Of a stretch of 36,685 bases of DNA, positions 1 to 36,685 are shown one piece after another. The position numbers and the translations under genes are program-made. The stretch is from positions 1 through 36,685 of the IMG/VR virus record IMGVR_UViG_3300045974_000512; one strand, written 5' to 3'. The notes beneath the pieces were generated by a model that did not search any database, was not told where the DNA came from, and saw only the letters and a program-made list of their open reading frames with translations. Each line of letters begins with the position of its first letter. Position 1 is the first letter of the stretch. Origin of the DNA: a virus.

Positions 1-127
1 CCCTCGCCTCCATCATCGGCGAGGATGGCCTGGACCCAGACAAACTCCAGAAGCGCATCGACTCACTGGCGGAAGCCCGAGTTGGTGAGATGAAGACAAC
101 CTATGAGACGCAAGTCCTAGACCTATC
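1..127. repeat. Left copy of 127-bp terminal overlap
   Basis: These 127 bases are identical to bases 36559-36685. They lie inside the scaffold gene, and the reading frame runs through the join without a break, which is what a circular or circularly permuted genome gives when an assembler opens it at an arbitrary place. The length of 127 is a common assembly k-mer, so this is most likely an assembly overlap and not a biological terminal repeat. Confidence 0.95.
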
Positions 128-482
128 CACTAAATATGGTCAGACTGTGGCTCAACTAGAAGACTACGTCCTCACCGACGCAGTTACCAAACAGGCTCTC
201 AAGCACGGTGTGGTTGAGAGCGCCTTGACAGACGTCGTCAACCGCGCCAAGTCCACATTCGTCGTGAATGAGGGCAAGGTGGCTGCCAAGGACGGTGTCA
301 AGAATAAGAAGGGCGACAACCTCTCCGTTGAGGACTGGGTGTCATCGCTGTCGGAGGCAGCACCCCACTTCTTCGGCACGTCTAAGGGCGCTGGCGCCAC
401 AAGACCCAACGGGACCACTCAGCAACCAACCCTGAGCACCCACGAAAAACTCTCTGCTGCAGTCGGAAAACTGCGCAAATAA
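1..482 (+). CDS. Capsid scaffolding protein, 3' part (joins 36357-36685)
   Basis: This is the C-terminal part of a scaffold protein whose start is at 36357. The frame is open from base 3, and joining the two ends gives a product of about 227 residues. The protein is acidic, rich in K, E, Q and V, has a predicted coiled-coil middle and a disordered S/T/G-rich stretch near residue 190, and ends in a basic helix (KLSAAVGKLRK). That layout, and a position between portal and major capsid, is typical of GP20-like scaffolds, where the basic C-terminal helix contacts the capsid protein. The scaffold would guide procapsid assembly and then leave. The internal ATG at base 90 is only a Met codon, not the start. 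The role is inferred from position and composition. Confidence 0.8.
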   Translation, partial: LASIIGEDGLDPDKLQKRIDSLAEARVGEMKTTYETQVLDLSTKYGQTVAQLEDYVLTDAVTKQALKHGVVESALTDVVNRAKSTFVVNEGKVAAKDGVKNKKGDNLSVEDWVSSLSEAAPHFFGTSKGAGATRPNGTTQQPTLSTHEKLSAAVGKLRK

Positions 483-497
483 CGAAAGGACCTCATC

Positions 498-1418
498 ATG
501 GCATCCGTAACACTCGCTCAAGCAAAAACTCTCGGTCTCGACGACCTCGGCGCTGGCGTCGCTGAAAGCATCATCACCGTCAACCCGATGTTTGACGTGC
601 TCCCCTTCAACACCACGATGGGCAATGCCTACGTCTACAACCGCGAGTTGGCCATGGGCAATGTCCAGGTCCTCGGTATTGACGGCACCATCACGGCCAA
701 GACTCAAGCGACCGTCGCTCAGAAGACGCAGGCCCTGACCACCATCATCGGCGACGCTGAGGTCAATGGCCTCATCATGGCCCAAGGTGTTGGCGCCAAT
801 GCCGGCAATGACCCCATCGCCTATGCCATCGCCTCCAAGGCCAAGGCTGTGGGCGTTGAGTATCAGCGTCTGATGGCTGTCGGCGACTCAGGCACTGCCA
901 ACGAGTTTGACGGCCTCGTCACTCTCATCAACAGCGCTGACTTCTCGGCTCAGAAGATGGCAACTGCCGCTCTCTCCTTCGAATACCTCGACGCAATGCT
1001 CGGCCTGGTCAAGTCCAAGGGCACGACTGTCGACTTCCTGACGGGCAACCTCAAGGTCGAAAACAAGTTGAAGGCTCTCGCCCGCGCCCTCAATGGCGGC
1101 GTCATCGAGTGGACCCAGATGGGTGCCTCACGCGTCTTCATGTATGCCGGCATCCCCTTCTTCCGCAATGACCACTTCGCCTCGACTGACCAGGACGGCG
1201 TGACGGGTGGCGACCAGCAATACATCTTCGCTGGCAACTTCGACGACGGCAGCCGCAAGGTCGGTATCTCGGGTGTCGTGCCTACCGCTGGTGGCATCCA
1301 GGTCCAACCGGTTGGTGCTTCTGAAACGAAGGACAACGACATCTTCCGCATCAAGATGTATTCGACGTTTGCTGCGCACTCGACACTGGGTCTCGCCGGC
1401 GGTCTCGTCACTGTCTAA
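498..1418 (+). CDS. Major capsid protein, HK97-like fold
   Basis: The 306-residue product is the likely main shell subunit. It starts at an ATG preceded by GAAAGGA, 16 bases after the scaffold stop. The length, the hydrophobic beta-rich middle (VFMYAGIPFFRND) and the late segments resemble HK97-fold capsid proteins of siphoviruses that use a separate scaffold gene. No N-terminal delta domain is evident, which fits the separate scaffold. A strong hairpin follows the gene. The codon context rule of this genome is clear here: for example GAG-TTT and CAG-ATG are used where GTTC or GATC might have arisen. The capsid role rests on gene order and length, so the exact family is not certain. Confidence 0.85.
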   Translation: MASVTLAQAKTLGLDDLGAGVAESIITVNPMFDVLPFNTTMGNAYVYNRELAMGNVQVLGIDGTITAKTQATVAQKTQALTTIIGDAEVNGLIMAQGVGANAGNDPIAYAIASKAKAVGVEYQRLMAVGDSGTANEFDGLVTLINSADFSAQKMATAALSFEYLDAMLGLVKSKGTTVDFLTGNLKVENKLKALARALNGGVIEWTQMGASRVFMYAGIPFFRNDHFASTDQDGVTGGDQQYIFAGNFDDGSRKVGISGVVPTAGGIQVQPVGASETKDNDIFRIKMYSTFAAHSTLGLAGGLVTV

Positions 1419-1440
1419 GTAGACACCTTCTCATCTGACC

Positions 1441-1471
1441 GAGGGCAGGCGGGGTAACCTGTCCTGCCCTC
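1441..1471 (+). terminator. Strong hairpin after capsid gene (attenuator or mRNA stabiliser)
   Basis: A perfect 9-bp inverted repeat, GAGGGCAGG at 1441-1449 and CCTGCCCTC at 1463-1471, encloses a 13-base loop. There is no T-run after it, so it is not a classical intrinsic terminator. Placed directly behind the most highly expressed virion gene, it could reduce read-through or protect the 3' end of capsid mRNA. Confidence 0.5.
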
Positions 1472-1490
1472 ACTTGTAACAGGAGAAGAA

Positions 1491-2015
1491 ATGGCTACCC
1501 TCTCAACAACCAACTCGTATGTCACCTTTGCTGACTACCAGGAATACTGTGACCTAACGGGTCGCACGCCCATCGCTCAGGCCACCATCGAGCCCAAACT
1601 TATCCAAGGCACCCTCGCCCTGGACCGGAAGTATGGTGGTCGCTTCATGGGTCGCAAGCAAAGTGCAACTCAGCCCCTCCAGTGGCCACGCTCGGCCACC
1701 TACGCGCGCACCATCGATGTCGCAGATGGAGTCTACACCCAAGACGGGGATGGCAACTACCGCGACTTCAACACGGTGCCAGTCGAGGTCAAGCAGGCCA
1801 CCTGCGAGATGGCTCTCGGGCTCCTGTCAGGTGAAGACGTCTACACTCAAGACCAGCCAATGGTCACCGAGGACATCAAGAAGGTGGACGTGCTTTGGTC
1901 GACCAAGAAGTATCAAGGCACCTACCAACCCAAGTCCCAGTTGGTGTTTACTATCGACCTCATTCTTCGTCCACTGCTGCTCCCAGCCGCAACCAAGGTG
2001 AAGTTTGTAGCATGA
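1491..2015 (+). CDS. Head-tail adaptor / head completion protein (DnaT-like family)
   Basis: This 174-residue protein follows the capsid gene with a good ribosome site (AGGAGAAG) before its ATG. The segments TFADYQEYCDLTG and LIQGTLALDRKYGGRFMGRK, then PLQWPRS, match the pattern of the family often annotated as DnaT-like, which in phages is a connector-ring adaptor bound below the portal. It would sit between portal and head-tail joiner and is not expected to be a DNA-replication protein here. Its stop overlaps the next start as ATGA, so the two genes are probably translationally coupled. The family call comes from motif memory and gene order. Confidence 0.7.
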   Translation: MATLSTTNSYVTFADYQEYCDLTGRTPIAQATIEPKLIQGTLALDRKYGGRFMGRKQSATQPLQWPRSATYARTIDVADGVYTQDGDGNYRDFNTVPVEVKQATCEMALGLLSGEDVYTQDQPMVTEDIKKVDVLWSTKKYQGTYQPKSQLVFTIDLILRPLLLPAATKVKFVA

Positions 2016-2332
2016 CATTCGACTACATCTCCACTCGAGTAGAGGCCAAGGCCATGCTCGCCGAGTTTGGCTCTGCCCTCACTGTAGGCGGCACCAAGAC
2101 CATCGGCGTCATCGTCAGCGCTGTTGAGGCGGCAATGGGTGACCCAACCCGTGGTGGCTACACCGTCGTCCCTCAGACAGACAAGGTCTGCATCATTCCT
2201 GGTGATATCAAGCGAGTGCCAATGGTGGGCGACACGGTCGTCCAGTTGAAGGCCGAGTGGAAGGTCATTGGGGTTGACGAGGTGGCACCCGCTGGCATTC
2301 CAGTCATCTACAAGTTGAAGGTGACGCGATGA
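2012..2332 (+). CDS. Head-tail joining / head closure protein
   Basis: I start this gene at the ATG that overlaps the upstream stop (ATGA), giving 106 residues; the longer open frame back to 1895 would overlap the adaptor gene extensively. The opening DYISTRVEAKAMLAEFGS resembles the start of gpFII-like joining proteins (a helix ending in L..FG), followed by a small beta barrel (PGDIKRVPMVGDTVVQ, EWKVIGVDEV). Such proteins close the head channel and receive the tail. The ATGA junctions on both sides suggest an operon with coupled translation. The function is inferred from size, position and that pattern. Confidence 0.65.
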   Translation: MTFDYISTRVEAKAMLAEFGSALTVGGTKTIGVIVSAVEAAMGDPTRGGYTVVPQTDKVCIIPGDIKRVPMVGDTVVQLKAEWKVIGVDEVAPAGIPVIYKLKVTR

Positions 2333-2730
2333 GCATCTACACCACTCTCACGACCCAGTTGAAGACAGTCACCTCTCTTCCTCCCTTCGTCGAGCAGAAT
2401 GCGGTCACTCGGTCAGGCAACACCGCCTGGGCTAGGGCTACCCTGCTTCCCGCTGAGCCACGCCCTGGCTCCATTGGGGCAGGTGGTTTCGACTGGGAGA
2501 ATGGCCTCTACATCGTCGACCTCTTCACGCCACTCAACTCACCAGTAGACGAGACCATCGCCGCTGACATCATCACCGCCTTTCCTCGCTCCCTGCGCCT
2601 GGTAGTCGATACCTACTCAAACCTGTTGGAGGTCCAGCGGTGCTGGGTTTCCACTACCCGTCAAGACCAGTCCTGGTTTATCACCTCAGTCTCAGTGCGC
2701 TGGCTGCTGGCCCGCAACCTGGGGGTATAA
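2329..2730 (+). CDS. Tail terminator protein
   Basis: The 133-residue product starts inside the ATGA junction with the preceding gene. The sequence TTLTTQLKTVTSLPPFVEQNA, then LPAEPRP and GLYIVDLFTP, is typical of tail terminator proteins (lambda gpU-like or DUF4128-like), which cap the tail tube at its head-proximal end and join it to the head closure protein. It lies just before the tail tube gene, the usual position. The stop codon is part of a TATAAATAC element that may promote the next gene. I am fairly sure of the role, less so of the exact family. Confidence 0.7.
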   Translation: MSIYTTLTTQLKTVTSLPPFVEQNAVTRSGNTAWARATLLPAEPRPGSIGAGGFDWENGLYIVDLFTPLNSPVDETIAADIITAFPRSLRLVVDTYSNLLEVQRCWVSTTRQDQSWFITSVSVRWLLARNLGV

Positions 2731-2734
2731 ATAC
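2726..2734 (+). promoter_or_regulatory. TATAAATAC element, possible late promoter
   Basis: The nonamer TATAAATAC overlaps the stop codon of the tail terminator gene and lies 28 bases before the tail tube start. Exact copies occur at 17090 and 36288, each in a gap before virion genes. TATAAATA is the core of T4 late promoters; a normal -35 box is not visible upstream here. Confidence 0.45.
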
Positions 2735-2762
2735 CAAGCGACTCCATTAAAGGAAACTCATT

Positions 2763-3659
2763 ATGACATACGCATCCGGCTCCCGCGTCCAAATGGCCTA
2801 CATTCCCGAGGTCACGTTTGGCACCACGCCCGCCACTCCACAGATGGTCCTCATCCCAATGCAGTCCACGACCCTGGACTTCTCGAAGGACATCATTCAG
2901 GACCCGACCCTCGTCGCCGACCGCATGAAGCGCGAGGCCAAGCACGGCAACATCGCGACTGGTGGCAACATCGTGGTCACGCTCCAGCACGGCCAGTTTG
3001 ACGACCTGCTTGAAGCCGCTCTCTGCGGCACCTGGGCCACAAATACAATCAAGTCGGGCACCGTCACTCGCAGTTTCACTGTCGAGGAAGGTTTCCTGGA
3101 TGTAACCGAGTATCGTCGCTTCACTGGTGTCAAGGTCAACTCCCTCGAGTTGTCTCTCGCTCCCAACCAAGTTGTCCAGGCAACCTTCGGTCTTATCGGC
3201 CAGGGCATGACGACTGCCATCATCCCGCTTGACTCGACGCCAACTGCCCTACAGGCCAAGGTAGGTCTCACCCACCTGGGTGGCACCATCACGGTGGGCG
3301 GCACCTCAGTCGTGGCTACCTCGCTCACTCTCTCGCTGCAGAATGGCTACACGGCCAACTACGGCATTGGGTCAGCAACTGCCCGTGACATCACCTACTC
3401 GGATGCGACCCTGACTGGCTCGGTCACCTTCTACTTCGAGGACCTGGTCCAATACAACCGCTTCGTGAATGAGACGACTGCAGCCATCGTGTGCTCCACG
3501 ACTGACGGCACCAACACCCTCACCTTCACCATTCCCAAGGCGAAGTTTAACGGTGGTCAACTGCCAGTCCCCAACTCCGGCGTGCTCTTCCTGACGATGC
3601 CTTTCGAGGCCTTCTACGACAGCGTCTCCGGCACCACCATCTCCATCACCCGCTCGTAA
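2763..3659 (+). CDS. Major tail tube protein
   Basis: The 298-residue protein starts at an ATG preceded by AAAGGAA. The N-terminus (SRVQMAYIPEVTFGTTPATPQM) and the conserved pattern of a long beta-rich body with GNIVVTLQHGQFDDLLEAAL are typical of siphovirus tail tube subunits, which polymerise around the tape measure. The second half (residues 160-298) repeats the domain-like pattern seen in the first (T..SLTLSLQNGY, then FEDLVQYNRFVNET), suggesting a duplicated tube fold or an added Ig-like domain. It has its own candidate promoter, which fits the high amount needed. The stop overlaps the next start as TAATG. Confidence 0.8.
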   Translation: MTYASGSRVQMAYIPEVTFGTTPATPQMVLIPMQSTTLDFSKDIIQDPTLVADRMKREAKHGNIATGGNIVVTLQHGQFDDLLEAALCGTWATNTIKSGTVTRSFTVEEGFLDVTEYRRFTGVKVNSLELSLAPNQVVQATFGLIGQGMTTAIIPLDSTPTALQAKVGLTHLGGTITVGGTSVVATSLTLSLQNGYTANYGIGSATARDITYSDATLTGSVTFYFEDLVQYNRFVNETTAAIVCSTTDGTNTLTFTIPKAKFNGGQLPVPNSGVLFLTMPFEAFYDSVSGTTISITRS

Positions 3660-3919
3660 TGGCCTTCACCGTCCCTGATATTGCCGGTCTTGAGGACCAC
3701 ATTATCTCGGAGGTGTGGTCCCGTATCCGACAACGCACTCCCGTCGACACTGGCAGAGCCAGGGCCGGCTGGGAGATAAGCGGCAACACCATCACCAATG
3801 AGGTCCCCTACGTCGGCTTCCTCGAGCATGGCACAGACCGCATGGCCCCATTCGGAATGGTAGCAACCACCCTGGAGGAAGTCCCCTCCATCATCGAGGA
3901 CTACCTGTCCTCACACTAA
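3659..3919 (+). CDS. HK97 gp10-like protein (copy A)
   Basis: This 86-residue protein carries the HK97 gp10-like signature: a helix, then RTPVDTGRARAGWEISGN, NEVPYVGFLEHGTD and a closing helix. Members work at the head-tail junction or in tail completion. The start overlaps the previous stop (TAATG). A second, clearly related protein is encoded at 35964-36272 between portal and scaffold; both keep TPVDTG, W-E, N, Y, F-L and G at matching spacing. Placement after the tail tube gene is unusual for the family, which is normally encoded before it, so the two copies may serve different sites in the neck. Confidence 0.7.
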   Translation: MAFTVPDIAGLEDHIISEVWSRIRQRTPVDTGRARAGWEISGNTITNEVPYVGFLEHGTDRMAPFGMVATTLEEVPSIIEDYLSSH

Positions 3920-3934
3920 GCCAGAAAGCGTCTC

Positions 3935-4282
3935 ATGAATAAGGTATCACAGTTTGCCGCCAAGCCACTGAAGGTGGAGTTGGAGCACGAGGAGTTTGGA
4001 AAGACGGGCATCTTCGTCACGGTAGTCGGCCCCCAGTCCAAGCAGTTTCGTCAGGCATTCGAGAAGTATCAAGCCCTCTCTCCCGAGGACCAGGACAAGA
4101 AGGAAGCCAACACCGCCTTCTTCGCCACCTGCGTCGTTGGCTGGGACACGGATGACTTTGGCGAGGTCTGGTCTCCTGAGGCCTGCCTTGCCTTCTTCTC
4201 CAACCCAGAGAATGAGTGGGCAATGAAGTTTCTGTCGCCTATCATGGGCGACCACCGCAAGTTTTTTCGCAAGGCTGGGTGA
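3935..4282 (+). CDS. Tail assembly chaperone, short (unshifted) form, gpG-like
   Basis: The 115-residue zero-frame product lies between tail tube and tape measure genes, the conserved place of the lambda G/T chaperones. Its start has a weak ribosome site (CAGAAAG). The protein is small, with acidic patches and helices (PESPEDQDKKEAN-like middle, then FFATCVVGWDTDDFG), as in many gpG analogues. It ends KFFRKAG just after a run of six T. The unshifted form would bind the tape measure during tail assembly and leave before completion. See the frameshift entry for the long form. Confidence 0.75.
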   Translation: MNKVSQFAAKPLKVELEHEEFGKTGIFVTVVGPQSKQFRQAFEKYQALSPEDQDKKEANTAFFATCVVGWDTDDFGEVWSPEACLAFFSNPENEWAMKFLSPIMGDHRKFFRKAG

Positions 4283-4619
4283 GCGACTGGCTGACCTCAT
4301 CGAGAATGAGGTCATCCTTCAGCAACCAGTAGAAGGAGGTGGGTCTCAACGGGACCACCTCAGCATCGTCCGGCCCAATGACCCACGCCTGGCTGACCCC
4401 AAGTTAGATGACTACGAGGGGGCCATTCTCCAGGTCTTCAGGGTGCTAGACAGAGACCGGCCATATTCCTATGGCGGCGCCCTCCCATTCCAACTTCGTA
4501 GCATCAAGGACTACTGTGACCTCTTCGAGGACGAGTTGTCCCCCAATGAAGTGCGCCTGTTGATGGCGCTCGACAACCGACTACTGACAGTCAAGCACAG
4601 GCTACAAGGAGAAAAATAA
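3935..4619 (+). CDS. Tail assembly chaperone, frameshifted long form (gpGT-like)
   Basis: Beyond the zero-frame stop, another frame (codons beginning at positions divisible by 3) stays open from 4227 to a TAA at 4617-4619. It has no ATG except one near its end and no ribosome site, so independent translation is unlikely. A shift of +1 (or -2) at the T6 run joins residues 1-109 or 1-111 to about 117 more codons, for a product of about 227-228 residues. The new part reads as real protein (GERLADLIENEVILQ, DYCDLFEDELSPNEVRLLM). The final TAA overlaps the tape measure ATG as TAATG, the junction type used repeatedly in this genome. The -1 frame closes at TAG 4330-4332 and cannot do this. Confidence 0.8.
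4261..4268 (+). promoter_or_regulatory. Candidate programmed frameshift site GTTTTTTC
   Basis: In the zero frame the ribosome reads AAG TTT TTT CGC. The downstream coding frame needs a net +1 or -2 shift. Phe-tRNA on TTT can re-pair one base forward on TTT and then read TTC, or a pair of tRNAs could slip back two. The -2 shift of phage Mu on a G6C run has the same homopolymer-plus-C layout. The shift must occur between the TGA at 4224 (stop in the target frame) and the TGA at 4280 (zero-frame stop). Confidence 0.7.
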
Positions 4620-7414
4620 TGGAGCAAAGAGAGACTATTCTCATCGAGGTGAAGGAAACTGGTGCTGACCAGGCCACCTCGAAGATAGACCGGCTAAATG
4701 CGAGCATCTCGAAGTCGAGCCCGGCTCTCAAGGGGCTCAACATTGACCTGAGTGGTGTAACCGCCAACCTTCAGAAGTTGGGTCAGGGAGGTGAGGCAAC
4801 CATTGGTGCCATTCATGGCCTGACCACCTCTGCAACCTCTGCCGCCTCTGCCTTCGTCCAGACAGCCATTGGCGCAGGTGCTGTCGTAACTGGCGCCAAG
4901 GCGATGGCTCCTGCCGTCAAGCAGGCTGCCGATGAGGTTAGTCTAGCCCAGGCGGCTCTTTCTGCCTTCAACAAAGAGCAGGAGAAGATGGATGCGGCCA
5001 CTCCTCTCTGGAAGAAGTATCGCGACTCCATCGCTGAGGTGCCACGGGCTACAGGCGAAGCCGCCAAGGCCCGTGAAGCCGAGCGCAAACTTATGGAAGC
5101 CGAGCGCGCGGGCACTGGCTACAAGGCAGGCGATGACAAGAAGTTGCTGACAAATGTGGCAAGCGCCGAGCAGGCGCTTCAAGCAGCCACCCTTCGCAAG
5201 ACGGCAGAGGAAGCCCTAGCCGCTGAGACTGCGGTCTCGTCTCTAAGTCGAGTTGGCGCTGTTGGCCTCATAAGCCTAGGCGCCGCAGCGGTTGCTGTCT
5301 ATGCCTCACTGCAGGCCATTGGCTCTGCCGCTCGCTCTGCCGCCGATGACAACGGCGAGTTGGCTGACAAGTTGGGTATCACCACCGCGCAACTCGGTGC
5401 CATCTCACTTGTAGCCAACGAAAACTCCGGCTCAGTCGAGGGACTTCAGCGCGTCTATGACAAGTTGTCGAAGTCCCTCAACAAGATGGACGAGGACAAT
5501 GCCAAGACCATCTATGCCTTCGAGACACTTGGTCTTGCCCAGTCTGACCTCGCCAACCTCACTGAGCAGCAGGTAGCCGGCCGCATCATCAAGGCCTACG
5601 ACATGTTGGACCGGTCTACCAAGGCCACCACTGCCGTCCAGCAACTTCTTGGCCCTGCCTTCCGTGACCAGATACCCTCCATTCGTGCCGCTGCCGAGGA
5701 GATGGGCAACTACCAGGCTCGAGTGGACAAGTTTGGCTCGACTGCCTCTGAGAAACTCGTCGAGGAAGGTGGCAAGCAGGAGCGCGCCCTCTCTGACCTC
5801 GCTCTCGCCTGGAAGGGCTTCGCCAACCAGGTCGGCGAGTTTATGGGCGGAGCGGTTACTTCCACCGCCAATGGCATGGCAGCCATGCTCAAGTCCATGA
5901 AGGACACCCTGCTCGAGGCCAACAACAATGCCGCTGACTACGAGCAGCGCATGAAGTATCGCAATGCCATTCCCATCGAGCGTCGCAAGGAGATAGTTGC
6001 CCAGGTCGAGGATGAGCAGAAGCGCCGCTTTGTTGACAAGGGGCCAGAGGCCCGCTCGGCTCGCATTCGCCAACTCTATGAGGAGGAGGCAAAGGCCACC
6101 ATTCAACTGAGCGAGGCCCGCACTGTCTTCCGTCGCATGGAAGTGGCTGATGCCGACTCCCTCGCTAAGGCAGCCCTCAAGAAGAAGAGCGATGCCGCCA
6201 CTCCTCCACCGAAGGCCGCCGAGAAGCGCGACCCCTTCCTCCAGGCCCTCGAGGATGCGCAGCGAGAGGTTGACGTCCGCAAGGAAGCCAGCGCCCTCCA
6301 GAAGACCCAGTTTGAGACCGAGCAGGGCAAATACAAGGAGTTTTCCAAGGACCAGAAGGACAAGTTGCTCCAACTCGCCAAGGAAGCCGATGCCAAGACC
6401 ATCCTCGAGAAGAAGGCCGACATTGCCCTCAAGCAGATGGAGGAGTATGGTCGCGCTGAGGAGCAGGCAAATGAGCAACTCAAGCAGCGCCTCACCACTG
6501 AGGACGCCCTCGTCACCACGTCTAACAAGCGCCTCAAGGATGCTGGCAACTCGTCTCTCCTGTCCGCTTCCATGCAGCGTGGTGCCACAGGCCAGTCGTC
6601 CATCAACACCCGTGCCGATGAGGAGATAGTCCGCGTCATCCAGGAAGCACAGGCCGCCATCGAGCAACTGACCCCCTACTTGGCTGACTATGAGAAGCGG
6701 GTCGAGGGCATCAGAAAGGCGGAGATGTCGGCCACTGAGGCCATTCGTGAGGCGGCTCGTCAACGTGAAGAATACAACGCCGACTGGACCAATGGAGCCA
6801 AGAGCGCCTTTGCGACCTACCTCGACGACGTGACCAACGTGGCCGGAAAGACCCAGGAGTTGTTTGGCAAGGCCTTCTCGCACGCTGAGGATGCCATGAT
6901 GGAGTTTGTAACCACAGGTAAACTCAACTTCAAGTCCTTCATCGCCTCCATCCTGTCCGACATCGCTCGCTACCTCATCCAGACGGCCATCATGGCCCCC
7001 ATCATCGCGTCACTGAAGGCGATGATGGGCTTCTCGAGTGGTGGTGTCTTCGATGCAGGTGCAGTCGTCAAGTCTGCCAATGGCAACGTCTACTCAGGTG
7101 GCTCACTCCAGAAGTTTGCCGCAGGCACCGTCGTGTCTCAACCGACCCTGTTTCCGACCACCACTGGCATGGGCCTGATGGGTGAGGCCGGACCAGAGGC
7201 CATCATGCCACTCGCCAGAAATGCTCAGGGTCAACTTGGGGTCAAGACCAGTGGTGCCACATCCAACTCGTATGCAGTCACCGTGCAGATAGGCTCTGTC
7301 GACAGCGCTGAGCGGGCACTGGAGATATCTGAGGCCATGAAGGCCGCCGTCATCTCCATCACCAAGCAGACGATGTCCAATGAGATGCGCAAGGGAAACA
7401 TGCTGAATAGATAA
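4619..7414 (+). CDS. Tail length tape measure protein (lambda gpH-like C-terminus)
   Basis: At 931 residues this is the longest gene of the tail-shaft region and directly follows the chaperone. It has long helical, coiled-coil stretches (residues about 90-200 and 430-720), a hydrophobic membrane-like segment near residues 210-240 (GLISLGAAAVAVYASLQAIG), and a C-terminal region (TTGKLNFKSFIASILSDIAR, residues about 760-785) typical of the lambda tape-measure C-terminal domain, with a second hydrophobic segment right after it. It sets tail length and probably helps DNA enter the cell. By the usual rule of roughly 0.15 nm per residue, the tail would be about 140 nm long; this is an inference, not a measurement. 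A long antisense open frame at 5432-6883 is only a codon-bias shadow. Confidence 0.95.
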   Translation: MEQRETILIEVKETGADQATSKIDRLNASISKSSPALKGLNIDLSGVTANLQKLGQGGEATIGAIHGLTTSATSAASAFVQTAIGAGAVVTGAKAMAPAVKQAADEVSLAQAALSAFNKEQEKMDAATPLWKKYRDSIAEVPRATGEAAKAREAERKLMEAERAGTGYKAGDDKKLLTNVASAEQALQAATLRKTAEEALAAETAVSSLSRVGAVGLISLGAAAVAVYASLQAIGSAARSAADDNGELADKLGITTAQLGAISLVANENSGSVEGLQRVYDKLSKSLNKMDEDNAKTIYAFETLGLAQSDLANLTEQQVAGRIIKAYDMLDRSTKATTAVQQLLGPAFRDQIPSIRAAAEEMGNYQARVDKFGSTASEKLVEEGGKQERALSDLALAWKGFANQVGEFMGGAVTSTANGMAAMLKSMKDTLLEANNNAADYEQRMKYRNAIPIERRKEIVAQVEDEQKRRFVDKGPEARSARIRQLYEEEAKATIQLSEARTVFRRMEVADADSLAKAALKKKSDAATPPPKAAEKRDPFLQALEDAQREVDVRKEASALQKTQFETEQGKYKEFSKDQKDKLLQLAKEADAKTILEKKADIALKQMEEYGRAEEQANEQLKQRLTTEDALVTTSNKRLKDAGNSSLLSASMQRGATGQSSINTRADEEIVRVIQEAQAAIEQLTPYLADYEKRVEGIRKAEMSATEAIREAARQREEYNADWTNGAKSAFATYLDDVTNVAGKTQELFGKAFSHAEDAMMEFVTTGKLNFKSFIASILSDIARYLIQTAIMAPIIASLKAMMGFSSGGVFDAGAVVKSANGNVYSGGSLQKFAAGTVVSQPTLFPTTTGMGLMGEAGPEAIMPLARNAQGQLGVKTSGATSNSYAVTVQIGSVDSAERALEISEAMKAAVISITKQTMSNEMRKGNMLNR

Positions 7415-7426
7415 CCGGAGAAACAC

Positions 7427-7777
7427 ATGCCAGCAGCAATGCCCCTCTCTACCAAGATATCCCAAAACTCCACTCGCACTCGTGACTACCGCCTCCTGAC
7501 CGCCAGGTATGGCAATGGCTACGAGCAGCGGTCACCTGACGGCATCAACTACGTCGAGGACAAGTGGAGCGTGATGTGGGAGAATATCTCGACGTCGGAC
7601 TACCTCACCCTCCAGGTCGCGCTTGATACAGCGGGTGGGTGGGACTACTTTACCTGGCAGGCACCAGGTGACACGCCCACCAAGAAGTGGGTCCAGAATG
7701 GACCCGCCACTCTCACTCCAGGAAGCGGCACCCTCTACTCGGTCTCTGTCCCCTTCCGCCAAGTATTTGACCTGTAG
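7427..7777 (+). CDS. Minor tail protein, lambda gpM-like
   Basis: The 116-residue protein begins 12 bases after the tape measure stop, with GGAG before its ATG. The pattern RYGNGYEQRSPDGINY, then W and F pairs (WDYFTWQAPGD) and the end SVPFRQVFDL, matches the phage minor tail protein family of lambda gpM. In lambda this protein binds at the tail tip between the tape measure and the distal tail hub. Gene order M-L-K-I-J is conserved here, which makes the assignment strong. Confidence 0.85.
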   Translation: MPAAMPLSTKISQNSTRTRDYRLLTARYGNGYEQRSPDGINYVEDKWSVMWENISTSDYLTLQVALDTAGGWDYFTWQAPGDTPTKKWVQNGPATLTPGSGTLYSVSVPFRQVFDL

Positions 7778-7785
7778 GATACCCC

Positions 7786-8304
7786 ATGACCATCGCCCAA
7801 GAAGCCAAGAAGTCAGCCACGAGTGGACTTGTCGAGTTGTTTCAACTAGACCTCACCTTGCTGGGTGGCACCATCCTCTACTTCACACCCAACACCGTCG
7901 CTGGTGCCAGCGCGGTCGTCTTTGGCACCCAGACCTACCAGCCACTGCCAGTGAAGAGCGAGGGCTGGGAGACCAGCATCGACGGTGCTCCGCCCCGTCC
8001 CACCCTTACCATCTCGAATGTAACCCGGTTTATCCAGTCCTTCCTGACCTCGTATGCGGACTGCGTTGGCGCCAAGTTGACACGGACCCTGACGATGGAG
8101 AAGTATCTGGCCTCAGGCTCGGCTCCTGACTCGTCACAGGTCCTCTTCTCTGACGTCTACATCATCGAGCAGAAGAAGTCGCAAAACCAGAAGGAGGTCG
8201 TCTTTGTGCTGGCCTCCGTCCTCGACAACCCAATGCGCACCATTCCCAACTGGAAGATACTGCGACCTGAGTTTCCAGGAGCAGGTCTGGCTCGGAGCCG
8301 CTAA
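7786..8304 (+). CDS. Minor tail protein, lambda gpL-like, without the Fe-S domain
   Basis: This 172-residue product occupies the lambda L position. The opening LVELFQLDLTLLGG and the segment PRPTLTISNVTRFI are typical of gpL. Lambda gpL is 232 residues and ends in a cysteine-rich domain that binds an iron-sulfur cluster. Here the protein stops right after NWKILRPEFPG, contains only one cysteine (DCVG), and lacks that domain. The next gene starts immediately (TAATG), so the shortening is not an obvious frameshift. It should still form part of the tail tip hub. Confidence 0.8.
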   Translation: MTIAQEAKKSATSGLVELFQLDLTLLGGTILYFTPNTVAGASAVVFGTQTYQPLPVKSEGWETSIDGAPPRPTLTISNVTRFIQSFLTSYADCVGAKLTRTLTMEKYLASGSAPDSSQVLFSDVYIIEQKKSQNQKEVVFVLASVLDNPMRTIPNWKILRPEFPGAGLARSR

Positions 8305-9050
8305 TGGCTCGCATCACTATCACTGCTCAGGCAAAGGTCCCATCTACAGGCGACATGGACTGGGACAGCGCAAACAAGCACATGCTCGCCTGCTACCCGA
8401 TGGAGGGAGTTGGCTACTTCAAGGACGGTATCTTCTATCCAGTGAAAAACCTGTCCACCGAGCCAGGCAACTTCGAGATAGACAACTCCATTCTCCTGCT
8501 TCAACCTGACTGCCTCGTCCACTCACATGACATTGCCCTGTCAGGACCACATGGAGATGCGAGAGAGCCATCCGATATTGACCTCCAGGGCCAGATAAAT
8601 ACAGGAGTCGAGTGGGCCATCATCGTCACCGACGGCGTCGAGTGCAACCCACCAGTAAGATGGGGAAACCCAGCAACTCGACCACCTCTCCTCGACCGAG
8701 AGTTTATCCACGGCATTCAGGACTGCCTCTCGCTCATGCAGGACGCCTTCTACCAGCGCTGGGGCATCAGACTTCCCAACAAGGCCCGCAAGCAGGACTG
8801 GTGGGTCAATGGCGAGGACCTCATGTCTCAGTTTTATGAGGCCTTTGGCTTCGAGAAGGTCCCACTCGAGGACATCCAACGAGGCGATGTCCTCTTTTAC
8901 ACCGTCCGCAGCAAGGTCGTCAACCACCTAGGTATGTATGAGGGAGACGGCAAGGTCCTCTCCCACTGGGGTGGACGAGTATCCAACATCGAAGACTACC
9001 ATGTCTGGGCTCGCTACGTCACCTTTGCTGCCCGCTACAAGGACAAGTAA
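8304..9050 (+). CDS. Tail tip peptidase, lambda gpK-like (JAMM + NlpC/P60)
   Basis: The 248-residue protein has the two-domain design of gpK. The N-terminal half carries a JAMM/MPN-type site: Glu34 (MEGVG), His73-Ser-His75, Ser90 and Asp93. The C-terminal half is NlpC/P60-like, with Cys141 (QDCLSL), His208 (NHLGMYEG) and His221 as the likely catalytic triad. In lambdoid phages gpK is needed for tail tip assembly, and NlpC/P60 domains cut peptidoglycan peptides, so it could open the wall during DNA entry. Since no endolysin is recognised in the lysis cassette, this enzyme is also the only murein-hydrolase-like domain I can see in the genome. Confidence 0.85.
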   Translation: MARITITAQAKVPSTGDMDWDSANKHMLACYPMEGVGYFKDGIFYPVKNLSTEPGNFEIDNSILLLQPDCLVHSHDIALSGPHGDAREPSDIDLQGQINTGVEWAIIVTDGVECNPPVRWGNPATRPPLLDREFIHGIQDCLSLMQDAFYQRWGIRLPNKARKQDWWVNGEDLMSQFYEAFGFEKVPLEDIQRGDVLFYTVRSKVVNHLGMYEGDGKVLSHWGGRVSNIEDYHVWARYVTFAARYKDK

Positions 9051-9610
9051 TGCTCCACACCATCAAACTACACGGCTTTCTTGGCGACAAGTATGGCAAG
9101 GAAGTGCGCCTGGCTGGTGCCAACATGTTTCAGTTGATGTCTGGCTTGGTTGCTCGCTTTGGCCCGCAGTTTAAGGAGGATGTCCGCACCTCTAACTGGC
9201 ACGTGCTGCTTGGTAACAAGAAGGCCAACAAGGACATGGGCGAGGAGGACCTGGCAAAACCCATCAAGGACCGCCTCATCCACCTCATTCCTGCCATCAT
9301 GGGCGCCTCAGCCACCGCTCGTATCATCGTCGGTGTCGTCATGATGGTCGCTGGTTACTACTTCCAGCAGCCCTGGCTGGTCAAGTTGGGTGCCGTGCTG
9401 GTCCTTGGTGGTGTCGTCCAACTTCTCACCACCCCTAAACTCGCGGCTCCTGGCACTGACAACTCAAACCAGAAGGCGAGCGACCTCTACAATGGCCCAG
9501 TCAACGTGATGGAGCAGGGTTACCCAGTCCCCATCATCTTTGGTCGAGTCTCTCGCTGCTCCTCGGTGGTCATCTCTGCCGACTTCTCAACTGACGAGGT
9601 TACTCCATGA
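9050..9610 (+). CDS. Tail assembly protein, lambda gpI-like
   Basis: The 186-residue protein has the gpI pattern: an N-terminal ubiquitin-like start (HTIKLHGFLGDKYGKEVRL), a long hydrophobic middle (residues about 100-140, SATARIIVGVVMMVAGYYF onward), and the late segment NGPVNVMEQGYPVPIIFGRV. In lambda it is required for tail tip assembly but is not found in the mature tail. It overlaps the stop of gpK (TAATG) and the start of the J-like gene (ATGA), so the block is tightly coupled. Confidence 0.85.
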   Translation: MLHTIKLHGFLGDKYGKEVRLAGANMFQLMSGLVARFGPQFKEDVRTSNWHVLLGNKKANKDMGEEDLAKPIKDRLIHLIPAIMGASATARIIVGVVMMVAGYYFQQPWLVKLGAVLVLGGVVQLLTTPKLAAPGTDNSNQKASDLYNGPVNVMEQGYPVPIIFGRVSRCSSVVISADFSTDEVTP

Positions 9611-12600
9611 CGCGCATCAAGGGCAAAGGTGGAGATAGCCCCCACACCCCAGTTACTGCTCCCAACACCATTCGCTCCAAGACAACTGCTCGAGTCCTCT
9701 TTGCCACGACAGCAGGCGAGGCGGGCGGTCTCGTTGACCAAGTCAACCCGCTCAAGTCAGTCCTCTTCGACAACACGCCAGTCCAGAATAGCGATGGCAC
9801 CTTCAACTTCACCGACGTCACCGTCTCTGAGCGCTACGGTCTGCCAAGCCAGTCCTACATGCCTGGCTACCCATCCGCCTCGAATGGGGTGGCCATTGGC
9901 AGCAAGGTCCTCCAGTCGACGCCTATTGTCCATGACACCCTCGTCGCCTACATCGACGCGGTGCGTGTCACTGTCCGCTTCCCAGCCCTGTATGAGCAAC
10001 AGGACAATGGTGACCAGACTGGGTCAACAGTCCGCTTCCAGATAGACCGTCGTCTTGGCAACACCGGTGCCTGGACCACCATCCATGACATCACCAAGTC
10101 GGAGAAGTGCACTGGTCCATCCGACCTCGACTACCTCGTCCAGCGTCCTGGGTCCACTGGGGCCTGGCAGGTCCGCCTTGTCCGAGTGACAGCGGATAAT
10201 GCCTCGCTCACCAAGGCCAATGACATCTACTTCCAGACGGCCACTGACATCCAGAATGTCCAGTTGCCCTACAACAACCTCGCCTACCTTGGCCTGACAG
10301 TGAGCGCCGATGCGACCGGCGCCTCCTATCCACGCGTCGCCTTCGACACCTACGGCATGAAGGTGCGAGTCCCTTCCAACTACAACGTCACCACTCGCAT
10401 CTACACTGGCGTCTGGAATGGGTTGTGGTCCTCGACTCGGGTCGTCTCTGACAACCCCGCCTTCTGTCTCTACGAGGTCCTGACCAACCAGAAGTGGGGC
10501 ATGCGTCTTGCTGACAGTGACATCGACCAGTATTCCTTCTACTCGGCCGCAGTCGAGTGTGACGCGCTGGTCCCGAATGGCAAGGGCGGCACTGAGCCGC
10601 GCTACACCTTCAACTATCAGTTTATGAATGAGATGGATGGGTGGACCTTCATCTCAGAGATGGCTGCCTCCTTCAAGGCAGCGGTCTACACATCAGGCAA
10701 CCGGGTCCGCCTCATCCAGGACAGGCCAACTTCCTACTCGCGTCTCATCACCAACTCCAACGTCATCCAAGGCGACTTCGAGTATGCGTCAAGCCAGGGC
10801 AGAAACCGCTACACCGCGGCAGTTGTCTACTGGAATGACCCGGCCCAGGGCTGGCTGTCAGTGCCTGCCTACTACGAGGACTCGACTGGCATCTCTCGCT
10901 ATGGCTACAACAAGACGGAGGTAGCCGCGCTTGGTGCCACTTCCGAGGGTCAGGCCTACCGCTACGCCAAGTGGCTGGTTGAGACGAGTCTCTACAACAC
11001 GGACACGGTCACCTTCACTGTCGGTCTATCGAATGCTGGCATGGAGCCAGGTGAGGTTGTCCACATCATGGACAGTGCCTACGCCCTGGTCACCCAAGAA
11101 GGCAAGGTTGTCTCTTCAACCACCAACTCGGTCACCCTCGACAAGCCCATCACGGTTGTATCTGGCAACACCATCGACATCGTGGGAAGTGACGGCTTGA
11201 CTGTATACACCCGCGCCATCACCTCGACAGGCACTCTCTCTACCATCTTCTTCTCAGGTGCGGTCATCTCGGTCTTGCCAGGTGCCGACTTCATCGTCAC
11301 TGGCTCCGTCTCGCCTCGCTCCTTCAAGGTGACGAATGTGCACGAGATGTCACAGGGCACCTACCAGGTCTCGGCTGTCCAGTATGACCCAGCCAAGTTT
11401 GGTCGCGTTGATGGCACCTTCACTCTACCTCCACAGCAGTATCAGACCCCGCCTTCAATGGCGGTTGTCCCAGCGGTAACTGGCATCACCTTCTCCGAGG
11501 AAAGTTACACCACTCCTGAGGGCGTCACTCGTCGTTGGCTCTCTGTCAAGTGGACGCCTCCTGTCAACTCGTATGTGTCCGGTTACTCCGTCTTCTGGAG
11601 CAAGAATAGCGGCAATGTGACCTCACTCGGGGTCATCGAGCAACCTTACTGCCGCTTTGCCTGTGACACCGATGGGGTCTACACAGTCGTCATCACCGCC
11701 ATCAATGCCCGCGGGGTCAAGTCCCTTGCTGCCTCTGGCTCGACGACTGTCAACCTCTCGACCCCCATTGGCGCCTCCGCCCTCAACCCGGTCACGTCGC
11801 TCTTCATTGCTGGCACGACTGGTGGTGCCTTCACAGGTCAAGATGCGTCCATCACCTGGGTCGACACCCAGACCAATGGCGCTGCTGTTGTCGCTGGCTA
11901 CGAGGTGCGTGTCAAGCGGGCCGATACCTCCGCTCTCCTCCGCACCGAGTTTGTGGCGGTGAATGAGGAGAAGAAGTATGCCTACACCTTTGCCAAGAAT
12001 ACCGCTGACGGTGGACCTCGGCGCTCAGTCATCTTTGACGTGTATGTCAAGGACACCTGGGGTCGCTACTCCGCTGTCACCTCGCTTACGGCAACAAATG
12101 CGACTCCAGCCGCTCCAGTCATCACCCTCTCCGCTGGTTACGACCAGTTGTTTGCCAAGGTAACGGAGGCAGGGACTGCCGAGACAGACATCATCGGGTG
12201 CAAGATATGGCTGTCGACAACCTCTGGCTTCACCCCCAGCGATGCCACCAACCTAGTCTCGACGGGTCCTGACCGCATCTACTCGCAGTCAGCCGCCTCT
12301 TCCTCCACCTACTACCTGAAGGCTGCCTTCTACGACGCCTTCTCCTCAACAACCTCTAGCCTCAACGTCTCGGCTCAGTATGCGGTGACACCTGTCTCAT
12401 TCACCCCGACAGCGCCAAACGAGTATCAGGTAACCGGACTCACCTTCAAGGGAAACAACCCATCCACCAACTCGGTCTCCTGGACGGCCTTTACCGTCAT
12501 GAAGACGAGCGGGTCTGGCATTGGCTCGACCTGGTCAGTGACTGCAAGCAACGCGGCCTGGACAAGTGGCACCCTCTACCTCTACTGGTCGGAGGGAGAC

Positions 12601-13965
12601 ACCACGCTCTCCTCCACAACCACCCTCGCTACCGCCATTGGCTCGACCAAGCGCCTGCTCGCCACCTACAAGGGAGGCACGGTTGTTGCCAACGGAGAAG
12701 GCAACCTCTTCATCGACGGTGCCAACATCTACGCCCAGACCATTGGTGCCACCCAACTCGTTGCTGGCTCTGCCGTCATCACAGGCACGGCTCAGATAGC
12801 CGATGCTATCATCACTGATGCCAAGATAGACACGCTCAACGCGTCCAAACTCATCGCTGGCACCGTGACCGCTGGGGCTATGGAGACCAACCTCTTCCAG
12901 TCCAACAACGTGCTGACTCGAGGACTCACTGTCCGTGATGCGAGTGGAAACATCATCCTCTCGTCTGGCACCAACCTCGACTACACCCGAGTTGTCGCCT
13001 CCTCTGGCTGGCTCAACTCCAATGTCACGCTGACCTCTAACTCGACGACAGGCACGGTCTCCATCTCAGGGGCAGGTGGTGGCTCAGTGTCTGGCGTCAT
13101 CATGCCCGGCTTCACCATCACCGCGACGAATGTGGGCACCTACATTGGCTCTGCTGCTATCGGCTACGCCTACGTTGGCGAGTTGAAGGCAGGCAACATC
13201 GAGGCAGGCACCTTCTCCGCCGACAACGTCCATACCCGCGGACTGACAGTGCGAGATGCCCTTGGTAACGTCATCCTGTCGTCTGGTCACCCCCTGGCGG
13301 TAGGCAACGTGTCTGGCCTCGGCGCCTTCGCGACCCTCAACCAGATAACTGCGGCCAATGCGACCACCTACATCTCAGGTGCCATCATTGACACGGCCAA
13401 CATCAAGACAGCCGCGGTGAAGACTGCTGCCATTGACAACCTCGCCGTGACTGGTGCCAAGATAAACGACCTCGCTGTTGGCACGCTGAAGATTGCCGAC
13501 CAGGCCGTCACAGTCCCTATTGGAGCCAATGGCATCGCAGGCTCTATGGTGCAAGGCACCGCTGAGACCAACATCCTCTCAGCAACCGTCGTCATCGACT
13601 ACATGGGTAATGGTGGCGGAGTTTCCGTTGTCGCGAATGCCTCTGGCTCGCTGAGTGTCCAGTCTGGGTCATCAGACACGACCGCTGGCTACGCCAGCAT
13701 CAAGTTGTATCGGAATGGCACCCTGCTTCGTGAGCAGACCTTCTTCGCCAGCGCCACCTACTCCATCGTGGCTGGTGGCAAGGGACACATCATTGGCTCT
13801 GGCTCAGATAGAAATGCTGCAACCTTCGTCGTCTTTGACCCGGTAGGGGCTGGGACCTATACATACACCATGACCGCAGTTGTAACTCGAGGGCTATCTG
13901 GCTTCGGCCCGGTAAACTTCTCCTGGACCCCTCCAGGTATGGTCATCATCGCCTCCAAGAAGTAA
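9607..13965 (+). CDS. J: Tail tip host-specificity protein, lambda gpJ-like
   Basis: This 1452-residue protein follows the gpI-like gene with an ATGA overlap. The N-terminal region contains the hub segments SVLFDNTPVQN, NGVAIGSKV and the conserved NPAFCLYEVLTNQKWGMRL near residue 285. A fibronectin type III-like domain lies around residues 620-720 (WLSVKWTPPVNSYVSGYSVF). The C-terminal third is fibre-like, with two copies of a block, TRGLTVRDASGNIILSSG near residue 1105 and TRGLTVRDALGNVILSSG near residue 1210. It forms the central tip and contacts the host receptor. It is longer than lambda J (1132 residues), the extra length lying in the C-terminal fibre part. Confidence 0.9.
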   Translation: MTRIKGKGGDSPHTPVTAPNTIRSKTTARVLFATTAGEAGGLVDQVNPLKSVLFDNTPVQNSDGTFNFTDVTVSERYGLPSQSYMPGYPSASNGVAIGSKVLQSTPIVHDTLVAYIDAVRVTVRFPALYEQQDNGDQTGSTVRFQIDRRLGNTGAWTTIHDITKSEKCTGPSDLDYLVQRPGSTGAWQVRLVRVTADNASLTKANDIYFQTATDIQNVQLPYNNLAYLGLTVSADATGASYPRVAFDTYGMKVRVPSNYNVTTRIYTGVWNGLWSSTRVVSDNPAFCLYEVLTNQKWGMRLADSDIDQYSFYSAAVECDALVPNGKGGTEPRYTFNYQFMNEMDGWTFISEMAASFKAAVYTSGNRVRLIQDRPTSYSRLITNSNVIQGDFEYASSQGRNRYTAAVVYWNDPAQGWLSVPAYYEDSTGISRYGYNKTEVAALGATSEGQAYRYAKWLVETSLYNTDTVTFTVGLSNAGMEPGEVVHIMDSAYALVTQEGKVVSSTTNSVTLDKPITVVSGNTIDIVGSDGLTVYTRAITSTGTLSTIFFSGAVISVLPGADFIVTGSVSPRSFKVTNVHEMSQGTYQVSAVQYDPAKFGRVDGTFTLPPQQYQTPPSMAVVPAVTGITFSEESYTTPEGVTRRWLSVKWTPPVNSYVSGYSVFWSKNSGNVTSLGVIEQPYCRFACDTDGVYTVVITAINARGVKSLAASGSTTVNLSTPIGASALNPVTSLFIAGTTGGAFTGQDASITWVDTQTNGAAVVAGYEVRVKRADTSALLRTEFVAVNEEKKYAYTFAKNTADGGPRRSVIFDVYVKDTWGRYSAVTSLTATNATPAAPVITLSAGYDQLFAKVTEAGTAETDIIGCKIWLSTTSGFTPSDATNLVSTGPDRIYSQSAASSSTYYLKAAFYDAFSSTTSSLNVSAQYAVTPVSFTPTAPNEYQVTGLTFKGNNPSTNSVSWTAFTVMKTSGSGIGSTWSVTASNAAWTSGTLYLYWSEGDTTLSSTTTLATAIGSTKRLLATYKGGTVVANGEGNLFIDGANIYAQTIGATQLVAGSAVITGTAQIADAIITDAKIDTLNASKLIAGTVTAGAMETNLFQSNNVLTRGLTVRDASGNIILSSGTNLDYTRVVASSGWLNSNVTLTSNSTTGTVSISGAGGGSVSGVIMPGFTITATNVGTYIGSAAIGYAYVGELKAGNIEAGTFSADNVHTRGLTVRDALGNVILSSGHPLAVGNVSGLGAFATLNQITAANATTYISGAIIDTANIKTAAVKTAAIDNLAVTGAKINDLAVGTLKIADQAVTVPIGANGIAGSMVQGTAETNILSATVVIDYMGNGGGVSVVANASGSLSVQSGSSDTTAGYASIKLYRNGTLLREQTFFASATYSIVAGGKGHIIGSGSDRNAATFVVFDPVGAGTYTYTMTAVVTRGLSGFGPVNFSWTPPGMVIIASKK

Positions 13966-13973
13966 GGACACTC

Positions 13974-14558
13974 ATGGCTCACTACGCTATTCACGGAGAT
14001 GGAGCGGATGTCCGCTACACCTTCACCTCAACCACGTCTCGTCGCATCGAGGGCACGGTAGACTGTGACCCAAGTCAAATAGCAGCCAACACTCCATCTG
14101 GCTCCATTGCCACGCTGGTGGCTGACACCGTGTCGCCGTCCACCCACTACATGACCTACTCAGGTGGGGTCTACTCGGCGGCAGCGAGAGTTGCTCCCTG
14201 GTCCGGGTCGAGTTGGGTCCTTCCACTCACCCTGAATGGCTCAAGTTACACCTCCGCTCCAACAGTGGCAGACAGCACCTACACCCTGTCGACAGGGGTC
14301 TGGACAGCAAATGGCTCGAGCCAGTTTTCCATCGCCTGCCCACCTGTCTCGCGCATCAGGCTTGACGCCAAGGACAACTCGCTCTACCTCCCTGAGGCAG
14401 GCACCATCTACCAATACGGCTTTGGCCAGACAGTCGCCTTCACCACCCACCTCGGCACCTGGTATCCCGCCTTCAACTCGACCGCTGACACCACCTACGT
14501 CTTCGAGGTCGACGCCTACACCACTCTCCCATTCACCCTTGAAGTGAGGGCCGTCTAA
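13974..14558 (+). CDS. Unrecognised virion protein next to J
   Basis: I do not recognise this 194-residue protein. It is rich in S, T, Y and G and looks all-beta, with no signal peptide or membrane segment (YAIHGDGADVRYTFT, STHYMTYSGGVYSA). It starts 8 bases after the J-like stop and shares its own stop with the next start (TAATG). Its place between tail tip and fibre genes suggests a tip accessory or fibre-attachment protein. That is inference from neighbourhood only. Confidence 0.6.
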   Translation: MAHYAIHGDGADVRYTFTSTTSRRIEGTVDCDPSQIAANTPSGSIATLVADTVSPSTHYMTYSGGVYSAAARVAPWSGSSWVLPLTLNGSSYTSAPTVADSTYTLSTGVWTANGSSQFSIACPPVSRIRLDAKDNSLYLPEAGTIYQYGFGQTVAFTTHLGTWYPAFNSTADTTYVFEVDAYTTLPFTLEVRAV

Positions 14559-17068
14559 TGGCCACCAATAACCTAACCAGCATTGCTGCTCCTGCCGCTC
14601 TCACCTCATTCGTCCTCAACTCGGCAGATGCGCCAGCAGGCCAGTGCTGGCTCCTGTTTGACGGGGTCGGTGGCACCTACGAGGTCGAGACCTTCCCTAC
14701 CACCCTCTACCTCCAGGTCAGGTTTGGCGCCACCACAGGCACCGCAACTTCCAACCAACTCATCAACATTCCTGCCTCCGCGCTGGTGAATACGCAAGGT
14801 CGCTCCACCCTGTCCGGTAACTGGGGCTACCTGCTCAGTGAGAGCGAGGCAGATGCTCTTGCTGGCACCACCACCTTCGGGCAATACCTGGCTGCGAGAG
14901 TGGTGCAGGCAGATACCCAGTCGTCCAGTTACGTCGTGTCTGGCGCCCTCTCCTGGGCCGTCATTGTTGGTCCATCTGCCCCAAATGGGTTGCCTGTTGG
15001 CGGCACCACTGGACAGGCACTCGTCAAGTCGAGCAGCACCTCCTATGACGCAACTTGGGCCACCATCTCTGGTGGCAGTGGAAGTCCAGGGGGCAGCGAC
15101 ATGGCGGTCCAATACAATGCCTCAGGCACCTTTGCTGGCTCGTCCTTCCTCACCTACAACTCGAGTTACTTCACCCTGTCCGTCAATGACGTGGCGATGG
15201 GTCGACATGGCCCAAGCACCAACCACAACATCTTCTACGGTGGCATTGCCTTCGGCTCACTGTCGACTGGTGCCTGGAATACTTCCTTCTCTGACTCGGA
15301 CTCCTTCCCTAACATCACGACTGGCGTTGGCAACAGCGCCTTCGGCTATGGGGCAGGTGCAAACTCGGGTGACACCAACTCCTACAATACCGCGGTCGGC
15401 TACACTGCCCTCTCTACGCTTGTGGCAGGGGGAGATGGCAACACCGCGGTTGGTAGCGCGGCCCTCAGCGCGGTGACTTCTGGCGTGTCCAACACAGGTC
15501 TTGGACAAGGTGCAGGCTCGGCCATCATGACTGGCTCCAACAACGTGGTCATTGGCGGGGCTGCTGGCACCGCGGCAATGGACAATACGGTCATCTTGAG
15601 CGATGGCGCAGGCACAGTCTTCCTCCAGTCCACCGCGGGGGTTGTCGACTTCAATGCGGCCCAACTTAATATCAACTCCGACCCAGGCACCGCCGGTCAG
15701 GTGCTCATGTCGAATGCAACCTCGGCGCCGACCTGGTCCAACAGACCAGCCCTGACTGGCACCACTGAGAATACCTTCCTCTTCACCGACATCGTCGGTG
15801 GACACTGGCGCGACAGCAACGGGTTTCAGGACTACTCCCTGTCATCTCCCGTCCTCGCTGGTCCAGGTCCAGGTCCTCGCATCGGCTACGACCACACCAC
15901 CCACACCTTCGGCATCTACTCATCTGCTTTCCAAGACAGCATCACCGAGCAGGACTTTTATACGGCAGGCCCTGCCGTCCAACTTATTGGCGCTGAGTCC
16001 TGGTCTGACAATGGTGATGGCACCTGGTCTGGCGGTTACGGCGGTTACATCCGAGTTAATGCAAATGGCAGTGGCGTCATAGGCGCAGGCGACATCTCCA
16101 TCCACGGTGGCGACGACCGCTTCGGTTTCAACTTTGGCAACGTGGGTATTTCTGGCGGCAGAGCGACTGAGGGCGTCGGGGGCCAGACCGTCATCCAGGG
16201 CGGTCCTGGAATGTATGGTGGAGCCGCCCAACTCCTCGGTGGCGATACCACCTACGGCTCAACTGGTGGCCAAGGCGGTAACTTGACCCTGCGGGGTGGC
16301 ATCGGCGAATGGACCACCTGGACCAGCGATGGTGAGGTCTCCATTGGCTCCGGCATGCGCAACTTCATCCACTGGGCCAACTGGCAGGGCTCACTTGACA
16401 TCGGTCTACAGGACAACACTGACCCACTGAAACTCTTCGGCTCGAGTGTCAAGGTCGTCGACACCGACCTCGTCCTTCCAAAGACGGCAGGCAAGGGTAT
16501 CATGGTCGATACTGATGCCCCCACCTTCCCCTGGGTCGACCTCCTCTGCCAGATAGACGTGCGAGGTGGAGCCACAACCGACCCGACTTGGGCGGTCTTC
16601 AAGGGTGTGATGCGAGCCTATCAGTTTACCATCAATGACTTCGTCTGGACCTTCCTTCACCTACCGCATGACTGGTTGCCTGGAGGTGACCTCTACTTCC
16701 ACGTCCATTGGGCCCACTCTGACCCGTCCATCACGACTGGGTCAGTCACCTGGGAGTTTATCTCGACCTCTGCAAAGGGACACAACCAGCAGGCCTTTGG
16801 TGCCGAGAAGACGACCACTGTCACCCAGACGGCCTCTCACACAAGATATCAGCACATGATTGCGGAGGCTCAACTCTCGACACCCGGTGGAAGCAGCACC
16901 CTGCTTGACAGCAACGACCTCGAGCCAGACACCCTCGTCCTCATTCGCACGCGTCTAACCGCCAATACCATGAATGGTGGTCCAGAGCCTTACGTTTTCA
17001 CCGCGGACGCCCATTACCAAAGCGTGGGTTACGGCACAAAGTCCAAGGAGCCCCCATTTTGGACTTGA
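14558..17068 (+). CDS. Tail fibre / receptor-binding protein
   Basis: The 836-residue product is a probable trimeric fibre. Around residues 250-360 it holds short G/N/S/A repeats of the head-repeat type found in trimeric adhesins (GNTAVGSAAL, SNTGLGQGAGS, SNNVVIGGAAG), followed by glycine-rich beta-helix-like sequence (GGYGGYIRVNANGSG, GGRATEGVGGQTVIQGG). The last 190 residues form a distinct aromatic-rich domain (LHLPHDWLPGGDLYFHVHW, then WEFISTSAKGHNQQAFG) of a kind often found at the tips of phage structural proteins. Together with the J-like protein it probably decides host range. The assignment is from composition, repeats and location. Confidence 0.75.
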   Translation: MATNNLTSIAAPAALTSFVLNSADAPAGQCWLLFDGVGGTYEVETFPTTLYLQVRFGATTGTATSNQLINIPASALVNTQGRSTLSGNWGYLLSESEADALAGTTTFGQYLAARVVQADTQSSSYVVSGALSWAVIVGPSAPNGLPVGGTTGQALVKSSSTSYDATWATISGGSGSPGGSDMAVQYNASGTFAGSSFLTYNSSYFTLSVNDVAMGRHGPSTNHNIFYGGIAFGSLSTGAWNTSFSDSDSFPNITTGVGNSAFGYGAGANSGDTNSYNTAVGYTALSTLVAGGDGNTAVGSAALSAVTSGVSNTGLGQGAGSAIMTGSNNVVIGGAAGTAAMDNTVILSDGAGTVFLQSTAGVVDFNAAQLNINSDPGTAGQVLMSNATSAPTWSNRPALTGTTENTFLFTDIVGGHWRDSNGFQDYSLSSPVLAGPGPGPRIGYDHTTHTFGIYSSAFQDSITEQDFYTAGPAVQLIGAESWSDNGDGTWSGGYGGYIRVNANGSGVIGAGDISIHGGDDRFGFNFGNVGISGGRATEGVGGQTVIQGGPGMYGGAAQLLGGDTTYGSTGGQGGNLTLRGGIGEWTTWTSDGEVSIGSGMRNFIHWANWQGSLDIGLQDNTDPLKLFGSSVKVVDTDLVLPKTAGKGIMVDTDAPTFPWVDLLCQIDVRGGATTDPTWAVFKGVMRAYQFTINDFVWTFLHLPHDWLPGGDLYFHVHWAHSDPSITTGSVTWEFISTSAKGHNQQAFGAEKTTTVTQTASHTRYQHMIAEAQLSTPGGSSTLLDSNDLEPDTLVLIRTRLTANTMNGGPEPYVFTADAHYQSVGYGTKSKEPPFWT

Positions 17069-17089
17069 TGACCCCACCTAGCAACGAGG

Positions 17090-17098
17090 TATAAATAC
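17090..17098 (+). promoter_or_regulatory. TATAAATAC element, possible late promoter
   Basis: A second exact copy of TATAAATAC lies in the 47-base gap between the fibre gene and the gene at 17116, 17 bases before that start codon. The upstream hexamer TTGATG is 19 bases away, a poor -35 match and poor spacing. This fits a T4-late-like core more than a standard sigma-70 promoter. Confidence 0.45.
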
Positions 17099-17115
17099 TA
17101 CACCCGGAGACCGCA

Positions 17116-17526
17116 ATGACCATCTCAGTATCAAACGTCCCAGCCAGCACGAGCATCACCCTGAAGCAAGGGGCCACGCTCAACCTGTCGCTTACCTTCA
17201 ACCGCACCCCTACTGTCCCACTCAACCTGACTGACTACATCGTCAAGATAATGGTTAGGAAGCAGTTTGGCAGTGACGATGCAGTCATCACCGCAACTTC
17301 CGATACAGTTGGAGATGGAGCCGGTAAGGTCGGGGTCGTAGACCCCCTTGCAGGCCAGGTGGTTTGGGCCATCATTCCCTCCGACACCTCTTCCTTCCTC
17401 TGGTCGTCGAAAGATGACGACACAGTCGACCTTCCCTTTGACGTGGAGTTGCACCGAGTTAGCAGCGACATTGTCTATTCACCCATCCGCGGCACTATCA
17501 CCCTCGTGCGTGAAGTGACCCGCTAA
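17116..17526 (+). CDS. Small beta-rich virion protein, BppU-like N-terminal fold
   Basis: The 136-residue protein reads as one compact beta domain: SITLKQGATLNLSLTFN, then LNLTDYIVKIMVRKQFGS, GQVVWAIIPSDTS and FDVELHRVSSD, ending GTITLVREVTR. This order resembles the N-terminal domain of baseplate upper protein BppU and related phage proteins that connect fibres to the tail tip. It opens a cluster of small virion genes and has its own candidate promoter. Ribosome site CGGAGA precedes the ATG. The resemblance is from pattern memory and should be treated as moderate. Confidence 0.55.
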   Translation: MTISVSNVPASTSITLKQGATLNLSLTFNRTPTVPLNLTDYIVKIMVRKQFGSDDAVITATSDTVGDGAGKVGVVDPLAGQVVWAIIPSDTSSFLWSSKDDDTVDLPFDVELHRVSSDIVYSPIRGTITLVREVTR

Positions 17527-17537
17527 CAGGAGCCATC

Positions 17538-17939
17538 ATGCCATTTTCCGTTTTCCTCGCCAACAAACTACTCGACGTCTCGACTGGCAAGACGGCCTAC
17601 ACGCCGCCCACAGTCTACGTTGGCCTGTCCTCGACCACTCCAGTTGTCGCTGGCACCTCCGTCACTGAGCCCTCGACTGGTGCCTACGCCCGTGTCGCCA
17701 CCTCTGGTGCCACCTGGAATGCCGCCGCTTCTGGCTCGACTTCCAACGCGTCGTCCATCACCTTCCCAACTGCCACGGCAGACTGGGCCGCTGGCTCCAA
17801 CATGACCCACTTCGTCCTGTATGACGCCTCGACTGCTGGCAACTTCCTCGGCTTCGGTGCCCTGACGACGGCCAAGGCCATCCTGAATGGCGACACGGCT
17901 TCCTTCGCCGCTGCTGCCCTGACCGCCACCCTGTCGTAA
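17538..17939 (+). CDS. Minor tail/fibre protein, gp80-like family (copy 1)
   Basis: The 133-residue protein has the layout of a family annotated as phage tail fibre proteins (gp80-like): an N-terminal helix FLANKLLDVSTGKTAYTPP, then VYVGLSSTTP, a G/A/S/T-rich loop (YARVATSGATWNAAASGST) and MTHFVLYDASTAGNFLGFG. The next gene encodes a related protein. A strong AGGAG ribosome site precedes the ATG. These proteins are small, abundant virion components in several siphoviruses; their exact position on the particle is not known to me. Confidence 0.6.
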   Translation: MPFSVFLANKLLDVSTGKTAYTPPTVYVGLSSTTPVVAGTSVTEPSTGAYARVATSGATWNAAASGSTSNASSITFPTATADWAAGSNMTHFVLYDASTAGNFLGFGALTTAKAILNGDTASFAAAALTATLS

Positions 17940-17945
17940 GGCACA

Positions 17946-18356
17946 ATGGGCATCCCCTACACCGCGGCCAATGCCCTCCTCGACAACGTCTTCAAGGGGG
18001 TCATGTGGGACACCCCAAACACCGCCTTCGGTTTCACGACCTGGGCGGTGTCATCTACCACTGTCAACGCGGATGGGACCGGGGGCACTTGGGTTTCCCC
18101 TGGCAATGTAACCAATGCCAACGGGGGTGACTTCGGCACTGTTGCTAATGGAAGCGTGCCTCTCCACACCGGCTTCAACCTGGTCACCACGGGCACGTCA
18201 ACGCTTGGGACCATCCGTGTCATTGGGTTTTTCCAGAATGGCACACTCAACGCGGCTAACTTGAGGTTTTACCTCACCCTGCCTGTCCCTCGCACGCACA
18301 CTGTTGGTGACAGTCTGTTTATTGGCACTGACAAACTAACCCTCTCATTCGTGTAA
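17946..18356 (+). CDS. Minor tail/fibre protein, gp80-like family (copy 2, diverged)
   Basis: The 136-residue product begins YTAANALLDNVFKGVMWDTP, which lines up with FLANKLLDVSTGKTAYTPP of the preceding gene, and continues FGFTTWAVSSTT where the other has YVGLSSTTP. The later parts (LGTIRVIGFFQNG) also correspond in order to the neighbour's FVLYDASTAGNFLGFG. The two genes are 6 bases apart, so a tandem duplication followed by divergence is the likely origin. The function follows the neighbour's call. Confidence 0.5.
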   Translation: MGIPYTAANALLDNVFKGVMWDTPNTAFGFTTWAVSSTTVNADGTGGTWVSPGNVTNANGGDFGTVANGSVPLHTGFNLVTTGTSTLGTIRVIGFFQNGTLNAANLRFYLTLPVPRTHTVGDSLFIGTDKLTLSFV

Positions 18357-18367
18357 AAGGAGCCACC

Positions 18368-19780
18368 ATGGCTGACAATGTTGCTATCACCGCCGGCGCT
18401 GGCACAAACATCTCGACTGACCAACTGGCCTCAGGGGCACATGTCCAGCACTTCAAGTTGATGGACGGCACTGCCGACAGCACAACTGTGGCCGTCGTCG
18501 ACTCTCGTGGTCACCTAGCAGTGGATGCGAATGGCACCACCGACTTTGCCACCTTCGTCGCTGGTATCTCACAGACCCCTTCCATCAAGGTGGGTGGTTA
18601 CCAGACGGTGCGGCTTGATGCCACGCTCGGTGCCTCAGGTAACATCCCCACCTTCCAGGTCAGTTACGACAACGAGGCAGCCTATGTCACCGCCGTCCTC
18701 TACTCAGATGTCGACTGCACCCAGATAGCACCCACCCTCGTCATCAACACGTCAGGCAACATTCGCTACGTGGACGTGACCAATGCGACTCACCTGCGCT
18801 GCAACAACACGACCGGCTCAGCCACCCACATCGTCAATGCCTCGTTGACCTCAGTCATTGGCGCTCGCGGTCTGCGTCAGGCCACCAAGGTATCTGCAGT
18901 CACCACCATGGGCGCGCTCAACGCCGCCTGCACCGTCTACAACCTAGATGGCGAGATGTGGTGGGTAGCACAGGGCGTCGGTAACCCAACAGGTGGCACA
19001 CTGGTCATCGAGGGCAGCAATGACAACTCGAGTTGGACCAACATTGCAGCCGTCACGAGCATGCCTACCAGCGGCGCAACCTGGTCCAACACCCCTGGCT
19101 TCTCAAACAATATTTCTTGGCCTAGCAGCAACAACTTCTGGGGCCCAACGATGGGCTACAAGCACATTCGTCTCCGCCTATCTGCCTACACTTCAGGCTC
19201 AGGCACCATGACGATGCGCGCGCTGTATGCTTACCCATACCCAGCACCTCTCAGCACGACGGTCACCTCTGCCACCGCCGCCAACTTCAACGCAACCGTC
19301 ATTGCCAACGGCGGTGTCGCCTCTGGCGCTGCTGACTCGGGCAACCCAGTCAAGGTGGGTGGCATTGTAGCAACAGGCGCTGAGACTGCTGCCTCGAATG
19401 GTAACCGCGTAAATGCTCGCTTTGACTCAGTTGGGCGCCAGGTAGTCCAGCCTTACAATCACCGCGAGCGAGCCACTGCCTCGTCAGTCACTCTCACATC
19501 GACCACTGAGACGACCCTGCTCGCCGCAGGCGGCGCCTCCGTCTTTACCGGCCTAACCTCGCTGTCACTCTTCAATGCCTCTGCTACCAGCGTCATCATC
19601 TCCCTGCGAGTCGCAACAGGTGGCACGGTCATTGGCAACTACGTAGTCCCAGCAGGTGGTGGTGCAGTCATTCCACTCCCTCTGCCCATCTACACCGCCG
19701 CCAATGCCAACATCACGGTGCAGTCGAGTGGTGCAGTCTCGTCCATCTATGTGAATGCGGTCGGTTTCTACACCCTGTAA
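18368..19780 (+). CDS. Phage structural protein with ADNVAITAG N-terminal motif
   Basis: The 470-residue protein starts at an ATG with AAGGAG upstream. The opening ADNVAITAGAGTNISTDQL, then HVQHFKLMDGTADSTTV, is a recurrent start of phage virion proteins of unknown role, and GNPVKVGGI near residue 330 is a second hallmark of the same group. The middle looks like carbohydrate-binding or jelly-roll sequence (GTLVIEGSNDNSSWTNIA), and the C-terminus forms a small beta domain (residues about 380-470). It is probably a decorating or fibre-associated protein that binds the cell surface. No enzymatic motif is seen. Confidence 0.6.
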   Translation: MADNVAITAGAGTNISTDQLASGAHVQHFKLMDGTADSTTVAVVDSRGHLAVDANGTTDFATFVAGISQTPSIKVGGYQTVRLDATLGASGNIPTFQVSYDNEAAYVTAVLYSDVDCTQIAPTLVINTSGNIRYVDVTNATHLRCNNTTGSATHIVNASLTSVIGARGLRQATKVSAVTTMGALNAACTVYNLDGEMWWVAQGVGNPTGGTLVIEGSNDNSSWTNIAAVTSMPTSGATWSNTPGFSNNISWPSSNNFWGPTMGYKHIRLRLSAYTSGSGTMTMRALYAYPYPAPLSTTVTSATAANFNATVIANGGVASGAADSGNPVKVGGIVATGAETAASNGNRVNARFDSVGRQVVQPYNHRERATASSVTLTSTTETTLLAAGGASVFTGLTSLSLFNASATSVIISLRVATGGTVIGNYVVPAGGGAVIPLPLPIYTAANANITVQSSGAVSSIYVNAVGFYTL

Positions 19781-19791
19781 GGTAGAGACAA

Positions 19792-20424
19792 ATGACAACC
19801 ACCGCCTACACCCTCTTTACCACCACACCCACCATCTTCGTAGACGTCAGCGCTGACCACACTGCGGTGGTGGGTGGTTTAAACCACTCAACAATCTACT
19901 CGCAGAGTCTTAGTGGCATTATTCCAGGGGCAACAGCCATGCTCCTGAAGGACAATACCTACGCGCTGCATGTCTACCCGGCTGGTGCCACCACCAGCGA
20001 CCGGATAGGGTTTCTAATGAGTGACCTTGGCATCCCGGACAACTCGCTCATAACCGGCGTCGAGGTTAAGATAACGACACCAAACTCAACCGATGTCCCA
20101 TTTGGCACCACAGTGCCATACTACCTTCAGTTTACTGTAGGGACAATGCACCCTGGTGACGTCAGTTACAATGGTCTCGGGACACCTCAGACATACACTC
20201 TTGGTAGCGCCACTGACACCTGGGGCATCTCGCCTGCTACGGGGGTAAACTTTGCGTCACTGACTCTGTGGCTGTGGTTTGGCTCAGAGGCTGGCATGGC
20301 GGCAAGTAGTCTCTACTTCCAACTCGATGCCATCGAGGTCCGCCTCACCTACACTAACATTGGCTCACTGCCGGCTCCTAGCGCAGGGCAAAGTCGGCTT
20401 CTTCTAACTGGCTGTGGGGTGTAA
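19792..20424 (+). CDS. Unrecognised beta-rich virion protein
   Basis: I do not recognise this 210-residue protein. Its alternating hydrophobic and T/S/G pattern (HSTIYSQSLSGIIPGA, DRIGFLMSDLGIPDNSLITG, LYFQLDAIEVRLTYTNIG) suggests a jelly-roll or carbohydrate-binding-like sandwich. It sits between two other structural genes, starts 11 bases after the upstream stop with a weak ribosome site, and its stop TAA directly abuts the next ATG. A virion-surface role is inferred from this location only. Confidence 0.5.
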   Translation: MTTTAYTLFTTTPTIFVDVSADHTAVVGGLNHSTIYSQSLSGIIPGATAMLLKDNTYALHVYPAGATTSDRIGFLMSDLGIPDNSLITGVEVKITTPNSTDVPFGTTVPYYLQFTVGTMHPGDVSYNGLGTPQTYTLGSATDTWGISPATGVNFASLTLWLWFGSEAGMAASSLYFQLDAIEVRLTYTNIGSLPAPSAGQSRLLLTGCGV

Positions 20425-21885
20425 ATGTCACTTCTTCTTCTCTTCAAGCCAAGTGCTGGCGGCGCAACAAAGGACCTCGCTGGGGATGTGCTCGTCTCAA
20501 GCGCGCTTGCCGCTGCGTCGAAGAGAAGTCGAGGACTGACAGGACAGAGCGACGTAACAACCGCGCTGACTGGTGACCTCCTCAAGGTCCACCTCAACGC
20601 CCTCGCTGGCTCGTCCTCCAACTCAGTAACTTGGACCGCAGTCCCCAGTAGAAGTCGACCAGTTGCTGGCACCGCCTCATCGACAACCAGTCTCTCTGGT
20701 CTTGCAGGTCGCACTCGCCCTGTTGCCGCCCTTCTCTCTGAGACGAGTAGTTGGACGGGCAACTTCCAGCGCATCAAGTTTATCACGTCGACCCTGACTG
20801 CTACGAGTGGCAAGTCAGGCAATGTCCGGGTGGCCATGGCTCCTGCCTCCATCCCTCTCGTTGGCACAGTCGGTCTCTCGGCAACGGCCCTGAGGAAGAC
20901 GATGCGCCTGCTTGGTAGCAACACCAACCACGCCACTCTGTCCGCTGACATCTTCCGCCAGCGCATCATCGTCCTGCTTGGGTCGATGGGCACCATCTCG
21001 TCGGTATCTCCTGCCCTGCTTGCTGTGGCTCGCCCTCTCGCCGGTGATAGTCACGAGACGTCCTTCTACTCAGGACTGCTGACCAACCTGAAGCCACTAA
21101 CCGGCTTCACTGATACTGCTGCCCTCTGGTCCGTCCCGTCCCTCAAGAGAGCCCGTCCTGTCTCAGGCGCTCTCAGCGTAACCTCTTCTCTCCAGGTGCC
21201 AGGTATCACTCGCCTGCAGGACCTGCTTGGCACCGTCTCTGGTGCCGTCTCGCTCACCTCTACTCTGTCTCGTGTCCTAGCAGTTGACGGTGTGTTGGGC
21301 GAGCATGTAGGTCTTGTTGGTGGTGCCACTCGTCAACTGGCACTTGGAGGAAGTGGCACAACCGCGTCAGCGCTTTCCTCTGTCCTCTCTCGCTACCTCC
21401 ACACCCTGTCGTCCCTGGTTGAGGCAACCTCCTCCCTCCAGGCCAACGTGGGCATTGGTCGGTTGGTGCAGGGCAGCCTTGACGCCTACCTCTCAGACAC
21501 CGCGCGTCTCATCAAGCAGACGCCCATCTCTGGCACCGCGCTGACGACCTCATCCTTGTCTGCTAGCATGCTGTCAGTCCTGGTTGGACTCATTGCCCAG
21601 GTTGGCTCGACGTCATCTCTGGCTGCCGCGTTGCGGAAGGTAGCCGCGCTCAATGCTGGCTTGAATGGACTGGCGACCCTGTCTGCCACCACGCTTCGCA
21701 TCACTGACGACCTGGTCGCCCTCACTGTCTCTGCCTCCTACCAGACCTGGGAAAAGGTGGATGACTCGACTGCCATTCTAGTTGACCACGTCACTCAACC
21801 CTACACCTTCCCAGTCCGCTTTGACATCGATGGGACCATCGTGGACGAGTTGGCTCTTTCTGCAACAGTCACGGAAACGCAATGA
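20425..21885 (+). CDS. Repetitive virion protein of about 21-22-residue tandem repeats
   Basis: Almost the whole 486-residue protein is a chain of degenerate repeats of about 21-22 residues with the theme L-x-G-x(4)-T-S-x-L-x(4)-x-R-x-R-P-L/V. Examples are LTGQSDVTTALTGDLLKV, VAGTASSTTSLSGLAGRTRP and LAGDSHETSFYSGLLTNLKP; I estimate between 15 and 20 units. The last 60 residues leave the pattern (VALTVSASYQTWEKVDDSTA) and look like a small globular cap. Such repeats suggest a solenoid or fibrous rod. The gene closes the structural block; its stop overlaps the start of the GIY-YIG gene (ATGA). I know of no assigned biochemical function. Confidence 0.65.
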   Translation: MSLLLLFKPSAGGATKDLAGDVLVSSALAAASKRSRGLTGQSDVTTALTGDLLKVHLNALAGSSSNSVTWTAVPSRSRPVAGTASSTTSLSGLAGRTRPVAALLSETSSWTGNFQRIKFITSTLTATSGKSGNVRVAMAPASIPLVGTVGLSATALRKTMRLLGSNTNHATLSADIFRQRIIVLLGSMGTISSVSPALLAVARPLAGDSHETSFYSGLLTNLKPLTGFTDTAALWSVPSLKRARPVSGALSVTSSLQVPGITRLQDLLGTVSGAVSLTSTLSRVLAVDGVLGEHVGLVGGATRQLALGGSGTTASALSSVLSRYLHTLSSLVEATSSLQANVGIGRLVQGSLDAYLSDTARLIKQTPISGTALTTSSLSASMLSVLVGLIAQVGSTSSLAAALRKVAALNAGLNGLATLSATTLRITDDLVALTVSASYQTWEKVDDSTAILVDHVTQPYTFPVRFDIDGTIVDELALSATVTETQ

Positions 21886-22706
21886 CGCCCCATCATGTCA
21901 GTCTGAAGGTGTTTCAAGCCAATAACCGACTTGTGAAACAGAAATGTCCAGGGTTGGTTGAGCCAGGGGTAGATGTCTCGAAGAAGTATGCCATCTACAT
22001 AACCAAGCACCCGACCGGTCTATTCTACAAAGGCAAAGGCATCACCGCCAACATCCTGGCTGGCAAGTATAAGGGCAGTGGCATTCGCCTAAACCTTTCC
22101 TTCTATCTTCCCGAGTATGCCTGGGAAACATGGACGACGACAGTTGTTGCTTCCTTCGATGACGAGGAAGAAGCCTACGACGCGGAGGCAGAGTATCTGC
22201 CAGCCGCGTCGCTGTTTAACCCACTCTGCTTAAATATGAAGGCTGGTGGTAGACCTGCCTGGACACACGGTGGAAGTGGTGCTGGAGCGCTGTTGAAGAA
22301 GACCCGTGCTGGAGAAAAGCGAGCACGTGAGCAGAAGCGCAAGTTGAAGTTGAAGGCACAGAAGGATGCGGAGAGAGCCGAGGTTAGAGCGACAAAGTTG
22401 GCTGAAAAGGTTGCGGCGAAGTTAGAGCGAGCAAACAACCCACCTCCCAGGAAGCCGAGAAAGAAGGTTGCCGTAAGCGCTGCCCTTTTGGAAATGTGCA
22501 AGAGACCTAAGTCTGAGGCTTGGAAAAAGCAAGTGTCAGAATGGATGTCGAAACCGATAACAGACGAAGAAAGGTTAGCATTTGACAACGCGCTGCGTTT
22601 CCCAGTTATATGGCGTGGCAACATATCACTCCATGGGACTGCCAAGCGACATGGACTTCACTTTAGGCGTTTCTACAGGTATTCTAAAGAAAGCAATGTC
22701 AAATGA
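21882..22706 (+). CDS. GIY-YIG family endonuclease (probable homing endonuclease)
   Basis: The 274-residue protein has a GIY-YIG-type nuclease domain at residues about 33-125: YAIYI (36-40), FYKGKG (48-53) in place of the canonical second block, YKGSGIRLN with Arg69, DDEEEAYDAEAEYL with acidic residues for metal binding (Glu97 or Glu104), and CLNMKAGGRP. Phage enzymes of the Seg type follow this order. A very basic K/R-rich linker (about 135-200) and a C-terminal helical domain probably bind DNA. Codon use is more relaxed and A/T-rich than in its neighbours, suggesting later arrival, yet it also shows the genome-wide G-W-W-C avoidance. It is wedged between virion and lysis genes with ATGA overlaps on both sides. 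Confidence 0.75.
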   Translation: MTPHHVSLKVFQANNRLVKQKCPGLVEPGVDVSKKYAIYITKHPTGLFYKGKGITANILAGKYKGSGIRLNLSFYLPEYAWETWTTTVVASFDDEEEAYDAEAEYLPAASLFNPLCLNMKAGGRPAWTHGGSGAGALLKKTRAGEKRAREQKRKLKLKAQKDAERAEVRATKLAEKVAAKLERANNPPPRKPRKKVAVSAALLEMCKRPKSEAWKKQVSEWMSKPITDEERLAFDNALRFPVIWRGNISLHGTAKRHGLHFRRFYRYSKESNVK

Positions 22707-23134
22707 GTTACGACCAAGACGACCAGCGCCGTCGCGCAACGGACAGGCCAGAGGCCATGGAGCGCATTGTGGCACTCGAGTCAAACAGCCACTATGTGAA
22801 GGCGGTTGTTGATGACCTGGCTACCGCGTTGAAGGACCACATCAACTCTGAAGACGGCATCGCCCTCGCTGTCCAAGAAGTCTCCATCGCTACCAAGCAG
22901 AATACGGCTACCATGGACCGAATGGCCAACACCCTCGACACCCTCGCGGTGCAGGGTCAACGAGTGCGCTCTCTCGAGGAGTGGCGTGGTCGAGTTGACC
23001 CGCATCTTGAGAAGGCACATGAGCGACTAGATGAGGCAAGCGAGAAGGTAAACCGACTCTACTGGTTGGCTGGACTTGCCGCCGTCGTCATCCCCGCCAT
23101 CTGGGCCATCTTGCTTCATTTTCAGGTGCTGTGA
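22703..23134 (+). CDS. Coiled-coil protein with C-terminal membrane anchor, holin-associated
   Basis: The 143-residue product has a charged N-terminus, a long helical coiled-coil region (residues about 20-115; MERIVALESNSHYVKAVVDD, then LEKAHERLDEASEKVNRLY) and one C-terminal transmembrane segment (WLAGLAAVVIPAIWAILL). This is the layout of XhlA-type proteins, which work with a holin in lysis. It overlaps the endonuclease stop (ATGA) and the holin-like gene. Its stop at 23132-23134 overlaps the next start. The lysis role is inferred from topology and neighbours. Confidence 0.55.
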   Translation: MSYDQDDQRRRATDRPEAMERIVALESNSHYVKAVVDDLATALKDHINSEDGIALAVQEVSIATKQNTATMDRMANTLDTLAVQGQRVRSLEEWRGRVDPHLEKAHERLDEASEKVNRLYWLAGLAAVVIPAIWAILLHFQVL

Positions 23135-23385
23135 TGCTAACTGACCTACTTCGAGACGGGAAGGGAAACCTCTCTCATGCCCGCTTCGTCAACCTCCTGT
23201 GCGGCTGTTGTGCCTCACTTTACTGCTGGAAACTAGTCATCCTAGGTGGCTTCAATGAAACGTTTTTTGGACTCTACCTCCTCTATGGAGCCGGACAACA
23301 GACCATCAACAAGGCGCTCGACGTCTGGCTCCACCTCCCAACCCGGTCAGGTGACGGCAAGTCCAAGGACGTCGAGGGAAGTTAA
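23134..23385 (+). CDS. Putative holin, two transmembrane segments
   Basis: I begin this gene at the ATG that overlaps the upstream stop as TGATG, giving 83 residues; a GTG three bases earlier is also possible. Two hydrophobic segments are visible, roughly residues 18-38 (FVNLLCGCCASLYCWKLVIL) and 41-60 (NETFFGLYLLYGAGQQTI), with a charged C-terminal tail (TRSGDGKSKDVEGS). Size and topology fit a class II holin that forms holes in the inner membrane and times lysis. It directly precedes the spanin genes. The call is by topology and place, since holins share little sequence. Confidence 0.6.
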   Translation: MLTDLLRDGKGNLSHARFVNLLCGCCASLYCWKLVILGGFNETFFGLYLLYGAGQQTINKALDVWLHLPTRSGDGKSKDVEGS

Positions 23386-23416
23386 CCTCGACCTCGTCCA
23401 CTGCAAGCCAGGACGG

Positions 23417-23488
23417 ATGAAGGACAAGCGCGACAGGCGGTCGAAAGACACCATTCGCCGCGAGATGGACGTTGACGAATGGGACTGA
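23417..23488 (+). CDS. Possible 23-residue basic peptide between holin and spanin
   Basis: A small frame from an ATG preceded by AGGA encodes MKDKRDRRSKDTIRREMDVD and three more residues, and ends in a stop overlapping the spanin start by 10 bases. It fills most of the 93-base gap between the holin and spanin genes. A longer version of the same frame starts inside the holin gene at 23246 but has shadow-like composition. Coding is uncertain. Confidence 0.25.
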   Translation: MKDKRDRRSKDTIRREMDVDEWD

Positions 23489-23811
23489 CCTACATCAAGA
23501 TGACCATCATCGCCGCGGCCATAACTGGCTGTCTGTCCTGTTTCGTCTACATCTCGCACCTGAGAGACAAGGTGGTCGAGTTGACGCTCAACATCCAGTT
23601 GCTGGAGGACGCGACCCGTCAACTTCAGGCCCAACTAGAAGAAGCAACCATGACGCGAGAGAGCATCGAGGCCAAACTCCGCTTCTCCGAGCGGAAGCAG
23701 GGCGAAATAGCGAATGCCCTGCAGGTGGAGAAGAAGCGGGTCAAAGAAGTCGTCATCCCGACGGACTGCCCTGGTGCCCTCGACTTTCTAGTCGAGGAGG
23801 TGACAAGATGA
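23479..23811 (+). CDS. Rz: Inner-membrane spanin (Rz-like)
   Basis: The 110-residue protein has an N-terminal transmembrane anchor (residues about 7-25, MTIIAAAITGCLSCFVYI) followed by a periplasmic coiled coil (LRDKVVELTLNIQLLEDAT, EEATMTRESIEAKL). This is the design of i-spanins such as lambda Rz. Its stop codon TGA overlaps the ATG of the lipoprotein gene that follows. Together the two proteins would bridge inner and outer membrane and disrupt the outer membrane at the end of infection. The presence of spanins points to a Gram-negative host. Confidence 0.8.
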   Translation: MGLTYIKMTIIAAAITGCLSCFVYISHLRDKVVELTLNIQLLEDATRQLQAQLEEATMTRESIEAKLRFSERKQGEIANALQVEKKRVKEVVIPTDCPGALDFLVEEVTR

Positions 23812-24056
23812 GACTTCTTCTTGTCCCACTTGTCGCCTTTCTTGTCTCGTGTGCTGCTCCTGAGCCACGGGTCGAGTATCGAGTGGTGAAGGCGCCTGAG
23901 CCACCAGTCATCGTCGTGCCAGCAAAGCCAGTCATCTCGCTTACTGCGCCACCCAACGAGAAAGCACGGGCCCTGCTCGACTACATCATCGAGTTGAGGG
24001 CGGCACTTGACTCCGCCCTCATTGCCCTCGATGCCTACAGGACCAAGAGCGACTGA
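23808..24056 (+). CDS. Rz1: Outer-membrane lipoprotein spanin (Rz1-like)
   Basis: I start this gene at the ATG overlapping the i-spanin stop (ATGA), giving 82 residues. The N-terminus MRLLLVPLVAFLVSCAAPE is a lipoprotein signal with lipobox LVSC and likely acylated Cys15. The mature part begins proline-rich (PEPRVEYRVVKAPEPPVIVV), as in Rz1 proteins, then forms a helix. A much longer open frame from 23472 covers the same frame but lacks this signal at its start and is rejected. The gene converges with, and its last 22 bases overlap, a minus-strand gene. Confidence 0.85.
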   Translation: MRLLLVPLVAFLVSCAAPEPRVEYRVVKAPEPPVIVVPAKPVISLTAPPNEKARALLDYIIELRAALDSALIALDAYRTKSD

Positions 24057-24583
24057 AGCCAGCGCTCGTTGAGCGACAGGCAGTAGTTGAGGAAGTAGTC
24101 CTCCTCTTCCTTCGTCCTCACCGCACCTGGTATCGGCAGGCACTGACAGGCGTTACCGTTGTTGGCCGCACTCCAGTGACCCGGGTTTTTCCAGGGAGGA
24201 CAGGGCGCGATGAGACACAACTGGAGACGCAACTTGTCCTTGTCTCCGTGCATGTGCTCGAGGTCGAGAAACAGGTAGGTCTGCCCGATGTCAAGCCAGG
24301 CACAGATGGGCTCGATGAAGCGCCAGGTGTCCTGGTCGTGGGTGATGGCCCGCTTCTGTCCGTTGTATCCCGAGCCCTCATTTGGCGCGGTGAAGATGGG
24401 CACCACGTCGGAGGTAAAGCCGGTGAAGGTGAGGGTGGTGGCACCCAGCCTGGTATTGTCCTCGCACTTCAGCCCTCTCAAGAGGGCATTCTTTTGCCCG
24501 ACGTCTTGATGAGTCATCGGCAGGGCCAGCAACTCACCGAGGCAGAAGTAGTGGATGGGGAGGTCGTGAGGAAGTTGCTTCAT
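24035..24583 (-). CDS. Unrecognised early-arm protein
   Basis: I do not recognise this 182-residue protein. It is the last gene of a three-gene minus-strand unit, and its ATG overlaps the stop of the preceding gene (ATGA). It has several cysteines and aromatics in the C-terminal half (LQLCLIAPCPPWKNPGHW, then NACQCLP) and a histidine-acid cluster (LDLEHMHGDKDK) that could bind a metal, but no motif I can name. Its 3' end overlaps the Rz1 gene on the other strand by 22 bases. It also contains, in antisense, the terminator at 24472. Confidence 0.55.
   Translation of the reverse strand: MKQLPHDLPIHYFCLGELLALPMTHQDVGQKNALLRGLKCEDNTRLGATTLTFTGFTSDVVPIFTAPNEGSGYNGQKRAITHDQDTWRFIEPICAWLDIGQTYLFLDLEHMHGDKDKLRLQLCLIAPCPPWKNPGHWSAANNGNACQCLPIPGAVRTKEEEDYFLNYCLSLNERWLQSLLVL
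24472..24495 (+). terminator. Candidate intrinsic terminator for the plus-strand late transcript
   Basis: A GCCCTC-TCAA-GAGGGC hairpin (stem arms 24472-24477 and 24482-24487, extendable by one T-A pair) is followed by ATTCTTTT. That is the form of a Rho-independent terminator on the plus strand. It lies about 420 bases past the last plus-strand gene, inside the coding sequence of the convergent minus-strand gene, so late transcripts would carry antisense to that gene. No other good candidate is seen near the end of the late arm. Confidence 0.45.
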
Positions 24584-24846
24584 GACTTGTCTCCCAGCAA
24601 CTCCATCACATCGGGGTGACTTTCAACAAAGGTGGCAACGCGCTCCCTGTTGACATCGAGGGCCAGTTGCAGAGCGGCGCGCCGCTCATCTCGGGCAGCG
24701 GTAGCAGCCTTCAGCATGGCCCAGTTGGCCTTCTGCTTCGCGCTGACACGAGCCTTCCGCTCGTCGTCCCAGGCGAGCAGTCCGGCCGCCTTCTTGGCCT
24801 GCTGGGTCGCCGATATCTTGCGCTTGGTTTCTTCAGAGTGTGCCAT
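24580..24846 (-). CDS. Small basic protein with NUMOD3-like DNA-binding motif
   Basis: The 88-residue protein opens AHSEETKRKISATQQAKKA, close to the consensus of the NUMOD3 helix (S-E-E-T-R/K-x-K-I-S), a DNA-binding module normally fused to homing endonucleases. A second, weaker copy follows at residues about 27-42 (DDERKARVSAKQKANW). There is no nuclease domain. A second NUMOD3-like protein is encoded at 26863-27342. The gene lies one base after its upstream neighbour and overlaps the next start. It could be a DNA-binding regulator or a remnant of an endonuclease gene. Confidence 0.55.
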   Translation of the reverse strand: MAHSEETKRKISATQQAKKAAGLLAWDDERKARVSAKQKANWAMLKAATAARDERRAALQLALDVNRERVATFVESHPDVMELLGDKS

Positions 24847-24847
24847 G

Positions 24848-25297
24848 TCAGTCCTTGTTGTAGCGAGCGCCGGAGGTGCCCAGAGGCATCGTGCCTATTT
24901 CGACAATGTTGCTTATGTGGGTCCCAAACCGGGTCCCCAGGGTCACCCACGTCATCGGGTCAGATGCATCCGCATCACTGAAGCGAATGTAACAGTCAAA
25001 CTCGGCTCCCATCCCGCCTGGAAACTCGTAGGTCAGCACGGAATAATGGGTGCGAAGTGAGGCGAGCAGGCGGTCGCTTGGCGCCATCTTTTCCGGGTCG
25101 AAGGCGTTGAAACTCAACCGGTCGCTCAGAGACAGCCCGTGGTCCGGGTCCTGCATCATCAGCAGGTAGGTCTTGAAGCCGGGGACTGGGGTGTGGGCGA
25201 AGACGAGTCGGTCATGTGCCGCCTTGTCCATTTCTTCCATGTGACGAGCCATGTCGTCGTCGAAGGTGGTGACATCTTCTTGGGTAAGTGGTATCAT
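24848..25297 (-). CDS. Unrecognised early-arm protein (first of a three-gene unit)
   Basis: I do not recognise this 149-residue acidic protein. It has an N-terminal helix (EDVTTFDDDMARHMEEMDKA) and a beta-rich second half (SVLTYEFPGGMGAEFDCYIR, TWVTLGTRFGTHISNIVEIG). It is the first gene after the promoter element at 25334-25347, with a leader of roughly 38 bases (AGGACC before the ATG), and is followed without a gap by the NUMOD3-like gene and the gene at 24035. Its position in the early arm suggests takeover or replication support, which is only inference. Confidence 0.5.
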   Translation of the reverse strand: MIPLTQEDVTTFDDDMARHMEEMDKAAHDRLVFAHTPVPGFKTYLLMMQDPDHGLSLSDRLSFNAFDPEKMAPSDRLLASLRTHYSVLTYEFPGGMGAEFDCYIRFSDADASDPMTWVTLGTRFGTHISNIVEIGTMPLGTSGARYNKD

Positions 25298-25333
25298 GTT
25301 GGTCCTGAAGTAGTAGGAGCCCGACTGGACTCC

Positions 25334-25347
25334 ATGTGTCTATTATA
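25334..25347 (-). promoter_or_regulatory. Minus-strand promoter element TATAATAGACACAT (copy 1)
   Basis: Read on the minus strand, TATAAT occupies 25347-25342, followed by AGACACAT. It lies about 37 bases before the start at 25297. It is one of eight copies of the same 14-base element in front of minus-strand genes. No good -35 box is seen. Confidence 0.75.
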
Positions 25348-25381
25348 GTGACTTGGTGACCTGTGTATGACAGACTTCAGG

Positions 25382-25834
25382 TTAGTCGCACAACATGGCG
25401 CGATACTGTGTCTCACTGATGGCTTCCACTGCCAGTGCCACATCTTGCTCGTCGCTGTTGGCAACCTGCTTGCTAGCAAGAAGTCCAACGTGATAGAAGC
25501 CGCCTGCCATCACAGGCACATTGCACGACTTGAGGATGATGCCTGCTGCGAGGACAAGGACCCGGGTGTCAGACGTCCGTTGGTCACCTCGACCCATGTC
25601 CATGTCGTTGATGACGTGGATGGCAGATGCCATGTCACACAAGTTGTCGGGAATATCCTGCAGGACTTTGACCGACACCGCCGCTGCCAGTAGGGTGTGC
25701 ATGCGCCTGTTGATGATGATGCTCGCAAGGTCATTCTTGGCGGCGACGGCCTGAAGGGCCTTCGCGGTGTCGAGGACGTGCTTGTTGCGCTTGGCTTGAC
25801 GGGCTGCGGCTTGACGTTGGGCGGTGGAGGTCAT
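25382..25834 (-). CDS. Unrecognised early-arm protein with basic N-terminal tail
   Basis: I do not recognise this 150-residue protein. It opens with a basic tail, TSTAQRQAAARQAKRNK, that closely resembles the start of the otherwise different protein at 27839-28576 (ASTSARQEAARQARRAQ). The rest is helical and hydrophobic with two apparent blocks (LLAAAVSVKVLQDIPDNLCD and TRVLVLAAGIILKSCNVPV). The gene is monocistronic between two promoter elements; AGGAC lies before its ATG. The tail may bind nucleic acid or a shared partner. Confidence 0.5.
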   Translation of the reverse strand: MTSTAQRQAAARQAKRNKHVLDTAKALQAVAAKNDLASIIINRRMHTLLAAAVSVKVLQDIPDNLCDMASAIHVINDMDMGRGDQRTSDTRVLVLAAGIILKSCNVPVMAGGFYHVGLLASKQVANSDEQDVALAVEAISETQYRAMLCD

Positions 25835-25858
25835 GATGAAAGTCCTTAGTGGGTTGGT

Positions 25859-25872
25859 ATGTGTCTATTATA
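25859..25872 (-). promoter_or_regulatory. Minus-strand promoter element (copy 2)
   Basis: TATAATAGACACAT on the minus strand, about 25 bases before the gene at 25834. The surrounding 45 bases (25854-25898) match 29475-29519 at 41 positions, including GTTTAC placed 17 bases before the TATAAT, a plausible -35 region. The two promoters probably arose by duplication. Confidence 0.75.
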
Positions 25873-25910
25873 CTCAACCCGGTGCAGAAGTAAACAGGCT
25901 GCCTTGACTG

Positions 25911-26786
25911 TTACTTCTTCAGGAGGTTGGACCATTGACTGAGGTAGTCAGCGGGGTAGTTGACCATCATCGCACCCAACTCGTTAACGAAGGAAAGGTC
26001 CTTGCCGGGCACTCGGCTCCAGTTATCCCACAGCCAGGAGAGCAACTCTTCCTTCTGTGCTTGCTCGAGGGAGAAGAGGCTCATCTGCATGGTTACTGAA
26101 GCAAGCCAACCCCAATGCTCTTGGTCGTCAAGGTCGATGTGCCAGTTAGCGGCGCGGCGGGCTACTGCCGCCTCGTCTTGGTGCCGCTTGCTGTTAAGCA
26201 CGTCGGCTGATGTCTTGAGACGACGGTTGGAGGTGATGACAAACCGGACATTCGAGGTGGGGATGCGGAGGCCGACGATGTTGCGTGCACCTTCAAACTG
26301 GAAGTGCTGCATGGCCTCGGCGAGAAGTTGGTCTGCCGGGTTGGGGCTCATTGAGCGGCGGACGATGTCAGTAGAAACGTCCTTGTCCCAGGTGAAGGCA
26401 GGGTCGTCGTTGGTATCCATGGCTCCCTTCATGACGTTGAGAGCCGTCATGTCCATCAGGATGCTGTCGCAGTCGTCGACCCAAACAACCAGGGCCTCCT
26501 TGCTACCGGACCGGTTGTGGAGGTAGACAGCGAGAGCGAGGTTGCGAGCGAGAGCGGCCATCGAGGTGGCTCCCGAAACCTTGATGGCGCGAGCGGCGAC
26601 TTGCTTGATGGCCTGCTGCACTGTGAAGGACTTGCCGAGGCCGGCAGCACCAGAGATGTAGGTGTGACGGCTGGCTTCCACCTTCAGTTGCTTGATACCA
26701 AGTCCAACGTTGATGCGCTCTACCAGTTGGTTGTGCTTGGCACCGCCTTGGGCGATAAAGGTGCGTTGTTGTTGAGTGAAGGTCAT
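25911..26786 (-). CDS. AAA+ ATPase, probable replication protein
   Basis: The 291-residue protein has a clear P-loop ATPase core: Walker A GAAGLGKS (residues 46-53), Walker B VVWVDDCD (100-107) and a sensor-1-like FVITSN (182-187) followed by two arginines. The C-terminal third is helical with many tryptophans (WHIDLDDQEHWGWLASV, ELLSWLWDNWSR), like an AAA+ lid. Standalone AAA+ ATPases of this size in phages serve as helicase loaders or replication-initiation factors. With the polymerase-like gene at 29604-30776 it is one of only two replication-type genes I can see. It has its own promoter element and an AGGAG ribosome site. Confidence 0.75.
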   Translation of the reverse strand: MTFTQQQRTFIAQGGAKHNQLVERINVGLGIKQLKVEASRHTYISGAAGLGKSFTVQQAIKQVAARAIKVSGATSMAALARNLALAVYLHNRSGSKEALVVWVDDCDSILMDMTALNVMKGAMDTNDDPAFTWDKDVSTDIVRRSMSPNPADQLLAEAMQHFQFEGARNIVGLRIPTSNVRFVITSNRRLKTSADVLNSKRHQDEAAVARRAANWHIDLDDQEHWGWLASVTMQMSLFSLEQAQKEELLSWLWDNWSRVPGKDLSFVNELGAMMVNYPADYLSQWSNLLKK

Positions 26787-26805
26787 TTAGTGCTCCTGTT
26801 TGTCT

Positions 26806-26819
26806 ATGTGTCTATTATA
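26806..26819 (-). promoter_or_regulatory. Minus-strand promoter element (copy 3)
   Basis: TATAATAGACACAT on the minus strand, about 20 bases before the AAA+ gene start. Upstream, TTGCAC lies about 18 bases from the TATAAT and is the best -35-like box of the set. Confidence 0.75.
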
Positions 26820-26862
26820 CATATACAAGGGGACTTGTGCAAAGAGAAGTGTAACGACGCTG

Positions 26863-27342
26863 CTATATCTTGCCCAACTTGCGTGCATTGAAAAACTTGG
26901 CAAGAAGGGCGACTGACAGTTGGTGCCGCTCGCTGGTGGCCGGCCAGTTAATGCGAGAGCCTGACTGCTGCATGACGGGGTTGGCGTAGGCTCGCTCGAG
27001 CACATCTCGCTGCGGGGCAAAGAAAGCCTCCAGTTTCTTCCTGGCATTTGCTGAGTTGGTGGCCCCCATCTTGGCGCCAGCCTCCTTGTCCAACTTCCGG
27101 CCAGTTAGCGCGGCTGCCACGTCTGGCCTGGGCTTGCCGGTGAGAGCGAGTGACACTTTGCGCCGATGCTCGGCTGTGCGCACCTTGCCAAGTTGTGCCT
27201 GCGACATGCGCAAGATAGTCTCGGGGGTGTTGGTGCGGCCGGTGTTTGCCGCAACCCGTGCCTTGATGCCAGTCATCTTGACATCTTCTTCGGCGTCAAC
27301 TGGGGTGATGGAGGCGAGGAGGTCTTGGAGGGAGGTAGTCAT
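26863..27342 (-). CDS. NUMOD3-like repeat DNA-binding protein without nuclease domain
   Basis: The 159-residue protein contains at least three NUMOD3-like helices in a row: NTPETILRMSQAQLG (residues 38-52), RTAEHRRKVSLALTG (55-69) and a shorter RPDVAAALTGRK (72-83), with a possible fourth near KEAGAKMGATN. The family pattern is S/T-E-E-T-x-x-K-x-S-x-A-x-x-G. These modules usually follow a GIY-YIG or HNH nuclease, yet none is present here. The C-terminus is helical and basic (ERHQLSVALLAKFFNARKLG). It has its own promoter element and may act as a sequence-specific DNA-binding protein. Confidence 0.6.
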   Translation of the reverse strand: MTTSLQDLLASITPVDAEEDVKMTGIKARVAANTGRTNTPETILRMSQAQLGKVRTAEHRRKVSLALTGKPRPDVAAALTGRKLDKEAGAKMGATNSANARKKLEAFFAPQRDVLERAYANPVMQQSGSRINWPATSERHQLSVALLAKFFNARKLGKI

Positions 27343-27357
27343 GAGTGTCTCTGTGGT

Positions 27358-27371
27358 ATGTGTCCATTATA
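27358..27371 (-). promoter_or_regulatory. Minus-strand promoter element (copy 4, one variant base)
   Basis: TATAATGGACACAT on the minus strand, about 16 bases before the start at 27342. It differs from the consensus by A to G just after the TATAAT. Confidence 0.7.
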
Positions 27372-27407
27372 CATCCACCTGAGCCCAGTGCCCACATCTA
27401 CAAACTG

Positions 27408-27791
27408 TTACTCATCTTCTTGCATGTGTAGCCAAAACGGGTCTGCTGACAACTCGGCTTGAATGTCAGCACTCGCTGGCTCGTAGTCCGTCTCGATACA
27501 CTGACTTGCTAGATACGAGGTCAAGATGCGCCGCCTGCGCCCTCGCTCCGTCTTCTGCTGGGTGTAGATGACCACCCACCTCTGCCACGTGTCAAGCACG
27601 GTGAAGTAGACGTGGCTCTGGTCGATGTAGGACTTCTTCTCACCAAACACATACCGCTTCCGCACTGGCACCAACTCAAAGCCGGCATCAAGCAGGTTTG
27701 AGGCGCGCAGTGACAACTGGCCCTTATACCAGACCCCGTCTGGGGTGACGGCTGGCGTGTCTATTATGGTCTCCCTCATGGTCTCCGCCAT
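27408..27791 (-). CDS. Unrecognised early-arm protein with uncertain start
   Basis: The open frame codes for 127 residues and I do not recognise it. The body (LRASNLLDAGFELVPVRKRY, then HVYFTVLDTWQRWVVIYTQQ) looks like a small alpha-beta domain, with the basic stretch KTERGRRRRI and an acidic C-terminus. A copy of the promoter element (CATAATAGACACGC) lies inside codons 8-12. Either the element is not active here, or translation starts downstream, where no ATG follows; a TTG at the codon for GQLS is the nearest option. Upstream of the ATG at 27791 there is a degenerate element, CTAAATAGGCCACT. Confidence 0.5.
   Translation of the reverse strand: MAETMRETIIDTPAVTPDGVWYKGQLSLRASNLLDAGFELVPVRKRYVFGEKKSYIDQSHVYFTVLDTWQRWVVIYTQQKTERGRRRRILTSYLASQCIETDYEPASADIQAELSADPFWLHMQEDE
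27755..27768 (-). promoter_or_regulatory. Promoter-like element within a coding region (copy 5)
   Basis: CATAATAGACACGC on the minus strand matches the element except at the first base and the last two. It lies inside the start region of the 27408-27791 gene, unlike all others, which lie before genes. It may be a chance match or mark a later start. Confidence 0.35.
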
Positions 27792-27838
27792 GTTGCACTG
27801 CTTCGTGGCAGTGGCCTATTTAGGGGTATCCAGGAGCC

Positions 27839-28576
27839 TCACTTCTTGTCGTCAATGTAGGTCTTTACCACCCAATGTGGAAGGCTGCCAAACTTTGTCC
27901 AACCGGCGGCAACCGCCTCCTCATACGTGGTCGACATGTGCTGCATGGACCCGTCTTCTCCCTGGAAATGGACGATGATGGTCTGACCTGGCTGGGGTCG
28001 AGTGTCCATGTCATCTCGGACCACGTAGAAGCGACCTCCTGGCACCGTGACCTCAAACTCGTCTCCAAGAGAGTGGTCCTTCGGGCTACCGAGGATGGCC
28101 AACTTGTCCACTAAGCACTTAAAGTCGGTGGCCGAGTTGGACCTGAGGCGCTGGTAGATGCGCATGACTGAGTGAGGCGACAGGTAGATGGGGTCAGGGG
28201 GCGAGAAGTTGAGCATCGCCGGCTTGCCGGCCGCGTCGAAGAAGAAGGGCGAGATAAACATCCAGCCATCGCGGTGCTTGGAGTAGTCGAGGGCCCACAC
28301 CTTGGTGCCAGGTTGACCCGACTTCAAGCGGCAGGGCTCCTCGGAGATGTAGCAGATGTTGGTCCGTATCTTCTTGAGGCGGATGAAGTCACCGCTGTCG
28401 GCCGACTTGACCTTGTTGAAGAGTTGCTTGGCGAGGAGAGAAGCGTAGTCCTCGTCGACCCAGGTGGTGGTGTTGGGCTGGGTGAAGGAGGCGAGGAGGG
28501 CGTCAGTTGCCGCCTTCGCCTTCTGTGCCCGTCGGGCTTGCCGGGCGGCTTCTTGACGGGCTGAGGTGGATGCCAT
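27839..28576 (-). CDS. Unrecognised early-arm protein with basic N-terminal tail
   Basis: I start this gene at the ATG four bases after the stop of the 58-residue gene, giving 245 residues; the open frame reaches 28636 but that would overlap the small gene. The tail ASTSARQEAARQARRAQKAK resembles that of the gene at 25382-25834. The body has a cysteine pair (NICYISEEPCR), a beta-rich region (GWMFISPFFFDAAGKPAM, IYLSPHSVMRIYQRL) and a small barrel-like C-terminal part (GDEFEVTVPGGRFYVVRDD) ending with PHWVVKTYIDDKK. No enzyme motif is recognised. Confidence 0.6.
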   Translation of the reverse strand: MASTSARQEAARQARRAQKAKAATDALLASFTQPNTTTWVDEDYASLLAKQLFNKVKSADSGDFIRLKKIRTNICYISEEPCRLKSGQPGTKVWALDYSKHRDGWMFISPFFFDAAGKPAMLNFSPPDPIYLSPHSVMRIYQRLRSNSATDFKCLVDKLAILGSPKDHSLGDEFEVTVPGGRFYVVRDDMDTRPQPGQTIIVHFQGEDGSMQHMSTTYEEAVAAGWTKFGSLPHWVVKTYIDDKK

Positions 28577-28580
28577 GATG

Positions 28581-28757
28581 TTACATCCACTCGGCAAGTT
28601 GGTCCATGACGGCATCTTCGACGTCCGTGTATTCACGGCTGTTGTCGTCTATCTCGACCAGTTGACCACGAGAGAAGGTGTTGTCCACTTCCAGCGCGAG
28701 GTCCTCGATGGACTTGTCCTGCTCACAGATAAGACGGAATGCTTGAAAGGTAGTCAT
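28581..28757 (-). CDS. Small acidic protein of 58 residues
   Basis: A small frame starts at the ATG of CAT 28755-28757 (minus strand) and stops at 28581. The product is acidic: MTTFQAFRLICEQDKSIEDL to residue 20, then a D/E-rich rest ending in MDQLAEWM. It has a promoter element 19 bases upstream and AAGGAC before the ATG, and its stop is four bases before the next start, so it is a good small gene despite its size. Its acidity suggests a DNA-mimic or inhibitor-type partner protein, which is speculation. Confidence 0.65.
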   Translation of the reverse strand: MTTFQAFRLICEQDKSIEDLALEVDNTFSRGQLVEIDDNSREYTDVEDAVMDQLAEWM

Positions 28758-28775
28758 GATGTTGTCCTTGTGTTG

Positions 28776-28789
28776 ATGTGTCTATTATA
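28776..28789 (-). promoter_or_regulatory. Minus-strand promoter element (copy 6)
   Basis: TATAATAGACACAT on the minus strand, 19 bases before the ATG at 28757. It would drive the 58-residue gene and the 245-residue gene after it. The preceding gene stops at 28810, so this short gap is mostly promoter. Confidence 0.75.
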
Positions 28790-28809
28790 CACAACCGGAC
28801 AACCTGTGC

Positions 28810-29064
28810 CTACTCGTCACCGACTGTTACATCTGGCTCCAGAGAAGGAAAGTCATACCAGCCACGTGGCTTCTTCTGGTCGTCCCACTGGACATTGGGC
28901 ACGGAGACGGTGGGCGAGCCCGGTATCCCCTGGTCCCATTTCCGGTAGCCGACGACCGTGCCAGCAACAACTCGACGGGCCTTGCCAACCAGCCGACAAA
29001 CTCGAGTCCCAACCGGGTAGGTAGAGCGGAGGAGGGCGTTGTGGGCGAAGGTGTCGGTTATCAT
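28810..29064 (-). CDS. Small unrecognised beta-rich protein
   Basis: The 84-residue protein overlaps the stop of the upstream gene by four bases (ATGA). The sequence STYPVGTRVCRLVGKARRVV, AGTVVGYRKWDQGIPGSPTV and then VQWDDQKKPRGWYD reads like a small SH3-like or Tudor-like barrel, with an acidic end. I cannot name a function. It shares a transcript with the transglutaminase-fold gene. Confidence 0.6.
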   Translation of the reverse strand: MITDTFAHNALLRSTYPVGTRVCRLVGKARRVVAGTVVGYRKWDQGIPGSPTVSVPNVQWDDQKKPRGWYDFPSLEPDVTVGDE

Positions 29065-29459
29065 TGCAACTCGGGAGAAAAGGGGCCGTAGTGGCCATTC
29101 TCAAGTCCCAGGTCGATGGCCTGCATCTCGGTGTAGCGAGAAACCTTGGTGACCTGGCCGAGGTCGTAGTAGGACTTCTTGTCCATGACCCGACCAGTGA
29201 TGCTGTCCATCACCTCGGTCCCACTGGGTCCATCAACCTCCAGCCAGGCATGACTGCCACGGGCCTGCGGCTTCGAGAAGAAGCACTCGCCCTCGACCAG
29301 GTAGAGGTTGACACAGTCGTCGAGGGCGTGACAGGTGTAGAGCATGGTCTCGTAGGCGACGGCGTGACAGGTGCCAAGTCCTTGCTCGTCACGGTGACCA
29401 TGCCGTGAAATGGCTGCCGCCTGCTGGGCCTGCAGTGTCTTTAGAAGTTTCGCTTTCAT
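29061..29459 (-). CDS. Transglutaminase-fold / papain-like cysteine protein
   Basis: The start at 29459 (AAGGA eight bases upstream) lies after the promoter element; the longer frame to 29564 would begin upstream of it. The 132-residue product has a plausible Cys-His-Asp triad in the right order: Cys31 (GLGTCHAVAYETML), His70 (GSHAWLEVDG) and Asp85 (EVMDSITGR). That is the pattern of minimal transglutaminase-like cysteine hydrolases. The N-terminus is a basic helix (KAKLLKTLQAQQAAAI). As an early gene it may process or crosslink a host protein, or act as an amidase; the substrate is unknown. Confidence 0.55.
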   Translation of the reverse strand: MKAKLLKTLQAQQAAAISRHGHRDEQGLGTCHAVAYETMLYTCHALDDCVNLYLVEGECFFSKPQARGSHAWLEVDGPSGTEVMDSITGRVMDKKSYYDLGQVTKVSRYTEMQAIDLGLENGHYGPFSPELQ

Positions 29460-29479
29460 GACGGGGGTCCTTGTTTGGT

Positions 29480-29493
29480 ATGTGTCTATTATA
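29480..29493 (-). promoter_or_regulatory. Minus-strand promoter element (copy 7)
   Basis: TATAATAGACACAT on the minus strand, about 21 bases before the start at 29459. The 45-base block 29475-29519 is a near copy of 25854-25898 (41 of 45 identical), including GTTTAC 17 bases upstream of TATAAT. Confidence 0.75.
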
Positions 29494-29562
29494 GTCAAAC
29501 CGGGACAGAAGTAAACAGGAGAAGTGTAACCTGTGCATTTCACCTGGTGATATTCTTGAGAC

Positions 29563-29614
29563 ACTTGTAATACGCTAGGGTATAGTATTGGAGTTAGGAG
29601 TTATCACTCTCCTT
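29563..29614. repeat. Direct repeat R1 (52 bp), at the 3' end of the polymerase-like gene
   Basis: This block matches 30397-30447 except for one substitution and one inserted base, in the same orientation. It is A/T-richer than its surroundings. It covers the last codons and stop of the polymerase-like gene and the start of the gap before the transglutaminase-fold gene. It holds two inverted repeats: AATAC with GTATT (11-base loop) and AGGAG with CTCCT (8-base loop). Confidence 0.9.
29568..29585 (+). promoter_or_regulatory. T7-promoter-like sequence in R1
   Basis: The plus-strand sequence TAATACGCTAGGGTATAG has the two outer blocks of the T7 RNA polymerase promoter, TAATACG and TATAG, at exactly the T7 spacing (six bases between), while the six inner bases differ. 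Transcription would run rightwards, antisense to the polymerase-like gene. The similarity may be chance. Confidence 0.35.
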
Positions 29615-30776
29615 CTACTTCCTTGATGATGACGGAGAAGCCGGTCTTTTGGTAGATGACTTCCTGTAGGTCCTGTGCATCCACCGGCCTTTGGGTTGAC
29701 CACCCGTCATGTATGAGGAAGTGCGCATTTGACCCGGCTTTTAGGTAGTCACGCACCACTACCAGCACCCGCCTCTCGAGGTCGAAGTAAACGCCCCACT
29801 TCCGCTTCGAGTTGAGCGCCATCTTTCTCATCTTGCCCGTCTTCTTGCTCATCACCTCTACTCGAGGTAGACCTGGCTCAATGGCGTCCCAGCAGGTCTT
29901 GATGTTTTCTCGCAACTCCGTGATGAGCGGGTCAAGTCGCAACCTCATCATCCGGTGCCAGTCCTGGTCGACCACGTGGTAGAGGGAGAAGTCCCGGTTG
30001 GCACCCAACTTGGCGCCACAGAAGAGGGCGTTGATGATAACCTTCGCCTGCTTTTCATCTATCTCGCCGACTTTCATGACGTGCTGGCGGAAGGTGACCC
30101 GGTCAGCCAAGTAGGACTGGATGGCAGGCAGCCACTCGTCCATAGGGTCGGGCTGGCGCTGGGCCCATTGATGGATGAGGGTGGGCGCACAGGCCTGGAT
30201 GTCATACGAGTAGGTCAAGCCGGCATCTCGAAGCACCTCGTCTCTGACGTCCGCCTTGACCCACTGGAGGGGGTGCCAAAGCCGGTCTGACTTCTCCTTG
30301 TAGTCGAAGTGCAGGCTGGCGAGGTCGGTCTGATACACCCGCTTCACCCAGGCGATGGTGACCTCTCGGTCAAAGGCCGCCCTGTCTTCCTCGGAAACTT
30401 GTAATACGCTAGGGTATAGTATTGTGTTAGGAGTTATCACTCTCCTTGTCTCCTCTTGGACGGGCTTTTTTGTTGATGTCCACCCCGAGTTGAGCAGAAT
30501 AGCCCTTATTTCGTCCATCCCGGCTTTAGACAAGAGCCACGTCTTCACCTTGCCCGTGTCCATGTTGTAGTGCTGGTCGGTGCAGATGAGCACTTTATCC
30601 CGCATCCACTTGCTCAGGTCATTCTGTTGCTGGCCGAATGCCTCCGGCTTGTCCATCCACGCTTTTGCTATTTCTCGCGGCTCGTTGAAACTCATCACCG
30701 CATTACAGAAGCCATACGCATGGCGCAGTCGAGATATCACTCGCGGGTCATTGAAGTTGGGGACATAAGTGGTCAT
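29604..30776 (-). CDS. Small palm-domain polymerase (superfamily A / TV-Pol-like)
   Basis: I start at ATG 30776, just after the promoter element, giving 390 residues; the open frame reaches 30917 but would overlap that promoter. Three polymerase motifs appear in order: motif A YDIQACAPTLIHQ with Asp192; motif B EKQAKVIINALFCGAKLG (Lys242, Lys245, Gly254), comparable to the O-helix of DNA polymerase I; motif C FLIHDGWST with His356-Asp357. The D-x(5)-P motif A with an HD motif C recalls the TV-Pol family of viral and transposon polymerase-primases related to superfamily A. At 390 residues it is much smaller than Pol I or T7 RNA polymerase and has no exonuclease domain. It may act as replicative polymerase, primase or RNA polymerase. 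Repeat R2 codes for residues about 110-127, and R1 covers its end. Confidence 0.6.
   Translation of the reverse strand: MTTYVPNFNDPRVISRLRHAYGFCNAVMSFNEPREIAKAWMDKPEAFGQQQNDLSKWMRDKVLICTDQHYNMDTGKVKTWLLSKAGMDEIRAILLNSGWTSTKKPVQEETRRVITPNTILYPSVLQVSEEDRAAFDREVTIAWVKRVYQTDLASLHFDYKEKSDRLWHPLQWVKADVRDEVLRDAGLTYSYDIQACAPTLIHQWAQRQPDPMDEWLPAIQSYLADRVTFRQHVMKVGEIDEKQAKVIINALFCGAKLGANRDFSLYHVVDQDWHRMMRLRLDPLITELRENIKTCWDAIEPGLPRVEVMSKKTGKMRKMALNSKRKWGVYFDLERRVLVVVRDYLKAGSNAHFLIHDGWSTQRPVDAQDLQEVIYQKTGFSVIIKEVEGE
30397..30447. repeat. Direct repeat R2 (51 bp), inside the polymerase-like gene
   Basis: The second copy of the repeat lies 834 bases from the first and is translated as part of the polymerase-like protein (RRVITPNTILYPSVLQV). 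The palm motifs A, B and C all lie between R1 and R2. The same two inverted repeats are present. Confidence 0.9.
30402..30419 (+). promoter_or_regulatory. T7-promoter-like sequence in R2
   Basis: This is identical to the sequence in R1: TAATACG, six bases, TATAG, on the plus strand. If active it would transcribe rightwards towards the plus-strand genes that begin at 30860, starting about 440 bases before them. Confidence 0.35.
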
Positions 30777-30788
30777 GTGTCTATTATA
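30775..30788 (-). promoter_or_regulatory. Minus-strand promoter element (copy 8), implying a leaderless mRNA
   Basis: TATAATAGACACAT on the minus strand, with its last two bases forming the AT of the ATG at 30776-30774. A start site about seven bases after TATAAT would fall at the start codon itself, so the polymerase-like mRNA would have almost no leader and no ribosome site. Confidence 0.7.
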
Positions 30789-30847
30789 TAAGGCACGCTC
30801 GACCTGGTGTCTGGCGTTACAGTCAGCACAAGCAGGTCGACCGGCGA

Positions 30848-30856
30848 TGTAAATAC
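30848..30856 (+). promoter_or_regulatory. TGTAAATAC, near copy of the late element
   Basis: In the 83-base divergent gap, TGTAAATAC differs from TATAAATAC by one base and ends three bases before the first plus-strand ATG at 30860. No ribosome site is seen, so this gene may also be leaderless. The gap also holds minus-strand copy 8. Confidence 0.3.
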
Positions 30857-30859
30857 AAC

Positions 30860-31072
30860 ATGACCAACATCGACCCCACCTGGCAGCACGCCATCGACCA
30901 CCTGCTGTATGTCCCATCTGGCAGGGCCGTCGTCCTCCCTGAGACAGGTCTGTCCCAGACCTACTCCCAGGGTAAGTTGAGCCACGTCAACCACGTCCCC
31001 CTCTATCGCCTGCGCCTGAGCGCCAATGGCAACCTCTTTCGCCGGCAGTCCCTCCTGGAGACCCCATCATGA
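30860..31072 (+). CDS. Small unrecognised protein, first gene of the plus-strand arm
   Basis: I do not recognise this 70-residue protein (TWQHAIDHLLYVPSGRAVVL, then LSHVNHVPLYRLRLSANG). It looks like a small alpha-beta or beta-hairpin fold and is basic towards the C-terminus. It starts 83 bases from the divergent polymerase-like gene and overlaps the next gene (ATGA). There is no clear ribosome site. Its place at the origin of the rightward arm would suit a regulator or a small early protein; that is inference. Confidence 0.55.
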   Translation: MTNIDPTWQHAIDHLLYVPSGRAVVLPETGLSQTYSQGKLSHVNHVPLYRLRLSANGNLFRRQSLLETPS

Positions 31073-31299
31073 ATGCCCGTGTCACTCCCCTTCAGTCCAA
31101 CCAGCGCACCAAGAAGAAGGACCGGTTTTACCTCAACCTCCTGACAGTGCACTCGCAGGCCCTAGAGATACTGGATGAGTCCGGTCCAAGCGAGGTCGCC
31201 TTTCTCCTTCCCCTCCTCCAGTCAGCCATCACCTCTCAGCAGGGCTCTCGTCTCTGTCAGGACTGGGTGAAGGCGCAGGCTCTGGTGCACCGGGCCTGA
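31069..31299 (+). CDS. Small unrecognised helical protein
   Basis: The 76-residue protein starts inside the ATGA junction. After a basic N-terminus (NQRTKKKDRFY) it is helical (LNLLTVHSQALEILDESG, then EVAFLLPLLQSAITSQQG). I cannot name a family. It probably shares a transcript with the gene before it. A 139-base gap without genes follows. Confidence 0.55.
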   Translation: MNARVTPLQSNQRTKKKDRFYLNLLTVHSQALEILDESGPSEVAFLLPLLQSAITSQQGSRLCQDWVKAQALVHRA

Positions 31300-31438
31300 C
31301 AAGCCAAAGCGTAACTTTTGCCCCGGGTGCCTCCTTCAGCCTTCATCGTGCCATCAACATGCCACCCCGTGCTCTCCCGGTGCATCATCTGCACTCATCC
31401 TCGGCCATCAGCGAGCCGAATACTGGTATACTCCCGAA
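31300..31438 (+). promoter_or_regulatory. 139-base non-coding gap with extended -10 promoter
   Basis: The gap holds no gene-like frame. Near its end TGGTATACT (31424-31432) matches an extended -10 box (TGN plus TATACT). It ends six bases before the ATG at 31439, so a transcript from it would again be nearly leaderless. Confidence 0.45.
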
Positions 31439-31573
31439 ATGACTGACACCGACATCGTGCAAAACTTCTTCCTGGACATCTTCCTGGAGGTCCTCGACGA
31501 GATGCAGGAGGAGGCCGCCTATGCCGAAGACACCGCCGTCGACCAGGTGACCGGAGACCTGGCATGGACCTGA
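31439..31573 (+). CDS. Small acidic protein of 44 residues
   Basis: The frame from ATG 31439 encodes a very acidic peptide (MTDTDIVQNFFLDIFLEVLD, then EMQEEAAYAEDT) ending DLAWT, and its last ten bases overlap the next gene. The N-terminal half is amphipathic helix. An extended -10 box lies directly upstream. It is below the usual size cut-off but has good context. High negative charge could suit a decoy or inhibitor protein; this is speculation. Confidence 0.5.
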   Translation: MTDTDIVQNFFLDIFLEVLDEMQEEAAYAEDTAVDQVTGDLAWT

Positions 31574-31902
31574 CCTACCTGGTCTGCCTAGCCCTCACCG
31601 CGGGTGAGGTCGCCATCGCTGTCTACCTACGGTATCAACTCAAGCGCATTGCCAAGAAGCACAACGACCTGGTCGACTGCTTCGTCACCCAGCAAACCGC
31701 CCTCCAGGCCCTGTCTCACCTCGCCTCCAGCCTAGTCTCCACCACCCGGTTTGACAACGTCATCTCGCAGGTAGATACCCACCTCACCTCGCACCACCAG
31801 GCCCTTCTCAACCAGCACGACTGGAATATGAAGGCAACCAGCATCATCTCGTCACTCGACCCAGACTCACCCCCTCTGAGTCCCTGGCGCTCGCTCAACT
31901 GA
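31564..31902 (+). CDS. Membrane-anchored small protein
   Basis: The 112-residue protein begins with a single transmembrane segment (residues 4-22, TYLVCLALTAGEVAIAVYL), followed by a basic stop-transfer patch (RYQLKRIAKKH) and a helical cytoplasmic part. This type-I-like anchor resembles small phage inner-membrane proteins, for example superinfection-exclusion or lysis regulators. I do not recognise the family. It has GGAGA before its ATG and overlaps the preceding small gene. Confidence 0.55.
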   Translation: MDLTYLVCLALTAGEVAIAVYLRYQLKRIAKKHNDLVDCFVTQQTALQALSHLASSLVSTTRFDNVISQVDTHLTSHHQALLNQHDWNMKATSIISSLDPDSPPLSPWRSLN

Positions 31903-31916
31903 CAAGGACCCAACCA

Positions 31917-32246
31917 ATGAGTTTTCTAGACATCCTCACCCAGGCCGAGTTGTATGGCACCCTGTCCATCTCGTCAGCCCCCGCCACCTACACCATCTCC
32001 GTCCCTCACCTGTCTCCACGACAACTGAAACTTCTCTCGACCCTCCTTGCCGACATCGGCTACTCCAAGTCGGACGCCCTCGACAAGATGGCACAACTGG
32101 AAGACCAGAAGCGAGACCTGAAGGACAAGATAGACCAACCAGGGCCTTGGCGAGAGAAGCACACCCGCCTCTGCGTTGAGCAGGAAGCCCTGCTCAACCT
32201 GGCCTGTCTCCTCCCTGCAGCCTGTGACCTTCAGCCAGTCGCCTGA
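31917..32246 (+). CDS. Unrecognised helical protein
   Basis: The 109-residue protein has a beta-rich first third (ELYGTLSISSAPATYTISVP) and a helical, charged coiled-coil middle (DKMAQLEDQKRDLKDKID), ending in a cysteine-containing helix (EALLNLACLLPAACDLQPV). It lies 14 bases after the membrane-protein gene with AAGGAC before the ATG. Function unknown; it probably belongs to the same transcript. Confidence 0.5.
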   Translation: MSFLDILTQAELYGTLSISSAPATYTISVPHLSPRQLKLLSTLLADIGYSKSDALDKMAQLEDQKRDLKDKIDQPGPWREKHTRLCVEQEALLNLACLLPAACDLQPVA

Positions 32247-32247
32247 C

Positions 32248-32769
32248 ATGATAACAGTCGTCCCAGTCCCCCTCTCCAATGAGGACATCAACGCCCACGA
32301 CCACCTCAAGTTGCAGCACACCTGCAACGCCTCTCCCGCCCTCAACACCAACTTCGACCCCGCCTCACTCGAAGACGAGGCCCTCCTGCTGGCAGAGGAG
32401 TTTCTTCCTCTCAAGACCTACTCAGACCTGCTGTCGCTGGTAAGAGCCTTTAACGCGAGGGTGCTGCTAGAGCCAGTCGCCAAGCGCCACTCCTGGGACA
32501 TGGCCCTCGGCTCAGCAAGAGGAAAGTTTGACGCCACTGGCTCCATCTACTACCTCTGGTGCCTTGCCTCTGGCACCACTCGACGCCGAGTCCCAGTCAC
32601 TCGAGACCCCAAGACCCTGACTCCACCTGTCAAGAAGGTGACCATCCACGTCCTGGCCCAGCGCACACAAGAGCAACTCGACCCAGCCACCTGCGCTCCC
32701 ATCTATCTCTACCCGGAGACGAGAGCGGCACTAGAAAAGATGAGCCGCTCATCTAGACAACTCCAATAA
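32248..32769 (+). CDS. Unrecognised protein before the terminase genes
   Basis: I start this gene at the ATG one base after the upstream stop, giving 173 residues; the frame opens further upstream at 32176 but that part lies over the preceding gene. The protein mixes helices (LEDEALLLAEEFLPLKTYSD) with a basic region (WCLASGTTRRRVPVTRDPKT) and a C-terminus ending SRSSRQLQ. No motif is recognised. A non-coding gap with a promoter-like box follows. Confidence 0.5.
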   Translation: MITVVPVPLSNEDINAHDHLKLQHTCNASPALNTNFDPASLEDEALLLAEEFLPLKTYSDLLSLVRAFNARVLLEPVAKRHSWDMALGSARGKFDATGSIYYLWCLASGTTRRRVPVTRDPKTLTPPVKKVTIHVLAQRTQEQLDPATCAPIYLYPETRAALEKMSRSSRQLQ

Positions 32770-32809
32770 ATATCCATTAGTAGACCCATGTGCGTTTATG
32801 AGCAGTGCT

Positions 32810-32815
32810 TATAAT
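32810..32815 (+). promoter_or_regulatory. TATAAT box before the packaging genes
   Basis: In the 100-base gap 32770-32869 the sequence GTGCTTATAATGG contains a perfect TATAAT, with TG two bases further upstream than in a standard extended -10 box. The best region at -35 spacing, CATGTG, is a poor match. It lies about 55 bases before the terminase start and would begin the packaging and head operon. Confidence 0.45.
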
Positions 32816-32869
32816 GGCATGGAATAATGAAGAAATCTTGACGCCGTGCGTCATAAAGGAGTAAAGCCA

Positions 32870-33325
32870 GTGGCTATCTCAAACCAAACCAAGACCCGCA
32901 CCAGCACCGCCTCTCTCATCGAGGCCGAAGCCGAAGACTGGGATGACACTCCCGTCCACTTCAACCGCATCAACAACAAGGGCGCGATAACCCTCACTCA
33001 ACGCGGCGTCTTCAGAATGGCCGCCCTCGGTTGGTCAGTCAAGGACATCTGCAAACTGCACGGTGTCAACCCAGACGAGATTTACGAGACATTCGGCGAG
33101 CCTGTGAAGTCAGGCAAGTATGGCACCGCCCATCGCCTCAAGAAGCGTCTCATGCAACTGGTCTTCGAGACCGAGAAGCCAGACCCATCTCTAGTGAAGT
33201 TTGCACTGAAAAACTTCGCCGGTCTCTGTGAGGACGGAAAGGACTTTGACACCGACGAGGGCATCAAGCCCAACGCGCTGTCTGTCAACCTCCACGTCTC
33301 CCACAACAAGGCCGACTTTGAGTAA
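32870..33325 (+). CDS. terS: Terminase small subunit
   Basis: I start at GTG 32870, eight bases after AAGGAG, rather than at the GTG 32846 that opens the frame; the product is 151 residues. The middle holds a helix-turn-helix-like segment (FRMAALGWSVKDICKLHGVN, then PDEIYETFGE) that suits DNA recognition at the packaging site, and the C-terminal half is helical (RLKKRLMQLVFETEKPDPSL). Its stop overlaps the large terminase start (TAATG). Together they package DNA into the procapsid. Confidence 0.75.
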   Translation: MAISNQTKTRTSTASLIEAEAEDWDDTPVHFNRINNKGAITLTQRGVFRMAALGWSVKDICKLHGVNPDEIYETFGEPVKSGKYGTAHRLKKRLMQLVFETEKPDPSLVKFALKNFAGLCEDGKDFDTDEGIKPNALSVNLHVSHNKADFE

Positions 33326-34623
33326 TGGACCTCCGACTCAACATCCTGCCGCACCTTGCTAACTTCGTCTCGGACGTCGATACCAGATACATCGCCCAGG
33401 TAGCGGGGGTTGGCAGTGGCAAGACCATCGGTTTGATGCAGCACGCCATCGTCATGTCAGCCCTCAACCCGGGCTGTCTTGGCATCCTCGCATCTCCCAC
33501 ATTCAGCATGCTCGAGAAAAACCTGCTCAACATGCGGAATGGACTGGGCGTCCACCTCAACAAGGCAGGCATTCCCTACACTTTCAAGGGCGGCAACACC
33601 TTCCTCCTCCAGTGGCCCAATGGGCAGCAGAGCGAGATAGAATGCACCCACGTTGGCTCATCCATCTCTGGTCGCACAGCCGCCTGGTTTGGCATTGACG
33701 AGGTCGACCTCCTGAAGACCAACGAGGCCCACGAGGTCTGGGACATTCTTGTTGCTCGACTTCGAGACCCAACCGCCAAGAAGGTCCAGGGCTTCTGTGC
33801 CTCCACTCCCGAGGGCAAGAAGTTTCTCTTCCAGAAGTTTGTGCAGGCACTCGAGGACAACCCACCTCTGTCGGCCCGCTTCAAGTTGTATCACGCCGAG
33901 ACCTACGACAACTTCCTCCTTCCTCCCAACTTCATCTCCGACCTTGAGGCTCAGTATGACCCGAAGCGGATACGTGCCCACTTGAAGGGAGAGTTTGTCT
34001 CTCTGACTGAGGGTCTTGTCTACGAGGACTTCGACCGCAAACTCAACCATACCGATGAGGTCGCTCTTCCCAAGGAGCAACTGCATTGCGGCATTGATTT
34101 TAACTTACGTGGCATGGCCTGTGTCACCTCAGTCATTCGAGACAACAAGCCAGTCGTCGTTGACGAGATAATGGGCTCGACCAACACGCACACTCTCGCT
34201 GCTGCCATGAAGGACAAGTATCGAGACCACCAGGTCATCTGCTACCCAGACGCCACGGGTCAAGATATCCGCTCGACCACCTCATCTGAGACCGACCACA
34301 ACATCTTGAAGGCAGCCGGGTTTATCATCAACACCACTCCTGCCAACCCCCACATCTCTGACCGCCTTGGCTCAGTCCGGGCTCAGATACTCAATGGCAA
34401 GGGTGAGCGCCGGCTGAAGATAAATACCAAGCGCTGTCCCATCATGACCGGTTGTCTCGAGCAGCACACCATTGGCGATGACGGCAGACCCACAAAGGGC
34501 ATGTCCTACAACAAGATGACCCTCCACATCGACGGCCCATGCGACGCGCTGGGCTACTTCATTGACAGGCGCTGGCCAACCCGTCGCCCCGGAATGACAA
34601 CCATGCGCCTCACTGGTGCCTAA
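33325..34623 (+). CDS. terL: Terminase large subunit
   Basis: The 432-residue ATPase-nuclease has Walker A AGVGSGKT at residues 27-34 and Walker B AAWFGIDEVDLL with the DE pair near residue 125. The C-terminal RNase H-like nuclease shows Asp residues at GIDFNLRGMA (about 258), YPDATGQD (about 309) and DGPCDALGYF (about 405), the three acidic positions expected for metal binding. It drives packaging and cuts the concatemer. The type of end generated (cos or headful) cannot be told from the sequence. Confidence 0.92.
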   Translation: MDLRLNILPHLANFVSDVDTRYIAQVAGVGSGKTIGLMQHAIVMSALNPGCLGILASPTFSMLEKNLLNMRNGLGVHLNKAGIPYTFKGGNTFLLQWPNGQQSEIECTHVGSSISGRTAAWFGIDEVDLLKTNEAHEVWDILVARLRDPTAKKVQGFCASTPEGKKFLFQKFVQALEDNPPLSARFKLYHAETYDNFLLPPNFISDLEAQYDPKRIRAHLKGEFVSLTEGLVYEDFDRKLNHTDEVALPKEQLHCGIDFNLRGMACVTSVIRDNKPVVVDEIMGSTNTHTLAAAMKDKYRDHQVICYPDATGQDIRSTTSSETDHNILKAAGFIINTTPANPHISDRLGSVRAQILNGKGERRLKINTKRCPIMTGCLEQHTIGDDGRPTKGMSYNKMTLHIDGPCDALGYFIDRRWPTRRPGMTTMRLTGA

Positions 34624-34632
34624 GGAAACAAC

Positions 34633-35964
34633 ATGCAACAACAAACTGGCGTCGGCTTCATGCACCCCGACCTCTGCGACCTTCTCACCGACATCGAGAC
34701 CACCGAGGACGTCATCGAGGGCGACGTTGCTGATGAGGACTATGTGCCCCGCTTCTCAGGCATGACCGACATCGCCTACCAGAAGTTTGTCAAGCGGGCC
34801 GCCTTCTACAACTTGACCGAGCGGGCCCTTGCTGCGGTGGTTGGTGCCCTGGTCCGCAAGCCCTACGCTCTCACTGGTCCAGGGGTTAACTTCGACGACG
34901 CCTTCTCCCTTGAAGACGCGCTCATCGAGACCTACAAGGGAATGCTTGTTACTGGTCGAGTTGGCATGCTGCTTGACCCGACTCCTGAAAACCCGCGCCG
35001 CGTTGTCCAGTATGAGAGCGACGACATCATCAACTGGTCCGACACCTTCCTGGTGCTCGATGCTGGTCGCCTCGTCTCCAACCCATCTGACCCCTTCGTC
35101 CAGGTAGAAGAAGACCGTCGTCTGGTGCTCACTCTCGTTGATGGTGTCTACTCGGCCCAATACTGGACCAAGGGAGATGGCCCTGCTGCCCGCTATGAGC
35201 CGTCATCTGACCTCATCACGCCTCTCTTCCGTGGTCGCACCCTCGACTTCATTCCCTTCATCTCGCTCAACCCAACGGGCATCTCGCTCGACCCAGTCAA
35301 GCCGCCATTTGCCACCCTCGCCAAGTTGAATGTGCAGCACTTCAACACCTCCCTGCTCATCGCTCACGGCTCGCGCTTCTTCGCCCTGCCCAAGCCGTAT
35401 GTGTCAGGCACCCTCGCCGGCACCAACCCGGATGGCAGTGCCCCGTCGTCAGTCTCAGTCGGCACCGAGGACGTCCTCCTCCTCAACTCAGGCGCCACAG
35501 TTGGCTACCTCGAGTTTGGTGGTGCGAATGGCATGCAGTTTCTGGCTGCCGAGCGGGACAAACTGGAGGTGCAGATGGTGACCCTTGGCTCGCGTCTCCT
35601 GACCGAGAAGACAGGTGTCGAGTCAGTCGAGGCCATCAACCTCCGCCTGTCAACTGAGACTGCTTCTTTGATGGCCGTCATTAAGACAGTAGAAGCCGGG
35701 CTCAACACCATCTTCGAGTGGTGCCAACTCTACCTGGACGGCCAGGCCTCCAACATCGACCTCAACAAGGACCTCGCTCTCGCCTCTGCCGGCACCAGCG
35801 CAGACATGCCGGCCCTCTTCACCCTCCTCCAGCGTGGTGCCATCACCAATGAGGACGTGGTCAATGAGGCCAAGCGCCGTGGCATGCTCACTGGCTCAGT
35901 GGTCGCTCTCAATGCGCCTGCTCCAGTTGACACGACCACTGTAGTCAAGCGGGTAGGTGTTTAA
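34633..35964 (+). CDS. Portal protein (DUF4055-like)
   Basis: The 443-residue protein follows the terminase with AAGGAA before its ATG. The N-terminal pattern PRFSGMTDIAYQKFVKRAAF, then YNLTERALAAVVGALVRKPY, is typical of the DUF4055 portal family, in which this helical region forms part of the wing. The middle (FIPFISLNPTGISL) and the long helix near residues 300-380 (AERDKLEVQMVTLGSRLLT) fit a portal crown and stem. Twelve copies would form the DNA channel. Its stop overlaps the next ATG (TAATG). Confidence 0.85.
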   Translation: MQQQTGVGFMHPDLCDLLTDIETTEDVIEGDVADEDYVPRFSGMTDIAYQKFVKRAAFYNLTERALAAVVGALVRKPYALTGPGVNFDDAFSLEDALIETYKGMLVTGRVGMLLDPTPENPRRVVQYESDDIINWSDTFLVLDAGRLVSNPSDPFVQVEEDRRLVLTLVDGVYSAQYWTKGDGPAARYEPSSDLITPLFRGRTLDFIPFISLNPTGISLDPVKPPFATLAKLNVQHFNTSLLIAHGSRFFALPKPYVSGTLAGTNPDGSAPSSVSVGTEDVLLLNSGATVGYLEFGGANGMQFLAAERDKLEVQMVTLGSRLLTEKTGVESVEAINLRLSTETASLMAVIKTVEAGLNTIFEWCQLYLDGQASNIDLNKDLALASAGTSADMPALFTLLQRGAITNEDVVNEAKRRGMLTGSVVALNAPAPVDTTTVVKRVGV

Positions 35965-36272
35965 TGGCAACCCTCACCCTGGTCCTCGTCAACCCTGACG
36001 ACCTAGGTATGGAGACACCTGTCCCGCCCCCTATCTTTGAGGGCATCTGTCAGGACTTCCTCGACGTGTTGGTCAAGGAGACGCCAGTCGACACGGGCAA
36101 CTGCAGGGACAGTTGGGAGATGACAGTCACCGACCTCGAGACCACCTTCTTCAACTCAGCAGAGTATTCGTCATTTCTCGACGAGGGGTGGTCACAGCAG
36201 TCACCAGACGGGATGTCAGCACCCGCTCAAGATGCTCTTCCCAACATCATCCAGGACTGGGTTGTTGCCTAG
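35964..36272 (+). CDS. HK97 gp10-like protein (copy B)
   Basis: The 102-residue protein shares the signature with copy A: ETPVDTGNCRDSWEMTVTD, FNSAEYSSFLDEGW and a C-terminal helix after a G/P loop. Here it lies between portal and scaffold, where many phages encode a head-morphogenesis protein instead. Its start overlaps the portal stop (TAATG). A neck or connector role is likely; why two copies are kept is not clear. Confidence 0.7.
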   Translation: MATLTLVLVNPDDLGMETPVPPPIFEGICQDFLDVLVKETPVDTGNCRDSWEMTVTDLETTFFNSAEYSSFLDEGWSQQSPDGMSAPAQDALPNIIQDWVVA

Positions 36273-36287
36273 TTGTCATCCTGGCAC

Positions 36288-36296
36288 TATAAATAC
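36288..36296 (+). promoter_or_regulatory. TATAAATAC element, possible late promoter
   Basis: A third exact copy of the nonamer lies in the 84-base gap before the scaffold gene, 60 bases from its start. TTGCCT is found 17 bases upstream as a weak -35 candidate. It would boost scaffold and capsid expression. Confidence 0.45.
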
Positions 36297-36305
36297 AGTC
36301 ACAGA

Positions 36306-36322
36306 GCCTACCGGTGGTAGGC
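36306..36322 (+). promoter_or_regulatory. Perfect 7-bp hairpin in the scaffold leader
   Basis: GCCTACC, a GGT loop and GGTAGGC form a tight hairpin just downstream of the TATAAATAC element. It would lie near the 5' end of the transcript, where a hairpin can protect against decay. It is followed by CCC and not by T, so it is not a terminator. Confidence 0.45.
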
Positions 36323-36356
36323 CCAACTCAAAGGAGCCCTCAGCGAGGGATATCTA

Positions 36357-36685
36357 ATGGACCAACTTGAATACGAAGTCACTGACCTTGCGTCAGTCCC
36401 AGAAGCCGCACGGGGTTTCTACGTCGAGAAAGACGGGAAGCACGTGCTGCAGGTCAAGGGCGTTGTCCCTGAAGCCGCTCACCTCCAGGTCAAGACGACC
36501 TTGAATGAGTTTCGCACCAACAACACGACACTGCTGAAGGAGCAGACGAAGTTTAAGGCCCTCGCCTCCATCATCGGCGAGGATGGCCTGGACCCAGACA
36601 AACTCCAGAAGCGCATCGACTCACTGGCGGAAGCCCGAGTTGGTGAGATGAAGACAACCTATGAGACGCAAGTCCTAGACCTATC
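36357..36685 (+). CDS. Capsid scaffolding protein, 5' part (continues at 1-482)
   Basis: The gene starts at ATG 36357 and is cut by the arbitrary end of the window. The true product continues through the 127-base overlap to base 482. The visible start, MDQLEYEVTDLASVPEAARG, then YVEKDGKHVLQVKGVVPEA, matches the acidic N-terminus common in GP20-like scaffold proteins. The residues after it (NEFRTNNTTLLKEQTKFKAL) begin the coiled coil. A hairpin and a TATAAATAC element lie upstream. The ribosome site near the start is weak (GAGGGA). Confidence 0.8.
   Translation, partial: MDQLEYEVTDLASVPEAARGFYVEKDGKHVLQVKGVVPEAAHLQVKTTLNEFRTNNTTLLKEQTKFKALASIIGEDGLDPDKLQKRIDSLAEARVGEMKTTYETQVLDL
36559..36685. 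repeat. Right copy of 127-bp terminal overlap
   Basis: Identical to bases 1-127. It shows that the sequence closes on itself. The unique genome length is 36,685 minus 127, or 36,558 bp. Confidence 0.95.

Follow-up and report, generated by a model that had tools for sequence, protein, structure and literature searches.

Paired copies of a conserved DNA site inside and at the end of a TV-Pol-like polymerase gene in uncultured phages

The window analysed here is the whole 36,685-nt stretch of an IMG/VR virus record (IMGVR_UViG_3300045974_000512), and it is probably a complete genome, given the 127-bp terminal repeat on the contig. A polymerase gene is located on its minus strand, with one copy of a repeat (R2) inside the gene and the other (R1) across its end (Table 1). 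As claimed in the preliminary description, the copies proved to be nearly identical (96%, with one substitution and one 1-nt indel, 834 bp from start to start) and A/T-rich in G/C-rich surroundings, their GC contents being 0.38 (R1) and 0.37 (R2) versus 0.58 for the genome. R2 is read in frame within the ORF starting with the ATG at 30776, the stop codon (29604–29606) falls within R1, and motif A (YDIQACAPT), the fingers lysine K245 and motif C (IHDGW) of the palm are all situated between the copies. The two inverted repeats reported for each copy were also found, ATAC-N6-GTAT being the only one inside the part conserved in relatives and absent from some of these. Searching the window revealed no copies of the repeat other than R1 and R2, and the 21-nt core occurred exactly twice at three or fewer mismatches, compared with 0 in dinucleotide shuffles. 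Among 21 other genes of the phage, no 17-codon window had a worse codon usage than R2. A diversity-generating retroelement was rejected, since the R1/R2 differences had no adenine bias, and an approximate 12-nt duplication adjoining R2 was judged a purine-rich coincidence and not a target-site duplication. Elsewhere in the window, a gene at 26863–27342 contained a NUMOD3 motif and a homing-endonuclease-like match, and one at 25911–26786 encoded an AAA+ ATPase with 40% identity to that of the jumbo Burkholderia phages FLC6 and FLC8; apart from the latter gene, this is a 36-kb siphovirus-like genome.

Table 1. Features of the polymerase locus in the window
Feature	Position	Strand	Description
Polymerase gene	29604..30776	-	390 aa, family-A / TV-Pol-like palm; homologues at 28-52% identity, AlphaFold2 model, Foldseek
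N-terminal domain	30489..30776	-	aa 1-96; winged-helix-like element order in model; candidate DNA-binding domain
Linker	30393..30488	-	aa 97-128, contains R2; only low-confidence stretch of model
Palm/fingers domain	29607..30392	-	aa 129-390; D192, K245 and D357 invariant in 41 relatives
R2, internal site copy	30397..30447	-	51 nt; translated within polymerase linker; 96% identity to R1
R2 core	30396..30417	-	22 nt, ATACCCTAGCGTATTACAAGTT; top motif match genome-wide, 25.9 bits
R1, downstream site copy	29563..29614	-	52 nt; overlaps polymerase stop codon
R1 core	29562..29583	-	22 nt, ATACCCTAGCGTATTACAAGTG; second-best motif match genome-wide, 22.5 bits
Next gene 3' of R1	29061..29458	-	ORF; promoter-like site ahead at 29515-29488

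Searches of Pfam and PHROGs with the polymerase protein gave no family match, and a single-sequence AlphaFold model was unusable (pLDDT 36). With an alignment of 41 rows, AlphaFold2 yielded a model with a pLDDT of 92 and a pTM of 0.86, in which the only weak stretch within the chain was aa 101–130 (pLDDT 53–71), including the residues encoded by R2. The palm of the model matched the Klenow part of Pol I in Foldseek (E 1.5e-4) and, among viral models, proteins of uncultured phages, virophage replication proteins and the polymerase of Rheinheimera phage Barba. The N-terminal domain had no significant family match; it contains strands in the model and appears to be winged-helix-like. The aspartates D192 and D357 were invariant in the 41 sequences, as was R165 in a beta-hairpin modelled before the palm (strands 160–162 and 165–167). 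The RxxxK fingers motif was absent: K245 is invariant, but the position four residues before it is E in the window and K in the phage at locus L093, and an invariant arginine (R230) lies farther upstream.

These properties recall TV-Pol, a family that occurs in viruses as well as in mobile elements and has a minimal family-A-related palm lacking an exonuclease, a beta-hairpin arginine and two aspartates (Iyer, Abhiman and Aravind 2008, PMC2579912). The TV-Pol N-terminus is all-helical, in contrast to the winged-helix-like one predicted here, and neither a D5 helicase (in an unsystematic search) nor a resolvase partner was found. Since the RxxxK motif and the described gene links were not seen, the protein is termed TV-Pol-like and not a member of the family. 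It also resembles divPolA2 of barbaviruses in having a palm joined to an unrelated N-terminal domain with neither an exonuclease nor a recognisable thumb, but divPolA2 accompanies a regular PolB in larger phages (PMC11348598). No paired sites are described for TV-Pol, or mentioned for divPolA2, in the sections of these two papers that were consulted.

Searching IMG/VR with the window's own 27-mer gave no match, and single-protein searches recovered no relatives of the polymerase. The entry point was a chance-level plasmid match (E 0.4), from which two Polaromonas plasmids with homologues of the palm were reached; an alignment including these homologues revealed the L093 phage (52% identity), and further alignments raised the number to 51 IMG/VR loci. 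About 50 relatives, 25–52% identical in the polymerase, were thus obtained from uncultured phages, and after near-duplicates and cut loci had been dropped, the comparison covered 39 loci, one of them the window. Both Polaromonas plasmids carrying the homologue, pW9NP1 and pH8NP1, are small, and in pW9NP1 it is located directly 5′ of the RepA gene, which is followed by 23-nt iterons. At one locus (L106, 378–1568) the polymerase reading frame shifts inside the palm, representing a sequencing error, a frameshift or a split gene.

The paired architecture is conserved: one copy in the linker and another at the stop codon or immediately beyond it were present in the window and in 16 further non-redundant loci. 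Pairs were detected independently of any motif by matching each gene against the 1.5 kb beyond its stop codon, matches with an E-value of 2e-6 or better being regarded as significant, and in the significant pairs the internal copy lay at nt 244–412 of the gene. The upstream control gave a single match (L103), which was the same element sitting before the gene. That R2 might be an insertion missing from relatives proved wrong, since relatives carry the same element there. At L099 and L097 a repeat pair occupied the same two places with a sequence different from that of the window. Most copies had in common the core ATACCCTA(G/T)TGTATTACAAGTC, which was kept across phages with 28–52% protein identity. 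A strict pattern of this core had 29 matches in 24 records, nearly all beside the polymerase gene, compared with 0 for the reversed pattern. In genome-wide scoring with a weight matrix the pair ranked at the top in most near-complete relatives, with weak core matches at L099 and L093 and, in the window, a third-best match of 11.2 bits against those of R2 and R1 in Table 1; these scores are not independent evidence because the matrix was trained on these same copies, and independent support for the site comes from the in-genome repeats and the strict pattern search.

Both copies exceeded the null in 19 of the 39 loci, the weak downstream matches being less sure because the null applied to a single strand over 210 nt. 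The downstream copy occurred alone at L105, L121 and L146 (weakly at L128, L130, L133 and L137) and the internal copy alone at L104 and L125 (weakly at L093), whereas no copy was found at L098, L132, L134 and L144. L103 had copies ahead of the gene and near its end, and tandem extra downstream copies were present at L097 and L115. On the tree, the trait was scattered over deep branches, requiring at least eight changes for the internal copy and at least ten for the downstream copy. Likeness was higher within than between phages, both in the core (92% versus 64% match) and in the 28 nt before it (75% versus 52%), which might be due to active copying, to gene conversion between the copies or to a binder that is specific to each phage and has evolved along with its sites.

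The internal cores were read in two frames, 16 of the 19 sharing one and those of L109, L097 and L099 using another (IPYCITS), while the downstream cores were read in several frames or in none. Downstream copies were inverted at L112/L113 and, near the polymerase gene, at L122/L124 (weakly at L131/L145), and L123 had one direct and one inverted. Differing frames, non-coding copies and tolerance of inversion indicate that the site is constrained as DNA and not as protein. Retention of the element for an encoded peptide, YPSVLQV, could draw on the majority frame and on the YPSV-type tails that end the L103, L106 and L116 proteins, but it is extremely unlikely in view of the three cores in the other frame, the non-coding state of R1 in the window and of many other copies, and the rare codons of R2. 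An action as RNA, with a protein binding the element or the polymerase mRNA being processed at it, also seems very improbable. Most copies are in sense orientation, the unstructured sequence ahead of the core is G-poor (0.11 and 0.09 versus 0.20 for the gene) and R1 lies near the next ribosome site, all of which would suit it; against this stand the inverted copies, the absence of an Rfam match, and folding in which neither copy clearly exceeded shuffles (z-scores of 0.0 and -1.7 for the coding strand).

The preliminary description offered cassette insertion, a recombination site pair, possibly acting as an on/off switch, or duplication of a regulatory site. The last fits best, as the pair occupies identical positions in relatives and its core has been kept from phage to phage. 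A cassette insertion is unlikely because the fusion of N-terminal and palm domains occurs in relatives with or without the internal copy. Recombination at the sites, deleting the palm as a switch or exchanging palm cassettes between phages, has in its favour that the direct repeats are near-identical and the copies are held alike within each phage, and a deletion in the window would be predicted to yield a 122-aa N-terminal protein or, for a crossover on the right-hand side of the indel, an in-frame fusion of 293 aa with the next gene. We nevertheless consider it quite improbable. Neither deletion form was seen among relatives, no deleted or inverted form was found among about 50 of them, and no serine or tyrosine recombinase (PF00239, PF00589) was matched in the window and 20 relatives; where the downstream copy is inverted, palm deletion by recombination would be impossible. 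Single-copy relatives, which the preliminary description had proposed to look for, do exist, but none that carried the site was palm-less; an N-terminal gene lacking the palm was found only at L148, where the 8 kb examined contained no site copy. Distances of the N-terminal and palm domains were correlated (Spearman 0.57) with no clear outliers, giving no sign of frequent palm swapping between phages. The L148 phage itself, which has no palm, contains the N-terminal domain alone twice (L148 4001–5400; record G027:10736–11014 and 3241–3501); a gene for a large serine recombinase comes after one of the two, and a tyrosine integrase is encoded as well.

Transcription control is the main rival to a replication role: the sites may be operators or one-strand promoters recognised by a factor from the phage or its host, R1 controlling the next gene and R2 damping or timing transcription of the polymerase gene. 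R1-type copies often lie directly ahead of the next gene's ribosome site, a TATAAT-like sequence follows the core on the complement in several phages, and the arrangement at L122, where two copies have in common 192 nt of sequence including the leader and ribosome site of a following gene, favours this possibility. We regard it as rather unlikely, since the orientation is mostly wrong for driving the next gene, the -35/-10 spacing is not fixed, the site is normally missing upstream of the polymerase gene, and the probable minus-strand promoters of the window belong to a different series (TATAATAGACA). The two places with the site and about 190 nt of similar leader, near L122 5069 and around L149 1666 (record G016:4665), are 18 kb apart with a different gene after each. 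A likeness to a T7-type promoter (TAATAC..CACTA..GGG on the complement) was resemblance only, the spacing being off. The other series, TGTCTATTATA on the plus strand, had six copies (window 25337, 25862, 26809, 28779, 29483 and 30778), several directly before minus-strand genes, and is probably an early promoter series of the phage; because the ATG at 30776 is almost on one of them, the polymerase mRNA would be nearly leaderless.

The site occurs one to three times in a genome, accompanies the polymerase gene, sits at its end and within a disordered linker, and is constrained at the DNA level. The best reading of this is a protein-bound site pair with a part in replication start; we put it forward tentatively, as quite possible. 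On this view a single cis-acting DNA site, belonging to the polymerase gene and retained across a large uncharacterised phage group, would be present twice, as R1 and R2. One protein, most likely the polymerase via its N-terminal domain, or else a phage partner, may bind both copies, and the sites would probably show where phage DNA replication is to begin, or help it to begin, as an origin-type element partly embedded in a replication gene, the internal copy being placed where only a flexible linker gets encoded. The site does lie in and beside a replication gene, as expected of an origin inside an initiator gene. Classical origins have clusters of iterons, whereas each copy in the window is AT-rich and has one core; the tandem downstream copies at L097 and L115 resemble iterons. 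GC skew showed no mark at the site pair and was rejected as origin evidence, since it tracks gene strand. Against a replication role, some relatives have one copy and in others none was found, and at L122 the second copy, 18 kb off, has a promoter-like position before another gene. More speculatively, and in our opinion unlikely, the gene and its sites might form a self-contained unit of initiator, polymerase and origin, perhaps self-priming, in which starting at or copying the sites would keep the copies alike within a phage while they drift between phages.

Known origins offer partial parallels to such a replication site. The lambda ori is likewise a cis-acting replication site with repeats inside a coding sequence, that of gene O, but its 19-bp iterons are clustered in one place with no second copy after the gene, and O is not a polymerase (PMC5043065). 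In SPP1, oriL, which lies within gene 38, and oriR are both targets of gp38 (PMC6316719), giving two similar AT-rich sites per genome with one inside the gene of their binder, a role that is only presumed for the polymerase here; however, oriL and oriR are about 13 kb apart and bracket no domain, and gp38 is not a polymerase. The site pair described here may thus represent a further case of a cis element housed in a replication gene by way of a flexible linker, predicting that the linker sequence of the polymerase is set by the need of the DNA and not by that of the protein, and now that two candidate binding sites of about 50 bp and a candidate DNA-binding domain are defined, the start of replication in these phages would be directly testable.
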